64,000 bases of DNA. Origin: Microbacterium suwonense. Lineage in GTDB: Bacteria > Actinomycetota > Actinomycetes > Actinomycetales > Microbacteriaceae. Numbering within the stretch: position 1 is the first letter of the stretch; every line of letters begins with the position of its first letter. Made by a program: the position numbers and the translations under genes. Positions 1 through 64,000 of the stretch are shown here, piece after piece. Where the stretch lies: the NCBI RefSeq assembly GCF_030296555.1, contig NZ_AP027728.1:992001-1056000 (forward strand), in the 5' to 3' direction. Under the pieces are notes generated by a model, which saw only the letters and a list, made by a program, of their open reading frames with translations, was not told where the DNA came from and did no database searches.

Positions 1-1384
1 TCTTGGAGCCCTTCTTGCCGCGCTTGGAAGAAGCACCGGGCTTGCCCATCGGGCCCATCCCGGGAATCTGCGGGGTGCCGCCGCGGGCGACGGTCTTCAT
101 CATCTTCGCGGCCTGGTCGAAGCGCTGCACGAGCTGGTTCACGTCGGTGACGGTCATCCCGGAACCGCGGGCGATCCGCAGACGGCGCGAGCCGTTGAGC
201 ACCTTGGGATTGCGACGCTCGCCCGGCGTCATCGAGCGGATGATCGCCTCGGTGCGGTCGATCTCGCGGTCGTCGAAGTCCTCGAGCTGCTGCTTCATCT
301 GGCCCATGCCAGGCAGCATGCCGAGCATCTTCTTCATCGAGCCCATCTTCTTCATCTGCTGAAGCTGCTCGAGGAAGTCTTCGAGGGTGAAGGCCTCGTT
401 GGCGAGCTTCTCAGCGACCTTCATCGCCTCTTCCTCATCAAACGCCTGCTGCGCCTGCTCGATGAGGGTGAGGATGTCGCCGAGGTCGAGGATGCGGCTC
501 GCCATGCGGTCGGGGTGGAACGGCTCGAGGTCCTCGAGGTTCTCACCCGTGGAGGCGAAGATGATCGGGCGACCTGTCACCGAGGCGACGGAGAGCGCGG
601 CACCGCCGCGGGCGTCGCCGTCGAGCTTCGACAGGACGACGCCGGTGAAGTCGACGCCCTCCTGGAATGCCTTGGCCGTGTTCACCGCGTCCTGACCGAT
701 CATCGCGTCGATGACGAACAGCACCTCGTCCGGCGCGGTCGCGGTGCGGATGTCGGCCGCCTGCTTCATCAGCTCGGCATCCACACCGAGACGCCCGGCG
801 GTGTCGATGATCACGACATCGTGCTGCTGGCGGCGCGCGTACTCGACGCCGTCCTGGGAGACCTTGACCGGGTCTCCCACGCCGTTCCCCGGCTCCGGAG
901 CATAGATGGCGGCTCCAGCACGTTCGGCCACCACCTGCAGCTGATTCACCGCGTTCGGACGCTGCAGGTCGGCCGCGACGAGGATCGGAGTGTGGCCCTC
1001 ACCCTGGAGCTGCTTTGCGAGCTTGCCCGCGAAGGTGGTCTTTCCCGATCCTTGGAGGCCGGCGAGCATGATGACGGTCGGCGGGGTCTTCGCGAACGCC
1101 AGCCGGCGCTGCTCGCCGCCGAGGATCGAGACGAGCTCCTCGTTCACGATCTGCACGACCTGCTGCGCCGGGTTGAGCGCCTTGCTGACCTCATCGCCCA
1201 GTGCGCGTTCGCGCACCTTGGCGGTGAAGTCCTTGACGACGGCCAGCGCGACATCCGCGTCGAGCAGAGCGCGGCGGATCTCGCGGACGGTGCCGTCCAC
1301 ATCGGCGGGGCTCAGCTTTCCCTTCGTGCGCAGATTGCGGAAGGTCTCGGTGAGCCGATCGGAGAGCGTGCCAAAGGTAGCCAT
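1..1384 (-). CDS. ffh: Signal recognition particle GTPase Ffh (3' end outside window)
   Basis: Ffh is the GTPase subunit of the signal recognition particle. It binds 4.5S RNA and hydrophobic signal sequences and docks with FtsY to deliver ribosomes to SecYEG. The frame starts MATFGTLSDRL at an ATG preceded by GGAGG. It contains the N domain, the G1 loop GLQGSGKTT, the DTAGRLG and TKLDG-type (SKLDGDARGG) GTPase motifs, and the methionine-rich M domain (QMKKMGSMKKMLGMLPGMGQM). About 461 residues are present and no frameshift is seen; the C-terminal tail runs off the left edge. ftsY, its receptor partner, lies 3 kb away. Identification is secure. Confidence 0.97.
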   Translation of the reverse strand, partial: MATFGTLSDRLTETFRNLRTKGKLSPADVDGTVREIRRALLDADVALAVVKDFTAKVRERALGDEVSKALNPAQQVVQIVNEELVSILGGEQRRLAFAKTPPTVIMLAGLQGSGKTTFAGKLAKQLQGEGHTPILVAADLQRPNAVNQLQVVAERAGAAIYAPEPGNGVGDPVKVSQDGVEYARRQQHDVVIIDTAGRLGVDAELMKQAADIRTATAPDEVLFVIDAMIGQDAVNTAKAFQEGVDFTGVVLSKLDGDARGGAALSVASVTGRPIIFASTGENLEDLEPFHPDRMASRILDLGDILTLIEQAQQAFDEEEAMKVAEKLANEAFTLEDFLEQLQQMKKMGSMKKMLGMLPGMGQMKQQLEDFDDREIDRTEAIIRSMTPGERRNPKVLNGSRRLRIARGSGMTVTDVNQLVQRFDQAAKMMKTVARGGTPQIPGMGPMGKPGASSKRGKKGSK

Positions 1385-1434
1385 GGTGCCTCCGATTCTA
1401 CGGGAGAGCGGCGTCCGGGCCGAGCAGGGGCTGC

Positions 1435-2019
1435 TCAGCCCCAGGGGAGGTCGTGGATGCTGCGCAGCGCCGCATCGAACCGCTGCTCGAGCGATACCTG
1501 GCCCGGTCCCTGCTCCGCCCAGACCCGCAGCGCGGAGAGCACCGCAGTCGCGACGGCGGAGCCGAGGATGTCGGCGCGGATGACCTCCACGCCGGCGCTG
1601 CGCGCGGCCGCCGCGACGGCCGAGGCGATGCGAGCGTGCCGCAGGCCGGTATCTCGCAGCAGTTCGCTCTCCAAGCCCATCGCGGCACTGTTGCGCAGTG
1701 CGAGCGCCAGAGGGTCGGGGGCGAAACCGCGCACGATCGGTTCTACGGCCGCTCGCACGGACGCTCCATCGGCCTCTGTGCCGAGTGCGGCCAGCGCGAC
1801 GGATGCCGCAGCGATCCTCGCATCCAGGCCCGACCACAGCACATCGCTCTTCGATGAGAAGTAGTTGAAGAAGCTGGATCGGCTGACCCCGGCGCGTCGT
1901 GCGATGTCGACGATCGATGTGGCCTCATAGCCCCGCTCGAGGAACAGCTCGCATGCCGCCTCTGCCAGCGTCTCGCGAGACGACGCCCGAGGCCTGCCCG
2001 CGCGCGGCTCCGAAGTCAT
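1435..2019 (-). CDS. TetR/AcrR family transcriptional regulator
   Basis: A 194-residue one-component repressor. The N-terminal helix-turn-helix is visible at about residues 35-60 (TSIVDIARRAGVSRSSFFNY, then FSSKSDVLW), with an all-helical ligand-binding domain behind it. The frame is open far upstream, but homology begins at the ATG at 2019, and a TACGCT box lies 6 nt before that codon, which suggests a leaderless mRNA. It is divergent from lipB-lipA with about 100 bp between them, so it could regulate itself or lipB. The ligand and targets cannot be read from the sequence. Confidence 0.85.
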   Translation of the reverse strand: MTSEPRAGRPRASSRETLAEAACELFLERGYEATSIVDIARRAGVSRSSFFNYFSSKSDVLWSGLDARIAAASVALAALGTEADGASVRAAVEPIVRGFAPDPLALALRNSAAMGLESELLRDTGLRHARIASAVAAAARSAGVEVIRADILGSAVATAVLSALRVWAEQGPGQVSLEQRFDAALRSIHDLPWG

Positions 2020-2025
2020 GGCTTC

Positions 2026-2031
2026 AGCGTA
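2026..2031 (-). promoter_or_regulatory. -10 box TACGCT for leaderless tetR
   Basis: TACGCT on the minus strand ends 6 nt before the ATG at 2019, the spacing that places the transcription start at the start codon. No good -35 hexamer is seen at 16-18 bp. Inferred from the pattern only. Confidence 0.4.
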
Positions 2032-2121
2032 GCGGTGCTGTGTCTCGCCGACTTCCCGGCGGGTGGAGTACGCTGGAGCGCAGAAGTTCTTGCACTGCAT
2101 CCAACAACCTCGGGAGCACCC

Positions 2122-2775
2122 ATGCTCGACATCCGGATCGCCGGTCTCGCACCGGACTTCGTGCCCTACCTGGACGGCTGGGAGCTGCAACGCAGCATCC
2201 ATCGCGACGTCGTCGCGGGCGATCGTCCCGACACCCTGCTGCTGCTCGAGCACGAGGCGGTCTACACGGCCGGGAAGCGCACCGAGCCACAGGAGCGCCC
2301 GCAGGACGGAACGCCGGTCGTCGACGTGGATCGGGGCGGCAAGATCACCTGGCACGGCCCTGGCCAGCTCGTCGGCTATCCGATCGTGCGGCTGCCCGAG
2401 CCGATGGACGTCGTCGCGCATGTGCGACGCATGGAGCGGCTGCTGATCAGCATCCTCAAGCCCCTCGGCGTCGACGGCTACCAGGTCGCCGGGCGCAGCG
2501 GCGTCTGGGTGCGCCGGCCGCTCTCCGAGGACAAGGTGGCCGCGATCGGCGTGCGCGTGCAGCAGGGCGTGACCATGCACGGCTTCGCGATCAACTGCGA
2601 CAACACCCTCACCGGGTTCAGCGGCATCATCCCCTGCGGCATCACGGATGCCGGTGTCACCACAGTCAGCGAGGTCGTCGGCGCTGACATCTCCCCCGTC
2701 GACATCGTGCAGGCCGTCTCCGACGCCTTCGCCGCCGAGTACGCCGGTGCGCCGACCGCGGGGGTCGCTGCATGA
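2122..2775 (+). CDS. lipB: Octanoyl-[acyl carrier protein]:protein octanoyltransferase LipB
   Basis: LipB moves the octanoyl group from acyl carrier protein to lipoyl domains of 2-oxoacid dehydrogenases and GcvH, the first step of lipoate synthesis. The 217-residue product carries the family signature [18 protein letters not shown] (residues 71-88), the lysine of the KVAAIGV segment (K138) and the active-site cysteine in [12 protein letters not shown] (C172). The start is the ATG with GGGAG 6 nt upstream; the open frame reaches further back without homology. The stop overlaps the lipA start (ATGA), so the two genes are translationally coupled. Confidence 0.95.
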
Positions 2776-3764
2776 GCGCGACGCACCCGGAAGGCCGCAA
2801 GCTGCTGCGCCTGGAGATCCGCAACTCCGCGACCCCGATCGAGCGCAAGCCGGAGTGGATACGCACCAAGGCGAAGATGGGCCCTGAATACCAGGCGCTG
2901 CACTCATTGGTGAAGGACGAAGGTCTGCACACCGTCTGCCAAGAGGCCGGCTGTCCCAACATCTACGAATGCTGGGAGGATCGCGAGGCCACCTTCCTCA
3001 TCGGCGGTTCGCAGTGCACCCGCCGCTGCGACTTCTGCCAGATCGATACCGGCAAGCCCGCCGACTACGACACGGACGAACCGCGCAGAGTGGCCGAGAG
3101 CGTCACCCGGATGGGCCTGCGCTACGCCACGGTGACCAGCGTCGCACGCGATGACCTGCCCGACACCGGTGCGTGGCTGAATGCCGAGACGGTGCGGCAG
3201 ATCCATGCGCAGAACCCGAACACCGGGGTCGAGCTGCTGGCCAACGACCACAGCGGCAAGCCGGAGTTCCTGGGGCAGATCTTCGATGCCCGCCCCGAGG
3301 TATTCGCGCACAATGTCGAGACCGTGCCGCGCATCTTCCGCCGCATCCGCCCGGCGTTCACCTACGAGCGGTCGCTGAACGTGCTCACACAGGGGCACGA
3401 AGCGGGGCTGATCACGAAGTCGAACCTCATCCTCGGCATGGGCGAGGAGCCGGAGGAGGTCGTCCAGGCGCTGCAGGATCTGCGCGATGCCGGCTGTGAC
3501 ATCATCACGATCACGCAGTATCTGCGGCCGACGCCTCGGCACCTGCCGGTGGCGCGCTGGGTCAAGCCCGCCGAGTTCGTAGAGTTCAAGGAGGAGGCCG
3601 AGAAGATCGGTTTCCTCGGCGTGCTCGCCGGGCCGCTGGTACGTTCGTCGTACCGCGCTGGACGGCTGTGGGCGCAGTCGATGATCTCGAAGGGTCGCGA
3701 GATCCCGCCGCATCTCGCGCACATCGCCGAGAGCGCCGATCTCGGCTTCGCGCAGGCGGTCTGA
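2772..3764 (+). CDS. lipA: Lipoyl synthase (radical SAM)
   Basis: LipA inserts two sulfurs into protein-bound octanoyl chains, completing lipoate made with LipB. The 330-residue protein has both iron-sulfur cluster motifs: the auxiliary cluster cysteines C56, C61 and C67 ([12 protein letters not shown]) and the radical SAM CxxxCxxC at C82, C86 and C89 (CTRRCDFC). The C-terminal RSSYRAG supplies the conserved serine that ligates the auxiliary cluster. ATGA overlap with lipB indicates one transcript. Complete, with no anomalies. Confidence 0.97.
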
Positions 3765-3812
3765 TCCCGGCGCCCGACTGCAGATCGGCGCGCCGCAGAC
3801 CGATGCCGAACG

Positions 3813-4313
3813 CTAGTCGGCGCTCATCACCGAGAGCACCGCGCCGTCGGAATCGAGGTTGACCAGCAGCACGTCGTCGGTGGCATCCGCGTCAAGCGCA
3901 TACTCCATGACGGCGAACGGGTCGGTGCCGCCGTGCTCGTCGGCGAGGATCGTCATGCTCATCAGCGTCAGCGATCGGATGATGTCGACAGCAGGATCCC
4001 CGCTGACGTCGACCAGGATCTCCTCGAGCTCGTCGCCATAGGCCTCCTGCTGCTGCAGGATGTACTCGGTCACCTCACTGGTGCGATCGTCGACCTCCGC
4101 CAGCATGGCGCGGCGGACGACCGCGTCCAGTGCCTCGATTCCGGAGATCAGCGACGCTGCGACGTCGAGCGCCGCCTGCGAGACGTCGTCCTGATCGGGG
4201 GCGGTCAGGTCGACCGTCACCGACTGCTCTCCCACCTCGACCCGCTCGGTCCAGAAGATGGCGCCGTCGGGCCCGGCGGAGAGGACTCCGAAGTAGTCGT
4301 GTTCGATCGCCAT
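3813..4313 (-). CDS. DUF2004-like cytosolic protein
   Basis: A 166-residue acidic protein beginning MAIEHDYFGVLSAG, with no signal peptide or membrane segment. The start, WTERVEVGEQSVTVDL strand pattern and size resemble the uncharacterised DUF2004 family (recalled family resemblance, not a search). It lies just downstream of ftsY on the same strand with a 38-bp gap and is convergent with lipA. No function can be assigned. Confidence 0.65.
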   Translation of the reverse strand: MAIEHDYFGVLSAGPDGAIFWTERVEVGEQSVTVDLTAPDQDDVSQAALDVAASLISGIEALDAVVRRAMLAEVDDRTSEVTEYILQQQEAYGDELEEILVDVSGDPAVDIIRSLTLMSMTILADEHGGTDPFAVMEYALDADATDDVLLVNLDSDGAVLSVMSAD

Positions 4314-4351
4314 ATCGCTATGAAACCAGCCTCCGCGCTCGTCCGGTAGTC

Positions 4352-5226
4352 CTACGCGCCGACGAGTGCCGACACGAAGACGTGCGGTGTGAAACCGGTG
4401 AGGTCGTCGATGCCCTCACCCTGCCCCAGCAGCTTCACCGGGATGCCGGTGCGCTCCTGCACGGCGAGGATGAACCCGCCCTTGGCCGAGCCGTCCAGTT
4501 TGGTGACGACGAGTCCGGTGACGCCTGCGTGCTGCAGGAACGCCTCGGCCTGCAGCACACCGTTCTGCCCTGTGGTGGCATCCAGCACCAACAGCACCTC
4601 GCTGATCGGCGCGAGCTTCTCGACCACGCGGCGCACCTTGGAGAGCTCGTCCATCAGCCCGCCCTTGGTGTGCAGGCGGCCGGCTGTGTCGATGATCGCG
4701 ATCTCCACGCCGTGCTGCTGCGCGTACTCCACGGTCTGATAGGCCACGGATGCCGGATCCTGTCCCTCGTGCTGGGGGCGCACCATAGCCGCTCCCCGCG
4801 CTGCGCCCAGGTGGCCAGCTGGTCGACGGCGGCGGCCCGGAAGGTGTCGGCGCCGCCGACCACGACGCTGCGCTCGAAGCCACGCAGGAACTTGGTGAAT
4901 TTTCCGATCGTGGTGGTCTTGCCCACGCCGTTCACACCGACCACGAGCACGACGGCGGGACGCTCGGTGAGTTTGAGCGTCGTGTCGAACTTCGCGAAGC
5001 GCTCTTCGAGGGTCTCGCGCAGCATCCGCTGCAGATCCCGCGGATCGGTGGTGCGGTACCGGTCGACCTTCTCGTGCAGCTCATCCAGCAGCTGCTCGGT
5101 GATGTCGGGACCGAAGTCTGCGGTGATCAGCGCGGTCTCCAGATCCTCCCAGGTGGTCTCGTCGATGGTGGGCTTGACGAACATGCCGCGCAGTGCACGA
5201 CCGAGGGACCAGGACTTCTCCGCCAT
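4352..5226 (-). CDS. ftsY: SRP receptor FtsY (interrupted by a one-base deletion)
   Basis: FtsY is the membrane-associated GTPase receptor for the Ffh-RNA complex. The first frame gives a short NG-type start (MAEKSWSLGRALRGMFVKPTIDE) and the G1 loop GVNGVGKTTT, then leaves frame after LATWAQRG. A second frame resumes with VRPQHEGQDPASVA, IIDTAGRLHTKGGLM and VTKLDGSAKGG and runs to the stop. Adding one C to the CCCC run at 4794-4797 restores one protein of 291 residues. The gene is essential, so a sequencing deletion is the likely explanation. The acidic A domain of longer FtsY proteins is absent, as in many actinobacteria. Confidence 0.93.
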
Positions 5227-5236
5227 GTGTCCAGCC

Positions 5237-5242
5237 TACGAT
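5237..5242 (+). promoter_or_regulatory. -10 box TACGAT, probable leaderless start
   Basis: TACGAT ends 7 nt before the ATG at 5250, placing the transcription start at or next to the start codon. It lies in the short gap between divergent ftsY and the hydrolase gene. The -35 region is not recognisable. Confidence 0.4.
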
Positions 5243-5249
5243 GATCGAC

Positions 5250-5921
5250 ATGAGCATCCGTCGCGTCTACGTCCATGGCGCCGGCCGACGGGGCGCGGAT
5301 GCCTGGCCCGGCGCTGACCCGGTATCCAGTGAATTCGTGTCCTTCCCCTCCGCATCCACCGTCCAGGAGCAGGCAGAACTGCTGGTTCGAGGCTTCGGCA
5401 CTGCGCCGGTGCTCTTCCACGCACACTCGATCGGTGCAGTCCCGGTCGCGCTGGCAGCACAGCGGATGCCGGTCGCCGGCCTCGTGCTCGTCGAACCCGC
5501 TCTCTACGACATCGCCCGCGGCGCCGAACCGGTCGAACGGCATATCAGCATCGTCACCGAGGCGCGATCCCAGGCTGAGAACGGCGATCTGCGCGCCTTC
5601 TGGGCGATTCTGCGACCGCTCATGTTCGGCGGCCCGTTCGACCCTGCCAGGTGGGACGCCGAGCGTCCGGTTGCCGAGCACTGGGCAGTGACGAACCTGC
5701 CCTGGGGCCATGGAGTGCGCCGACGGATGCTGTCCGACATCCCGACGCTCGTCGTCACGGGCGGCTGGAATGCGGAGTACGAGACGATCGCCGCAGAGCT
5801 GGCATCGGACGGCGCCGAGCACGTCGTCCTGCCGGGTGCCCAGCACCGCCCTATGGATGTGCCCGGCTTCGCTGAGCTGGTGACCGCTTTCGAAGCCTCG
5901 CTGCCGGCCCGACCCACCTGA
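5250..5921 (+). CDS. Alpha/beta-hydrolase fold protein
   Basis: A 223-residue soluble protein. The segment FHAHSIGAVPVALAAQ fits the nucleophile elbow (an SxG variant: HSIGA with Ser as nucleophile), DIPTLVVTGGW fits the strand carrying the acid, and GAQHRPMDVPGF supplies the catalytic His. Substrate unknown. The start was placed at MSIRRVYVHG because a -10 box sits 7 nt before it; MIDMSIRR, three codons earlier, is the alternative. It is convergent with smc, with a long hairpin between the two stops. Confidence 0.75.
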   Translation: MSIRRVYVHGAGRRGADAWPGADPVSSEFVSFPSASTVQEQAELLVRGFGTAPVLFHAHSIGAVPVALAAQRMPVAGLVLVEPALYDIARGAEPVERHISIVTEARSQAENGDLRAFWAILRPLMFGGPFDPARWDAERPVAEHWAVTNLPWGHGVRRRMLSDIPTLVVTGGWNAEYETIAAELASDGAEHVVLPGAQHRPMDVPGFAELVTAFEASLPARPT

Positions 5922-5925
5922 CGCC

Positions 5926-5980
5926 CCCGTCGCACTTTTCGTCGCCTCCGGGCTCGGAAAGCGACAGAAAGTGCGACGGG
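5926..5980. repeat. Long inverted repeat between convergent genes (bidirectional terminator?)
   Basis: Arms CCCGTCGCACTTT (5926-5938) and AAAGTGCGACGGG (5968-5980) pair perfectly over 13 bp, with a further inner pairing CGTCGC (5940-5945) to GCGAC (5961-5965). It lies exactly between the stop of the hydrolase gene and the stop of smc, so it may terminate both transcripts. There is no T-tract, so termination is an inference. Confidence 0.55.
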
Positions 5981-5986
5981 AGCGAA

Positions 5987-8900
5987 TCAGGCGGATGCCG
6001 TGGCGCGGTCTCCGACACGCTGACCGACGACGGCCGAGACGCCGTCCTGGCGCATCGACACGCCGTAGAGCGCGTCGGCGATCTCCATGGTGCGCTTCTG
6101 GTGCGTGATCACCAGCAGCTGCGAGTTCTCACGCAGCTGCTCGAACACCGTCAGCAGGCGTCCCAGGTTGGCGTCATCGAGCGCCGCCTCTACTTCGTCG
6201 AGGATGTAGAACGGGCTCGGCCGCGCCTTGAAGATCGCCACCAGCAGCGCCACCGCTGCCAGCGACCGCTCACCGCCCGAGAGCAGCGAGAGTCGTTCGA
6301 TCTTCTTGCCGACCGGGCGCACCGCCACCTCGATGCCGGTGGTGAGCAGGTTCTCGGGATCGGTCAGCGAGATGCTGCCGGAGCCGCCGGGGAACAGCAG
6401 CGGGAAGACCTCGCCGAACGCCTGCTTCGTGTCCTCGAAGGCGCTCGCGAAGATCACCTGCATCCGCTCGTCGAGCTCGGCGATGATCGCCAGCAGATCC
6501 TGCCGGGTCTTGGTCAGGTCCGACAGCTGCTCGGTGAGGAAAGCGTGCCGTTGCTCGAGAGCCGCGAACTCCTCCAGTGCCAATGGGTTCACGCGACCGA
6601 GCTGGGCGAGCTTGCGCTCGGCCTCCTTCAGCCGTCGCTCCTGGATTCTTCGATCGAACGGGATCGCCGTGTCGTCGTCCGGCTCCTCTGCTCCCGGATC
6701 GTGCGGCACTGGCTGATCCGGACCATATTCCGCAATCAGAATATCTTCGTCGAGAGCGAGCTCCGAGGCGACTCGTTCAAGCAGACCGGACAGGTGCAGC
6801 TTCTTCTCGTGGATCTGCAGCTCGAGTCCGTGCACGCTCTCGGTCAGACCCGCCAAGCGTTCCCGCAGCGAGCTCTCCTGCGCGCGCAGCGCCGTCAGCT
6901 CCTCGCTGTGCGCAGATCGCTCTGCCTCGGCCGCGGCGAGGGCCAGGCGTGCCTCGGCGACAGAGCGATCGATCGAGTCGAGCACGCGCGGCACCTCCTC
7001 TGCCACCGCCGATGCCGCCTCGCGCTGTGCGCGTCGGATCACTGCACGCCGGGCCGCCTCGGCGGCAGCCTCACGCTCCTGTTCACGCTGCCGCTGCAGC
7101 GAGACGACGCGGGCCTGCGCAGCGCGCACGCGTTCGCGGAGCGTCTCGATCTCCAGGCGCGCTCGAACCTCCCCTCGCGAGCCGCCTCCAGAGCCTCCAG
7201 GAGTCCATCGCGCGCGGACGCGTCCAGCACGGGACGGGGTTCGGACTCCGCGGCCTCGAGCTCGGCCTTGGCCTGCGTCGCCGACGACTCGGCATCGGCC
7301 ACGGCCTTCTGCGCCTGTGCGAGCCCGGATTCGAGTCGCTCGCACTCGGCGACGGCCGCCTCGTGCTGTACCGTGACCCGGTTCACGTGCTCGGCGTGGG
7401 TCGCCAGCGCGGCGTCGTGCTCCCGCAGCGCCCGCAGCGCGTCCTTCGCACGCCGGCGAGCCTCTTCGACCTCGGCTGTCGCCGTGTCGCGCGCATCACG
7501 CAGCTCGGCGACGGCGACGCGCACCTCGTCGAGGCGCTCTGTCGCAGCATCGCGCTCCGCCGCCAGTTCGAGCCGGGAGGCTTCGCCGCTGCCGGCGCGC
7601 ATGGTGTGCGCCGTGATCACCTCGCCGTTCTTCGTCACGATGGTCGTCCGAGTGTCTGCGAGTGCGTCCAGTGCCGCACGTGCGGCACGCGCGGCGTCCA
7701 GGTCGTCGGCGACGAGCACGGCCGACAGCACCCCGCGCACCCCGCCCGGCGCATCGACCACCGCGGCCGCCGAGACCGTCCCCGGCACCTCGATCGAGAC
7801 GGCATCCACGGGTGCGTTCGTGTCGGCGATGACGAAGTCCACAGTGCCCTTCGCACCCCCGGACGATACGAGTGCGAAGGCGTCGTCGACGCCGTCGACC
7901 AGCACGCCCTCCGCCAGCGGACCGAGCACGGCGGCGATCGCAGCCTCATAGCCGGCACGTACCTGCACCGCGTCGCCGACGAGCCCGCGCACGCCGGAAG
8001 CACCGGATGCGACGATCTCGGCGGCCCCGCCCGACAGCGCCAGCGCACTGCCGAGTGCCGCCGCCTTCGCCGTCAGCGAGTCCGCCTCGCGCTCTGCTTC
8101 GTGCAGCCGTTCGCGCAGTGAGTCGCGCTCGCTCTCGGCGGCGGCGACCTGCTTCTGCGCCTCGTCGTAGGCTGCAGCGTGCTCCGCAGCGGTGCCCTCG
8201 GGCGCCTCCGCATCGTCGATCGACTCCAGTGCCTCAGCGGCCTCGCGGCGTCGGGCGTGCGCGGCCTCCAGCGCGTTCTCCTGCCGGAGCACGGCCCCGC
8301 GCACGGCCGCGAGGGCGGATGCCGCGGCATCCGCGTTCCCTCGCAGAGTCGTCAGCCGCATGTCGTACTTCGAGACCAGCGCGCTCTGCTCGGCGATGTC
8401 CACGTCCAGCGTGTCGAGCTCGGCGCGCGCGTCAATCACCTCCCGGCTCGCCGCGGCGGCGGCCTCCTGGGCATCGCCGAGACCCTCGGATATGCGCGTG
8501 ATCTCGTCCTCGGCCTCGTCGATCGTGTCCTGGGTGACGGTGATCGCCGTGACCGTGTCGTCGTCTTCGCTGCCGAGCAGGGCGAGACGCTGATTGGCCA
8601 GGGTGAACAGGCTCCGCATCCGCTCCTGCGTCTGCTCCAGCCCGAACGCCACCCGGCGGGCCTCGTCGACCGCGGCGGAGTTCTGCTGCGCCTCGAGCCG
8701 CTGAATACCGGTGCGAACGGCATCCGCCTGATCCGAGAGCACCAGCCGCTCGGTGTGCCGTTCCTGCTCGGTGCGCGTGTGATCGGCCAGCGCGGTGCGC
8801 AGAGCGACCACGTCGTCGGCGAAGATCCGCGCCTTCGCGTCGCGAACCACGGCGGCGATGCCCTGCGCCTCCCGGGCGATCTCGGCCTGCTTGCCGAGCG

Positions 8901-9509
8901 GTTTGAGCTGGCGGCGGATCTCGCCGGCCAGGTCGCTGAGCCTGGTGAGATTGGTCTCCATCGCATCGAGCTTGCGGAGCGTCTTCTCCTTACGTCGGCG
9001 ATGTTTGAGGATCCCGGCGGCCTCTTCGATGAACCCTCGGCGGTCCTCAGGGAGGCCTGCAACACGGTATCCAGTCGGCCCTGGCCGACGATGACATGCA
9101 TCTCGCGTCCGAGACCGGAGTCGCTCAGCAGCTCCTGCACATCCAGCAGCCGGCAGCTGGAGCCGTTGATGGCATATTCGCTCGAGCCGTTGCGGAACAG
9201 GGTGCGGCTGATCGTCACCTCGGCGTACTCGATCGGCAGCGCACCGTCGCTGTTGTCGATGGTCAGCTGCACCTCGGCGCGGCCCAGCGGGCCCCGCGTC
9301 GAGGTGCCCGCGAAGATGACGTCCTCCATCTTGCCGCCGCGGAGGGTCTTCGCCCCCTGCTCCCCCATCACCCAGGCGAGAGCGTCGACCACGTTCGACT
9401 TGCCCGAGCCGTTCGGCCCGACGATACAGGTGACCCCCGGTTCGAACACGAACGACGTGGGCTGGGCGAAGGACTTGAAGCCCTTGAGCGTCAGGCTCTT
9501 CAGATGCAT
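5987..9509 (-). CDS. smc: Chromosome segregation protein SMC (two one-base deletions)
   Basis: SMC is the ATPase of the bacterial condensin with ScpA and ScpB, which organises the origin region. The repaired product is about 1174 residues, normal for the family. Order: N-terminal Walker [10 protein letters not shown], coiled coil rich in Ala, Glu and Arg, hinge around [24 protein letters not shown], second coiled coil, signature [14 protein letters not shown] and Walker [13 protein letters not shown]. The frame breaks at GGG 9050-9052 (within [15 protein letters not shown]) and at CCCC 7171-7174 (within [14 protein letters not shown]). One added base at each place restores continuity, so sequence errors are the likely cause. 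The start is the ATG giving [14 protein letters not shown]. Confidence 0.94.
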
Positions 9510-9648
9510 GGGAGCACCGTTCGTCGTACTGGCCGGCCACGGAGAATCACGCCGCCACGCTACCCGAATCCGAGCCTGCGCTGAGGATCCCGCGCGGCTG
9601 CGACCCGGATCCGCACGCGGCGCGACACGCCGACGAATCACAAGATCC

Positions 9649-9678
9649 TTGACGTCTTCCGTGAAGAAGCAGTAACTT
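9649..9678 (+). promoter_or_regulatory. Sigma-70-like promoter upstream of a small ORF
   Basis: TTGACG at 9649-9654 and TAACTT at 9673-9678 are separated by 18 bp. Transcription from here would start about 28 nt before a small ORF that has a strong ribosome binding site. This is one of the best -35/-10 pairs in the window. Confidence 0.5.
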
Positions 9679-9712
9679 TGCAAGCCGGATCGCTCACGAA
9701 AGGAGAACGCTC

Positions 9713-9817
9713 ATGGTCACCGCATATGTCATGGCACCAGCCGCACGCTTAGATGCGACGCGCGCCGCGGATCAGACGTTCTCCGACCTCGGCATCCGAA
9801 CCAGCGCGCTCTCGTAG
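9713..9817 (+). CDS. Small ORF of 34 residues with strong ribosome binding site
   Basis: The ORF begins ATGGTCACC, preceded by AAAGGAG with a spacing of 8 nt, and downstream of a TTGACG-TAACTT promoter. The peptide starts MVTAYVMAPAARLDATRAAD and ends in LGIRTSALS. It has no signal peptide or known motif. It could be a real small protein, or a leader controlling the acetyltransferase genes downstream. The 200 bp between it and the next gene (9818-10020) contain no recognisable gene. Confidence 0.45.
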   Translation: MVTAYVMAPAARLDATRAADQTFSDLGIRTSALS

Positions 9818-10020
9818 CACCGCAGCTCGAGATCTCCTCCCCAGGAGCCTGATCTCCGCCGGTTCCCGCCGCTCCCGCATCGGTCGATCCTCGACCCTCT
9901 GCATCCCCCTGTGACGTCTCCGTCTTCGAGACCTCTCACTCGCTCCCCGTCCATCGACCGGGTTCTCCGGTCGACCCCGACGGCGGCACATCACCCCCGT
10001 AACAAGAAACGAGCACTCTC

Positions 10021-10302
10021 GTGAGCACTGAAGCACTGCTTCGACAGACCACCCATCCACCGTGTACCGAGGAGCACGACATCCTCGAGATCACCGTCCC
10101 CGCAGACCGCACCGAACTCGGTCTCGCCGACCGGCTGTCGCTGCGCATCGGACTGTGGCTCCTGCTGCGGGCGCAGCGCAACCCGCGCCACGCCCGCGCA
10201 GGAACCGGCGACGACATCGTCCGGCACCGCGATCGGACTCGCGTCACCGAGCATGACGCCATCACACTGCTCGCCCACGGCCTACAGCGTCACCTGCGCT
10301 GA
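10021..10302 (+). CDS. Small conserved-looking hypothetical protein
   Basis: A 93-residue protein from a GTG start, MSTEALLRQTTHPPC. The middle LGLADRLSLRIGLWLLLRAQRN forms an amphipathic or short hydrophobic helix followed by an Arg- and His-rich tail. Codon use (G or C at third positions) matches its neighbours. The ribosome binding site is weak. It lies 13 bp upstream of the two-domain acetyltransferase gene and is probably co-transcribed. The family was not recognised. Confidence 0.55.
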   Translation: MSTEALLRQTTHPPCTEEHDILEITVPADRTELGLADRLSLRIGLWLLLRAQRNPRHARAGTGDDIVRHRDRTRVTEHDAITLLAHGLQRHLR

Positions 10303-10315
10303 GCTGGAGACCGCG

Positions 10316-11431
10316 ATGAGCACTCGAATCACCGAGACGGCGAGGCTGCGTTCGCTCGTGCTGCCGGCACGGGCGGACGCGGCATCGGCCGAAGACCTGC
10401 GCATCTATGCGGACGTGCGCAACCGCTCCATCCGGGACGTGACCGGCCGAGATGACGACGAGATGACGGCGGAATCGCTGCTCCCGATCCTGCGTTCCAC
10501 TCCGAATGCGTCCAAGCAGCAGTGGTTCATCGTGGTCGACGGCGAGCTGGTCGGCGTCGCTCCGCTGAGCATTCTCGGCGACGGCGACGGCAGGTCCGCG
10601 ATCCTCATCGTCAGTCTGCTGCGCCGGTTCTGGGGCCGGGGCATCGGATCGGCGGTTCTTCCCGAGCTGGAGGCCGTCGCCCGCGATGCCGGCGTTGAGC
10701 GGCTGCTCACCTGGGTTCCGCATCCGACGCCTGCTGACACGGACGTGGCCCTGGCATCGCCGACCGGCTTCGGCGCCATCCCGCGAGACCATCATGCGCG
10801 ATTCCTGCTGCGTCACGGCTACCGACTGGAGCAGGTCGAACGCGTCAGCACGCTCACCTGGTCCGATGCCGTGATGCAGCGCCTCCGCGACCTCCGCTCG
10901 GATGCCGCTCAGCGCGCCGACGGCTACCGCATCGTGCAGTGGCTGCTGCCGACGCCCATGGAGCACATCCGGGGCTACGCCCGCATGAAGGAGCACATGT
11001 CGACGGATGTCCCCGACGCCGACCTCGCGATGCCTGCGGAGACGTGGGATGCCGACCGGGTCAGGCGCCACGACGAACGATACATCCAGCACGGCAGCAC
11101 GGTGCTGGTGACGGCTGCGCAGCACGTCGGCACGGGTGAATTGTGCGCGTACAACGAGCTGTCGATCGGACCGGACCCGACCGCGACCTCCCACCAGGAG
11201 GACACTCTCGTGCTGTCCTCGCACCGCGGACACCGGCTGGGAATGCTGGTGAAGACAGCCGGTCTTCTGCGCTGGCGGGAGCATCACTCCGGCTCCCCCG
11301 CAGTGATCACCTACAACGCCGAGGAGAACCGGCCGATGCTCGATATCAATGAGGCCATCGGATTCACCCCCATCTCTTATGAAGGCGCCTGGAAGAAGGA
11401 GCTGATCCAAGCGGATAGCATCGTGGGATGA
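10316..11431 (+). CDS. Two-domain GNAT-family N-acetyltransferase
   Basis: A 371-residue protein with tandem GNAT-like halves. The N-terminal half carries WFIVVDGELVGVAPLSILGD and the acetyl-CoA loop region RRFWGRGIGSAVLPELE. The C-terminal half has LSSHRGHRLGMLVKTAGLLRW and ends with AEENRPMLDINEAIGFTPISYEGAWKKEL, the C-terminal strand of the fold. Tandem GNAT proteins of this type occur in actinobacteria, some acting in antibiotic biosynthesis or resistance, but the acceptor cannot be predicted. GGAGA lies 6 nt before the ATG. The stop overlaps the next gene (ATGA). Confidence 0.8.
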   Translation: MSTRITETARLRSLVLPARADAASAEDLRIYADVRNRSIRDVTGRDDDEMTAESLLPILRSTPNASKQQWFIVVDGELVGVAPLSILGDGDGRSAILIVSLLRRFWGRGIGSAVLPELEAVARDAGVERLLTWVPHPTPADTDVALASPTGFGAIPRDHHARFLLRHGYRLEQVERVSTLTWSDAVMQRLRDLRSDAAQRADGYRIVQWLLPTPMEHIRGYARMKEHMSTDVPDADLAMPAETWDADRVRRHDERYIQHGSTVLVTAAQHVGTGELCAYNELSIGPDPTATSHQEDTLVLSSHRGHRLGMLVKTAGLLRWREHHSGSPAVITYNAEENRPMLDINEAIGFTPISYEGAWKKELIQADSIVG

Positions 11432-12527
11432 CCGGCATGCCAGACGATCTCGACTGGCGCGCCGCGACTGATCCCGCCACCTCGCCGGAGCGCCTCGCCG
11501 ACCTCGCCGCTCGACGGTGGGATCTGCATCCGGCGATCGCCGCCAATCCCCAGGCGTATCCGGCGCTGCGCGTCTGGATGGCGCAGGTGAATCCGGCCGG
11601 CGCGCAGCCGCCGTCGCTACGGATGCCGCCCCATCTCGCTGCACCAGTGCAGGCACCGAGACGCCGCGGCATCGGATGCTGGATCGTGGGCTGCGGGGGC
11701 ATCGCCGTCGTCGCCGTGCTCGCCGTCGTCGGCGCACTCCTCGCCGGTATCGGCGCGGCGACTCCTCCGGACCACGGTGCGCCCGCCATACCCACCACGC
11801 CTTCTGCGCAGGATGAGTCGGTCGCGGAGCAGCTGGCCATCTACGAGGCCGAGCATGCGGAGTACGACAAGCTGGCCGCAGAGCTCGAGGGCAACCCGGT
11901 GGCGCCGTTGGTGACCGAGTCCTACTTCATGCAGCGGCTCGAACGGGAGGCCGCGGTGCCGAACATCTCCGAGATCGCCGCGCGCGGGTGGCGCAGCGTG
12001 CGCGCGGCTTCAGAGAAGAGCTGCAGGCTCGGGTGACTGCCGCACAGGCGCGCCGCGTCAACAGCTCCGGCACCCTCACCGAGCGGCTCGTCGACCAGGC
12101 CGGCGACGGTTACATCGACGTCCGCTGGGACGCGGCCACAGCGTGCGGCGATTCCGAGGAGGGCAGGATCACCACCGGGTGCGTGATCAGCGGCAGTCCC
12201 CTCACCGTGCACCTTCAGGCCGAGGGCCAGGTCAGCGGCGATTGGGAGCGGAAGATGGTCGTCGCCCACGAGCTCGCACACGTGTACCAGCATGCCGACG
12301 CACGCCGTTTCGAGGACGGCGAAGGCGATGCGGATCGACTGCTCGAGCAGGGCCTGTTCCAGGGCAGCGCCGAGAAGATGGCCGATTGCTATGCGCTCAC
12401 CTACTACGACCAGGCTTCGCTCTCCCATCAGGGAGTGACTCTGGGGTACGGCTATGTGTGCAACGCGGCGGAGCGTGAGGCGATCCGCGACTGGGCCGCG
12501 GCCATCGATGCGCCGATGCCCGGCTGA
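11428..12527 (+). CDS. Membrane-anchored LRV-domain protein with HELAH metallopeptidase motif (one-base deletion)
   Basis: The N-terminal segment DWRAATDPATSPERLADLAARRWDLHPAIAANPQAYP resembles the variant leucine-rich repeat found at the start of many actinobacterial proteins. A single membrane helix follows (about residues 84-110), then an extracytoplasmic region with HELAHVYQH (near residue 281), a zinc-peptidase signature, and cysteines that could pair. The frame breaks at GGG 11986-11988; one added G gives a 366-residue protein. Alternatively it consists of two genes, but the second half has no ribosome binding site. ATGA overlap with the acetyltransferase gene suggests co-expression. 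Catalytic activity is inferred from the motif alone. Confidence 0.65.
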
Positions 12528-12607
12528 GGCGAGGATCATCCTCTCGATGTATCCGCCCGCGACTGCAGGCTGACGACGCCCTCGGTGCCGACGGCGAGGC
12601 TGGAAGC

Positions 12608-13303
12608 ATGACTGATCTCGTGCTCGAAGCCACCGGCCTGACCAAGAACTATGCGTCCACGCGCGCACTCGCAGGAGTCGATCTGAATGTCCGGCGGGGT
12701 GAGTCGCTGGCGATCATGGGCGCATCGGGATCCGGCAAGACGACGCTGCTGCACGTGCTGGCCGGGATCGTGGCACCGGATGCCGGGGCCGTGCGTTTCA
12801 CGCCGGCATCCGGAGTTCCGATCGATGTGACCGGCGGAACAGAGAGCGTGCGCTCTCGTCTTCGCCGGGAGCGGTTCGGGTTCGTCTTCCAGCAGGGACT
12901 GCTGATTCCCGAGCTGACCGCGATCGAGAACATCGCACTGGCCGTGATGATCAACGGTACGGGCCGCCGCGACGCGACCGAGCACGCTGCGGGCTGGATG
13001 GCGTCTCTCGGGCTGGCGGGCATGGAGGAGCGCCGCATCGGCGAACTCTCCGGCGGACAGGCCCAGAGAGTCGCGATCGCTCGCGCGCAGGTCACCGGTG
13101 CCGAGCTGATCTTCGCCGATGAACCCACCGGGGCGCTCGACTCACAGACCTCCGCGGATGTGATGAATGCCCTGCTGTGGTCGACGACAGGTCAGGGGCG
13201 CACGCTGGTCGTCGTCACCCATGACGCGGACGTCGCCGCCCGCTGCTCGCGCACGGTCAGTGTGCGGGACGGCCGTATCGTGAACGCCGAGGTGTCCGCA
13301 TGA
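12608..13303 (+). CDS. ABC transporter ATP-binding protein (MacB/LolD type)
   Basis: A 231-residue nucleotide-binding subunit with Walker A GASGSGKTTL, Q-loop region FGFVFQQGLL, signature LSGGQAQRVAIARA, Walker B LIFADEPTGALD and switch histidine in VVVTHD. This class pairs with FtsX-like permeases and exports or extracts lipids, peptides or antibiotics rather than importing. The next gene begins inside its stop codon (ATGA) and encodes such a permease. Substrate unknown. Confidence 0.9.
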   Translation: MTDLVLEATGLTKNYASTRALAGVDLNVRRGESLAIMGASGSGKTTLLHVLAGIVAPDAGAVRFTPASGVPIDVTGGTESVRSRLRRERFGFVFQQGLLIPELTAIENIALAVMINGTGRRDATEHAAGWMASLGLAGMEERRIGELSGGQAQRVAIARAQVTGAELIFADEPTGALDSQTSADVMNALLWSTTGQGRTLVVVTHDADVAARCSRTVSVRDGRIVNAEVSA

Positions 13304-14618
13304 ACCCGCGCGTGCTCGCGCTGCTGCTGCGGCCGTCCCGCGATCAGCTCGCCGTCATCGCGCTTCCCGCGATTGCGTTTGCGCTCGTCACCACCCTTCT
13401 GCTCGCCGTCATCGGCGGCGCGCAGAAGTTCTGGACGTGGACGGACGCGGATGCGGGGCTCTATCAGGCGCTCGCGGCCATCGCACTGGTGCTCCTCGTG
13501 GTCCCGCTCGCCACCCTCGGCGGCGCCGCGGCGCGGTTGTCGGCCAGGCGCCGCGATGAGCGGCTCTCCACTCTGCGGCTGCTCGGGGTCTCCCCGCCGG
13601 CGTCGTCGCCGCGACTGTGCTGGAGTCGACGGCGATCGCAGCCGCCGGAGCGATCGCAGGTCTCGCAGGCTATCTCGCCCTCGCTCCGGGGCTCGCGCTG
13701 ATCCCGTTCCGCGGGGAGGCGCTGGGATTCGCGTCGGTGCTGCTGTCACCGCTCAGCATTCTGGGCGTGCTCGCCGGCGTCATCGCACTGGCCACCGCCA
13801 GCGCGGTGCTCGGTCTGCGTCGGGTCGCCATCTCTCCGCTCGGCGTGCGTACGCGCACCGATGTTCCGAAGGTGCACTGGACACGCGCGCTGATCGCCGT
13901 GCTCGTTATCGCCGGCGCGGTCGGCATGATGCAGGTCTTCCCCGGAACGGCAGGATTGGTCATAACCATCGCGGTCGTCGCAGCGCTGTTCGCCGCCTCG
14001 CTCGCCGTGCTCAACCTGATCGGCCCGTGGGTTCTGAAGGTGCATGCCCGGGCGGGACTCCGCCGTGCCGAGCGCCCTGAGCGGCTGCTCGCGGCACGAT
14101 TCGTGCTGGAGTCACCGAAGTCGGCGTGGCGCCAGGTCAGCGGGATCGCGATGGCGAGCTTCATGGCCGTCTTCGCCGGCACGGGGGTGGCATTGATCGA
14201 CACCGCGGCTGGAGCGGATGCCGAAGCGAACTCCCTGCTGGCAACCGACGTGCGCACCGGTCTGATCATCACCCTGCTCGGCTCATTCCTGATGGTCGCC
14301 GCCTCGGTCGGCGTGAATCAGGCTGCGAGCATTCTGGATCAGCGTGACCTGCACCGCAGTCTGCATTCGCTGGGGGTGCCGGTGGCGACGGTCGACACGG
14401 CCCGGACGCGTGCGGTGATGTCGCCGCTGCTGTTCACCGCGATCGGATCGGCGCTGTGTGCGGTCGCGCTCATGCTTCCCCTGATCGGATTCGCGCTGAT
14501 CACCGCTCCGGCGTCACTGATCACGATCGCCGCCGTGGTGGCCGCGGGTATCGCGCTCGTGTGGCTGAGCACACGCGTCACACGTCCGCTGCTCGACCGC
14601 GCGTTCCAAGCGGTCTGA
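13300..14618 (+). CDS. FtsX-like ABC transporter permease (one-base deletion)
   Basis: A polytopic membrane protein, the partner of the preceding ATPase. The first frame contains two helices and the cytoplasmic segment ARLSARRRDERLSTLRLLGVS typical of FtsX-like permeases. It breaks at CCCC 13592-13595 and continues in the next frame as VLESTAIAAAGAIAGLAGYLAL with about six further helices and a second module (RDLHRSLHSLGVP). One added C gives 439 residues. The sequence defect is likely artificial. Confidence 0.85.
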
Positions 14619-14655
14619 CCCGGTGCACCGAGGCCGGCGATGCGAAGATGGACTC

Positions 14656-15186
14656 ATGATCCTCAGCACGCCGCGGCTCGATCTTCGCGAGCTGACCGAG
14701 CAGGATCTGCCGGCGCTGCGCGCCATCCTTCAGGATGCCGAGACGATGGCCGCTTATGAGGGCGCGTTCGATGAGCAGGGCGTCCGGGACTGGCTGCAGC
14801 GGATGCGCGACCGATATCGGAATGATGGCTTCGGGATGTGGGCCGTCGTCCTGCGCGAGACCGGCGAGATGATCGGACAGTGCGGGCTCACCCTGCAGCA
14901 CATCATGGGCGTCGACGTGATCGAGGTCGGCTACCTGTTCAACCGTGCGCACTGGCATCGCGGATATGCGGTCGAAGCCGCTGCGGCCTGTCGGGACCAT
15001 GCCTTCGGTTCCCTCGGTGCGAATCGCGTGTACGCACAGGTCCGCGACACCAACCTGCCCTCGATGAACGTGGCGATCCGGCTCGGCATGACCGTGCGGG
15101 GCCGCTTCGTGAAGCACTACCGCGGGGTGGACATGCCGCACCTGGCGTTCGCGATCGACCGGGATGACCGCCACCACGGCGGATGA
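14656..15186 (+). CDS. RimJ/RimL-type GNAT acetyltransferase
   Basis: A 176-residue single-domain acetyltransferase. The start MILSTPRLDLRELTEQDLPALRAIL is typical of the ribosomal-protein N-terminal acetyltransferase group (Acetyltransf_3). GYLFNRAHWHRGYAVEAAAACRDHAF holds the acetyl-CoA loop in degenerate form (HRGYA), and NLPSMNVAIRLGMTVRGRF is the usual C-terminal motif. The acceptor is unknown. It is convergent with mutM. Confidence 0.88.
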   Translation: MILSTPRLDLRELTEQDLPALRAILQDAETMAAYEGAFDEQGVRDWLQRMRDRYRNDGFGMWAVVLRETGEMIGQCGLTLQHIMGVDVIEVGYLFNRAHWHRGYAVEAAAACRDHAFGSLGANRVYAQVRDTNLPSMNVAIRLGMTVRGRFVKHYRGVDMPHLAFAIDRDDRHHGG

Positions 15187-15228
15187 TCTCCGGGACGACA
15201 GGCCCTGGCTTCTGAGTCGAAACGGCGC

Positions 15229-16122
15229 TCAGCGGCGGCGCTGACAGCGCGGGCAGAAGTGACTTGAGCGGTTCATGAACGCCTCGCGCCTGATCGGCCC
15301 GCCGCACCGCGGGCATGGCGCTCCACCGCGCCCGTAGGCGTTCAGGGAGTGCGCGAAATAACCTGCCTGCCCGTTCACGTTCACGTACTGGGCGTCGAAG
15401 CTGGTGCCGCCCTCGGCCAGCGCCTTCTGCAGCACCAGTCGCACGTCGCTCAGAAGCCGCCGCACGGCCGGAGCGGACAGCGCTCGCCCCTGCGTCTCGG
15501 GATGGATGCGTGCGGCCCACAGCGACTCGTCCGCGTAGATGTTGCCGATGCCGCTGACGAGGGTCTGGTCGAGCAGAATCCGCTTGATGGCACTGGCTCG
15601 CCGCCGCACGGAAGCGATGAACCGGACGTCGCTGAAGGCGGGATCCAAAGCGTCACGTGCGATGTGCGCGACCTGCGACGGCACCCGTGGCGCCTGCGCA
15701 CCGAAACCGCCTGCGGCGGCATCGGGCGTGTCCTCCAGTGCGTCCACGGCCAGTGAGCCGAACGTCCGCTGATCGGCGAACACGATCGCAAGACTCCCGT
15801 GCTGCGGATGCTCGATGTGCAGCCGGATGCGCTCATGTCGTTCCACGGGTGCGTCGGGCGTGCGCAGCAGCAGCTGCCCGCTCATGCCCAGGTGCGCGAT
15901 CACCGCCTCGGCGCCGCCCTCCAGCATCAGCCACAGGAACTTCCCCCGCCTGGCCGCTGCGGTGACCGTGCGGCCCTCAAGACGGGCGACGAAGTCTCCG
16001 GCGCCGAGTGGATGCCGGGTGAGCGCCCGCTCATCGAGCACGTCGACGGCCGTGATCCGCGCGTCGACGACAGCGGGGGCGAGACCGGCGCGAACGACCT
16101 CGACCTCGGGAAGCTCTGGCAC
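15229..16122 (-). CDS. mutM: Formamidopyrimidine-DNA glycosylase MutM (Fpg)
   Basis: A bifunctional base-excision glycosylase and AP lyase for 8-oxoguanine and formamidopyrimidines. Its 297 residues start MPELPEVEVVRAGL: after removal of Met the catalytic proline and PELPE helix are intact. The lysine of GKFLWL, the helix-two-turn-helix with SGIGNIYADE and the C-terminal zinc finger CPRCGGPIRRE...CPRC are all present. It follows rnc with a 7-bp gap, the usual actinobacterial order. Confidence 0.97.
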   Translation of the reverse strand: MPELPEVEVVRAGLAPAVVDARITAVDVLDERALTRHPLGAGDFVARLEGRTVTAAARRGKFLWLMLEGGAEAVIAHLGMSGQLLLRTPDAPVERHERIRLHIEHPQHGSLAIVFADQRTFGSLAVDALEDTPDAAAGGFGAQAPRVPSQVAHIARDALDPAFSDVRFIASVRRRASAIKRILLDQTLVSGIGNIYADESLWAARIHPETQGRALSAPAVRRLLSDVRLVLQKALAEGGTSFDAQYVNVNGQAGYFAHSLNAYGRGGAPCPRCGGPIRREAFMNRSSHFCPRCQRRR

Positions 16123-16129
16123 GGGATGC

Positions 16130-16837
16130 TCAGGCGACAGAGGGCTCGGAGCGCGAACTCAACTCACGCCAGGCGGTCAGCGCTGCAGCCATCTCGGCGG
16201 TCTTCTTGCTCGTGCCGGTGCCGGTGCAGGTGAGATCCCCGACGATCACCGTGGCGGTGAAGACGCGATCGTGATCCGGTCCCGCCGACTCGACCGAGTA
16301 GCGTGGCGGCGTGGCGCTGAGCCGAGCGGCCAGCTCCTGCAGGCTTGTCTTGGGATCCATCGCAGCACCGTACCGCTCTGGGTCGGCGAGCAGCGGCTCG
16401 GTCAGCCGCAGCACCAGCGACTCGGCAGCCTCAGGACCGGCCGACAGATACGTGGCGCCGAACACGGCCTCCATGGTGTCGGCCAGGATCGAGTCCTTGT
16501 CCCGTCCGCCGGTGCGCTCCTCGCCTCGACCGAGGCGCAGATACTCGCCCAGACCGATACCGCGGGCGACCTCCGCCAGTGCGACAGTGGACACGACACT
16601 CGCACGGCGCTTCGCGAGCTCGCCCTCATCGAGATCCGGGAGCGTAGTGAAGAGCATGACGGTGACGGCGATCCCCAGCACCGAGTCGCCGAGGAACTCC
16701 AGGCGCTCGTTGTGCGGGATTCCGCCGTGCTCGTATGCGTAGGACCGATGCGTCAGTGCCCGCTCCAGAAGCTCGGCGTCGATGTCGACGCCGAGCTTCT
16801 GGGTGAGAGCATCCGCCCTCGCGGATTGATCCGCCAC
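16130..16837 (-). CDS. rnc: Ribonuclease III
   Basis: A double-strand-specific endoribonuclease for rRNA and mRNA processing. Of 235 residues, the N-terminal nuclease domain has the signature NERLEFLGDSVL with the metal-binding Glu and Asp, and DTMEAVFGATYLS with the second catalytic site. The C-terminal dsRNA-binding domain contains the GTGTSKKTAEMAAALTAW helix. It sits between rpmF and mutM in a likely operon that continues from DUF177. Confidence 0.97.
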   Translation of the reverse strand: MADQSARADALTQKLGVDIDAELLERALTHRSYAYEHGGIPHNERLEFLGDSVLGIAVTVMLFTTLPDLDEGELAKRRASVVSTVALAEVARGIGLGEYLRLGRGEERTGGRDKDSILADTMEAVFGATYLSAGPEAAESLVLRLTEPLLADPERYGAAMDPKTSLQELAARLSATPPRYSVESAGPDHDRVFTATVIVGDLTCTGTGTSKKTAEMAAALTAWRELSSRSEPSVA

Positions 16838-16847
16838 GATCGGCGGA

Positions 16848-17056
16848 TCAGATGTCTGCGACCTTGCGGCCCTTGTACTCCAGGAACAGCTCGGTGCCCT
16901 GCGAGTCGGTGACGACCTTCGCCTGATGCGGGCGGCTGTAGACGACCTTGCCGTTCTCGACGGTCTTCACCAGAGCGGTGGGAGTCGCCTTCCACTGCGC
17001 ACGACGGCTGCGGGTGTTGGAACGGGAGACCTTACGCTTCGGGGGTTACCGGCCAT
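16848..17056 (-). CDS. rpmF: 50S ribosomal protein L32 (one-base deletion near the start)
   Basis: From the ATG at 17056 the frame reads MAGNP and is then lost. After one base is added to the GGGGG run at 17041-17045 it reads PPKRKVSRSNTRSRRAQWK and continues to KVVYSRPHQAKVVTDSQ and a normal L32 end (EYKGRKVADI). The repaired length is 69 residues, typical for the actinobacterial Cys-less form without zinc ligands. The 209-nt span is exactly one short of 70 codons. DUF177 lies 2 bp upstream, the conserved neighbour. This is the clearest case of a homopolymer under-call. Confidence 0.92.
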
Positions 17057-17058
17057 GA

Positions 17059-17616
17059 CTAGCTCTCTTCTTTCTCGGCGCCGCGGCTACCTGCCGTGGC
17101 GTCCTGGTCTGTGATCTGGCGGAGCGCACTCCACCGAGGATCGATGGGAGCGTCGCTCTCTGCGTCGGTGCTCGCGGTCAGCTTCTCACCCGTGCTCGGG
17201 TCGAGACCCGGGCAGTCCGGCTGACACACCGGCTGAAATGGAAGCGACAACACGACCGCATCCCTGACCAGAGTTTCAAGATCCACGTGGTCGTCTTGAA
17301 CTTCGAAGTCAGTTTCTTCCTGTCCAGGATACGCGAAAAGCTCCTGGAACTCGACTTCGACAGGCGCAGTGATGTCGGTGAGGCATCGACCGCACACGCC
17401 GACGTAGTCGGAATCCACGGTTCCGGAGGCCAGGATGCCCTCGTGCACCGACTCCAGGCGAACATCGAGATCGACGCTCTCGCCCTGTTCGACGGTCACG
17501 ATGCCCTCGCCCCATTTCTCGGCCAGGGTCACCGAGAAGCGATGCTCGCGCATCTCGCCCGGCTTGCGGACGATGTCGCGGACGGGCAGGACGAAGGGTC
17601 CGAATCGGGTTCTCAC
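17059..17616 (-). CDS. DUF177 (YceD-like) protein, co-encoded with L32
   Basis: A 185-residue acidic cytosolic protein from a GTG start. CGRCL together with a second cysteine pair (QPVCQPDCPGLDPSTGE) gives the metal-binding-like CxxC...CxxxC pattern of the family (YceD, DUF177). In bacteria and plastids this family lies directly before rpmF and is linked to 23S rRNA accumulation or 50S assembly. Here it lies 2 bp before rpmF. Exact biochemical role unknown. Confidence 0.9.
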   Translation of the reverse strand: MRTRFGPFVLPVRDIVRKPGEMREHRFSVTLAEKWGEGIVTVEQGESVDLDVRLESVHEGILASGTVDSDYVGVCGRCLTDITAPVEVEFQELFAYPGQEETDFEVQDDHVDLETLVRDAVVLSLPFQPVCQPDCPGLDPSTGEKLTASTDAESDAPIDPRWSALRQITDQDATAGSRGAEKEES

Positions 17617-17667
17617 CCCGCCATGCTACCGGCCCGGAAGCTGTGAAGGACCGGCATGGACGACGGC

Positions 17668-18165
17668 TCAGATGCCGCGGGCACCGGTGTCGAGGAACGC
17701 TGCCACGGACGGCGGGACGAATGGCGAGACATCGCCGCCCAACGCCGCCACCTGGCGCACCAGAGAGCTGGAGACCATGGCATGCGCGGGATCGGGAAGC
17801 AGGAACACCGTCTCGATGTCGGCGAGGTGCCGGTTCACGATCGCCATCGGCGATTCGTAGGCGACATCGACCTGCGAGCGGATGCCCTTCACCAGCACCC
17901 CCGCGTCGACGTCCCGGGCGTAATCGACGAGCAGTCCCATGCTCCAGGAGCCGACGATGATGTGGCCCTCGATGCCCGCTTCGGCGACGGACTGCTCCAG
18001 CAGGCTCAGACGCTGCGCGATCGGCAGCATCGCTTCTTTGCCGGGGTTGTGCACGATGAGCACATGCAGCTCGTCGTACAGCCGCGCTGCGCGACGGATC
18101 ACATCGAGATGGCCGAGCGTGGGCGGATCGAAGGATCCCGGGACGACGGCTATCCGGTTGTTCAC
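17668..18165 (-). CDS. coaD: Phosphopantetheine adenylyltransferase
   Basis: CoaD joins 4'-phosphopantetheine and ATP to give dephospho-CoA, the penultimate step of coenzyme A synthesis. The 165-residue enzyme carries the nucleotidyltransferase motif [11 protein letters not shown] (the T/HxGH site), [17 protein letters not shown] and the SSSLVRQVA motif. The start is a GTG that lies inside a 32-bp tandem repeat; GGAG in the repeat is 9 nt upstream. No other start fits the family N-terminus. Upstream is recG. Confidence 0.95.
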
Positions 18166-18252
18166 TTCGACTCACTCCGTTCGCTCAGCACAGGCACTTC
18201 GACTCACTCCGTTCGCTCAGCACAGGCACTTCGACTCCTTCGTCCGTTCAGT
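18163..18252. repeat. Tandem 32-bp repeat, 2 full copies and one degenerate partial copy
   Basis: Two perfect 32-bp units (18163-18194 and 18195-18226) each start CACTTCGACTCACTCC and end CTCAGCACAGG; a third copy from 18227 is partial and diverged. On the minus strand each unit carries GGAG followed by GTG, and the first unit supplies the coaD start codon and probable ribosome binding site. Similar TTCGACTCACTCCGTTCGCTCAG strings are, from memory, common intergenic repeats in Microbacteriaceae. Confidence 0.85.
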
Positions 18253-18286
18253 GCCTCGCGTGCTCCCAGCCTATGGCAGTGCACGC

Positions 18287-20458
18287 TCAGTTCTTCCCGA
18301 GGGCGGCGCGATCGGCATCCGTCACCCGCTGCTCGATCGCCGTACGGAGTGCCGGGTGACGCTCCAGCTGCGGGTCCTCGGCGAAGATCCCTGCGGCGAT
18401 CTCGCGTGCTCGGGAGATCAGATCGGCATCCGTCACCACTCGGAGCAGCCGCAACGATGAGCGCGCCCCGGACTGTGCCGCACCGAGCACGTCGCCCTCG
18501 CCGCGCAGCTCCAGGTCGACCTCGGCGAGCTGGAAACCGTCGAGAGTCGCGGCGACGGCTTCCACGCGCTCGCGCGCCAGAGACCCGGCCTCGGCCTCGG
18601 TCACCAGCAGGCACAGGCCCGGATGCTCGCCGCGCCCCACCCGTCCTCGCAGCTGGTGCAGCTGCGAGACGCCGAAGCGCTCGGCCTCCATGATGATCAT
18701 CGTCGAGGCGTTCGGCACGTCGACCCCGACCTCGATCACCGTGGTGGCGATGAGCAGGTCGATCTCGCCGCGCGCGAAGGCCCGCATCACCGCGTCCTTC
18801 TCCTCCGCCGGCATCCTGCCGTGCAGCACGGCACGGCGCACCGACGAGAGCTGGGGATGGGTCCCGAGCACCTCGGCGAGCTGCACGACACCCCAGCGCG
18901 GGCCCTTGCCCTCGGCATCCGGCGGCGGCGCATCGTCAGCCTCCACCGTCTCCTTGGCCGTATCGATCGCGGCGCACACCGCGAACACCTGTCGCCCGCC
19001 GGCGATCTCCTCGGCGGCGCGCGCCCACACCCGCTGGAACCAGGACGGATGCTCCGCCAGCGGCGCTGTGAAGGTCTGGATGCCGGCGCGCCCGGCGGGC
19101 ATCGATCGGATCACCGACGTGTCCAGGTCGCCGAACACCGTCATGGCCACTGTCCGCGGGATCGGCGTGGCCGTGAGGACCAGGGCATGCGGGGCGGTGC
19201 CCTTCGCGCGCAGAGCCTCGCGTTGCTCCACCCCGAACCGGTGCTGCTCATCGACGACGACCAGGGCGAGGTCGGCGAAGGTGGTCTTCTCGGACAGCAG
19301 CGCGTGCGTGCCGATGACGATCAACGACTGCCCCGACGCCACCCGCAGCGCGGCTTTGCGTCGTTCGGGGGCCGACATCTGCCCGGTCAGCAGCGTCGGG
19401 ATCAGCTCCGGCGCCAGATCGGGACCGAGCATCTTGCTGATCGAGCGCAGGTGCTGGCCCGCCAGCACCTCGGTGGGGGCGATGAGTGCCGCCTGTCCCC
19501 CGCTCTCGGCGACCTGCAGCATCGCGCGCAGCGCCACCAGGGTCTTGCCCGAGCCCACCTCGCCCTGCACGAGCCGGTTCATCGGGCGACCGGCCACGAG
19601 GTCCGTGGCGATCTCCGCGCCGACGCGCTGCTGATCGTCGGTGAGCGTGAATGGCAGTGCGGCATCGAAGCGCTCGAGCATGCCGCCGGGATTCGCTTCG
19701 CGCGGGGTCGCCGTCAGAGCGCGCACCTGTTCGCGCTGCTGCAGCAGCGCGGCCTGCAGCGTCAGCGCCTCGTGCACCCGCAGCGTGCGGACGGCCAGAG
19801 CGATCTCGCCCCGCTCCTGCGGGCGGTGGATGCGCTCCAGCGCCTCGCGCGCGGTGAGCACCCTCTCCGCTGCGCGCAGCTGCTCCGGCAGCGGTTCGGG
19901 CACTTCGCCGAGGCCGTCGAGCACCGTCGAGACGAGCTTGGCGATCCGCCAGCTCGCCATCTTCGACGTGGCCGGGTAGATCGGGATCGGGACGTTCCGG
20001 CGTGCGCTCGCCTTGCGCTGGGCCGCGTCGAGATCGTCGAAGAGCTCGTAGTCGGGGTGCGCGAACTGCACGGTGTTCTTGAACATGCCGACCTTGCCCG
20101 AGAAGATGCCGCGGCGGCCGACGGAGAGCTCGTTCTTGCGCCATTCGGCCTGGCTCATGCCCTTGGCGAAGAAGGTGAGCGACATCCTGCCCACCCCGTC
20201 GCCGATGATGACCTCGGTCATCGCACCGCGCTTGTTCTTCATCGGCCGGGCGCTGGAGGCGAGCACCTCGGCGACGATGGTGACGGTCTCACCGATGGGC
20301 AGCTCGCGGATCGGCGTGAGCTCGGCCGGGTCGGCGTAGCGCCGCGGATAATGGCCGAGCAGCTCACCCGCAGTGGTCATCCCGAACGCCCGCTCCAGCG
20401 CGCGCGCCTCGGTGGACCCGACCGCCTCTGTCAGCGGTGTGTCGAGCTCGAAGGACAT
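18287..20458 (-). CDS. recG: ATP-dependent DNA helicase RecG
   Basis: RecG reverses stalled forks and migrates Holliday junctions. The 723-residue protein is intact. The N-terminal wedge (OB-fold) domain includes HYPRRYADPAELTPIREL and KFFAKG-like FFAKGMSQAEWRK; the helicase core has Walker A GEVGSGKT, DEQH box, TATPIPRT, and the C-terminal motifs TTVIEVGVDVPNA and QLRGRVGRG; the TRG-type end includes LELRGEGDVLGAAQSG. It is upstream of coaD on the same strand. Confidence 0.97.
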   Translation of the reverse strand: MSFELDTPLTEAVGSTEARALERAFGMTTAGELLGHYPRRYADPAELTPIRELPIGETVTIVAEVLASSARPMKNKRGAMTEVIIGDGVGRMSLTFFAKGMSQAEWRKNELSVGRRGIFSGKVGMFKNTVQFAHPDYELFDDLDAAQRKASARRNVPIPIYPATSKMASWRIAKLVSTVLDGLGEVPEPLPEQLRAAERVLTAREALERIHRPQERGEIALAVRTLRVHEALTLQAALLQQREQVRALTATPREANPGGMLERFDAALPFTLTDDQQRVGAEIATDLVAGRPMNRLVQGEVGSGKTLVALRAMLQVAESGGQAALIAPTEVLAGQHLRSISKMLGPDLAPELIPTLLTGQMSAPERRKAALRVASGQSLIVIGTHALLSEKTTFADLALVVVDEQHRFGVEQREALRAKGTAPHALVLTATPIPRTVAMTVFGDLDTSVIRSMPAGRAGIQTFTAPLAEHPSWFQRVWARAAEEIAGGRQVFAVCAAIDTAKETVEADDAPPPDAEGKGPRWGVVQLAEVLGTHPQLSSVRRAVLHGRMPAEEKDAVMRAFARGEIDLLIATTVIEVGVDVPNASTMIIMEAERFGVSQLHQLRGRVGRGEHPGLCLLVTEAEAGSLARERVEAVAATLDGFQLAEVDLELRGEGDVLGAAQSGARSSLRLLRVVTDADLISRAREIAAGIFAEDPQLERHPALRTAIEQRVTDADRAALGKN

Positions 20459-20536
20459 GATCCGAGTCTAGGGATGCCCTCCGACGCGGCGCGCGCACCG
20501 TCGGGCCGCAGCCCTGCAGTGTCGTATCGTGAACGG

Positions 20537-21163
20537 GTGACCAGGATCATCGCCGGGGCCGCTCGAGGCATCCGGATCGACGTGCCGGATGCCGGAACCC
20601 GCCCGACCAGTGATCGCGTGCGCGAATCGGTCTTCGGCGCGCTGGAGTCGATGGATGCCCTCGACGACGCCCGCGTGCTCGACCTGTACGCCGGCAGCGG
20701 CGCGCTGGGGCTGGAGGCGTGGAGCCGCGGTGCGCGCTCGGTCGAGTTCGTGGAGCGCTCAAGAGGGGCAGCGGCGATCATCGGACGCAATGCAGATGCC
20801 GTGGCGAGATCCCTCGGCACGACGTCCGGCGGCGGGAGCAGAGTGCATCAGAGCGCCGTGCGCGCCTTTCTCGGCCGAGCCGTCGGCTCTTACGACCTGG
20901 TGTTCACCGATCCGCCGTACGAGCTGGACGACGTGGCGATGACCGCCGACCTCGTGGCGCTGGCGCCGCTGCTCTCGCCGGATGCCATCGTCGTGATCGA
21001 ACGGGGCAAGCGCAGCTCCCCGCCTGATCTCGACGCCGCTGGGCTCGCGCTGCTACGCGAGAAGTCCTACGGGGACACGGTCGTCTGGTGGGCTGAGCCC
21101 GCAGCGCCCGAGCCCGCAGCGACCGAGCCTCAGCCCGAGACGACGCCGTCCCAGTCCCGGTAG
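20537..21163 (+). CDS. rsmD: 16S rRNA (guanine966-N2)-methyltransferase RsmD
   Basis: A SAM-dependent methyltransferase of 208 residues. It starts at GTG (VTRIIAGAARGIRI) and shows the family motifs RPTSDRVRESVFGAL, the SAM loop LDLYAGSGALGLEAWSRGA and the N6/N2 catalytic motif FTDPPYEL (DPPY). The C-terminus has a Pro/Glu/Ala-rich tail. The last 34 bp overlap the convergent end of thiL. It is divergent from recG. Confidence 0.95.
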   Translation: MTRIIAGAARGIRIDVPDAGTRPTSDRVRESVFGALESMDALDDARVLDLYAGSGALGLEAWSRGARSVEFVERSRGAAAIIGRNADAVARSLGTTSGGGSRVHQSAVRAFLGRAVGSYDLVFTDPPYELDDVAMTADLVALAPLLSPDAIVVIERGKRSSPPDLDAAGLALLREKSYGDTVVWWAEPAAPEPAATEPQPETTPSQSR

Positions 21164-22139
21164 GGATCCCAGCCGCCGGCCGGCACCGGCTCACCATCCA
21201 CCAGCACGCCGTCGGAACGGCGAGCGACGACCTGCCCGATCCTCGTGAATCCCGTCGGCACTGGCGTCTCAGCCGGGAACGTCGCGAGCAGTCCATGATC
21301 CTCGCCGCCGGACAGCGCCCGCACCCGGTCGCCCCCGAAGGCAAGAGCATCCAGGGCGGTGCCGTCGAGATCGATGGTGACGTCCGAGGCGCCCGCGATC
21401 CGTCCGGCATCGAGCCCGAGTCCGTCCGACACGTCCATCAGTGCGGTGGCACCGGCATCCGCCGCCACCGGCCCCAGCATGATCGGCGGTCGCGGACGCA
21501 GCTGCCGCTCCACGCCCAGCCGCGCCGTCTCATCCAGCAGCCGCAGATCGATCGGGCGCGGAACGCTGCCATCGCGGAAGACCCCGAACAGCGTCTCGAG
21601 CCCGGCGGCCGCGGCGCCGAGTTCCCCGCCAGAGCCACGACATCGCCCGGCGATGCACCGCTGCGTGTGACCGCCGCGTGCCCGCCGAGGTCGCCGAGGG
21701 CCGTCACCGCGATCATCATCAGCTCCGAGACGGTGAGGTCTCCGCCGACCACCGCGCAGCCGGGCGCCAGCGCATCGCACGCTTCGCGGAACCCGTCGGC
21801 CATCGCAGCCACGAAGGAGAGCCGCACATCTCGTGGCACCGCGAGAGCGACCAGCAGCGCGGTCGGCGTCGCGCCCATCGCAGCGATGTCGGCGAGGTTG
21901 ACGGCGGCCGACTTCCAGCCCAGGTCGTATCCGCTCGACCAGGCCCTGCGGAAGTCGGGCCCCTCCACGAGCGTGTCGGTGGTGGCGACGACGGATGCCG
22001 ACGGTGCGGCGACCACGGCTGCGTCGTCGCCGGGGCCCAGCAGCGTGTGAGAGGCCTCTGCGGTGCGGGCGAGGATGGCGCGCAGCACCGCCCCCTCCGA
22101 GATGTCGCCGATGCGCGGGTCGTCGGGATCGGATGCCAT
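21130..22139 (-). CDS. thiL: Thiamine-monophosphate kinase (one-base deletion)
   Basis: ThiL phosphorylates thiamine monophosphate to the active diphosphate. The first frame has GPGDDAAVV, the metal-binding TTDTLVEGPDF and VGGDLTVSE; it breaks within GDVVALAG. The second frame resumes at ELGAAAAGLETLFG and holds DVSDGLGLDAGRIA, FGGDRVRALSGGEDHGLLATFP and the C-terminus. One added base in the CCCC run 21624-21627 gives 336 residues with every motif. Neighbour DUF3515 and ddl are the standard actinobacterial context. Confidence 0.94.
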
Positions 22140-22162
22140 GCCGTCAACGGTAGCCTGGAATC

Positions 22163-22648
22163 ATGCTCCGACGTCTCGCCCTGTCCGCCGGGGTGCTGGC
22201 GCTCCTCGCCCTCACAGGATGCTCGAGCACGGTGGCGCTCCAGCCCGCGCCCGACGCGAACAACCCGGCCTGCGCCGATGTCACGGTGCGGCTGCCCGGC
22301 TCCATCGGCGACTTCGACCGGCGCTGGACGGATGCCCAGGCCACCGGTGCCTACGGGGACCCGACCGCCGTCATCATCGCGTGCGGTGTGGCGGTCCCCG
22401 GGCCCACCGCCACCCTGCAGTGCGTCACGCTCGACGGAATCGACTGGCTCGTGGACGACTCCGCGTCACCCTGGATGCGCATGACCACCTACGGTCGCGA
22501 TCCGGCTGTGCAGGCGTTCGTCGACACCGAGAGGATCGGCGCGAACGAGGTGCTCACCAACAACGGTCTGGTCAGCGGCGTGCGCACCATCGAGGCGACC
22601 CGTCAGTGCATCGCACCCGACGAGCTGCCCGAAGACCTGCCGGAGTAG
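22163..22648 (+). CDS. DUF3515 lipoprotein
   Basis: A 161-residue exported lipoprotein. The signal peptide MLRRLALSAGVLALLALTGC ends in lipobox LTGC with lipidated Cys20. The mature part has a conserved pattern of cysteines (NPACADVTVRLP, IIACGVAVPGPT, LQCVTLDGIDWLVDD, TRQCIAPDEL) typical of DUF3515, which in actinobacteria lies between thiL and ddl. Function unknown; a cell-envelope role is suggested by the neighbours ddl and murA. Confidence 0.85.
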   Translation: MLRRLALSAGVLALLALTGCSSTVALQPAPDANNPACADVTVRLPGSIGDFDRRWTDAQATGAYGDPTAVIIACGVAVPGPTATLQCVTLDGIDWLVDDSASPWMRMTTYGRDPAVQAFVDTERIGANEVLTNNGLVSGVRTIEATRQCIAPDELPEDLPE

Positions 22649-22675
22649 CTTCCGCCCGGGCTGCCCGCCGTGGAC

Positions 22676-23763
22676 TCAGCTGTTCAGGCCCGCCTCGATC
22701 AGCTCGGTGATCAGCTCCGAATAGCTCAGCCCCGACGCGATCCAGCACTTCGGGAACATCGAGAACGGAGTGAACCCCGGCATCGTGTTCAGCTCGTTGA
22801 CGATCAACTCCCCGTCGGCGGTGACGAAGAAGTCCACCCGTGCCAGGCCTCGGCCGTCCACGGCATCGAACGCGCTGATGGCGGTTCGCTGCAGCTCGTC
22901 GATCAGCTGCTCGTCGACATCCGCCGGGCAGACGATCTCGACCCCGTCGCCGCCGAGGTACTTGCCCTCGAAGTCGTAGAAGCTGCGCGAGGTGAGCACG
23001 ATCTCCCCCGGCAGCGACGCGCGGGCCGGAGTACCGTCGCGTCCTGCCAGGACGCCGACCTCGATCTCACGGCCTGCGACCCTGGCCTCGACGAGCACCT
23101 TGGCGTCCTCGGCGAACGCGAGGCGGAATGCCTCGTCCAGCCCCTCGCCGGCATCCACTCGCGACACTCCGACGCTCGATCCGGCGCTGGCGGGCTTGAC
23201 GAACACGACAGGCCCCAGCGCACGCACCCGCTCGCGCACGGCATCCGGGTTCTCCTGCCACTCGCGATGACGCACGGTGATGCCCGGGGCGACGGCGATG
23301 CCGGCCGCCGACAGGGCGAGCTTGGTGAAGTGCTTGTCCAGGCATACCGCGGAATCAAGGATCCCCCGCCCGCGTACGGCACATCCAGCACGTCGAAGAA
23401 GCCCTGGATAGCACCGTCCTCGCCGTGCAGGCCGTGCAGCAGCGGCAGCACCGCATCGATCTCGCCGAGCTCGATCGGCGTGCCGTCGGCGGCGATGACT
23501 CGCAGCATCCGGTCGCCGTCCGGCTCGGGCCAGCGCACACGGGTGCCGTTGTCGACGACCTCGGGCATCGCTGCGGCGTCCAGTGCGAACTTCGCCGGAT
23601 CGTCCTGTTCGAGCACGAACGCGCCGGCGCGGGTGATGCCGACCGGGATCACCCGGTAGCGATCGCGATCAATGGCCGCCAGCACTCCGCCCGCCGTTGC
23701 GGAGCTGATCGAGTGCTCGCTGGAACGCCCGCCGAAGAGCACCACCACCGTCTGCCTGCTCAT
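22676..23763 (-). CDS. ddl: D-alanine-D-alanine ligase (one-base deletion)
   Basis: Ddl makes the D-Ala-D-Ala dipeptide for peptidoglycan. The first frame contains VVVLFGGRSSEHSISSATA and LLHGLHGEDGAIQGFFDVLDVPYAGGG; it leaves frame there and the second frame has FVKPASAGSSVGVSRV, the ATP-grasp metal site LARVDFF and INELNTMPGFTPFSMFP. The missing base is in CCCCC at 23363-23367; repaired length is 362 residues. The VPYAGGG context with Tyr predicts a D-Ala rather than D-Lac ligase, an inference from family knowledge. Confidence 0.94.
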
Positions 23764-24790
23764 GATTGGTCCTCTCCTCTTGCGGAGTGTCGTCGTCGGT
23801 GGTCAGGTGCGGGGCGATGTCGCGCGGGTCCATCCTGCCATCCAGCACCATTTTCACCTGTTCGACGATGGGCATGTACACGTCGGCCTCGTGCGCCAGC
23901 TGCAGGATCGGCGCCACTGACGCCAGTCCCTCGGCGGTCTGGTTCATCTGCTTGACGACATCCTGAAAGCCGTACCCCTGGCCGAGCAGGCGTCCGGCGG
24001 TGTTGTTGCGGCTCAGCGGAGACTGGCAGGTGGCGATCAGGTCGCCCAGACCCGCCAGCCCCTGCAGCGTCTCGGGTCGGGCGCCGTTCGCGACGGCGAA
24101 GTCCGTCATCTCCACCAGTCCGCGGGTGATGATGGATGCTTTGGTGTTCTCGCCATATCCGACGCCGTCGACGATCCCGATCGCCACGGCGATGAGGTTC
24201 TTCAGCACGCCGCCGAACTCGGTGCCGATCACATCGGTGTTCACGAAGGATCGGAAGTAGCGGTTGCGTGCGGTGCGTGCGACGGCATCCGCCGTCTCCT
24301 GGCTGCGGGAGGCGATCACGGCCGCCGTCGGCTGCTCGCGCGCGATCTCGAGCGCGAGGTTCGGCCCGGATGCCACGGCGATGCGCTGTGGGTCGCAGCC
24401 CAGCTCCTGCTCGATCACCTGGCTCATGCGCAGACCAGAGGCGCGCTCGACGCCCTTCATCAGGCTGATGATCGGGAACTCCCCCTCGGCGAGCAGCGGT
24501 CGGAACGTCCGCAGATTCTCGCGCAACGTCTGGCTGGGCACCGAGAGGTACACCTGCTGCGCACCCTCGAGCGCACGTTCGATGTCGGGTGTGGCGGCTA
24601 TCGAGCGCGGCAGATTGATGCCGGGGAGGTACTTCGAGTTGCGCTTGGCCTCCGAGATCTCCTGCGCGAGCTCGGGGCGCCTGGCCCACATCGTCACCTG
24701 CGCCCCGCCGTCGGCGAGGATCTTGCCGAAGGTGGTCCCCCAGCTGCCGGCGCCGATGATGGCGGTTCGGGTGGCGCTCTCGGCAGGCAT
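23669..24790 (-). CDS. gpsA: Glycerol-3-phosphate dehydrogenase [NAD(P)+]
   Basis: GpsA reduces dihydroxyacetone phosphate to sn-glycerol 3-phosphate for phospholipids. IIGAGSWGTTFGKILA is the Rossmann loop, with SLMKGVE, the catalytic-lysine segment GVLKNLIAVAIGI, and NTKASIITRGLVEM. The ATG at 24790 lies 4 nt after the repaired plsC stop; a TTG at 24805 is less likely because it would lie inside plsC. As read, the frame runs 95 nt into ddl (373 residues). A stop in the next frame at 23760 overlaps the ddl start in the usual ATGA way, so another base may be missing near the 3' end. Normal family length is near 340. Confidence 0.93.
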   Translation of the reverse strand: MPAESATRTAIIGAGSWGTTFGKILADGGAQVTMWARRPELAQEISEAKRNSKYLPGINLPRSIAATPDIERALEGAQQVYLSVPSQTLRENLRTFRPLLAEGEFPIISLMKGVERASGLRMSQVIEQELGCDPQRIAVASGPNLALEIAREQPTAAVIASRSQETADAVARTARNRYFRSFVNTDVIGTEFGGVLKNLIAVAIGIVDGVGYGENTKASIITRGLVEMTDFAVANGARPETLQGLAGLGDLIATCQSPLSRNNTAGRLLGQGYGFQDVVKQMNQTAEGLASVAPILQLAHEADVYMPIVEQVKMVLDGRMDPRDIAPHLTTDDDTPQEERTNHEQADGGGALRRAFQRALDQLRNGGRSAGGH

Positions 24791-24794
24791 CCGC

Positions 24795-25543
24795 TTAGGA
24801 GTCAAGGCGACCCGTCTCCCTCTGTCCGTGATCGGAAGGATTCCAGCGCACCGCGGGCGCCTTCTCATCACGCAGCTGCTCCAGCAGCGCCGTGACGGCC
24901 GCCATCAGGCGCGCGGTCGCCTCGTTCAGCGCCGCGGGCTCCCCGCGCGACCGACCAGATCCGACACGTCGACCGGGTCACCGAAGATCACCTGCACACG
25001 CTTGCGCAGCGGCCAGAGGCTGAGCCCCTTCTGGTAGCGCCCCATAATCTGCTGGGTGCCCCACTGCGCCATCGGGATCAGCGGGATGTCGCCCGAGAGC
25101 GCCAGGCGCACGGCGCCGGACTTTCCGCGCATCGGCCACAGCTCCGGGTCGCGGGTGAGGGTGCCCTCGGGATACACGATCACGCCGCGTCCGTGCTCGA
25201 CGAGCTCGCGGGACTGAGTCATCGTCTGCTTGGCCGCGCTGGCCGACGAGGCTCGGGCGACGGGAACCATCCCGGTGCGCCGCAGTACCCAGCCGAGCAC
25301 CGGCACGTGGAACAGGCTCTCCTTCGCCATGAACCGCGGAAGCCGCCCGGTGCGATACACGGCGACGGCCACGATCAGCGGATCGAACTCGGAATAGTGA
25401 TTCGGCGCCAGCACGAAAGCACCCTCGCGGGGCAGCTTGTCGGCATCCGTCACCGTGATCTTCGCCAGCAGCGACACCAGGGGGATGATGAGCACCGCCA
25501 GCGGCCAGAAGATGCTGGGTCGGCTCCGCTCGGACGCAGCCAT
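24795..25543 (-). CDS. plsC: 1-acyl-sn-glycerol-3-phosphate acyltransferase (one-base deletion)
   Basis: PlsC acylates lysophosphatidic acid to phosphatidic acid at the membrane. The start MAASERSRPSIFWPLAVLIIPLVSLLAK gives one membrane segment; the acyltransferase motifs are NHYSEFD (HxxxxD) and YPEGTLTRD. As read the frame ends early at 24926. One added base at CCCC 24941-24944 extends it through EPAALNEATARLMAAVTALLEQLRDEKAP to a TAA just 4 nt before gpsA; repaired length 249. It directly follows murA. Confidence 0.9.
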
Positions 25544-25547
25544 CAGA

Positions 25548-26911
25548 TCACCGGACGACGTCGAAGTCCGCGCCGAGCGCCCGGAGCTTGTCGAGGAACT
25601 TCTCGTACCCGCGACTGAGGATGTCGACGCCGGAGACCTGCGACTCCCCTCGGCCGTGAGCGCGGCGATCACGTGACTGTAGCCGCCGCGCAGGTCGGGA
25701 ACGACGATGTCGGCGCCGTGCAGCGGCGTCGGCCCGGTGATGACCGCGGCCTGCTCCAGCTCACGACGCGGAACCCGGCGCGGGCCATCCTGCAGCCCAT
25801 GCGGATGCACGACGATGTCCGCCCCCATCTTGACCAGCGCCTGGGTGAACCCGAACCGGTTCTCGTACACGGTCTCGTGCACGGTGGATCGGCCCGAGGC
25901 CTGGGTGAGTGCGACGATCAGCGGCTGCTGCCAATCGGTCATGAACCCCGGGTGCACGTCGGTCTCGACCACGACGGGCTTCAGCTCGCTGCCGCGGCGG
26001 AAGAGGATGCCGTCCTCCTTCACGTCGAACCAGCCGCCCGACTTGCGGAACACGTTCAAGAAGGTCAGCATCTCCTGCTGCTTTGCGCCGCCGACGAAGA
26101 TCTCCCCATCGGTGGCCAGCGCGGCGCACGCCCAGGAGGCGGCCTCGTTGCGATCGAAGATGCAACGGTGATCGTAGCCGCGCAGCTGTTCCACGCCCTC
26201 GATGAGGATCACGCGGTTCGGCTCGTAGGAGATGATCGCGCCCATCTTCTGCAGCAGGGCGATCAGGTCCATGATCTCGGGCTCGATGGCCGCATTGCGC
26301 AGCTCGGTCGTGCCCGCAGCGCGCACGGCGGTCAGCAGCACCTGCTCGGTGGCACCGACGCTCGGGTACGGCAGATGGATGTTCGCACCCTTCAGTCCGT
26401 GGGGTGCCGACAGACGGATGCCGCTGGGCTGCTTCTCTACGATGGCCCCGAACTTGCGCAGCGCGTCGAGGTGGAAGTCGATGGGGCGGTCGCCGATCCG
26501 GCATCCGCCCAGATCGGGGATGAACGCCTGACCGAGCTTGTGCAGCAGGGGGCCGCAGAACAGGATCGGGATGCGTGAGGCGCCGGCGTGCGCGTCGATC
26601 TCTTCGTAGTGCGCGGACTCGACGTCACTCGGATCGAGCACGAGGGAACCGGCCTCTTCGCCCTCGGAGACCCGCACGCCGTGCACTTCGAGCAGTGACC
26701 GGACGACCGCGACGTCGCTGAGGTCGGGCACGTCGCGCAGGATGCTGGTGCTCTCACCGAGCAGGGCGGCGACCATCGCCTTGGTCGCGAGGTTCTTCGC
26801 GCCCTTCACGTCGACTCGACCGCGCAGTGGCCTGCCTCCGCGGATCGCGAGCACGGATCCGGCGGGAACCGGAGCCTCGGCAACTGCAGCATCGCGGAGC
26901 GGTGTCGTCAT
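25548..26911 (-). CDS. murA: UDP-N-acetylglucosamine 1-carboxyvinyltransferase (one-base deletion)
   Basis: MurA transfers enolpyruvate to UDP-GlcNAc, the first committed step of peptidoglycan synthesis and the fosfomycin target. The frame has VKGAKNLATKAMVAALL, the catalytic cysteine in DLGGCRIGDRPID and FMTDWQQPLIVALTQASG. It breaks near the end at CCCC 25646-25649; with one base added the end reads AEGESQVSGVDILSRGYEKF and stops at 25548. Without repair it would fuse artificially with plsC. Repaired length about 454 residues. Confidence 0.94.
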
Positions 26912-27021
26912 TCGGGCCTCTTCTTCGTCAGGACAGGCGCGGCGGTGGCCGCAGGTCTCTCATCCAATCACGGCTGGTGCCGCAGGGGCTCATGACCCCT
27001 GGGCCCACCCCGCGCCTCGCG

Positions 27022-27617
27022 CTAGCGAACGGGGAGCGTACGTGGCCGCCACGACTCGCGACGGGCCTCGAACTGCGCGATCTTGTCTTCGTCGCGCAGA
27101 GTGAGCCCGATGTCATCGAGCCCTTCGAGGAGCCGCCATCTAGTGTAATCGTCGATTCCGATGGCGACCTGGAAGTCGGCGATCGTGGCGGTACGAGCCT
27201 CGAGGTCGACCGTGATCTCGCGGCCCGGCTGCTCGTCGATCAGCGTCCAGATGCGCTCGATGTCAGCCTCGTCGACCGTTGCGGCCAGCAGGCCCTGCTT
27301 GCCGGAGTTGCCTCGGAAGATGTCGGCGAAGCGGGAGCTGAGCACGACCTTGAAGCCGTAGTCGCGCAGGGCCCAGACCGCGTGCTCGCGGCTGGAGCCG
27401 GTGCCGAAGTCAGCACCGGCGACCAGCACGGATGCGGTCTGGAACGGCTCCTGGTTGAGCACGAACCCCGGGTCTTTGCGCCACTCGTGGAACAGTGCGT
27501 CCTCGAAGCCGGTCTTGGTGACTCGCTTGAGGAACACCGCCGGGATGATCTGGTCGGTGTCGACGTTGGAGCGCTTCAGCGGCGCCGCGATGCCGGTGTG
27601 CGTGGTGAACTTCTCCA

Positions 27618-27618
<1 letters not shown>
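27022..27618 (-). CDS. leuD: 3-isopropylmalate dehydratase small subunit
   Basis: LeuD and LeuC form isopropylmalate isomerase (2- to 3-isopropylmalate) in leucine synthesis. The 198-residue swivel subunit starts [31 protein letters not shown] and contains [17 protein letters not shown], the substrate-recognition loop. Its start overlaps the leuC stop (TGATG), so the pair is translationally coupled and should share the upstream attenuator. Confidence 0.97.
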
Positions 27619-29045
<1,427 letters not shown>

Positions 29046-29127
29046 GCGGTGTGTTCCTTATGGCTCGATGAGTCGGCCCACGATGGACTCCGCGACGAGG
29101 AAGGCCTAGATCGAGGTCCCGTCGCGG
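29046..29127 (-). promoter_or_regulatory. Candidate leucine attenuator of leuCD
   Basis: On the minus strand, arms CCGCGAC (29127-29121, inside the leader gene just after its Leu codons) and GTCGCGG (29096-29090) pair perfectly over 7 bp and enclose the leader stop codon. A TTCCT at 29102-29098 can pair with AGGAA of the leuC ribosome binding site (29058-29054). A ribosome stalled at the Leu run would cover the first arm and switch the folding. Whether control is at transcription or translation is unclear; no T-tract is seen, which favours control of leuC translation. Confidence 0.55.
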
Positions 29128-29156
29128 CTGCTAAGGAGGAGAAGCTCGTGCCGCAC
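29106..29156 (-). CDS. Leucine leader peptide (16 residues)
   Basis: GTG-initiated ORF encoding VRHELLLLSSRDGTSI then TAG. Four consecutive Leu codons (CTT CTC CTC CTT) stand just before the attenuator hairpin, and the gene lies 61 nt upstream of leuC. A TAGACT box ends 6 nt before the GTG, so the mRNA probably begins at the start codon. Attenuation of leu genes by Leu-rich leaders is established in other bacteria and predicted for actinobacteria; this instance is inferred from its structure. Confidence 0.7.
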   Translation of the reverse strand: MRHELLLLSSRDGTSI

Positions 29157-29162
29157 GAGGTC

Positions 29163-29168
29163 AGTCTA
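29163..29168 (-). promoter_or_regulatory. -10 box TAGACT of the leuCD operon
   Basis: TAGACT on the minus strand lies 6 nt before the leader GTG, predicting a leaderless leader peptide. The -35 region is weak (no TTGACA-like hexamer at 16-18 bp). Confidence 0.5.
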
Positions 29169-29218
29169 CAACGCGCCGGGACGCGTTCGCCCCGTTCGTG
29201 TCGACTGTGACGCGGCCC

Positions 29219-30208
29219 TCAGCGCTCGATGCTCGCGCGCTTGTCCCTCGAGGAGGAGATCAGGCTGGCGACCGTGGCGACCGCCATCGATCCGAAGATG
29301 ACGCCGAGCGAGAGCCAGTTGTCGATGTCGGGCGCCCAGTCGATGGGCTCGCCGCCGTTGATGAACGGCAGCTCGTTGACGTGCATGGCGTGCAGCACCA
29401 GCTTCACCCCGATGAACGCCAGGATGAATGCGACGCCGTAGTGCAGGTACTTCAGCTTCTCGAGCAGGTTGCCGAGCAGGAAGTAGAGCTGGCGAAGTCC
29501 CATCAGGGCGAACAGATTCGCGGTGAACACGATGAAGGGGTCGGTGGTGATGCCGAAGATCGCGGGGATCGAGTCCACCGCGAACATCAGGTCGGTGACG
29601 CCGAGTGAGACGAAGACGATCAGCATCGGCGTCCAGATCTTGCGGCCGTCGACCACCGTGCGCACCTTGGGTCCGTCATACTCCTCGCTGATCGGGATCA
29701 CGCGGCGGATCTGGCGGACGATGAAGTTCTCGGTCTGCGCGTCGTCGGCGTGCTTCTCGGGGAGCGACTGCCGGATGGCGGTGAACAGCAGGAAGGCGCC
29801 GAACACGTAGAAGATCGGGCTGAGGTGCTCGACCGCGGCGCCGACGATGATGATGAAGATCGCCCGCAGCACCAGCGCGATGATGATGCCCACCATCAGC
29901 GCCTCCTGCTGATACCGCCGCGGCACCGAGAACTGCGTCATGATCAGGATGAACACGAACAGGTTGTCGATGGAGAGGCTGTACTCCATCGCCCAGCCGG
30001 TGAGGAAGTCCAGCGAGGTCTTCGCGTCGCCGACGAAGTACAGCACACCGGCGAAGATCAATGCCAGGGTGACGTAGAACGCGACCCAGAGACTGGACTC
30101 CCTGGTGGTGGGGATGTGCGGGCGTTTCAGGATCAGCAGCAGATCGCCGATGAGCACGGCGGTCAGCACGACCAGTGCGGTGATCTCGAACCAGACGGGG
30201 ATATCCAC
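29219..30208 (-). CDS. TerC-family membrane protein
   Basis: A 329-residue integral membrane protein with seven to nine helices (TerC/Alx family). AMEYSLSIDNLFVFILIMTQF contains the conserved acidic Glu/Asp pair, and TDLMFAVDSIPAIFGITTDPF the second; these are the metal-site positions in family members linked to Mn2+ export and metalation of exported proteins. The start is GTG at 30208 with AAAGG 10 nt upstream; that ribosome binding site lies inside a hairpin (see the leader feature). The older name refers to tellurite resistance. Confidence 0.9.
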   Translation of the reverse strand: MDIPVWFEITALVVLTAVLIGDLLLILKRPHIPTTRESSLWVAFYVTLALIFAGVLYFVGDAKTSLDFLTGWAMEYSLSIDNLFVFILIMTQFSVPRRYQQEALMVGIIIALVLRAIFIIIVGAAVEHLSPIFYVFGAFLLFTAIRQSLPEKHADDAQTENFIVRQIRRVIPISEEYDGPKVRTVVDGRKIWTPMLIVFVSLGVTDLMFAVDSIPAIFGITTDPFIVFTANLFALMGLRQLYFLLGNLLEKLKYLHYGVAFILAFIGVKLVLHAMHVNELPFINGGEPIDWAPDIDNWLSLGVIFGSMAVATVASLISSSRDKRASIER

Positions 30209-30219
30209 GAGCGGCGGAC

Positions 30220-30342
30220 CTTTCGGAGGGATGACGGAAGTCCGAAAGTCTCTCCCCGCACCGTGGTGCGCCGCGCGACCGGAGCAGCGATGACGATGCT
30301 CGTGATGACGATCCGCGCGATGACGGGATACTCCCTCTCGCG
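30220..30342 (-). ncRNA. Candidate Mn2+-sensing (yybP-ykoY-like) riboswitch leader of terC
   Basis: The minus-strand leader begins near a TAGCAT box (30354-30349), contains GAGGGAGTATCCC (30338-30326), resembling the GGGGAGUA element of the yybP-ykoY class, and repeated CGTCATC motifs with a small TCGT-CATC-ACGA hairpin. It ends in a hairpin of CTTTCGGA and TCCGAAAG (arms 30220-30227 and 30241-30248) that sequesters the terC ribosome binding site. This class commonly controls TerC genes. The assignment is by motif resemblance and has not been tested against a covariance model. Confidence 0.5.
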
Positions 30343-30348
30343 CTGGCC

Positions 30349-30354
30349 ATGCTA
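30349..30354 (-). promoter_or_regulatory. -10 box TAGCAT of terC leader
   Basis: TAGCAT on the minus strand is placed 7-12 nt upstream of the start of the structured leader. No convincing -35 element. Confidence 0.35.
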
Positions 30355-30462
30355 CCGGAACCCGCCGAGATGACCGCATCGCTCCGGCATCCTCGTTCAT
30401 CGATCTGAGACGATGGGGCGAAGCGCGACACTTCCTGAACAACAGACGCGAACGGAACGGGA

Positions 30463-31020
30463 ATGCCGACCAGCACACAGGACCGCGAGTGGGCCGCACG
30501 GGCCGCATCCGGAGATCAGGATGCCTTCCGCGAGATCTACCGAGCCCACGTGCGGCCGGTGTACTGGATCGCACACGGCATTCTCGGATCGGCGGCGGAT
30601 GCCGAGGACATCGCCCAGGAGACGTTCGTCGTCGCCTGGCGCAAACTGCCCGGCCTCGAGCTGGTCGGCGAATCCCTGCTGCCGTGGCTGGCGACGATCT
30701 GCCGATTCCAGGCGGCGAACCGCCTGCGGGTGCTGCGCCGCGACAGGGCGAATCTCTCGGATGCCGCGGACGAGTCGATCCCCGACACCGTCAGCGTGGA
30801 GGATCAGGTCATCTCCTCCGCCCTCGCGGAGCGGATCGTCGACGAGATCGGCCAGCTGGACGATCTCGATCGACGGGTCTTCCTGCTCTGCGCGGTCGAG
30901 GGATTCGCCTACCAGGCCGCCGCGGATGAGCTCGATGTGAGCCACGCGGTCGTCCGCAACCGTCTGTCCCGGGTACGCACGCGCCTGCGGGGCGCGGCCG
31001 AGGAGATGAGAGACGCATGA
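30463..31020 (+). CDS. ECF-type RNA polymerase sigma factor
   Basis: A 185-residue sigma-70 family factor with only regions 2 and 4. Region 2 is YWIAHGILGSAADAEDIAQETFVVAWRKL (the DAEDIAQETF motif); region 4 is YQAAADELDVSHAVVRNRLSRVRTRLR, a helix-turn-helix for the -35 element. The start is ATG with a weak GGGA. The stop overlaps the next gene (ATGA), which encodes a membrane protein that may act as its anti-sigma factor. Regulon unknown. Confidence 0.9.
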   Translation: MPTSTQDREWAARAASGDQDAFREIYRAHVRPVYWIAHGILGSAADAEDIAQETFVVAWRKLPGLELVGESLLPWLATICRFQAANRLRVLRRDRANLSDAADESIPDTVSVEDQVISSALAERIVDEIGQLDDLDRRVFLLCAVEGFAYQAAADELDVSHAVVRNRLSRVRTRLRGAAEEMRDA

Positions 31021-32096
31021 GCGAGGACAGCAGTATCAGCCTGCCGCCGCTGAGCGACGAGAGTATCGCGCGCATCGAGCAGGAGGTGTTCGACGACATC
31101 GCCGAGGAGCGGCCGCCCTCGCCTGCCACGCCCGCACCGGCCGTGTCCCGGCCGCGTCGACGACGGTGGGCGGTGGGCCTGGGCATCGCGGCCGCATTCG
31201 TCGGCGGCGCGGTCATCGCTCCTCCCCTGCTCTCGGGCATCACCAGCAGCTCCATGACGATGTCGGACGTGGGCAGCGCCCGCGACTCGTCGGCCGAATG
31301 GGCGGATGCGGTGGTGCCCGCCGTGGGCGTGCCCGATTCCGTGGGTCTGACCTCGGACGGACGGGTGACCACCACGACGGGCGGCGCAGAGACGCCGGAC
31401 AGGGACATCATCACGACCGGCCAGATCATCCTGCGCGTCGCGGACGTGTCGGCGGCGGTCGACACGCTCACGGCGCTCGCCGAGGAGCACGATGGGTACA
31501 TCGAGTCGTCCGACGTCGGCCTCGACTCCGGCGACCCCGTTGAAGGCACGGCGGGTTCCACGCGATCGCAGGGCTCGGGATGGCTCAGCATCCGCATCCC
31601 CTCGGCAGACCTCAGCGCCGTCACGAAGGCGATCGGCGATGCCGGGCAGGTGCTGCACTCATCGATCTCCCATGAGGACGTCACCTCCACCGCGGTCGAT
31701 CTGCGCGCCAGGGTGGCTGCGGCGGAGGCCTCCGTGCAGCGCCTCACCGAGCTGATGACGAAGTCGGGATCGGTGAGCGACCTCATCACCGCCGAGTCGG
31801 CGCTCAATGAGCGTCAGGCGCAGTTGGAGAGCTACCAGCAGGAGCTGAAGAATCTCGACCAGCGGGTCGCGATGTCGACCGTTCGGGTGCAGCTGACGAA
31901 GCAGGCCTCCGTCTCGCAGGCGGACCCGGCCGGCTTCGGAGACGGGCTGCTCGCGGGGTGGAACGGACTGATCATCGCGCTGAACGCACTGGTGGTCACC
32001 GTGGGCTTCCTGCTGCCGTGGCTGGCGATCGCGGGGATCGTGCTCCTGGCGGTCTGGCTGATCCGTCGTCGAGTCCGCAAGACCCGAGTTCCTTGA
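31017..32096 (+). CDS. DUF4349 membrane protein, possible anti-sigma factor
   Basis: A 359-residue protein. A cytoplasmic N-terminus of about 50 residues (LPPLSDESIARIEQEVFDDIAEE, then RRRR) is followed by a membrane helix (about 51-72), then a long extracytoplasmic DUF4349 domain (DIITTGQIILRVADVSAAVDTLTALA...GYIESS), a coiled coil (ARVAAAEASVQRLTELM...ALNERQAQLESYQQELKNLDQRV) and a C-terminal helix with a basic end. The overlap with the sigma gene and the short N-terminal cytosolic helix suit an anti-sigma role, but no zinc-finger (HxxxCxxC) motif is present. Confidence 0.75.
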   Translation: MSEDSSISLPPLSDESIARIEQEVFDDIAEERPPSPATPAPAVSRPRRRRWAVGLGIAAAFVGGAVIAPPLLSGITSSSMTMSDVGSARDSSAEWADAVVPAVGVPDSVGLTSDGRVTTTTGGAETPDRDIITTGQIILRVADVSAAVDTLTALAEEHDGYIESSDVGLDSGDPVEGTAGSTRSQGSGWLSIRIPSADLSAVTKAIGDAGQVLHSSISHEDVTSTAVDLRARVAAAEASVQRLTELMTKSGSVSDLITAESALNERQAQLESYQQELKNLDQRVAMSTVRVQLTKQASVSQADPAGFGDGLLAGWNGLIIALNALVVTVGFLLPWLAIAGIVLLAVWLIRRRVRKTRVP

Positions 32097-32109
32097 TTTC
32101 CCGGGGTAT

Positions 32110-32123
32110 ACAAGAACTCTTGT
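32110..32123. promoter_or_regulatory. Perfect palindrome ACAAGA-AC-TCTTGT, probable operator
   Basis: Six-bp arms with a 2-bp spacer overlap the -35 hexamer of the ArsR-type regulator gene immediately downstream. The position suits autorepression. Confidence 0.6.
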
Positions 32124-32147
32124 GAGATTTGGGATGTCCGCTTAGCG
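32120..32147 (+). promoter_or_regulatory. Promoter TTGTGA-N17-TAGCGT, leaderless
   Basis: -35 TTGTGA (32120-32125), 17 bp, -10 TAGCGT (32143-32148 within CTTAGCGTTG, read as TTAGCG one base earlier), then 7 nt to the GTG at 32156. The transcript should begin at the start codon. Confidence 0.55.
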
Positions 32148-32155
32148 TTGCGGGC

Positions 32156-32692
32156 GTGGAAAACATCTCGGTCATCACGGCCATCTCGCACCCGCTTCGA
32201 CGACGCATCATCGATCGTCTGCTGCTGCATGGCCCCACGCAGGTGGGAACCTTCGCCCGCGTGCTGGATGCGCAGGTGGGCAGCATCAGCCATCACCTGC
32301 GGATGCTGCAGAAGGCCGGCGTCATCGAGCAGACCGACGCACCCGACGGCGACCGGCGGGCGAGCTGGTGGCGGCTCGCCCGCCGGTCGTTCACGTGGTC
32401 GGCTGCCGACTTCGAGTCCCCTGCCGACGCGCTCCTCGCGCGCGAGGCGGAACGTGCGAACGTGCGTCATCAACTGGACCGCCTGTCGCAGTGGTATCGC
32501 ACCTCGCCGACCAGCGACCTCGAGGGGTTCAACACGGATTCACTCGCCTGGGCGACGCAGGAGGAGCTGAACGATCTGCATCGGCGGCTGAACACGATGC
32601 TCGACGATTGGCGCAGCAGCATCGATCGGGAAGATCGCCAGGAGCGGATGCCGGTGTACTTCTTCGCACACGGCTTTCCGACAAAGGTGTGA
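32156..32692 (+). CDS. ArsR-type winged-helix transcriptional regulator
   Basis: A 178-residue regulator, VENISVITAISHPLRRRIIDRLLLHGPTQVGTFARVLDAQVGSISHHLRMLQKAGVIEQ: the ArsR fold recognition helix is GSISHHLRMLQKAG. The wing is DGDRRASWWRLARR. The C-terminal half is helical (dimer region). The GTG start is favoured because a promoter ends 7 nt before it. The stop is directly followed by the MFS gene start, so the two form an operon and the regulator probably controls that exporter. Confidence 0.85.
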   Translation: MENISVITAISHPLRRRIIDRLLLHGPTQVGTFARVLDAQVGSISHHLRMLQKAGVIEQTDAPDGDRRASWWRLARRSFTWSAADFESPADALLAREAERANVRHQLDRLSQWYRTSPTSDLEGFNTDSLAWATQEELNDLHRRLNTMLDDWRSSIDREDRQERMPVYFFAHGFPTKV

Positions 32693-32693
32693 G

Positions 32694-33940
32694 ATGACCA
32701 CGACCGAACCCCGCCTGCTGCGCGAGCCGCCCGCGTTCCGCCGCGACCGCATGGTGCAGACCTGGCTGGCGATCAAAGCCTTCTCGGATGCCGGCGATGC
32801 GATCTTCACGATCGCCTTCGCCTGGACCGCCGTGCAGATCGCCTCTCCTGCTGTGGCCGGTCTCGTCGTCGCCGCAGGGACCGTGCCCCGCGCGATCGTG
32901 CTGCTGCTCGGCGGCGCGTACGCCGACCGCAAAGACGCCCGACGGCTGATGATCACATTCAACGCGCTGCGCGTGGTCGTGCTGGTCTCCGTCGCCGTCT
33001 GGTGCCTCGCCGCACCGCCCACCGTCGCCCTGCTGCTGATCGCGAGCATCGCCTTCGGGCTGTGCGACGCCTTCTTCGAACCGGCGGCGGGGACGATGCC
33101 GCGTCAGCTCGTGGCGCCGGCCGATCTACCGGCGTACTCGGCTCTCAGCCAGACGCTCTCTCGCCTGGGCACCATGGCGGGTTCCGCCATCGGCGGTTTC
33201 CTGGTGGCGGCCTTCGGCATCGCCGGCAGCGCCGGCCTGAACACCGTGACCTACGTGGTCGTCATCGCCTTCATCGTGCTGTGGCTGCGACCCCGCTTCG
33301 CGCTGCCGCGTGCGTCGACGCAGCAGAACGTGCTGCGCGGCGTGGCCGACGGATTCCGACACCTCGGGCAGGAGCGTGCGACGCGCACACTGGTGATCGC
33401 CCTGTCGGGCTTGAACCTCGCAGTGGGCCCGGCGATCGCGATCGGGCTCCCCTGCAGGCGACCTCGCACGGATGGGGTGCAGGAGCGGTCGGCATCTTCG
33501 AGGCGCTGGTGGGCGGTGGGGCGATGATCGGTGCACTGACCGTCGTGCGCTGGCGCCCGCGACACGAGGCGATCGGCGGGTTCACCGCACTGATGGTGCA
33601 GGGCGCCGGGATCGTCGCGCTCGGCATCGGCTCACCCGTCGTGGTCGGCGTCGGCTGCCTTGCGATCGGATGCACTGCCGGCTTCGCGTCGACCCTGCTG
33701 AGCTCCACCTTTGCGGCGACCGCCGCCCCCGACTACCTGGGACGGCTGGGATCCATTCTGCGCCTGGGCGATGACTGCCTGATGCCCGCCGCCATGGCGA
33801 TGTTCGGCCTGATCGCCGGCATCCTGCCGCTGTGGGTGCCGTTCGCCATGTACGGCGGCGCGATGGCGCTGCTGATGATCATGCCGCTGCGCAACCCGCA
33901 GCTGCGTGCGATCTCACTGCGCACACAGGGGCCTTCCTAG
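32694..33940 (+). CDS. MFS exporter, EntS/MFS_3 type (one-base deletion)
   Basis: A major facilitator of about 415 residues after repair. The first half begins MVQTWLAIKAFSDAGDAIFTIAFAWTAVQIA and contains GGAYADRKDARRLMI, the loop 2-3 motif; the break is at CCCC 33449-33452 after AIAIGLP, and the second frame continues LQATSHGWGAGAVGIFEALVGGGAMIGAL through four more helices. One added C rejoins them. Probably a drug or siderophore exporter under the upstream ArsR-type regulator; substrate unknown. Confidence 0.87.
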
Positions 33941-34037
33941 GCAGTGCAGCTAGGACTCCTTCGCACCGCAGATCCCGGGGCCGAACGCTCGATCTACAGC
34001 GTCGCCAGCGGTCGTTCACCTCGGGGCTGTCGAGTGT

Positions 34038-34409
34038 TCAGTTCTGGATGAGGGCGAGGGCGATTCGGTCGATGATCCAGAGACCGACACCGATCCCGGC
34101 GGAGATGCCGAACCCAACGGCGAGCAGCCCGGCTCCAGTGCCAACGAACAGGGCGACCTCGATCCCCAGTGGGGCGGGCTGGCGCAGCGGCACGGCCGCT
34201 TTGGGCGAGAGGAACAGGCCCCACACGGTCGCGACGACGGCCACTCCGAGGATTGCCGCAGGCCATCGCCACCACCCCACAGTGAGGTTCCAGGTGAGGA
34301 CGGCGACTCCGGCGAGAAGGGCGAGTTCGAGCAGGAATCGCACGGTCAGCGCGATCGTCCGGCCGGCGGATGCGCCGTCGAGCGGCCCGGTCTCAGTCAC
34401 GACGACCAC
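34038..34409 (-). CDS. DUF2568 (YrdB-like) small membrane protein
   Basis: A 123-residue protein with four predicted helices (LTVRFLLELALLAGVAVLTW, WWRWPAAILGVAVVATVWGLF, LGIEVALFVGTGAGLLAVGFG, AGIGVGLWIIDRIAL). FLLELALL...W and KAAVPLRQPA fit the DUF2568 family. A GTG start at 34409 overlaps the end of the TetR gene by 13 nt; a GTG at 34400 is an alternative. Third gene of a hydrolase-TetR-DUF2568 operon. Function unknown. Confidence 0.75.
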   Translation of the reverse strand: MVVVTETGPLDGASAGRTIALTVRFLLELALLAGVAVLTWNLTVGWWRWPAAILGVAVVATVWGLFLSPKAAVPLRQPAPLGIEVALFVGTGAGLLAVGFGISAGIGVGLWIIDRIALALIQN

Positions 34410-34960
34410 CCGGTGAGCACGGTATCGAGGGAGTCAACCGCGCGCGCGAACGTGTCGTCGAGGCTGCGCGACAATTTGAATCCTCCGCACTGTTCCAGAG
34501 CGAGGAAACCGTGCAGAGTGGCGCGGATCAGACGAATCGCATCGGTCAGATCGTCACCGTCGAGCCGGTAGGCCCGCAGCGCCGACGCGATCACTTCGAT
34601 CACGCTCTGGGCAGCGGCCTGCCCGTCGGTGTCGTCCGGGTCAGGAGCGACTTGCAGCGCCGCATACCGGCCGGGATGCCGGGTAGCCCACGCCCGCAGG
34701 GTGTGCGCGAGGGCGGCCAAGGCGTCGATGCCCGAGAGCCCAGCGCACGCGGTCGACAGGGCGGCGGCGACCTCGCGTGCGGCCTGCTGGCCGAGCGCGC
34801 TGCGCAGGTCGCCGAGGTCGGTGACGTGCCGGTAGACGCCCGGCGGGGCGATACCGAGCGAACGACCAAGTTTGGTGATCGTCAGCTCGTCAAGGCCGAT
34901 GTCGTCTGACAGCGAAGCGGCGCGTTCAACCACCGCGCTTCGGGTGAGGCGTTCAGCCAT
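34397..34960 (-). CDS. TetR family regulator with WHG-type C-terminal domain
   Basis: A 187-residue repressor. The HTH is LDELTITKLGRSLGIAPPGVYRHVTDLGDLRSALG; the C-terminal part ALRAYRLDGDDLTDAIRLIRATLHGFLALEQCGGF resembles the TetR_C_33/WHG domain. It overlaps the hydrolase gene by 8 nt and the DUF2568 gene by 13 nt. A perfect palindrome over the operon's start site is the probable binding site. Confidence 0.88.
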   Translation of the reverse strand: MAERLTRSAVVERAASLSDDIGLDELTITKLGRSLGIAPPGVYRHVTDLGDLRSALGQQAAREVAAALSTACAGLSGIDALAALAHTLRAWATRHPGRYAALQVAPDPDDTDGQAAAQSVIEVIASALRAYRLDGDDLTDAIRLIRATLHGFLALEQCGGFKLSRSLDDTFARAVDSLDTVLTGWSS

Positions 34961-35771
34961 GCGATACCTCCTGATCGTCCGATCCTTCGAGGAACGGCAG
35001 TATCGCGGCCAGCGTCTCGGCGGGCTGCTCAGCCATCGGGTAGTGACCTGCGCCGGGAATCATCCGGCGCTCGCCACGCAGCGCCCCCGCGACCCAGGCC
35101 GCTTCGGTCACCGGATCGGGGAAGTCGCGATCCTTGTCCCCCATCACGACCAGCGTCGCGGCATTCACACGTGGGAGTGCAGCTTCGGCCGGTGCGTGGG
35201 AGGTGCGTGCCGTGGCCTGGAACGCTGTCCACCGTCCGGGTCGCCGCAGCAGGGCGAGCGCCCGATCGACATGTTCTTCGTGGTCGGCAGGTGTCGACTG
35301 CCCGAACAGCGAGGGAAAGTAACTGCGCCACACCCGCGGCCCCCACGGGCGAGCCAACAGCATTCGCATGAACAGGCGAGTCGTGGCTGACCCGTGATCC
35401 CGCACGAATGGCCCGATCAGCACCAACCGCTCCACCGCATCGGGGCGCTCCGCCGCCGCGAGCACCCCGGCTGCCGCGCCCATCGAGTTCCCCACCACCG
35501 TCGCCGAGCCGCCACCGAGCGCGTCGATCACCGCGAGCACATCGCCCGCGGCCGCCGGGTCGTCATACGCGTCGAAGCTGACCGAGCTGTCTCCGTGCCC
35601 GCGCAGATCCATCACTGCGACCCGAAACCCCGCGTCCACCAGACTCGGAACAAGATGACGGAACGACGCCCGCGATTCACCCATCCCAGGCACACACACC
35701 ACCAGTGGCCCCGCACCACCCGTCCCCACAGCGACCACTCCGCCAGGCCGTTCCACCCTCATCATCCTCAT
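34953..35771 (-). CDS. Alpha/beta hydrolase
   Basis: A 272-residue hydrolase. The oxyanion strand is LVVCVPGMGESRASFRHL, the nucleophile elbow VVGNSMGAAAGVLAA (GNSMG), the acid in VVMGDKDRDFPDP and the His in PGAGHYPMAEQ. The ATG at 35771 is preferred because a TATGCT box ends 7 nt before it; further ATGs at 35765 and 35762 are possible. First gene of an operon with its own TetR regulator. Substrate unknown; epoxide hydrolase and haloperoxidase-like esterases are related. Confidence 0.85.
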   Translation of the reverse strand: MRMMRVERPGGVVAVGTGGAGPLVVCVPGMGESRASFRHLVPSLVDAGFRVAVMDLRGHGDSSVSFDAYDDPAAAGDVLAVIDALGGGSATVVGNSMGAAAGVLAAAERPDAVERLVLIGPFVRDHGSATTRLFMRMLLARPWGPRVWRSYFPSLFGQSTPADHEEHVDRALALLRRPGRWTAFQATARTSHAPAEAALPRVNAATLVVMGDKDRDFPDPVTEAAWVAGALRGERRMIPGAGHYPMAEQPAETLAAILPFLEGSDDQEVSHG

Positions 35772-35787
35772 GTTATCCAGCATAACA
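35771..35787. promoter_or_regulatory. TetR operator palindrome TGTTAT-CCAGC-ATAACA over a leaderless promoter
   Basis: Perfect 6-bp arms with a 5-bp spacer cover the -10 box (TATGCT on the minus strand) and the start codon of the hydrolase gene. A repressor bound here would block both polymerase and the mRNA start. Confidence 0.6.
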
Positions 35788-35820
35788 GACCGATACGCAT
35801 AGTAACTTCCACTGATCCAC

Positions 35821-35958
35821 TGTGGCCGCGTTCACCTGGCCGGCTGGTTCGATGACGCGGCGGACGTCGGGCTCAAGGGCCTCACACCGCACGAGCTGAG
35901 GCACACCGCCGCGTCACTCGCCGTCAACGCAGGGGCGAATGTGAAGGCCGTGCAGCGG
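35821..35958 (+). pseudogene. Tyrosine integrase remnant (C-terminal catalytic fragment)
   Basis: The frame reads GWFDDAADVGLKGLTPHELRHTAASLAV then NAGANVKAVQR. The HELRHTAAS box with the catalytic His-x-x-Arg pair and GANVKAVQ are diagnostic of phage-type tyrosine recombinases. The homology stops at VQR, where MLGH and the catalytic Tyr would follow, and gives way to the terminator of tRNA-Glu. No start codon or upstream portion remains, so it is a decayed trace of an element once integrated at this tRNA. Confidence 0.8.
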
Positions 35959-35964
35959 AAATGC

Positions 35965-35992
35965 GAAAACCCCCGGATGACCGGGGGTTTTC
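35965..35992. terminator. Strong terminator hairpin after tRNA-Glu
   Basis: Arms GAAAACCCCCGG and CCGGGGGTTTTC pair perfectly over 12 bp around an ATGA loop. The A and T runs at the ends make it bidirectional. It lies 8 bp from the 3' end of tRNA-Glu. Confidence 0.85.
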
Positions 35993-35999
35993 CTGTTCG

Positions 36000-36072
36000 T
36001 GACCCCAGCGGGATTCGAACCCGCGTTACCGCCGTGAGAGGGCGGCGTACTAGGCCGCTATACGATGGGGCC
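36000..36072 (-). tRNA. tRNA-Glu (anticodon CTC), first copy
   Basis: A 73-nt cloverleaf on the minus strand: acceptor GGCCCCA with TGGGGTC (one G-T pair), discriminator A, anticodon loop CTCTCAC between CCGCC and GGCGG, and T-arm GCGGGTTCGAATCCCGC. CCA is not encoded. Identical to the second copy at 37281-37353. Confidence 0.97.
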
Positions 36073-36134
36073 GTCACTGCAACCGTTCAAGTATGCCATG
36101 ACGAATACGGCCGAACAAATCGGGCGCGACGTGC

Positions 36135-37158
36135 TCAGCCGAGCATGTCCTTCACCATCGGCACGACCTTCTCGCCGTACAGGCCGATGGACTGCAGCAT
36201 CGCGTCGTGGCTGACGCCGTTCTGGTCGTACTTGAAATCGAAGCGGTTCACGCGCAGCGTGTTCAGCGTCGTCACGATCTTGCGTGCGACGGTCTCCGGC
36301 GAGCCGATGTACAGTGCTCCTCCTCGATCTCCCGCTCGAAGTCCCCGACCGCCGGCGGCGCCCAGCCGCGCTCCTCACCCAGGCGGGTGCGCATGGCGAG
36401 CCAGCCGTCATGGGTGATCGCCCGTGCCTCCTCGTCTGTCTCGGCCACCAGACCGGGCGAGTGCACCGCCACCGGCTTGGGTTCGACGCCGTACTGATCC
36501 TGAGCACGGTCGAACAGATCGATGTACGGAGCGAACCGCGTCGCCGGTCCCCCGATGATCGCCAGGAAGAGACCGAAGTTGTAGCGCGCCGTGCGCACGA
36601 CGGAGTCCGGGCTGCCCCCTACTCCCACCCAGGTGGGCAGACCACCCGCCGTGCGAGGAACACCCGCTGGTTCTCCAACGGAGCGCGAGTGCTGCCCTGC
36701 CAGGTGACCGGCCGCTCCTTCAGCAGCTGGGAGAGCAGATCGAGGCGCTCCTCGAAGAGCTCTTCGTACTGACGCAGATCGAAGCCGAACAGCGGGAACG
36801 ACTCGATGAACGAGCCCCGACCTGCCACGATCTCGGCGCGGCCGTTCGAAACGGCGTCGAGAGTGGCGAACCGCTCGAACACGCGCACCGGGTCATCGGA
36901 GCTGAGCACCGTGACGGCCGAGCCCAGCCGGATGCGCTCCGTGCGCGAGGCGATCGCCGCCAGCACCATCTCGGGACTGGAGACCGCGAAGTCGGGACGG
37001 TGATGCTCCCCTACGCCGAAGAAGTCCAGACCGACGCTGTCGGCAAGCACCGCCTGCTCCACGACGTCTCTGATCACCTGCGGGTGCGCGACCGGGTCGC
37101 CGCCGGCGTCACGGGTGACTCCACCGAAGGTGTCGAGTCCGAATTCGATGTCCGTCAT
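36135..37158 (-). CDS. LLM-class flavin-dependent monooxygenase (two one-base deletions)
   Basis: A luciferase-like TIM-barrel oxidoreductase using F420 or FMN. The frame starts MTDIEFGLDTFGGVTRDAGG and has GVGEHHRPDFAVSSPEMVLAAIASRTERIRLGSAV and RAEIVAGRGSF. It breaks near 36657 (before PTWVGVGGSPDSVVRTARY, read in the second frame) and near 36317 (before LYIGSPETVARKIV, read in the third frame). Two added bases give 341 residues, the normal length. Bracketed by identical tRNA-Glu genes. Substrate unknown. Confidence 0.85.
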
Positions 37159-37236
37159 GCCGTTCACAACCTCTTTCCGGCGACATTCATTCCACCGCAT
37201 GCATCTGAGCTGCAGCGGGTGTGTTCGGAACAGATG

Positions 37237-37271
37237 ACGAAGGCCCTTCGATCTGCTCGAAGGGCCTTCGT
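37237..37271. terminator. Terminator hairpin after second tRNA-Glu
   Basis: Arms ACGAAGGCCCTTCGA and TCGAAGGGCCTTCGT pair over 15 bp around a 5-nt loop, ending 10 bp from the tRNA 3' end. It also insulates the monooxygenase gene. Confidence 0.8.
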
Positions 37272-37280
37272 GTCGCGCTG

Positions 37281-37353
37281 TGACCCCAGCGGGATTCGAA
37301 CCCGCGTTACCGCCGTGAGAGGGCGGCGTACTAGGCCGCTATACGATGGGGCC
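37281..37353 (-). tRNA. tRNA-Glu (anticodon CTC), second copy
   Basis: Sequence identical over all 73 nt to the copy at 36000-36072, including discriminator A; the flanks differ. It is transcribed toward the monooxygenase gene and stopped by the adjacent hairpin. Confidence 0.97.
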
Positions 37354-37500
37354 GCGTGGCCCGTGCGGGCCGTCATGGCAACCATGGAAGTCTCCCATGA
37401 CGGTTCTGTCGGCACCAAATCATGCCCATCGGCACGTGCACGACGGGCGTGTCGCCCGCCATGACTTGCAGCGCGCGCCGACCGGGTGTTGACTCTGGTC

Positions 37501-38139
37501 ATGCGCGTCACCAAGTTCGAACATGCCGCCCTTCGTCTGGACCATCGCGGTCAGTCCCTCGTCGTGGATCCGGGATCCTTCACCAGCCCGATCGAACCCA
37601 TCGATGAGCTGGTCGCCGTCGTGATCACTCACGAGCATCCCGATCACTGGACACCCGAGCATCTCGACCGACTTCTGGGGTCGGCGCCGGGAACGCCGAT
37701 CTACGCACCGGCCGGTGTGGCGGCGGCAGCCGACGCCTATGACATCACCGTGGTCGCCCCGGGTGATGCGGTGGCCGTCGGCGAGTTCTCCCTGCGGTTC
37801 TTCGGCGGTGAGCACGCGGTCATCCACTCGTCGCTGCCCCGCGTCGACAATGTCGGCGTGCTCGTGAACGATCAGCTCTACTACCCGGGCGATTCCTATG
37901 CAGTTCCCGAGGGCGTACAGGTGGACACACTCGTCGCCCCCATGGGCGCCCCCTGGCTGAAGATCGGCGAGGCGATGGACTTCGTGCTCGCCGTTGCGCC
38001 GCGGCGCGCCTTCGGCACCCACGACGTGCCGCTGTCGAGCGTCGGCCGCGGCATGCACCGGCAGCGGCTGCAGTGGGCGACGGAACAGGGCGGCGGGGTG
38101 TACGTCGACCTGCAGCCGGGAGACTCCCTGGAGCTGTGA
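37501..38139 (+). CDS. Metallo-beta-lactamase-fold hydrolase (UlaG/UPF0173 type)
   Basis: A 212-residue MBL-fold protein. It starts MRVTKFEHAALRLDHRGQSLVVDPG and has the metal motif THEHPDHW (HxHxDH form), the next His in FGGEHAVIHSS, and LYYPGDSYAVPEG with the Asp; a late His is in FGTHDVPLS. This set resembles the UlaG-like group acting on phosphate esters or unknown substrates. No Shine-Dalgarno sequence is seen, so a leaderless start is possible. Convergent with pepN. Confidence 0.82.
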   Translation: MRVTKFEHAALRLDHRGQSLVVDPGSFTSPIEPIDELVAVVITHEHPDHWTPEHLDRLLGSAPGTPIYAPAGVAAAADAYDITVVAPGDAVAVGEFSLRFFGGEHAVIHSSLPRVDNVGVLVNDQLYYPGDSYAVPEGVQVDTLVAPMGAPWLKIGEAMDFVLAVAPRRAFGTHDVPLSSVGRGMHRQRLQWATEQGGGVYVDLQPGDSLEL

Positions 38140-38164
38140 CCCGCAGCGGGGCGCCGCGCCGAGG

Positions 38165-40672
38165 TCAGCCCTGCGCCGCGCGCACCCGCAGATCCCGCGC
38201 GAGATCGTCTCTCGACTCGATCAGCAGGCGCCGCAGTGCGCCGGGCGCGTCGGTGTTCTGCTCCAGCCAGGCGTCGACGAGCGAGGTGTCCGGCGTGGCC
38301 GGAAACAGCCCCACGACCAGTCGCTGGGCGAGCTCGATACTGCGCGTCGACCAGACGTCGCGGATGCGCTCGAAGTACTCGGCGTCGAAAGACGCGATCA
38401 GATCCCGCCGGCCACCCGCCCGGAAGCCGCCGATGGTGGCGTCCAGGTGGTCGTTGGTGAGCGTCAGATCGTTCCAGGCCGCGTGCCAGGCGTCCGCGCG
38501 CGTCTGGGCATCCGGTCTAGAGGCGAGTGCGCGGATCTCTGCGGTCCGTCCGGTGGCGGTGTCGTCCTGAGCGCGTTCGGCGGTGATCTCCTCGACGGTG
38601 GCGTTCCCGGTGGTCGCCAGAGAGGTCAGCATCAGCCATCGCAGATCGGCATCCACCGGCAGACCGCGGGGCGCGTCGCCATCCAGGATGCCGCGCAGGT
38701 GATCTTCGTGGCCACCGCCGTACCCGGCTGCGGCGGCGAAGGCGCGCGCCCAGGCCAGCTGCGCGTCTCCCCCGGCATCCGCTGACTGCAGCGCTGCCCA
38801 GGTCGTGTCCACCCAGGCCCGGCTCTGACCGTCGCGAGCATCGTCGGCGACGTAGTGGCGCACCGCGAAGGCGGCGTTCAACAGCACCGCGGTGAGCAGG
38901 GCGACGTTCGATTCGGCCGGGCCATGAAGGCGGACGATGTCGAGGTAGCGCTCCGCGCCCAGCTCGCCGTCACGGGTGGCGTTCCACAGCGACGACCACA
39001 CCAGACCGCGTGCGAGGTCGTCCTCGAGCGCCGACAGGGATTGCTCCACCGTGGCGAGCGACCTCTCATCGAGCCGCACCTTGGCGTAGGTCAGGTCGTC
39101 GTCGTTCAGCAGCACAAGGTCGGCATCCGGCACCTGAACCTCGGTGCGATCCTGCTCGATACCGAGCTCGATGCGCTCGCGCAGCGCGAGGCGGCCATCC
39201 TGAAGGTCGTACAGACCGATGCGCAGTCGGTGCGGGCGGGGACCTGCCGCACCACCGTCCTGCACGAGCACCCGGCGGCCCTCGGCATCCGTCTCCAGCC
39301 AGAGCGTCGCGACCCCGCTGGTCTGCAGCCACAGTCGCGCCCAGGTTCTCAGATCCTGACCGGAGACCTCTTCGAGCTCGTCGAGCAAATCCTCCAGTGT
39401 GGTGTTTCCGAACGCGTGGGCGGCGAAGTAGCGTCGGGCGCCCTCGAAGAACGCGTCCTCGCCGACGAACGCCACCAGCTGCTTGAGCACGGCGGCGCCC
39501 TTGGCATAGGTGATCCCGTCGAAGTTCAACTTGGCTGCTTCGAGGTCGGGGATGTCGGCGACGATCGGATGCGTGGTGGGCAGCTGGTCCTGCCGGTACG
39601 CCCAGGTCTTGCGGCTGTTCGCGAAGCGCGCCCAGGCGTCGGTGAACCGCGTGGCCGCCGCGGACGCGTGCGTTCCCATGTAGTCGGCGAACGACTCCTT
39701 GAGCCACAGGTCGTCCCACCAGCGCATCGTGACCAGATCACCGAACCACATGTGCGCCATCTCGTGCAGGATCGTGTTCGCCCGTCCGCCACGCTGCGCG
39801 TCGGTGGCGGCCCCGCGGTTGATGTAGGCCTCGGTGAACGTGACCAGCCCCGGATTCTCCATGGCTCCGAGGTTGTACTCGGGCACGAAGATCTGATCGT
39901 ACTTGCCCCACGGGTACGGGTACGCGAAGGCATCGCTGAAGAAGTCGAGCCCCTGCCTGGTGACCTCGATGATCTCGTCGGCCTCCAGGTGCTCGGCCAG
40001 CGATGCACGGCACAGCACGCCGAGGTCGATGCGCTGATCGCCGCGCGACCACTCTCCGTCGATGCGCGCGTAGGGGCCTGCAGCAACCGACGTGATGTAG
40101 CTGGAGATCGGCAGGGTGGGCGCGAACTCGACGCGCTGCACGCCGATGCCCTCGCGCACCCGCGCCGGCGACTGGTTGGAGAGTACGTGCCAGCCGGCGG
40201 GAGCGGTGATGTCGAAGGTGTAGGAGGCCTTCATATCGGGCTGCTCGAAGCAGGCCATCACGCGGCGCGCGTCGGCCGGCTCGTACTGCGTGTACAGGTA
40301 GGTCTCGCCGTCGACCGGGTCGTGGAAGCGGTGCATGCCCTCACCCGAGCGGCTGTATGCGGCGACGGCCTCCACGCGCACAACATTGTGCGCGCTGAGA
40401 CCATCGACCAGGATCCGCGCGCCGTCGTAGCGCACCTCGCGCTCACGGTCGTCGACGGTCACGCGCGTCACGGACTCGCCGATGAAGTCGATCCAGGTCG
40501 CATCCGCCGAGGCGTCGAACCTCAGCGTGGTGACCGTGGGGAATCCGGTGCGCGCCCGCTCGGGAGCGCCGCTGAGATCCAGCTCGACACGGATGTCGTG
40601 CACAGTGATGTGCGATGCCCGTTCGGCGGTCTCCTCACGGGTCAGGTTGGCGGTCACGTTGGCGGAACTCAT
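38165..40672 (-). CDS. pepN: Aminopeptidase N (M1 family)
   Basis: A zinc aminopeptidase that removes N-terminal residues from peptides in the cytosol. The 835-residue protein has the exopeptidase motif GAMEN (YNLGAMENPGLVTF), zinc ligands HEMAHMWFGD with the Glu of WLKESFADYMG downstream, and a Tyr in the NFDGITYAKGAAVLKQL region. The C-terminal ERAP1-like helical domain is complete. It matches the actinobacterial PepN type. No frameshift. Confidence 0.96.
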   Translation of the reverse strand: MSSANVTANLTREETAERASHITVHDIRVELDLSGAPERARTGFPTVTTLRFDASADATWIDFIGESVTRVTVDDREREVRYDGARILVDGLSAHNVVRVEAVAAYSRSGEGMHRFHDPVDGETYLYTQYEPADARRVMACFEQPDMKASYTFDITAPAGWHVLSNQSPARVREGIGVQRVEFAPTLPISSYITSVAAGPYARIDGEWSRGDQRIDLGVLCRASLAEHLEADEIIEVTRQGLDFFSDAFAYPYPWGKYDQIFVPEYNLGAMENPGLVTFTEAYINRGAATDAQRGGRANTILHEMAHMWFGDLVTMRWWDDLWLKESFADYMGTHASAAATRFTDAWARFANSRKTWAYRQDQLPTTHPIVADIPDLEAAKLNFDGITYAKGAAVLKQLVAFVGEDAFFEGARRYFAAHAFGNTTLEDLLDELEEVSGQDLRTWARLWLQTSGVATLWLETDAEGRRVLVQDGGAAGPRPHRLRIGLYDLQDGRLALRERIELGIEQDRTEVQVPDADLVLLNDDDLTYAKVRLDERSLATVEQSLSALEDDLARGLVWSSLWNATRDGELGAERYLDIVRLHGPAESNVALLTAVLLNAAFAVRHYVADDARDGQSRAWVDTTWAALQSADAGGDAQLAWARAFAAAAGYGGGHEDHLRGILDGDAPRGLPVDADLRWLMLTSLATTGNATVEEITAERAQDDTATGRTAEIRALASRPDAQTRADAWHAAWNDLTLTNDHLDATIGGFRAGGRRDLIASFDAEYFERIRDVWSTRSIELAQRLVVGLFPATPDTSLVDAWLEQNTDAPGALRRLLIESRDDLARDLRVRAAQG

Positions 40673-40726
40673 TGATCCATCGTGACACGTCGACCCTCGG
40701 CCCGTGCAACCGTCCTGCTGCCTGCC

Positions 40727-41919
40727 TCAGACGGCCGCGGCGAGCGATGCCGCCTTGGCGAGCGCCCGCTCCAGATCCGCGGCGAGGTCGTCGACGTTCT
40801 CCAACCCGATCGACAGCCGGACGATGTCCGCCCCGGGACGGGCCGAGGCTGCAACCGGACGGTGCGTGAGAGCCGCAGGATGCTGGATGAGCGAGTCCAC
40901 TCCCCGAGCGACACCGCATGGGTGAACAGGCGCACGGCGCCGGTGAGCGCCTCAGCGGCGCCGTATCCGCCGACCAGTCGGATCGCGATCATCGCGCCGC
41001 CGCCGCGCAGCTGCCGGCCGACGATGCCGCGGACGTCGTCGACCTCGGGGTAGAACACCTCGGCCACCGCCGGGTTGTCCTGCAGCTTCGCGACCAGCGC
41101 GCGAGCATTCGCCTGCTGAGCCTGCATCCGCACCGGCAGTGTGGCCAGTCCGCGGTGCAGCAGGTAGGCGCCGAGCGGGTGCAGCACGGCTCCGGTGATC
41201 GCGCGCACGCGCCGCAGGGCCTGAGCGGTCTCTTCGGTGCAGGCGATGACGCCGGCGATCACGTCGCCGTGACCGCCGATGTACTTCGTGGCGCTGTGCA
41301 GCGACATGGCCGCGCCCAGGTCGAGTGGGTTCTGCAGCAGCGGCGTGGCGAAGGTGTTGTCGACCACCACGGGCACGCCCTGTGCCTGCTCGACGACGGC
41401 GGCGATGTCGACCAGGTCCAGCGTCGGGTTCGCCGGCGTCTCCAACACGATCAGCCCGGTGTCTGGACGGAGGGCGGCGGCCACGGCGTCTTCGTCGCAG
41501 AACGTCACCTCGGCGCCGAGCAGACCGGAGTCCAGCAGATGGTCGGTGCCACCGTAGAGCGGACGCACCGCCACGACATGATGCTTGCCGACGGCTGTCG
41601 TGTGCGCCAGGATCATGGCGGTCGTCGCCGCCATCCCCGAACTGAACGCCACGGCCGCCTCGGCATGCTCCAGTTCCGCCAGAGCTTCTTCGAAGCGCGC
41701 CACCGTGGGGTTCCACAGTCGCGCATAGACGTTACCGCCCTCCGGCAGCGGATGCCCGCCGTTGGCCATCGACTCGTAGGAGTCGCCGCCGTGCAGGATG
41801 TCGGGCAGCGGGTTGGTCGAGGAGAGGTCGATCGGGGCGGCGTGCACACCGAGTGCGGCGAGATCGGAGCGCCCGGCGTGGACGGCGACGGTATCGGGAT
41901 GGAGGGGAAGATCAGCCAT
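40727..41919 (-). CDS. Cystathionine gamma-synthase/lyase-type PLP enzyme (one-base deletion)
   Basis: A Cys/Met metabolism PLP enzyme. It has SSGMAATTAMILAHT, the PLP-binding segment PLYGGTDHLLDSG, VVVDNTFATPLLQNP and the catalytic lysine in SLHSATKYIGGHGDVIAG. The frame breaks at CCCC 40902-40905; one added base gives GGVDSLIQHPAALTHRPV and the end LSIGLENVDDLAADLERAL, total 397 residues. Synthase, gamma-lyase and methionine gamma-lyase cannot be separated from sequence alone. The divergent Lrp-type gene probably regulates it. Confidence 0.88.
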
Positions 41920-42032
41920 GACACCAGAATGCTCTGCACAGCGACGATCGTCCACCATCCCTGTCGTTCGTGAGCGCTGTGGTCGCGTATGTTGTTGACA
42001 GACCAATGAACCCGAGTTCTGGAGAGTGGAGA

Positions 42033-42518
42033 TTGGCAGCAGCGCATACGGTCGGGGTGGACGAGCTCGACCTTCGGATCATCGCGGCACTCTCGGCGCA
42101 GCCGGATGCACCGGTCAAGCAGCTCGCCTCGGCGCTCGGCATCCCGGCATCCACCTGCTCATTCCGGCTGCGCTCGCTGCGGTCGCGCGGGGTGATCGCG
42201 GGCCTGCGCGTGGTGATCGAGCCGGCGGCGCTCGGCGCCAGCGTTCAGGCGATGATCCGCGTACGCCTCGCCAACCACAGCAAGAGCGGCGTCGACGCCC
42301 TCTTCGACGCACTCGTCGCGACGCCCGGAGTACTGCAGGTGTTTCACATCGCCGGCGTCGACGATTTCCTGCTGCATGTGGCCGTGTCGGATGCCAGCGC
42401 TCTGCGCGACATCGTGCTGGACCACATCACCGTACACGATGTGGTGCGCGCCACCGAGACGCAGCTGGTCTTCGAACGGCGCGAGGGCGCGGGCGTGCTG
42501 CCGGCGGTCGCCGGCTAA
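42033..42518 (+). CDS. Lrp/AsnC family transcriptional regulator
   Basis: A 161-residue feast-famine regulator: HTH VDELDLRIIAALSAQPDAPVKQLASALGIPASTCSFRLRSLRSRGVI and an AsnC-type C-terminal domain (VRLANHSKSGVDALFDALVATPGVLQVFHIAGVDDFLLHVAV) that binds amino acids. A TTG start is chosen because GGAGAG lies 6 nt upstream; an ATG at 42006 lacks a ribosome binding site. Divergent from the trans-sulfuration enzyme gene, a common arrangement for local control. Confidence 0.88.
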   Translation: MAAAHTVGVDELDLRIIAALSAQPDAPVKQLASALGIPASTCSFRLRSLRSRGVIAGLRVVIEPAALGASVQAMIRVRLANHSKSGVDALFDALVATPGVLQVFHIAGVDDFLLHVAVSDASALRDIVLDHITVHDVVRATETQLVFERREGAGVLPAVAG

Positions 42519-42529
42519 CGGCGCCCCGG

Positions 42530-42581
42530 GTCGCCGCGTGTCAGGCGGTGGTCGCCGCGTGTCAGGCGGTGGTCGCCGCGT
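42530..42581. repeat. 21-bp tandem repeat at the 3' end of msrA
   Basis: Two perfect units (42530-42550 and 42551-42571) beginning GTCGCCGCGTGTCAGG plus a 10-bp partial third. It covers the last codons and stop of msrA, so the stop region is duplicated downstream without changing the reading frame. Confidence 0.85.
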
Positions 42582-43119
42582 CTCGGCGCGGCAGCACCCA
42601 GCCTGCGCGCGGGAAGTGGCAGGTGTAGCCGTCGGGATAGCGCACCAGGTAGTCCTGGTGCTCGGGCTCGGCCTCCCAGAACGGCCCGGGCTGCTCGATG
42701 GTCGTCACGACGGGCCCTGGCCACAGCCCGGACGCGTCGACATCGGCGATCGTGTCGCGCGCGATCCGCTCCTGCTCCGCATCGAGCGGGAAGATCGCCG
42801 AGCGGTAGCTGGTGCCGAGGTCGTTGCCCTGGCGGTTCAGCGTGGAGGGGTCGTGGATCTGGAAGAAGAACGCGAGGATGTCACGGTAGCTCGTCTTCGA
42901 CGGGTCGTAGACGATCTCGATGGCCTCGGCATGGCCGGGGTGGTTCCGGTAGGTGGCGTGGTCGTTCTCGCCGCCGGTGTAGCCGACACGGGTTCCGAGA
43001 ACGCCGGGTCGGCGGCGGATCAGATCCTCCATGCCCCAGAAGCAGCCGCCCGCGAGCACGGCCGTCTCGGTGCCCGGCTGGCGGGTGATCGCTCCGGTGT
43101 CGCTGGTGCCGCTGGTCAT
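42562..43119 (-). CDS. msrA: Peptide-methionine (S)-S-oxide reductase MsrA
   Basis: MsrA repairs methionine S-sulfoxide in proteins. The 185-residue enzyme has the active-site motif [32 protein letters not shown] and [27 protein letters not shown]. The start MTSGTSDTG is preceded by GAGGAG at 7 nt; an earlier ATG is possible. No C-terminal resolving Cys pair is visible, so it may depend on the single catalytic Cys with an external reductant. Lies beside other redox genes. Confidence 0.95.
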
Positions 43120-43253
43120 CGCTGTGCTCCTCTGGTCGGGAATCATGACCCCTCCATTCTCTCCCCTGCGTTCGGCGATCGGGGCCGAGTGGCTCTAGGT
43201 TGGTGCTGACGGCGGTGCCACGCAGGCCCGCACCGCATACCCGGAGGAAAGTC

Positions 43254-43727
43254 ATGCGCCCGTACCTGGACAAGTCCGCGCCAGAGGTCTGGAAGGCGAT
43301 CACCTCCTACTCCGCGGTCGTCGCCAAGCGGGCGCAGAGCAGCGGACTCTCGACCGAGGAGAGCGAGCTGATCAAGGTGCGTGCCTCGCAGTTGAACGCC
43401 TGCGCGTTCTGCCTGGATCTGCACTCCCGGGAGGCCAGGGAATCCGGCATCCCGCAGCAGAAGCTCGATCTGATCGCCGCCTGGCGTGAGACGTCGCTGT
43501 ACAGCGAGCGTGAGACGGCGGTGCTGGCCATCGCCGAGGCGGTCACCCGGATGCCGTTGAGCGAGGAGTCCAAGGCCGATCTGGCGGGCGCTCGCGCGGT
43601 GCTCGGCGATGAGGCGTTCGCCGCCGCGGAGTGGGTCGCGCTGACCATCAACGCCTTCAACAGGATCTCGATCCTCAGCGAGCATCCGGTGCGCCCGCGC
43701 GGCATCGACGGCGAGCCGCTCGCCTGA
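43254..43727 (+). CDS. AhpD-like carboxymuconolactone decarboxylase-family protein
   Basis: A 157-residue helical protein with the AhpD core: QLNACAFCLDLHSREARESG contains the CxxC redox pair with the downstream His, and ESELIKVRASQ the proton-relay Glu. Such proteins are alkylhydroperoxidases. GGAGGAAA lies 5 nt before the ATG. It is convergent with the pirin gene and divergent from msrA, forming a redox-linked group. Confidence 0.88.
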   Translation: MRPYLDKSAPEVWKAITSYSAVVAKRAQSSGLSTEESELIKVRASQLNACAFCLDLHSREARESGIPQQKLDLIAAWRETSLYSERETAVLAIAEAVTRMPLSEESKADLAGARAVLGDEAFAAAEWVALTINAFNRISILSEHPVRPRGIDGEPLA

Positions 43728-43761
43728 CCTCTCTGCCTGATCTCTCTGCGGCGCGCTGAGC

Positions 43762-44756
43762 TCACTCGCGCGGACGCAGCGTGACGGTCGGCATCGGCGG
43801 GGCCGGCAGTGCGGGGAGCTGTCCGTCGGCGTACGGGCCGAACAGCGCAGGACTTCCTCGTCCCGCGGATCGGCGGGTTCGAAACCGAGCTCGGCCTGGT
43901 AGCGGCGCCGGAACTCGACGATCTCGTCGTGGCTGCGGCCGATGAAGTTCCACCACATCACGATCTGCTCCCCCAGCGGCACTCCGCCGAGCAGGATCAC
44001 CCTGGCGCCGTCGGGCCCGGCGGAGATGCGCAGCGTGTCGGCACCGGTTGGCACGTAACCCAGTTCACGATGCTGCACAGGGCTTCCGTTGACCAGGATC
44101 GAACCGGTCTCGGCGAGGGCAGCGTGCTCGAAATCGGCGCGGAGATCGAGCAGCACCTCGGCGCCAGGGTCGAGTGTCAGCTCCGCTCCGAGCAGGTCTG
44201 GCGTGCGCGTCTGGACCGGCGAGGTCGAGCCCAGCAGCGATCCGATGAACACGCGTACGCTGACGCCGGGCAGTTCCACCGGCTCGGGAACGTAGTGGGT
44301 GAAGTCGTGGTCGGAGAAGCGGGTGGCATCCGGCAGTGCGTACCAGAGCTGCACGCCGTGCAGCACGGTGGTGTCGGGAGCGCTGATCTCCTGGTGGGTG
44401 ATGCCACGGCCGGCGATCATCAGGTTCAGCTCGCCGGGGAGCACAGCCGCATCCACTCCGTTCGAGTCGAGGTGGTCGATGCGCCCGGTGAACAGCCAGG
44501 AGACAGTCGCGAGCCCGGTGTGCGGGTGCCGGGGCACCTCCATCCCGCCGGTGTCGGCGACGTCGTCGGGTCCGTAGTGGTCGAGAAAGCACCAAGCGCC
44601 GACCAGGGAGCGCTGCTTCTGCGGCAGCGTGCGGTACACCGTCATGGCGCGGATGCCGCCCAGCGGTACCTCGCGCGGGGTGAGCACCTCGACATCCGTG
44701 CACAGCTGCCCGGGCTCGAGAAGACGCTCGGGAGGGTTGCGTTCCTGGTTGCTCAT
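43762..44756 (-). CDS. Pirin family protein (one-base deletion)
   Basis: A bicupin of the pirin family. The start is MSNQERNPPERLLEPGQLCTDVEVLTPREVPLGGIRAMTV; metal ligands lie in FLDHYGPDD, PRHPHTGLATVSWLF and GRGITHQE. Some pirins are quercetinases or transcription cofactors. The frame is lost near 43845 after RDEEVLR; one added base restores LFGPYADGQLPALPAPPMPTV and a stop at 43762, giving 331 residues. The break is not in a long homopolymer. Confidence 0.88.
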
Positions 44757-44822
44757 GCTGCTCCTCGGCATCCGTGTCCTGCCAGCGTAGCCATCCCCGC
44801 CGCGCGGGTGCCTATGCCGGCG

Positions 44823-45290
44823 CTACACGTTGCGGATCGCGGAGAGCACCATTCCGACCGGGATGCTGACAGCAAGGATGACGAGCAGGATGCGGTAGGC
44901 GATCAGCGGGACCCGTCGGGGTGCGGTGTCGATCCGTAAGGTCACGAGGAAGGCGATGACCAGAGCGGCCACGAGCGCCGCCGACCCGAGGATGACGACG
45001 ATCGTGACGCCCGCGAGCGTCCCGCCGATCACCGCGAAGTTGCCGAGGTTCCACAGTCCGAACTGCCACCAGCCCGGTGCCGCGCGGCCCGCCTTGCGCC
45101 AGTGCTGCCGCGCGGAACCCATCGCCACCTGGGCGACGCCCACCACGAGAACGAGATACGCCGCAGCCCAGCTGCCCTTGCTCAGCTCGAGCGGGCCGGT
45201 CACTGCAGCGACCAACCCGCCGACGACGACCGCAGCGGCGCCTGTGAAGCGCATCGCTGCGGAGGAGGAGACGGATGCTGAGGTTGCCAC
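44823..45290 (-). CDS. Small integral membrane protein, unknown function
   Basis: A 155-residue protein with about five hydrophobic helices (FTGAAAVVVGGLVAAVTG, AAAYLVLVVGVAQVAMGSA, LGNFAVIGGTLAGVTIVVILGSAALVAALVIAFLV, IAYRILLVILAVSIPVGMVL). The GTG start at 45290 follows a TAGATT box by 6 nt; an ATG at residue 13 is the alternative. No family recognised. Confidence 0.7.
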   Translation of the reverse strand: MATSASVSSSAAMRFTGAAAVVVGGLVAAVTGPLELSKGSWAAAYLVLVVGVAQVAMGSARQHWRKAGRAAPGWWQFGLWNLGNFAVIGGTLAGVTIVVILGSAALVAALVIAFLVTLRIDTAPRRVPLIAYRILLVILAVSIPVGMVLSAIRNV

Positions 45291-45296
45291 GATTCG

Positions 45297-45302
45297 AATC
45301 TA
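45297..45302 (-). promoter_or_regulatory. -10 box TAGATT, leaderless start
   Basis: TAGATT on the minus strand ends 6 nt before the GTG of the membrane-protein gene. No clear -35 element. Confidence 0.4.
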
Positions 45303-45344
45303 CGCGTGTGTGCCCTCCGAGGCGGGGCGTCGCCGGGAACGAGG

Positions 45345-45500
45345 CAGGAATCGACCACGAGTGTCGAAACCGAGCCGCAACTGACGCGCCGGGCTGTTCT
45401 CATCGAGATCCTCGATCCATGCCGCCCATGTCGCTGCTTGAATCGCGTCTTCACGGAAAACGCCGTGCTTCGGTGCCGGGGCATGACGAAGTTCTCTAAC
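45345..45500 (-). pseudogene. BrnT/DUF4258-like toxin remnant
   Basis: The minus-strand segment KHGVFREDAIQAATWAAWIEDLD continues SPARQLRLGFDTRGRFL. The pattern H-x-KHG-x(4)-DAIxAA and the later LGFDTRGR is that of small BrnT-like or DUF4258-like toxins, where a strand ending in ELVV and a C-terminal His-Ala-Met-Lys segment should follow. Here the frame passes into RSRRRPASEG. No start codon or ribosome binding site is seen. Remnant status is probable; the family call comes from remembered homologues. Confidence 0.45.
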
Positions 45501-45734
45501 TCGCGGATACGTATCTGTTGGGTTGGCGACCAGAGCACTTCTAGGCAAGGCGCTTACAGCCCGCAGGCCCAACAGTCAGCGACGCACAGCCGACAGACGC
45601 GGCGGTCGCCTTCGCCTCCTGCGTCCAACCTGTGTCAATCGGGAGCGGGCGATGAGGCGATAAGGCCGATGATCCGTTCAAGCCAGTGGCGCGCCACCGC
45701 GACATCCGGCGCCACGGGAGTCTGGCCGTCGACC

Positions 45735-45983
45735 TCAGTCTCCGTAGAGCTTCTGATGCAGGTCACGGAGGAACGCGTCCGTGAGGATATCGGCGAGCAC
45801 GAGTCGCCCGTCGGCGATGTCATCGAGCAACGCAATGCTGATCTCATCGTTGATCGCCTGTTCGGCCTCGTAAAGGTCGATCTTCTTCGGCTCATCGCCG
45901 AAGATCTCACGAGCCTGTGGGGTGAGGGCGTCTGCTTCTTCCGGGTCCAACGAGGTCTCGCCGTAGCCGGGCTCGACACCCAT
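45735..45983 (-). pseudogene. Fic/mobile-mystery-protein-B toxin, truncated to its N-terminal region
   Basis: An 82-residue frame starting MGVEPGYGETSLDPEEADAL and ending FLRDLHQKLYGD. This matches the N-terminal helices of Fic-family proteins annotated as mobile mystery protein B, where VWxWAG and later the catalytic HPFxxGNGR should follow. A TGA directly follows LYGD and no frame of the next 150 bp continues the fold, so the AMPylating core is lost. It begins inside the stop codon of the antitoxin gene (TGATG). Confidence 0.6.
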
Positions 45984-46138
45984 CAATCGCGCTGCTTGCG
46001 CGCGGCAAGGAAGCGCTCGACCCGTTCAGAGCGAGTAACACCGACCGGCACCGACCTGTTCTCCAACGCCGCCGACGCCCGCGTGGAACGCAGAGCGGCA
46101 CGATGAAGCGCCTCGCGGGTGACGTCCTTGCGCTTCAT
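45983..46138 (-). CDS. VbhA-like Fic antitoxin (51 residues)
   Basis: Starts MKRKDVTREALHRAALRSTR and contains SAALEN (Ser22, Glu26, Asn27), fitting the Fic inhibitory motif [S/T]xxxE[G/N], followed by a helical tail ERVERFLAARKQRD. Class I Fic modules encode such a small antitoxin just upstream of, and overlapping, the Fic gene, as seen here. A TAGAAT box lies 32 nt upstream. The antitoxin looks intact, the toxin does not. The motif is short, so chance cannot be excluded. Confidence 0.5.
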   Translation of the reverse strand: MKRKDVTREALHRAALRSTRASAALENRSVPVGVTRSERVERFLAARKQRD

Positions 46139-46170
46139 ATGCTCACGTCCGGGAGAACAGGATTGGTTTC

Positions 46171-46176
46171 ATTCTA
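46171..46176 (-). promoter_or_regulatory. -10 box TAGAAT of the Fic antitoxin-toxin pair
   Basis: TAGAAT on the minus strand, 32 nt before the antitoxin ATG; the transcript would have a short 5' leader. No recognisable -35 hexamer. Confidence 0.35.
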
Positions 46177-46322
46177 TCGTGCCGGCTCCCGCTTGGCGGG
46201 GTGCGGTGCGCGCCCCGCCAGGCACTTCCCTGACCAGCAGTTGAGCGGACACCACCGTGCTCCGCGAGAATTGATCGCGATGGCGCATCCCGAAGCGGTG
46301 TGCCCGAGCCGGAAGAAGGAAG

Positions 46323-47735
46323 ATGACATCCGAGAAGTTCGAGGCACTCGATCTACAGAAGCTCATCGCCTCACTGAGGCCCGACGCTGATCACCTGGAC
46401 GATCTCTGGCGTCGCCCCGAGCCGCAGCTCCTCCCCGTCCCGACTACGGTGCGGTGGTTCCGCATCCGCATCGACCTGCAGCGCACGAAGCCGCCGGTGT
46501 GGCGGCGCATCGAGGTTCCCGGCGACATCCTCCTCCCGCGGTTGCACGAGGTGATCCAGGCGGCGATGGGATGGACCGACAGCCACCTGCACCGCTTCCG
46601 CACGAGCAATGACCGGAACCCTCCCGAGTTCCTCACGCAGTTCGACCTCGACGAGGGCGACGAGGGGATGCTTGAAGACGATGTGCGTCTCGATCAGGTC
46701 ATCGCTGAGGAGGGTGATCGGCTCTGGTACGACTACGACTTCGGAGATGACTGGAAGCACGTCCTGCGCGTCGAGAAGGTGCTCGACAGCCCTCCCCCGA
46801 CTCCGGTGTGCGTCGGCGGGAAGCTCGCCTGCCCGCCAGAGGACTGCGGCGGCGTCTGGGGCTACAGTGAACTCGCGGACTGGGTGCGCAGCGGCTACGA
46901 CGACGCACTCAGACCCGAGGTGTTCGACAGCACTGCGGAAGGGCGCGCCTGGCTGCCCGACGGCTGGCATCCCGACGTGTTCGACATCGACGAGACGAAC
47001 GAGCTCATCACCATAGTGACCGCGGAGCCGATCCCAGTCGTCGAGGAACTCGAGTCGCTGCTCGAACTGGCACGCAATCGCGGCACACACGGCCTGCGCA
47101 ACGCGCTCGCGCATCCGGCCACGTCCGGTGTAACCGACGTGAGCACCGGCGATGCCGCTGACGTCACCGAGCCGTTCCGTGTGCTCCTCGACGTCGTTGG
47201 GGACGGCATGGCGCTCACCACCGCCGGGTATCTGAAGCCCGCCGCGGTCGAGCAGATCGCGCACCGCACGGGCATCACTGACTGGTGGATCGGCAAGGCC
47301 AACCGCGAAGACCTCACCTGGCCCGTCTGGGAGCTGCGCGCCACGGCGCGAGCACTGGGACTGGTGTCGGTGCGCACAGGCCGCATCGCTCCGACTCAGG
47401 CCATCGCCAAACGTAGAGATGACCCGCAGGCGATCCTGCGACACATCATCGGCCGACTCCCGCTCGGAACAACCCCCGCAGAGCGGCACGCCGGATGGAT
47501 GGCACTCGCCGTCGTCGCGAGCGAGACGCCCGCTGAACTGTGGGAGTCGCGCATCAGTGAACTCCTGCTCGAGCTCGGCTGGCGCGACCGCGAGGACCCC
47601 TACCGCGCCCCCTCACCCGAGAGTCCCACGCTCGACATACTTCACCTGCTCGCGGGGGCGATGCGCGCAAACTGGCGGCCCAAGGGGGTGAACACGGCTG
47701 TCTCAGCCATCACCCGGGCCGCCATACGGGCTTGA
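46323..47735 (+). CDS. Plasmid pRiA4b ORF-3 family protein
   Basis: A 470-residue soluble protein. Residues about 40-210 carry the pRiA4b ORF-3 domain: WFRIRIDLQRTKPPVWRRIEVPGDILLPRLHEVIQAAMGW, HLHRFR, WYDYDFGDDWKHVLRVEKVL and CPPEDCGGVWGYSELA. The C-terminal half is helical and ends with GVNTAVSAITRAAIRA. This family is a frequent passenger of plasmids and IS elements; its biochemical role is not known to me. AAGGAAG precedes the ATG. Intact, in contrast to its eroded neighbours. It sits between toxin remnants and an integrase fragment. Confidence 0.85.
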   Translation: MTSEKFEALDLQKLIASLRPDADHLDDLWRRPEPQLLPVPTTVRWFRIRIDLQRTKPPVWRRIEVPGDILLPRLHEVIQAAMGWTDSHLHRFRTSNDRNPPEFLTQFDLDEGDEGMLEDDVRLDQVIAEEGDRLWYDYDFGDDWKHVLRVEKVLDSPPPTPVCVGGKLACPPEDCGGVWGYSELADWVRSGYDDALRPEVFDSTAEGRAWLPDGWHPDVFDIDETNELITIVTAEPIPVVEELESLLELARNRGTHGLRNALAHPATSGVTDVSTGDAADVTEPFRVLLDVVGDGMALTTAGYLKPAAVEQIAHRTGITDWWIGKANREDLTWPVWELRATARALGLVSVRTGRIAPTQAIAKRRDDPQAILRHIIGRLPLGTTPAERHAGWMALAVVASETPAELWESRISELLLELGWRDREDPYRAPSPESPTLDILHLLAGAMRANWRPKGVNTAVSAITRAAIRA

Positions 47736-47882
47736 TCGTCTGTCTACCGGATCGGCTGCGGCCAGGTTCAACAGAAACCGGCACAGGTCCGTCCTACCTG
47801 TAGCGGATCCTGTCGGGTCGGACGGCGTGACGCGTGCCGACGAGGTATGCGCGCCCTGCGGCGCTCTCTCGCGTGGGCCTAC

Positions 47883-48210
47883 TCATCGGGGACTCGCAAC
47901 ATCGAGCGCAGCGCGCATCCGCCCGAACGTCCCCAGCGTCTCCGCATACTCCAGCAGCAGTACCGTTTCGAGTTCGGTGCTGCCAGGTATCGGTGAAGCG
48001 CGGCGTGCGCGATCGGCTCGCCAAGGCGTTTTCGAAATCTCATGAGATCCACCGTCCTCGCCGCGTCGTAGATGCGCACCGGCTCTCCCGGCCCTGCCTC
48101 GAACGACGTCAGCCAGAGTCGAAAGAGACCTCGTCAAAGCGGAACACCATCACCGGAGGATAGGTGATTACCGGCGTATGCGACCGCTTGGGAACCGCGA
48201 TCTGCGTCTT
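47883..48210 (-). pseudogene. AbiEi-type antitoxin remnant, several frameshifts
   Basis: Three minus-strand frames each hold a piece of a type IV (AbiEi) antitoxin: KTQIAVPKRSHTPVITYPPV with MVFRFDEVSFDSG, then GEPVRIYDAARTVDLMRFRK with LGEPIAHAALHRYLAAPN, and finally LLLEYAETLGTFGRMRAALD ending VASPR. RxYDxARTvvDlmRxR and the terminal helices are typical of the family's C-terminal domain. The partner AbiEii toxin is absent. The piece is joined at its 5' side to an integrase start. The frameshifts are not in homopolymer runs, so it is a genuine pseudogene. Confidence 0.6.
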
Positions 48211-48382
48211 CGCGCGAGACATCAGCTCCTCGCGGGCGTCAGACTCGGTGGCACCTTCGGCACGGAGTTGCACCAGCTCGCGAGCCGTCGCGCATCCGGG
48301 CGCGTGCCAGCCATTTGCCGTTCGCGAGTTGGGTCACCTGCACCTGGCCGATCTCGCCGGCGGCGATCTTCGGCCTAGACAT
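48211..48382 (-). pseudogene. Integrase N-terminal remnant, overlapping the excisionase-like gene
   Basis: The frame starts MSRPKIAAGEIGQVQVTQLA then NGKWLARARMRDGS; a frameshift follows and the next frame reads ELVQLRAEGATESDAREELM. The A/SRPKI...GxIGxV...NGKWxARAR pattern is the arm-binding start of actinophage-type tyrosine integrases. After SRA the sequence changes to AbiEi-type. Its ATG lies inside the 3' end of the excisionase-like gene (8-nt overlap), the usual xis-int arrangement. The catalytic domain is missing. Confidence 0.6.
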
Positions 48383-48590
48383 GACGCTGCTCTCGCTCCC
48401 AGACGAGCACGTCGTCGCGGTCGTACCTGATGTGCCGGCCGAGCTTCAGCCACGGCGGCCCGGACTTCGTGAGTCGCCCGCCTTCGAGCGTGCGCTCGGG
48501 CACGCCCAGGAGCACGGCGACCTCGGCCTGGGTCAGGAACGCGGGCGCGACCTCGATGCGTGCATGAGCTTCCAAGTCAGACAGGTTCAT
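48375..48590 (-). CDS. Excisionase-like helix-turn-helix protein
   Basis: A 71-residue HTH_17/MerR-like DNA-binding protein starting MNLSDLEAHARIEVAPAFLT. The HTH is QAEVAVLLGVPERTLEGGRL, followed by KSGPPWLKLGRHIRYDRDDVLVWE. Related proteins normally have Trp in LEGWR; here it is Gly (GGG against TGG), a possible sign of decay. Such proteins direct excision with the adjacent integrase. It precedes the integrase remnant and follows tRNA-Gln. Confidence 0.75.
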   Translation of the reverse strand: MNLSDLEAHARIEVAPAFLTQAEVAVLLGVPERTLEGGRLTKSGPPWLKLGRHIRYDRDDVLVWEREQRHV

Positions 48591-48660
48591 GGCAGCAGGA
48601 GCGGGGCCGAGTGCGTACCTCATCGGCAGAGACGACCGCGAAACGCACCCCGTGAGGGTT

Positions 48661-48684
48661 TCTGGTCACCAATCTGGTCACCAG
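48661..48684. repeat. 12-bp direct repeat beside tRNA-Gln (possible att or arm site)
   Basis: TCTGGTCACCAA followed immediately by TCTGGTCACCAG, 11 of 12 matching. It lies between the excisionase-like gene and tRNA-Gln, where integrase arm sites or an att junction are expected. No second att copy is visible in the window. Confidence 0.45.
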
Positions 48685-48754
48685 GCGCCAGATCGGGCCA
48701 CTCGACGGAGTGAAGAGGAGGCCGGACTTCCTAGAGAACTCTAGCGATTCGTTG

Positions 48755-48826
48755 CTGGGGTACCTGGACTCGAACCAAGAACAACTGAACCAGAATCAGC
48801 CGTGTTGCCAATTACACCATACCCCA
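48755..48826 (-). tRNA. tRNA-Gln (anticodon CTG)
   Basis: A 72-nt cloverleaf on the minus strand: acceptor TGGGGTA with TACCCCA, discriminator G, anticodon stem GCTGA/TCAGT around TTCTGGT, T-loop GTTCGAGTC. It is a likely integration site, being next to the xis-int remnant, and lies upstream of the lipocalin and gltX on the same strand. Confidence 0.95.
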
Positions 48827-48914
48827 AGGGCGAAACCGGAGCCTCGCACCGAGGTTCAAGCTTACCGGAGCGGGAGCGAGATCGCGAATCGCCGCGCCTG
48901 TGGGCGTGGCCCTC

Positions 48915-49409
48915 TCAGACCTGCACCACCTGCCCCGACTGCGCGGGCCGGATCCATGACTCGAGGTCGTACCCCTGGTCGCGCGCGGTCTCGAGGTAGG
49001 TCTCCTCCACGGCATCCGAGATCTGTGGCGTGCGCGAGAGCAGCCAGAGATGCTTGTGGTCGGGCGTGCCCACGAGCGCATGCTCATAGGCCTCGTCGAT
49101 GCGCAGCACCCAGTAGTCCGCCTTCGTGAACGGAATCCAGCGCAGCGCCTCCGGCAGGAAGGTCACGCGCAGCCGCCCCGGGTGCTCCTCGTCGGGAATC
49201 GCCTCGCCGAGCGCCTGGGTGGGCTCGCCCTGATCGTCCAGGCATCGGTTGTCGACGCGCACCACTCCCCCGTCCTCCAGGGAGTACTCGGCGGTGACAT
49301 CCCGCGCACCGTCGTCTTCGAACCTCAGCGGAAGCCTGCCGACCTCGAACCACAGTCCCAGGTATCGCCCCAGCTCCAGCGCCGGCACCGAACGCACCTC
49401 ATCCGTCAT
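48915..49409 (-). CDS. Lipocalin family protein (Blc-like)
   Basis: A 164-residue beta-barrel protein with the lipocalin signature region ELGRYLGLWFEVGRLPLRFE (GxW) and the later strands VTAEYSLEDGGVVRVDNRCLD, YWVLRIDEAYEHALVGTPDHKHLWLLSRTP (bacterial lipocalin Blc pattern). No signal peptide is seen, so it may act in the cytosol. GGGAG precedes the ATG. Likely binds a lipid or hydrophobic ligand. Confidence 0.88.
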   Translation of the reverse strand: MTDEVRSVPALELGRYLGLWFEVGRLPLRFEDDGARDVTAEYSLEDGGVVRVDNRCLDDQGEPTQALGEAIPDEEHPGRLRVTFLPEALRWIPFTKADYWVLRIDEAYEHALVGTPDHKHLWLLSRTPQISDAVEETYLETARDQGYDLESWIRPAQSGQVVQV

Positions 49410-49491
49410 CCTGCTCTCCCCTCTGCTTCCGACCACCGTAGGCAGTCGCCGGCAGACCGGAAAAGGGCTTGCGCAGCCGACGGCGATTCGG

Positions 49492-51000
49492 CTAAGAGAG
49501 CCTGTCGGCCAGCGCCCGCAGGCGGCGCAGCGTCTCGTCCTTGCCCAGCAGCTCCATCGACTCGAACAGGGGCGGCGAGACGCGGCGCCCGGTGAGCGCG
49601 ACGCGCGGCGGACCGTAGGCGACGCGCGGCTTGAGTCCGAGGTCGTCGACCAGGGATGCTGAGAGCGCGGCCTGCACAGCATCCGGGGTGAAGTCCTCCA
49701 CAGGCTCCAGCGCCGCCGCGCATGCGGTGAGCACCTCGGCAGCGTTCGCCGGCATACCCTTCAGCGCATCCGCCTGGTATTCGATCTCGTCGGTGAACAG
49801 GAAGCCGAGCAGTCCGGGTGCCTCCCCCAGCAGCTGCATCCGCTCCTGCACCAGCGGTGCCGCGCGGAACGCCAGCACGATCTGCTCGTGCGTGGGTTCG
49901 GCCGATCCGAACACGCCCGCATCGGCCAGGTACGGCAGCATCCGCTCGGCGAAGTCCTTGCCGTCCAGCTGACGGATGTGGTCGCCGTTGATCGACTCGG
50001 CCTTCTTCTGGTCGAAGCGGGCCGGGTTCGGGTTGACGTCGGCGATGTCGAACGCCTCGATGAACTCCTCCAGCGAGAACACGTCGCGGTCCGGCGCGAT
50101 CGACCAGCCCAACAGCGCCAGATAGTTCAGCAGACCCTCGTGGATGAAGCCGCGCTCCCGGTGCAGGAACAGGTCAGCCTGCGGGTCGCGCTTGGAGAGC
50201 TTCTTGTTGCCGGTCTCGCCCAGCACCAGCGGCATGTGCGCGAAGCGCGGCACGAAAGAGGCGACGCCGGCCTGGATCAGCGCGTCGTACAGCACCAGCT
50301 GGCGGGCCGTGGACGGCATGATGTCCTCGCCGCGCAGCACGTGCGTGATGCCCATCAGCGCATCGTCGACCGGGTTCACGAAGGTGTACAGCGGCTGCCC
50401 GTTCGGACGCACCACCACGAAGTCAGGGAACGACCCGGCAGGGAAGGTCACCTCACCGCGGATCAGGTCCTCGAAGGTGAGATCCTCGTCCGGCACGCGC
50501 AGACGCAATGCGGGCTGGCGCCCCTCTGCGCGGAACGCCGCCTTCTGCTCATCGGTCAGATCGCGGTCGTAGTTGTCATAGCCGAGCTGCTTCGCTCGTC
50601 CGTTCGCCTCGTTGCGCGCGTCGATCTCCTCGCCGGTGGAGAAGCTCTCGTACACGGCGCCGGACGCCTTCAGCTTCTCGATCACCTCGCGGTAGATGTC
50701 GTGCCGCAGCGACTGACGGTATGGCGCGTGCGGGCCGCCGACCTCGACGCCCTCGTCCCAGTCGATCTTCATCCAGGTGAGAGCGTCTACCAGCTGCCGG
50801 AAGCTCTCCTCGCTGTCACGCGCAGCATCCGTGTCCTCGATGCGGAAGATCAGCTTTCCGCCGTTGTGCCGCGCATACGCCCAGTTGAACAGCGCCGTGC
50901 GCACCATACCGACGTGAGGCAGGCCGGTCGGCGAGGGGCAGAAGCGCACGCGGATGTCTGACCCGGTGGCGGTGGTGGTGAGGGGATGCACAGTAGCCAT
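49492..51000 (-). CDS. gltX: Glutamyl-tRNA synthetase
   Basis: A 502-residue class I synthetase charging tRNA-Glu. It starts [35 protein letters not shown], the HIGH-type motif being [12 protein letters not shown] is the KMSKS loop; [10 protein letters not shown] and the GRAEDIMPS-like [13 protein letters not shown] are present. In actinobacteria lacking GlnRS it also mischarges tRNA-Gln for the GatCAB amidotransferase. Two tRNA-Glu genes and tRNA-Gln lie in the same 15 kb, but this may be chance. Confidence 0.97.
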
Positions 51001-51062
51001 ATCCCCTCGATCCTATCGGGGGCGGATGCCGCGGCCGAGACGCCCCAGACGAGTGAGACGCC

Positions 51063-52321
51063 TCAGGGCGTCGGGCGGATCCTGCCCAGCGGCGACAGGA
51101 CGATGATCGCGATCACGAACACGAGCGCCACGACGCCGAGTCCGCCATAGCCGAACTCGGTGAGCACCCAGCCTGCGGCGGCCGCACCCGCAGCGGCCGT
51201 CAGGCTCATCAGGGAGTCGCTGAGTCCCTGGCGGCGCGGACGCATCGTCACCGTCGACGATTCAGTCAGCAGCGCCGCGCCGGCGACCGTCGCCGCGCTC
51301 CAGCCCAGGCCCAGCAGAATCAGCGCGACCATCACTCCCGCCGGGTGCTCCCCGGCGACGATCGCCGTGATCAGGGATGCCGCGAGCATCCCCTGCCCCA
51401 GCAGCACGACGCGCACCCGCCCCCAGCGGTCAGCGAGGACGCCGAACAGCGGAGACAGCCCGTACATACCCGCGACATGCAGTGCGATCGTCACTCCCAC
51501 CAACAGGGTCACATCCGCGCTGGTGGTGTGCGCACCGCCGGCGTGATGTGCCATGTGCGACAGGTGGATCGGCGTCATCGCCATGACGGACGCCATCACG
51601 GCGTGCGAACCCGAGACCGCGAAGATCGCATAGCGAGCGCTGACCGGATGATCGGCGCTCGCGCCCAGCACCGACGCCTGCGAGGGCTGCCTGGCGAGGT
51701 TCAGCGCCGTCAGCAGCGGATCCGGGCGCAGTGCGACCAGATACAGCACGAGAGCGGTGGCCTGCGCCACCAGCGAGAACAGGTACGCACCGGTCAGCGG
51801 CGGCATCCCGATCGCCTGCCCCAGCAGCTCCCCGGAGTCAGCAGCAGCGGCCCCGCCACCCCGCCGACCGTCGTCGACCAGACCACCACCGAGAGATCGC
51901 GGGCACGATGCTCGGGAGAAGCCAGATCTGCGGCAGCGAATCGCGACTGCAGGTTGCCGGCGTTGCCCATCCCGATCATGACGATCCCGATCAGCAGCAG
52001 CGGGAACACGCGCAGCGCCGCGGAGAGGATCACCACGCCGACGCCCACCAACGCCAGCAGGTTCCCGGCTGTCAGCGACAGCCGCCGGCCGCGACGGGCG
52101 GCGAATCGAGCGAGCGGGATCGCGAAGGCCGCAGCACCGAGGGTGACGGATGCCGTGGCCAGACCGGACAGTGCGTCGGAGCCGGACAGATCGGCAGCCA
52201 GCAGCGCGCCGAGCGACACGGTCGACCCGAAGGCGATGCCGCCGAGCACCTGTCCGAGCGAGAGCACTCGGACGGTGCGGCGTTGCAGAGCCGCGAGATC
52301 GTCAGTGGTGAGGACGCTCAC
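51063..52321 (-). CDS. MFS transporter (one-base deletion)
   Basis: A 12-helix major facilitator of about 419 residues after repair. The first frame from a GTG (MSVLTTDDLAALQRRTVRVLSLGQVLGG) has LARFAARRGRRLSLTAG as loop 2-3; it breaks at CCCC 51830-51833 after GPLLLTPG and continues ELLGQAIGMPPLTGAYLFSLVAQ in the second frame, with LSPLFGVLADRWGRVRVVLLGQG as the half-2 motif. One added base rejoins them. Substrate unknown. Five bp from the FAH-family gene. Confidence 0.87.
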
Positions 52322-52325
52322 GTGC

Positions 52326-53102
52326 TCAGGTGCTCGGAGCCGCGTCGCGCACCGGGTTGCGCAGCGTGCCGATGCCGGTCACCTCGACCTCGATGGTGTC
52401 GCCGGCCACGACGGGTCCGACCCCTGCGGGCGTGCCGGTCATGATGACGTCTCCCGGCAGCAGCGTGAATGCCGCCGAGGCGTAGGCGATGATGTCGGCG
52501 ACGGAATGGATCATGTCGGTCAGCGGCGCCTGCTGCCGCACGTCTCCGTTCACCCGCGTCTCAATGCGGGCGGATGCGGCATCGAACTCGGTCTCGATCA
52601 CCGGCCCGAGCGGGCAGAAGGTGTCGAACCCCTTGCCGCGGGTCCACTGCCCGTCCTTGCGCTGGATGTCGCGGGCGGTGAAGTCGTTCCCGACGGTGTA
52701 GCCGAAGACGTAGTCCAGGGCATCCGCCGCCACCACGTTCTTGGCGATGCGCCCGATCACCACGACCAGTTCGCCCTCGAACTCCGTGCGCTCCGAGACC
52801 GCCGGACGCACGATCGCATCACCCGGGCCGATCACCGAGGTGTTGGGCTTGAGGAACAGCAGCGGCTCCTCGGGGGCGACGTTGCCGAACTCCGCCGCGT
52901 GCTCGTGATAGTTGCGCCCGACACACACCACCTTCGAGCGCGGGATCACCGGCGCCAGCAGAGCGGCATCCGCGAGAGGCACCCGCTCCCCCGTCGGCTC
53001 GAATCCTGCGAACATCGGATCGCCGTCGAGCACGACGAGATCGCTCTCGTCGACGATGCCGTATCGGATGCCGTCGCTGTGGCTGAATCGTGCGATCTTC
53101 AC
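52326..53102 (-). CDS. Fumarylacetoacetate hydrolase family protein
   Basis: A 258-residue FAH-fold enzyme (C-C bond hydrolase, isomerase or decarboxylase in aromatic catabolism). It has [17 protein letters not shown], the metal ligands [14 protein letters not shown] (ExE), [29 protein letters not shown] and [12 protein letters not shown]. The start is set at GTG 53102 because a TAGGCT box ends 6 nt upstream and homologues begin near MKIARF; a GTG two codons earlier is possible. Substrate unknown. Confidence 0.88.
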
Positions 53103-53108
53103 CCGCAC

Positions 53109-53114
53109 AGCCTA
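53109..53114 (-). promoter_or_regulatory. -10 box TAGGCT, leaderless start of the FAH-family gene
   Basis: TAGGCT on the minus strand ends 6 nt before the GTG at 53102, again the leaderless spacing. The -35 hexamer is not evident. Confidence 0.4.
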
Positions 53115-53224
53115 GCTGGCCGCCCCCGCTCCCGACGAGACTCGGGGCTGTCGCCGGACACCCCGCCCTGCGGACGTCAATACCACGGGGTATGGACGGG
53201 AAGACGGGAGTCGGGGAAGGAGAA

Positions 53225-54322
53225 TCAGGACAGGCGCAGCAGCCAGCCGTGCTTGTCTTCGCGGCGGCCGTACTGGATGTCGGTGAGCTCCTCGCGCAGC
53301 GACAGCGCCAGCTCGCCGATGGGCTGCTCGTCCTCGAAGCCCTCGCCGACCAGCGCGCCGATGGGGGTGACCACGGCGGCGGTTCCGCAGGCGAACACCT
53401 CGACGATGTCACCGGATGCCACGCCCTGTCGCCACTCGTCGAGCGAGACCGGGCGACGCTCGACGGTGAGCCCACGGTCCTCGGCCAGCTGCAGCAGGGA
53501 GTCGCGCGTGATGCCCTCGAGGATGGACTCGGATGCCGGGGTGACGACGCGGCCGTCCTTGAAGACGAACACGACGTTCATTCCGCCGAGCTCCTCGACG
53601 TTGCGGTGCTGATCGAGGAAGACCACCTGGTCGCAGCCCTTGTCATACGCCTCGGCCTGCGGCAGCAGGCTGGATGCGTAGTTGCCGCCGGTCTTGGCCG
53701 CACCCGTGCCGCCCTTGCCTGCGCGGGCGTAGTTCTCGCTGAGCCAGATGCGCACGGGCTTCACTCCGCCCGAGAAGTACGCGCCGGCGGGACTGGCGAT
53801 CAGGTAGTAGGCCACCTTCTTCGCCGGGCGCACCCCCAGGAAGGCCTCCTTGGCGAACATGAAGGGCCGCAGGTAGAGGCTCTGGTCCTCTCCCGAGGGC
53901 ACCCAGTCGCCGTCGAGCGCGATCAGCTCCCGCAGCGACTGGAGGAAGTACTCCGTCGGCAGCTCGGGCAGCGCCAGCCGACGTGCGCTGCGCTGCAGCC
54001 GAGCGGCATTGCGATCAGGACGGAAGGTGTGCACCGAGCCGTCGGCGTGCCGGTACGCCTTGATGCCCTCGAAGATCTCCTGCCCATAGTGCAGCACCGC
54101 GGCGGCCGGGTCGAGCGTGATCGGGCCGTAGGGCTGCACGCGCGGACGGTGCCATCCGCCGTTCTCCGACCAGCAGATGTCGACCATGTGGTCGGTGAAG
54201 TGCACGCCGAAGCCGGGTTTCTGCAGGATCTCTTCACGCTGAGCCGGGTTCTTGGCCGCGAGGTTCTTCGTCACGGTGAACGTGAGCTCACCGGTGCGGG
54301 CGCTTGTCGTGGTGTCGGTCAT
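53225..54322 (-). CDS. ilvE: Branched-chain amino acid aminotransferase
   Basis: IlvE catalyses the last step of valine, isoleucine and leucine synthesis with PLP. The 365-residue enzyme (fold type IV, eukaryote-like subgroup) has VLHYGQEIFEGIKAYRHADG, FRPDRNAARLQRSARRL, the PLP lysine in GTGAAKTGGNYASSLLPQ and ELGGMNVVFVF...ILEGITRDSLLQLA. leuB precedes it on the same strand with a 47-bp gap, so the two leucine genes are probably co-transcribed. Confidence 0.96.
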   Translation of the reverse strand: MTDTTTSARTGELTFTVTKNLAAKNPAQREEILQKPGFGVHFTDHMVDICWSENGGWHRPRVQPYGPITLDPAAAVLHYGQEIFEGIKAYRHADGSVHTFRPDRNAARLQRSARRLALPELPTEYFLQSLRELIALDGDWVPSGEDQSLYLRPFMFAKEAFLGVRPAKKVAYYLIASPAGAYFSGGVKPVRIWLSENYARAGKGGTGAAKTGGNYASSLLPQAEAYDKGCDQVVFLDQHRNVEELGGMNVVFVFKDGRVVTPASESILEGITRDSLLQLAEDRGLTVERRPVSLDEWRQGVASGDIVEVFACGTAAVVTPIGALVGEGFEDEQPIGELALSLREELTDIQYGRREDKHGWLLRLS

Positions 54323-54369
54323 GTCTGTCCTCGGTCGAGATGCGGCGTCGATGCTCGCATACAGTCAGA

Positions 54370-55419
54370 TTACGCCTGCAGCAGGGCGATCACAGCGTCG
54401 CCGATCTCGCCGGTGCTGCGCGGTTCGCCGCGGCCGGCGATGTCCTGCTCCACCGCGCGTTGCACGCGAGCGGCCTCATCACGCAGCCCGAGGTGGTCGA
54501 GCAGCAGCGCCACCGACAGGATGGCAGCGGTCGGGTCGGCCTTGTGCTGTCCGGCGATGTCGGGTGCCGACCCGTGCACAGGCTCGAACATCGACGGGAA
54601 GGCGCCATCGGGGTTGATGTTGCCGGAGGCCGCCAGGCCGATGCCGCCGGTGACGGCGCCGGCCAGATCGGTGAGGATGTCGCCGAAGAGGTTGTCGGTG
54701 ACGATCACGTCGAAGCGAGCCGGATCCGTGACCAGGAAGATCGTGGCGGCGTCGACGTGCAGGTAGTCGACCGTCACATCCGGGTGTTCGGATGCCACCT
54801 GATCGACGACTCTCTTCCAGATCGCCCCGGCGTGCACGAGCACGTTCGTCTTGTGCACCAGGGTCAGCTTCTTCCGGCGCCGCTCAGCCAGGTCGAAGGC
54901 GTAGCGGACGACCCTCTCGACGCCGAAGGCGGTGTTGACGCTGGTCTCGTTCGCGATCTCGTGCGGCGTTCCCGTGCGAATGCTGCCGCCGTTGCCGACG
55001 TACGGCCCCTCGGTGCCCTCGCGGACGACGACGAAGTCGATCTGCCCGGGGTTCGCGAGCGGCCCGGGCGCTCCGGCGAAGAGCTTGGACGGACGAAGGT
55101 TCACGTAGTGATCCAGCTCGAACCGCAGCTTGAGCAGCAGACCGCGCTCGATGTTGGCATCCTTCAGCCGCGGATCCCCCGGCACCCCTCCGACCGCGCC
55201 CAGCAGGATCGCGTCGTGTGCGCGGATGGACTCCAGATCGGCATCCGTCAGCGTGTCACCGGTCTCGAGATACCGGGCCGCGCCCAGAGAGAACGGCGTC
55301 TTCTCGAAAGTGACGTCGCTGTGCTCCGTCACCGCGTCGAGCACGCGCTCGGCCTGAGCGACGACCTCCGGACCGATCCCGTCTCCCGAAATGACAGCCA
55401 GCTTCACGACGCGCGACAT
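54370..55419 (-). CDS. leuB: 3-isopropylmalate dehydrogenase
   Basis: LeuB oxidises and decarboxylates 3-isopropylmalate to 2-ketoisocaproate. The 349-residue protein starts [22 protein letters not shown], with the NAD-type [31 protein letters not shown] carrying the catalytic Lys, [21 protein letters not shown] (metal Asp) and the C-terminal [13 protein letters not shown]. leuCD lie 26 kb away with their own attenuator; ilvE and serA flank this gene. Confidence 0.97.
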
Positions 55420-55517
55420 GGATCTCCTTGCATCACGGCCGTCCGCCGCGCGGTCGCCGCGGACTTCGATCTCAGCGTAGCGGGGGCCGCCGTGTCGCCC
55501 CGACCACGAGTCATGGT

Positions 55518-57136
55518 TCAGACTTCGGTGAGCTCCACCTGACGGAACAGGTCGGCGTCGATCGCCGCGCTGATGTCGGCGAGCAGCTCGTCACTGACCG
55601 GCGAATCCAGCGTCAGCACGCTGAGCGCCTGCGCACCGGCCGCCTCACGGGCGATCTGCATGCCGGCGATGTTGATGCCCGCCTCGCCGAACTTCTGACC
55701 GTACACGGCTACGATGCCCGGACGGTCGGTGTACATCATCACGACGTGGTGCTTCTCGATGGGCAGCTCGATCGCATGCTCGTTGATCGCGACGAGCTTC
55801 TCGACCTGCTTCGGGCCGGTCAGGGTTCCCGAGACGGCCAGCTGCGCGCCATCGGAGAGCGCACCGCGCAGGGTGATGATGTTGCGGTACTCCTCACTGA
55901 CCTCATCCTTCAGCAGACGCACGGCCACACCGCGCTGCTCGGCCAGCAGCGGCGCGTTGACGTAGGAGACGGTGTCGCTGACCACGTTGGTGAAGATGCC
56001 CTTCAGCGCGGCCAGCTTGAGCACGCTCACGTCGTAGTCGTTCAACTCGCCGTGCACCTCGACGTCCAGGCTCGTCAGCGGCGACTGTGCGAGCGCGGAG
56101 AAGATCTGGCCGAGCTTCTCGACCAGCGGGATGCCCGGGCGCACGTACGGGTCGATCACGCCGCCGGCGACGTTCACGGCATCCGGAACCAGGTCGCCGC
56201 CGAGTGCGAGGCGCACCGAGCGAGCGACCGACACACCGGCCTTCTCCTGCGCCTCCTCGGTGCTCGCCCCCAGGTGCGGGGTGACGACGACGTTCGGCAG
56301 GCCCAGCAGTGCCTGTGCGGTGCTGCCCTCTGCGGGGGCTCGGAGGTGAAGACATCCAGTCCCGCCCCGGCGATCTCCCCTGCGACGAGGGCCTCGTGCA
56401 GAGCGGCCTCGTCGATCAGGCCGCCGCGCGCGACATTGACGACGAAGGCGGACGGCTTCATGGCGGCGAACTGCTCGGCGCCGATCATCCCGGTCGTCTC
56501 CGGGGTCTTGGGCATGTGGATGGTCAGGAAGTCCGCCTCGGCGGTGAGCTCCTCGAGCGTCACCAGCTGCACGCCCAGCTGCTGGGCGCGAGCACTGGTG
56601 ACATAGGGGTCGTAGGCGATCACACGCATGTCGAAGGCGTTCAGACGGGCGGCGACGAGCGCGCCGATGCGCCCGAGGCCGACGATGCCGACGGTCTTCT
56701 CGAAGAGCTCAGCCCCCGTGAACGAGCTGCGCTTCCAGGCTCCGCTGGAGAGCGAGGCGTTGGCCGCGGGAATGCGGCGGGCGAGGCTGATGATGTGCCC
56801 GATCGTCAGCTCGGCGGCCGAGACGATGTTGGACGTCGGCGCGTTCACGACCATCACACCGGCGGTGGTGGCCGCCTTGATGTCGACGTTGTCCAGGCCG
56901 ACGCCGGCACGGGCGACGACCTTGAGCTTCGGCGCGTGCGAGAGAGCCTCGGCATCGATCTTCGTCGCGGAGCGCACCAGCACGGCATCCGCATCGGCCA
57001 GCGCGGCGAACAGCGCCGGCCGGTCGGTGCCATCGACCTGCCGCACCTCGAAGTCGGGGCCGAGCGCCTCGATCGTGGCGGGCGAGAGCACCTCCGCGAG
57101 GAGGACGACGGGCTTGGATGCAGAGGTGTTCGACAC
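55518..57136 (-). CDS. serA: D-3-phosphoglycerate dehydrogenase (one-base deletion)
   Basis: SerA oxidises 3-phosphoglycerate, the first step of serine synthesis. Start is GTG with GAAGGA 6 nt upstream ([17 protein letters not shown]). NAD loop [13 protein letters not shown] and the catalytic Arg/Glu/His segments are in the first frame. It breaks at GGGGG 56334-56338 after SEPP; one added base gives [14 protein letters not shown] and the second frame with [22 protein letters not shown], an ASB-type domain and a C-terminal ACT domain ([21 protein letters not shown]) that binds serine. Repaired length 539, the long actinobacterial form. Confidence 0.95.
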
Positions 57137-57253
57137 AGGTATCCTTCGGGGCAGCGCACGGTGGAGGGCGGTCGATGCGCCGCACTCCGTCGGGGCGCGA
57201 TCGGGACACACTTTACCGCAGGGCGAACCCGCCCGAAGACCGTGTGACGTCGT

Positions 57254-57613
57254 TCAGGCCCCGGTCAGCGCGGCGAGGTTGCGGATCACGTAGCTGAACG
57301 TGTCGAGCAGGAACACCGCACTCAGACCGAGTCCGGCCAGCATCGCCAGGGCGAAGGCACCCACCCCGCGACGCCGCAGGAGCACGAGCACGACGACGAA
57401 GACCACCGCGGCCACGATCGCCGGGAGCAGCAGGATGAACCAGCCGTAGCCGCTCATGCCGCCCGCCGTGATCTGGATGGCGTAGAACACCGCGGTCCAG
57501 ATGATGAACGCGTAGGCGAGCCCGCCCACGCCGGTCACGGCGGCGCGCAGCACGCGAGAAAGACGCCCGGATGCGGTGGGCACGGCGCCCGCCGTGGAGA
57601 CGTCGGCGTTCAC
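57254..57613 (-). CDS. Small membrane protein
   Basis: A 119-residue protein from a GTG that overlaps the stop of the preceding gene. Three hydrophobic helices: AVTGVGGLAYAFIIWTAVFYAI, WFILLLPAIVAAVVFVVVLVLLRRR, FALAMLAGLGLSAVFLLDTFSYVI. No family recognised. Probably functions with the gene that precedes it. Confidence 0.6.
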   Translation of the reverse strand: MNADVSTAGAVPTASGRLSRVLRAAVTGVGGLAYAFIIWTAVFYAIQITAGGMSGYGWFILLLPAIVAAVVFVVVLVLLRRRGVGAFALAMLAGLGLSAVFLLDTFSYVIRNLAALTGA

Positions 57614-58110
57614 AGCGCACCGCCTCCGCCGGAGACCACGAACGGCCACGGCACGAGCAGCGCCGCACCGGCGATCAGCCACACCACGCGCACCCAGTCC
57701 TTCGAGCCCCGCGTCGCCACGAGCACCGCCGCGAACCAGAGCGCCGGGGCCAGCACGGCTACCCACAGTGCCGCCTGATACAGCACGGCGGGAAGCGTGA
57801 ACATCACGGGCGCCTGCATCCCGACGCCGCCGATGATCCAGCCGATCGTGTAGAGCAGGTAGATGCCGCCGAGAATGCCGAGCAGCACCAGGCTGACTGT
57901 TCCCAGCCCCTGCGGCTCGTCCTCGGCATCCGTCGCGTCTGCCGCTGCTTCTGCCGCTGCTGCTGTTGCCGGAGTGGGAACGGATGCCTGCGCTCCGTCG
58001 CCTGCGAGCTGCGGGGTCCGGGAAGCAGGAGCCCACACTGCGGGGCGAGGCGCATCGAGCGCATCGTCCCCCTCCCAGCTGAGCGCGTCGTCGTCTGCGT
58101 CGGATCTCAT
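57610..58110 (-). CDS. Membrane protein with acidic and Ala-rich N-terminus
   Basis: A 166-residue protein: an acidic cytoplasmic start (MRSDADDDALSWEGDDALDA), an Ala-Pro-Thr-rich linker, then three helices (TVSLVLLGILGGIYLLYTIGWIIGG, LPAVLYQAALWVAVLAPALWFAAVLVA, VVWLIAGAALLVPWPFVVSG). The stop overlaps the GTG of the next gene (TGA/GTG). Family not recognised; resembles other uncharacterised Microbacterium membrane proteins. Confidence 0.6.
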   Translation of the reverse strand: MRSDADDDALSWEGDDALDAPRPAVWAPASRTPQLAGDGAQASVPTPATAAAAEAAADATDAEDEPQGLGTVSLVLLGILGGIYLLYTIGWIIGGVGMQAPVMFTLPAVLYQAALWVAVLAPALWFAAVLVATRGSKDWVRVVWLIAGAALLVPWPFVVSGGGGAL

Positions 58111-58181
58111 CCCCTCAGCGTACCGAGGTGGACTCGCCGTTCCCACTATGCTCAGTGGCGAAACCACACCGGGAGGACACC

Positions 58182-59105
58182 GTGGCAGAGAGCAAGAAGA
58201 AGGACGTCCGGCCGGGCGCAGCATCCGCCGCCGCCGAGCGCGGGTGGACGCCCACGCCCGAGGCCAAGAAGAAGGCCACGACGTTCCGCTGGATCGCCGC
58301 CGTGCTCTGGGCTGTCGCCATCGCCGGCGAAGCAGTGGGGATCTTCTGGCTGCTGCGCCAACGCGTCGTCACCACCGAGGGTGGACTCGTACGCGATCCG
58401 GAGACCGGCCTTCTGCAGGAGAATGTCGCAACCTCCACCTTCCCGCAGTGGGCCTTCATCACCCTGCTGGTGCTGCTGGTCGTGATCGCAGCGCTGTCCA
58501 TCACCGGTTCGGTGCTGTGGAAGAAGGCCAATCGCCTGGACCCGGCCCGCAAGTCCGACACGGTGCGGTTCTTCGTGCAGAACCAGCTCGGTGCGATCAT
58601 CGCCATCATCGCCTTCGTGCCGCTGATCATCCTGATCTTCCTGAACAAGGACATGGACAAGGGTCAGAAGACCACGGCCGGTGTGGTCGGCATCGTGCTC
58701 GCGGCTCTGGCCGTGTTCATCGGCGTCGACTTCAACCCGTCATCTGTCGAGAAGTACACCGCCGATCAGTCGGCGGTCATCCAGCTGCTCGGCGCGGACC
58801 AGGTCACCTGGGTGGCCGGCGGCTCCGTGTACCACGTGTGCGACCAGGTCTCCGACATCCAGACCGGCAGTGAGATCCACACTGGCACCACCGCGGAGGC
58901 CGTCGAGGCCCACAAGGAGCGACTGACTCTGAAGTTCGCCTCGGAGCTGGAGAAGTGTGGCCTGCCCGTGCCCGAGAACGCCGCCGAGATCGCTGATGCG
59001 CTGCGTCAGTTCCAGGCGGGCCAGATCACCACGCTTCCCGCACCGGTGTGGGGCGAAGGGGTCACCCCGCCGCTGCAGGTCGAGGAGGCTGTTCCGGCCG
59101 AGTAG
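58182..59105 (+). CDS. Membrane protein of unknown function
   Basis: A 307-residue protein. A Lys-rich cytoplasmic start from GTG (VAESKKKDVRPGAASAAAE) with GGGAGG upstream, four membrane helices (WIAAVLWAVAIAGEAVGIFWLL, WAFITLLVLLVVIAALSITGSVLW, GAIIAIIAFVPLIILIFL, GVVGIVLAALAVFIGVDF) and a C-terminal soluble part with a Cys pair (YHVCDQVSDIQTG, LEKCGLPVP) and a repeat of acidic helices. A TATGCT box lies at 58147-58152. The 3' end overlaps the convergent cutC by 44 bp. Not recognised. Confidence 0.65.
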   Translation: MAESKKKDVRPGAASAAAERGWTPTPEAKKKATTFRWIAAVLWAVAIAGEAVGIFWLLRQRVVTTEGGLVRDPETGLLQENVATSTFPQWAFITLLVLLVVIAALSITGSVLWKKANRLDPARKSDTVRFFVQNQLGAIIAIIAFVPLIILIFLNKDMDKGQKTTAGVVGIVLAALAVFIGVDFNPSSVEKYTADQSAVIQLLGADQVTWVAGGSVYHVCDQVSDIQTGSEIHTGTTAEAVEAHKERLTLKFASELEKCGLPVPENAAEIADALRQFQAGQITTLPAPVWGEGVTPPLQVEEAVPAE

Positions 59106-59910
59106 GCGCGGCCAGAGCGCGATCCACCGCTGTACGCGCCGCGGCCACGATCGCACCGTCCGTGACGTCGAATCCTGCTGAGCCGCCGCCAGGACCGCTC
59201 GGCGAGGTGTCCGAGGACGATGCCCGTGCCGACAGATGCACCGCATCCGCACCCGCCTCGACGAGGCACCGGATGTCCTGCACCCGCACTCCCCCGCCGG
59301 GCATGACCTCCACGGCCCCCGCCGAGCGCTCCACGAGGGCGGCGATCAGCCCGAGGCCGTCGATGCTGCGTTCCGCGCCGCCGCTGGTGAGCACGCGGCG
59401 CACTCCGAGTTCGATGAGCTGGTCGATGACCGCCACAGGATCCGGCGCGATGTCGATCGCACGGTGGAACTCGACCTCGGCATCTCCGGCGGCATCCATC
59501 CAGCGACGCATGGCGTCGATGTCCACACGCCCGTCCGTCGTCATGGCGCCGATGACGATACCACCCGCTCCCCGGCGCACGGCCTCGCGCACATCCGCGG
59601 TCACCAGAGCGATCTCGTCGGCGTCGTAGACGAACCCTCCAGGGCGCGGGCGCACCAGCACGGCGACCCGCTGCGGATTCTCTGCGGTCTGCAGAACAGC
59701 GTCGATCGTCGCCGCCGACGGGGTGAGCCCGCCGGTGGCGGACAGCGCCTGGCACAGCTCGACACGATCTGCGCCGGCGGCGAAGGCCGTGCGCGCACCC
59801 GCGGCGTCCTGCACGGCGATCTCGAGCTTCACCCGCGCGGGTGCCGCGGGTGTCTCGGGTGCCTCAGGTGTCTCATGGCCGATCCCGGGGCCGATCCCGC
59901 CGCGATTCAT
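59062..59910 (-). CDS. CutC family protein
   Basis: A 282-residue TIM-barrel protein. LEIAVQDAAGARTAFAAGADRVELCQALSATGGLTPS, VRPRPGGFVYDADEIALVTADV, FHRAIDIAPDPVAVIDQLIELGVRRVLTSGG and GAVEVMPGGGVRVQDIRCLV are CutC motifs. The name copper homeostasis protein rests on old E. coli phenotypes and the enzyme activity is unknown. The start ATG overlaps the stop of the fucosidase gene (ATGA), so it belongs to the sugar operon, suggesting a carbohydrate-related function. Confidence 0.9.
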   Translation of the reverse strand: MNRGGIGPGIGHETPEAPETPAAPARVKLEIAVQDAAGARTAFAAGADRVELCQALSATGGLTPSAATIDAVLQTAENPQRVAVLVRPRPGGFVYDADEIALVTADVREAVRRGAGGIVIGAMTTDGRVDIDAMRRWMDAAGDAEVEFHRAIDIAPDPVAVIDQLIELGVRRVLTSGGAERSIDGLGLIAALVERSAGAVEVMPGGGVRVQDIRCLVEAGADAVHLSARASSSDTSPSGPGGGSAGFDVTDGAIVAAARTAVDRALAAPTRPEQPPRPAAAG

Positions 59911-61253
59911 GCGATCGTCGCCACTGCGGCCGGTGCGGAGCGCAGCCCATCGGGAACGGTGAGCACCACGGTGCCATCGGGTCGCGTGCTGCTCGCCGCG
60001 CTGGACCCGTCGGCCCATCTCGCCTCACGAGCGGCCAGCTCATCGGGCAGCACGATCTCTCCGACGGCTGGATCCAGGGCATGCACGTGCACACCATCCG
60101 CAGATGACGTGTATCGCACGGGGGTCCCGACCGGCTCGCCGAATCGGATCCACGGCCTGGTGCCGTACACGGCTCGCCCGTTCTGCTCCAGCCAGGCACC
60201 CATCTCGCGCATGGCCCGCAGCTGCAGTGCCGGTATCGTGCCGTCCGCCGCGGGCCCGACGTTGATCAGCAGATTGCCGTTCTTGGAGACCACATCGATC
60301 AGCATCCGGATCAGCTCGGCACCGGAGAGCGACTGCCGCTCGTCCTCGGCCTGGTTGAAGCCGAAGGAGTAGCCCAGGCCACGGGTGGACTCCCACGGCT
60401 CGTGCAGGATGTCGGGGATGTCGCGGTACTCCCGGGTGAGGAACCCGTGATACGGAACACCCCAGCGATCGTTGACGACGCCGTCGGGCACCGTGTCGAA
60501 GTAGCGGGACAGCAGTGCGGCCACCGCGTAGTCCTCACTCCCCTTCCCACCGTCGGGCCATTCGATGTCGTTCCAGAGCACGTCGGGTGAGAACCTCTGC
60601 ACGAGCTCCTCCAGTTGCGCTGCGGAGTAGCGTGAGAAATGCTCGTCGTTGCGACGGAACCGGAACAGGTCCGTGTCGGACTCGATCGGCGGGAAGTCGC
60701 TGACGTGCCAATCCAGAGCACCGGAGTAGTAGACGCCGAACTTCGCACCGGCACGGCGCGTGGCATCGTGGATCTCGCCGATCAGGTCGCGCCGGGGGCC
60801 GCGCACTGCGGCGTTGAACCCGGTCGTGGCGGTGTTCCACAGGCAGAAGCCCTCGTGGTGCTTGGTGGTCGGGATGACGTACTTCGCCCCGGCTCCGACC
60901 AGCTCGGCGACGAAGGCGCCGGCGTCGAAGGACTGCGCGTCCCAGAGATCGGCGAGGTCCTCGTAGGACGTTCCTGGCCCGTACACCCGCTGATGACGCT
61001 CCCAGGTCGGGCTGCCCGGGATGCGGACGGTGTTGCCGTACCACTCCGCGTACTGGTGCGACGCGTAGGCGTCTTCGGCGGGGATGTTCACCCCCTCGCC
61101 GTGCTGCACCGCCCATGCCGGCACAGAGTAGAGACCCCAGTGCACGAAGAAGCCCAGCTTGGCATCCCGATACCACTCCGGCACGCCGTTGCTCGGATAG
61201 GTGGGCGCTGCCGCCCCGAAGTCGGGGCCGGTGCGCGTCTCGAAGTTCAGCAT
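59907..61253 (-). CDS. GH29 alpha-L-fucosidase
   Basis: A 448-residue intracellular glycoside hydrolase removing terminal alpha-L-fucose. The start MLNFETRTGPDFGAAAP lacks a signal peptide, so fucosylated oligosaccharides must be imported first. WYRDAKLGFFVHWGLYSVPAWA, YVIPTTKHHEGFCLWNT, GVYYSGALDWH and the nucleophile Asp of PDVLWNDIEWPD are typical; the acid/base is not obvious. NGNLLINVGPAADGTIP follows. It overlaps both the M81 gene (7 nt) and cutC (4 nt). Confidence 0.92.
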   Translation of the reverse strand: MLNFETRTGPDFGAAAPTYPSNGVPEWYRDAKLGFFVHWGLYSVPAWAVQHGEGVNIPAEDAYASHQYAEWYGNTVRIPGSPTWERHQRVYGPGTSYEDLADLWDAQSFDAGAFVAELVGAGAKYVIPTTKHHEGFCLWNTATTGFNAAVRGPRRDLIGEIHDATRRAGAKFGVYYSGALDWHVSDFPPIESDTDLFRFRRNDEHFSRYSAAQLEELVQRFSPDVLWNDIEWPDGGKGSEDYAVAALLSRYFDTVPDGVVNDRWGVPYHGFLTREYRDIPDILHEPWESTRGLGYSFGFNQAEDERQSLSGAELIRMLIDVVSKNGNLLINVGPAADGTIPALQLRAMREMGAWLEQNGRAVYGTRPWIRFGEPVGTPVRYTSSADGVHVHALDPAVGEIVLPDELAAREARWADGSSAASSTRPDGTVVLTVPDGLRSAPAAVATIA

Positions 61254-62829
61254 GCGGAGGTCTCCTCGCGTCGGCTCACGTGCGCCGTGAGGGGCGGGTT
61301 CCCGGCGGTGTCGAAAGGATAGACGCCGGATGCCAGGTTGTGGTGTCCCAGGCGCAGCAGATCCTGGTCGACGCCGCCGGGAGTCAAAGCCAGCGTCCAG
61401 TCTGCGGCCAGATCGTACAGTTCGGGCTCGAGGTAGCCGATCTTTACGACGACGATGTCGGCGGCTTCGGGGTCGAGCCCGAGCATCCGGAAATCGTCCA
61501 GGTGGTGGAAGGGCTTGCGTCGCGTGGTGATGATGAGGTGCAGTCCGCCGACGGCGATGACCGCCTGCGGACCGGCATCCGGGTCGCCGTCGGTGATCGA
61601 GAACACCCGACCGGTGATCTCGACGGGGCCGCTCGGCCCGTCATCGATCCGGGCGCCCGCGGTGAGTGTGACCATCTCGCCGATGCCCGCCTCGCGTGCG
61701 GCCTGCACCGCATCCGCATCGAAGATCGATGCGACCAGCGTCGTGCGGGTGCCGTCGGTCAGCTCCGGATGCGCGAGCAGCTCGGTCGCCGTCCAGGTGA
61801 CATCCCCGCCCCGCCGGCGGTCGGGTTGTCGCCGGAGTCCGAGATCAGATACGGGCGCGCCGCCCCCGGTGCGAGAGCCCGATCCAGCGCGCCGTCGAGC
61901 GTCGCCGTCGGTGCGACGAACACGAAGTCGGCGCGAGCCTCCCAGAACCGCCGTGCGATCCGCTCGGCCTCCTGCGCGATCAGCTCGCGATCGTCGCCGG
62001 TGACGACGACATATGCCTGGCAGCGGGGCTCGTCGGCCCAGGCGTACCCGATCCAGATCGACGCGTCCACCACGCCGTCCATCGCCTCGATCCTCGGCAG
62101 CTCCGCGTACAGACCCGCCGCAGGCTCGAGCCGTGTGCTGGTCTTCTCACCGGGGAGCAGCACCGGGACGGGCACCCAGGCGGTGAAGGGCCGCCGCAGC
62201 ACTGGATCGGCACCGTGGGGCCCGCGCAGGCGCGTGAGCAGATTCCACACCGCGCGCTCCTTGGTGTTCATCCAGTCCTCGTGCGGTGCCATACGGTAGC
62301 AGGTGAGCAGGTCCACCTGGTCGCGCAGCACCTCTGACACGTTGCCGTGCAGATCCATCGACGTCGAGATGAGCGTGTCCGGACCCAGCGCGGCGCGCAC
62401 CGCGGTGGCCAGGTCGCCCTCGGCATCCGTCATTCCGATGACGCTCATGGCGCCGTGGATGTCGAAGAAGAAGCCGTCGAAGGCGCCGTCGGTGCGGATG
62501 CTGTCGCGGATGCCGTCGACGATCGCGGACTTCATCCGCGCGTACGTCTCGGCCGCCACCGCTCCCCCGGGCAGCGAGCGGCCGTGGTACATGGGTGTCC
62601 AGCGCGCGGCGGCGCGCAGTTCCCGTCCCTCGTCGAGGAACGGGTAGTAGCCGAGAAGGTCTGCGCCGGTACGGATCGTGAACGCCTCATCGCCGGAGAC
62701 GTGCGGCGAGAACGTGCTCGACTCGATCGAGATCCCGGCTATGCCGATCCGCGGTGCGGCGAGACCGCCGTCGGCGACGGCAGGCAGCGGACCCATCCAG
62801 ATCTCACTGGCTTCGGGACGAATGGTCAC
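61247..62829 (-). CDS. M81 metallopeptidase-like protein, MlrC family (one-base deletion)
   Basis: A member of the MlrC (microcystinase C) family, with N-terminal DUF1485 and C-terminal MlrC domains. From a GTG (MTIRPEASEIWMG) it has RIGIAGISIESSTFSPH, FDGFFFDIHGAMSV with metal ligands, STSMDLHGNVS and CYRMAPHEDW; it breaks at CCCC 61804-61807 after TAGGAG, and the second frame gives DVTWTATELLAHPELTDG, GEMVTLTAGARIDDGPSGP and VVVKIGYLEPEL. One added base gives 527 residues. Substrate in this sugar operon unknown; a cyclic or amide-type compound is possible. Confidence 0.87.
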
Positions 62830-62890
62830 GGGGACTCCTCAGATTTCGGGGCTGTCGGGGTGCGGATGCTGTGCAGCTGACGCCTGCCGG

Positions 62891-63829
62891 TCAGGCGACG
62901 ACCGGAACGGCACGGCGTGCGGACTCGATCGCACCGAGCGCGACCGCATCCGACCCGAGTCGCCCCGGTCTGATCTCGAGGGGGATACCGGAGACCGGCG
63001 CGTTCGCCTCCAGTGCGGCGTCGATCCCCGGCTGGAGCAGATCCCAGGCGTGCGCGACGCCGCCGCCGACGATAGCGACGGGCAGATCCAGCAGAGTCGC
63101 CACACGGGCGCAGGCCAGTCCCAGTGCGTGCCCTGCTGTGTGGAACGCCGCGATCGCATGCTCGTCCCCCGCCCGCGCGCGATCCGCGACCTCGCGGGCT
63201 CCGCTCGCGGATCTCCCCGATCGCTCGGCGTAGCGCAGTGCGATGGATGTGCCCGAGGAGAGCGTCTCCAGATGTCCGACCTGCCCGCACGTGCAGACCA
63301 GGTCGCTGTAGCCGGCGGTGTGTCCGATCTCACCGGCCGCGCCGTGCGGCCCGCGCCGCAGGTCTCCGTCGATGATCAGAGCACCGCCGACACCTGTCCC
63401 CAGCATGATGCCGAGTGCGTCGCCTGCAATATCCGCCGCTTCGCCGAGCAGGAACGCGTTCACATCGTTCTCGATGGTCACCGGCGCGCCCAGGCGCTCG
63501 GACAGCTCGGCCGCGAGTGGGAAGCCGACCCAGTCGACGAACGTCGCCGACGCGGCGCGGATGGTCCCGGCACCGTGGTCGATCACGCCGGCGGCTCCCA
63601 CCCCCGCCGACAGGATCCGCGCGTTCCCCGCAAGGCCCACGGCCAGCGCCGTGGCCGCGGCTGCCATGGCCTGTCCGCCTTCGCGGACGGGCGCGACGAC
63701 AGAATCGCGGGCGAGGATCTGTCCCGTCCCATCCGTGACAAGTCCGGCGATCTTGGTTCCGCCGATGTCCAGGCCCAGGAGCACCGTGTCGGCGCCGGTG
63801 GGCACGGCTGTGCTGTGCGATGCGGTCAT
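62891..63829 (-). CDS. ROK family sugar kinase
   Basis: A 312-residue ATP-dependent kinase for glucose, fructose or N-acetylated sugars. The phosphate-1 motif is LGLDIGGTKIAGLV; GVGAAGVID and VTIENDVNAFLLGEA carry the catalytic Asp region; ALGIMLGTGVGGALIIDG and GAAGEIGHTAGYS hold the substrate Glu/His. The zinc motif is CTCGQVGHLE, with His where the consensus third Cys stands. No N-terminal DNA-binding domain, so it is an enzyme, not a NagC-type repressor. It follows a sugar ABC permease gene. Confidence 0.9.
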   Translation of the reverse strand: MTASHSTAVPTGADTVLLGLDIGGTKIAGLVTDGTGQILARDSVVAPVREGGQAMAAAATALAVGLAGNARILSAGVGAAGVIDHGAGTIRAASATFVDWVGFPLAAELSERLGAPVTIENDVNAFLLGEAADIAGDALGIMLGTGVGGALIIDGDLRRGPHGAAGEIGHTAGYSDLVCTCGQVGHLETLSSGTSIALRYAERSGRSASGAREVADRARAGDEHAIAAFHTAGHALGLACARVATLLDLPVAIVGGGVAHAWDLLQPGIDAALEANAPVSGIPLEIRPGRLGSDAVALGAIESARRAVPVVA

Positions 63830-63835
63830 CGTCGC

Positions 63836-64000
63836 TCAGCGCCCGCCGAGCCCGGCCATGGCGATGCCCTTGACCAGGTGCTTCTGCAGGATGATGACCA
63901 GCAGCGTCGTCGGGATCATGGAGATGATCGATGCGGCCATCTGCAGGTCCCAGCGCGTTCCGGTCAGCCCCGAGAAGCTCGCCAGACCGACGGGCAGAGT
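63836..64000 (-). CDS. Carbohydrate ABC transporter permease, MalG type (5' part outside window)
   Basis: The last 54 residues of a MalG-like inner-membrane permease: GLTGTRWDLQMAASIISMIP then TTLLVIILQKHLVKGIAMAGLGGR, the characteristic C-terminal cytosolic end with the coupling helix remainder upstream. The stop is 7 bp before the ROK kinase start. The rest of the transporter (MalF-like permease, binding protein) should lie beyond the right edge. Confidence 0.88.
   Translation of the reverse strand, partial: TLPVGLASFSGLTGTRWDLQMAASIISMIPTTLLVIILQKHLVKGIAMAGLGGR

Follow-up and report, generated by a model that had tools for sequence, protein, structure and literature searches.

A probable leucine-sensing leader with a tiny Leu-rich peptide gene upstream of leuCD in Microbacterium suwonense

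The leader locus upstream of leuC

The window analysed here is a 64,000-nucleotide stretch of the M. suwonense contig NZ_AP027728.1. Its minus strand carries leuC (27618..29045; NCBIfam TIGR00170, 738 bits against a cut-off of 560), whose ATG stands at 29045, and leuD (27022..27618; TIGR00171, 195 bits against a cut-off of 116), which overlaps the end of leuC. Ahead of leuC, on the same strand, lies a short leader that is thought to control the gene. Its open reading frame (29106..29156) starts with GTG, reads VRHELLLLSSRDGTSI and comprises 16 codons and the stop codon TAG. The -10 box TAGACT (29163..29168) stands 6 nt ahead of the GTG. Within the frame, the run of Leu codons CTT CTC CTC CTT (29133..29144) is the proposed sensor. 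The hairpin P1 is formed by CCGCGACGGG (29118..29127) and CTCGTCGCGG (29090..29099). Its core joins CCGCGAC at 29127-29121 to GTCGCGG at 29096-29090, and in the window the full helix counts 10 pairs, including a G-U, between 29127-29118 and 29099-29090.

Folded alone, the leader is ordinary (z -1.22), and its structure becomes visible only by comparison. None of the 4227 models of Rfam 15 matched at 28950-29300 up to E 1, and a T-box or riboswitch was set aside on this ground. At gathering scores, Rfam found three tRNAs only in the window. The two genes for tRNA-Glu (CTC), at 35999-36072 and 37280-37353, are 1.3 kb apart and have the same Rfam score. Upstream of the leader, on the same strand, is a gene for a TerC/Alx family membrane protein (29222-30208, minus); NCBI labels this family riboswitch-linked, and the window holds no Rfam riboswitch. 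A 503-codon frame on the plus strand (27699-29210), antisense to leuC and the leader, is probably an artefact of high G+C content. In an unconstrained fold, pairing is possible between the leader start GTGCGG (29156-29151) and the CCGCAT around the leuC start codon (29049-29044, minus). This pairing looks incidental, because many other leaders start differently.

The leader is widespread in the family. We read 221 leuC upstream regions, namely the window, 80 loci of named organisms, of which 27 belong to Microbacteriaceae, and 140 loci retrieved with LeuC from 150 genomes that represent 85 genera of that family. In the 140-locus set, the genomes G036 and G080 gave two loci each and nine LeuC matches, all from the low-scoring end of the list, were left out; four upstream stretches are shared between the named-organism and genome-search sets. 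A hairpin accompanied by an in-frame Leu ORF was found in 110 of the 168 Microbacteriaceae regions (window 1/1, named organisms 19/27, genome search 90/140) and in none of the 53 others. Given this conservation, a chance hairpin was set aside. The initial annotation had proposed, from the window alone, a 16-codon GTG frame with four consecutive Leu codons and a 7-bp hairpin that follows these codons and spans the stop. Both are present, and across the leuC upstream regions of Microbacteriaceae the Leu codons are conserved and the hairpin covaries.

The 110 hairpin loci were filtered to 109 with a usable leuC start and 106 distinct sequences, 105 of which had a spacer long enough. From these, 77 representatives less than 78% alike were retained, and 71 leuC copies entered the alignment A1 and the covariance model R1. 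Among the named-organism leuC loci, R1 matches 19 of the 27 from Microbacteriaceae (8 of the 19 being training sequences) and 0 of the 53 others. It also matches 96 of the 140 genome-search loci (62 of them training sequences), with L159 matching weakly as well (E 0.007).

At 44 of the 140 genome-search and 8 of the 27 named-organism family loci, the element is absent or scores too weakly; the leuC element is thus dispensable. The eight named-organism loci belong to Curtobacterium, Frigoribacterium, two Agrococcus, Salinibacterium NG253 and Rhodoluna and include L020 and L022. Such gaps would fit a leader that is a relic at leuC, carrying a promoter and no regulatory role. We hold this to be exceedingly improbable, as most leuC loci preserve the reading frame, the codon usage and the crossing pair of helices. 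In a LeuC tree of 42 rows, rooted at the midpoint, Microbacteriaceae form one group and the element needs seven changes. Its history at leuC, as far as it can be read from this tree, may be one origin with losses. The LeuC of the window groups with Microbacterium, and the nearest row from a named organism is 93% identical.

Reading frame, pseudoknot and base stem

The coding character of the leader was assessed by a coding-blind test, in which the hairpin was located without using the coding sequence, on 104 leaders with a TANNNT box. In 98 of them, the first ATG or GTG past the box sets a frame in which the pyrimidine run reads Leu; the leader stop falls within the hairpin loop in 99, and 94 have 6 or 7 nt between box and start. 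In five listed exceptions, the script had picked the earlier of two candidate starts. Five further loci, three of them outside Microbacteriaceae, have no box. This count is fairer than the 109 of 110 hairpin loci in which a box was otherwise recorded, a figure skewed by the way starts were chosen, which gave preference to those with a box. Judged by the spacing of the -10 box, the leuC leader is probably leaderless. The initial annotation had argued the same from the TAGACT box 6 nt before the GTG, and the conserved spacing is consistent with it.

The codons of the run are unusual. In six ORFs of the window, CTT is used for a single one of 180 leucines, as against 204 of the 345 codons in leader Leu runs, and it is the last Leu codon of the run in 92 of 106 leaders. 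CUU and CUC are read by one tRNA, with the anticodon GAG.

In P1, 99.7% of the cells are paired, and among the leuC copies both sides have changed at three pairs (22 cells); further pair types are no more numerous than in shuffles (232/500). A second helix, P2, joins bases just past the stop codon with a stretch 3' of P1, and therefore crosses P1. In the window it consists of four pairs between GGCC at 29103..29106, whose span includes the final base of the TAG stop, and GGCC at 29075..29078, both on the minus strand. In a fixed register, 79.9% of the P2 cells of the leuC copies are paired, with both-side changes in three of the four pairs. When the partners are shifted by 2 or 3 columns, both-side-change pairs number 7 against 6 unshifted, and far fewer cells are paired.

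P2 also occurs in copies of the leader that precede leuA-type genes and leuB (described below), 22 of 30 having at least five contiguous Watson-Crick pairs. Examples are GACCGGC with GCCGGTC and GATCGGCC with GGCCGATC. The mean over the 30 copies is 5.63 pairs, compared with 4.81 for swapped partners, and none of 5000 permutations was as high; in several of the 30 rows (e.g. L246, L257, L317 and L322) the script had misplaced P1, and these were counted unchanged. As comparison among the copies shows, P1 and the covarying P2 cross to make a pseudoknot that contains the leader stop codon. The initial annotation had recognised P1 and had missed the second, crossing helix, as well as the leuA copy and the prior knowledge of the element at leuA.

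A third pairing, P3, would join the last bases of the Leu run, plus the one that follows (TCCTTA, 29132..29137, minus), to the leuC Shine-Dalgarno sequence (TAAGGA, 29055..29060, minus), with six pairs in the window. At least six contiguous pairs are found in 62 of the 77 representatives. The Leu run binds its own Shine-Dalgarno at -10.17 kcal/mol and swapped ones at -9.21 kcal/mol, and the Watson-Crick helix has 6.64 contiguous pairs with own and 6.24 with swapped partners. In each comparison 1 of 5000 permutations was as good; the test leaves relatedness in, and pairing between Leu runs and Shine-Dalgarno sequences is fairly good whichever two are combined. A check of the two bases directly preceding the core of the Shine-Dalgarno gave a marginal result (p 0.04 with 44 sequences, 0.06 in a stricter set), 12 of the 77 representatives having been omitted for an unrecognisable core.

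In pseudoknot-free folding, a stalled ribosome raised the openness of the Shine-Dalgarno from 0.27 to 0.48, with an increase in 66 of 77 representatives. Swapped partners gave 0.29 to 0.46, so that own and swapped were not separated. For the window itself, openness went from 0.56 to 0.52 and peaked at 0.91 when the ribosome was placed on the stop codon. Overall, the P3 base stem is supported by these sequence comparisons but not proved.

The initial annotation had assigned the masking of the leuC Shine-Dalgarno to a TTCCT at 29102-29098 (minus), which P1 would free it from. Five pairs are indeed possible in the window. Across the representatives, though, own partners were no better than swapped ones, with 870 and 1328 of 5000 permutations as good, compared with 1 of 5000 for the Leu run. 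A TTCCT mask is therefore very improbable, and the Leu codon run appears to be the better-supported partner. Two broader ideas of the initial annotation, a leucine leader and a leuC Shine-Dalgarno that can be masked, are supported by the comparison.

Alternatively, the leader could act on transcription, the pseudoknot or Rho halting the polymerase before leuC unless a stalled ribosome blocks P1, and the match between Leu run and Shine-Dalgarno would then be secondary. Northern bands of 85, 65 and 45 nt from the leuA leader of Mycobacterium tuberculosis were interpreted by their authors as those of an attenuator (PMC3526491), and in the window P2 ends 82 nt, and the Shine-Dalgarno 102 nt, from the leader GTG. 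Against this stands the fact that no intrinsic terminator-like site was found on the minus strand between 28900 and 29400. Moreover, the Leu run and the Shine-Dalgarno match better within than between genomes, and the leuA leader of Streptomyces lividans is described as having no typical terminator (PMC8079986). We regard attenuation of transcription as unlikely.

Further copies of the leader and the missing IclR regulator

A related element was described upstream of leuA in Actinobacteria in 2005 by Seliverstov et al., under the name LEU element (PMC1262725). Applied to the M. suwonense genome with E up to 1, R1 finds two sites, one at leuC and one at leuA (E 1.4e-12), where the leader reads MPLGGLLLLSCRDES. 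At E up to 0.01, 145 of the 150 family genomes have at least one copy (46 one, 89 two and 10 three). In 10 of 10 cases, judged by reading the downstream protein, the third copy precedes a second, divergent leuA; one such protein, scanned as a 330-residue fragment, had 2-isopropylmalate synthase as its best NCBIfam match, just below the cut-off.

Class-wide, R1 matches 236 of 296 genomes at E up to 0.001, 14 of the 236 being Microbacteriaceae. We inspected 20 of the class matches: 19 lie ahead of leuA-type genes, identified visually by a stretch in common with the LeuA of M. suwonense, and one (L321) precedes leuB. Since the model trained on leuC copies recovers the genome's own leuA leader and, among the class matches inspected, almost always a leader of a leuA-type gene, the leuC leader is, by this kinship in sequence and structure, a LEU-type element and a copy of the switch known from leuA.

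Two side observations concern these copies. In L321 (genome G156), the first long ORF downstream of the LEU-type leader is leuB, a fragment of it being best matched by 3-isopropylmalate dehydrogenase; the element may therefore be reused for a third leucine gene. The sequence GTCTGAGGAGT is kept just upstream of the second-leuA leader in nine of ten cases (L246, L249, L250, L251 and L253-L257; not L248), and it also stands before two similar genes outside Microbacteriaceae (L319 and L323). It may be part of a promoter, or an operator.

The element at leuC coincides with a gap in the protein repertoire. In 51 of the 53 loci outside the family (L031-L083), leuC has a divergent IclR-type protein beside it, compared with 0 of the 27 Microbacteriaceae loci. 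A position beside leuC has been described for NdgR/LtbR (PMC4340878), and we call this protein NdgR/LtbR because of its place divergent from leuC; with NCBIfam it gives general IclR-type matches only, below cut-off. A search at E 1e-40, with one genome per genus, found no NdgR/LtbR in any of 85 Microbacteriaceae genomes. Elsewhere in the order, the same query recovered it from 52 of 55 genomes, and the four family genomes included in that set were again without it. IclR proteins other than this one are frequent in Microbacteriaceae, occurring in 139 of 150 genomes.

These observations raise the possibility that Microbacteriaceae lost NdgR/LtbR and copied the leuA LEU element, which in some genomes also stands before a second leuA, to leuC, giving a leucine regulon read by ribosomes in which the Leu codons would serve as both sensor and anti-Shine-Dalgarno. 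We put this scenario forward tentatively. Eight named-organism family loci (L016, L018, L020, L022 and L025-L028) have neither the element nor the divergent IclR protein beside leuC, so the replacement of protein by RNA is a correlation and not a shown event. If the scenario is true, an RNA switch has replaced a transcription factor, and a single sequence serves as leucine gauge and as mask of the following gene. The family is a candidate case of an RNA element at the target of a protein regulator that is apparently missing from the whole family. The leuC leader and its relatives also take a poorly understood RNA element beyond leuA: to leuCD, to a second copy of leuA and, in a single genome, to leuB. 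The roughly hundred natural variants also provide material for deciding the mechanism of the LEU element, a question left open in 2005.

Proposed mechanism and known systems

Taken together, we propose that the leader before leuCD is probably a leucine sensor that works through its tiny Leu-rich peptide gene. Comparison shows the elements on which such a sensor would be built, namely the ORF and its frame, the codon choice, P1, P2, the promoter spacing and the kinship with leuA leaders. Transcription would start at or beside the GTG, and ribosomes would load on the bare 5' end. The leader ribosome would then read the Leu run, almost all CUU or CUC, and enter the P1/P2 pseudoknot with its stop codon. 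If leucine is plentiful, P3 would close the pseudoknot as its base stem, a role suggested by the complementarity of the Leu run's last bases to the leuC Shine-Dalgarno, and would hide the leuC ribosome binding site. If charged leucyl-tRNA is short, the ribosome would wait on the Leu codons, cover the 5' strand of P3 and free the Shine-Dalgarno, so that leuCD would be translated. We give this reading, in which a ribosome stalled at the Leu codons of a LEU-type leader uncovers the leuC Shine-Dalgarno, a probability of roughly 60%; the stall, its sign and translation as the level of control are what we infer.

Mutants of the Leu codons of the Streptomyces coelicolor leuA leader, as reported in passages of PMC1262725, count against a stalled ribosome: they are said once to have had a certain effect, inconsistent with classical attenuation, and once to have had no influence on regulation. 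Yet changed Leu codons would also break P3. The same paper proposed, from a phylogenetic pattern, that the reader of the element is a helicase-like binder (orthologues of ML1624). A protein that reads the pseudoknot in place of the ribosome would account for the conservation of the pseudoknot, but it would need neither the conserved Leu frame, nor the rare CTT codons, nor the -10 spacing for binding alone, and we find it improbable. Reading by a stalled ribosome is our preferred explanation.

In the literature searched, mostly abstracts and passages and hence a weak negative, no leader RNA or peptide before leuC in Actinobacteria was found. As far as that literature goes, what is new is the element's place at leuC and the fact that this coincides with the apparent absence of NdgR/LtbR. 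Leaderless leuA leaders (PMC8079986) and leaderless cysteine attenuators (PMC9031893) are already on record.

The closest known system is the LEU element itself. It shares with the leuC leader an ORF with a Leu run, the pseudoknot and the base stem between Leu run and Shine-Dalgarno, and its leuA copies are recovered by the leuC-trained R1. It differs in that the element stands before leuC here, a word that PMC1262725 does not contain, and in that its authors proposed a protein ligand and deemed classical attenuation unlikely. The leuL1 leader of S. lividans, MRFGLLLLSCRGEGL, was found by RNA-seq to be leaderless and to have no typical terminator (PMC8079986). Its peptide is close to the leuA leaders seen here, whereas it stands before leuA and not leuC. 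Leaderless leader ORFs of mycobacteria that respond to cysteine, described as acting by ribosome speed, are likewise short frames in which codons for the pathway's own amino acid stand in a row (PMC9031893). In contrast to the leuC leader, they concern cysteine and other genes, and the passages available mention no pseudoknot. Finally, the ilvBNC attenuator of Corynebacterium resembles the leuC leader in having a leader peptide enriched for the pathway's amino acids; unlike the leuC leader, on whose strand nothing terminator-like was found between 28900 and 29400, it is described as having both a terminator and an antiterminator (PMC10272879).
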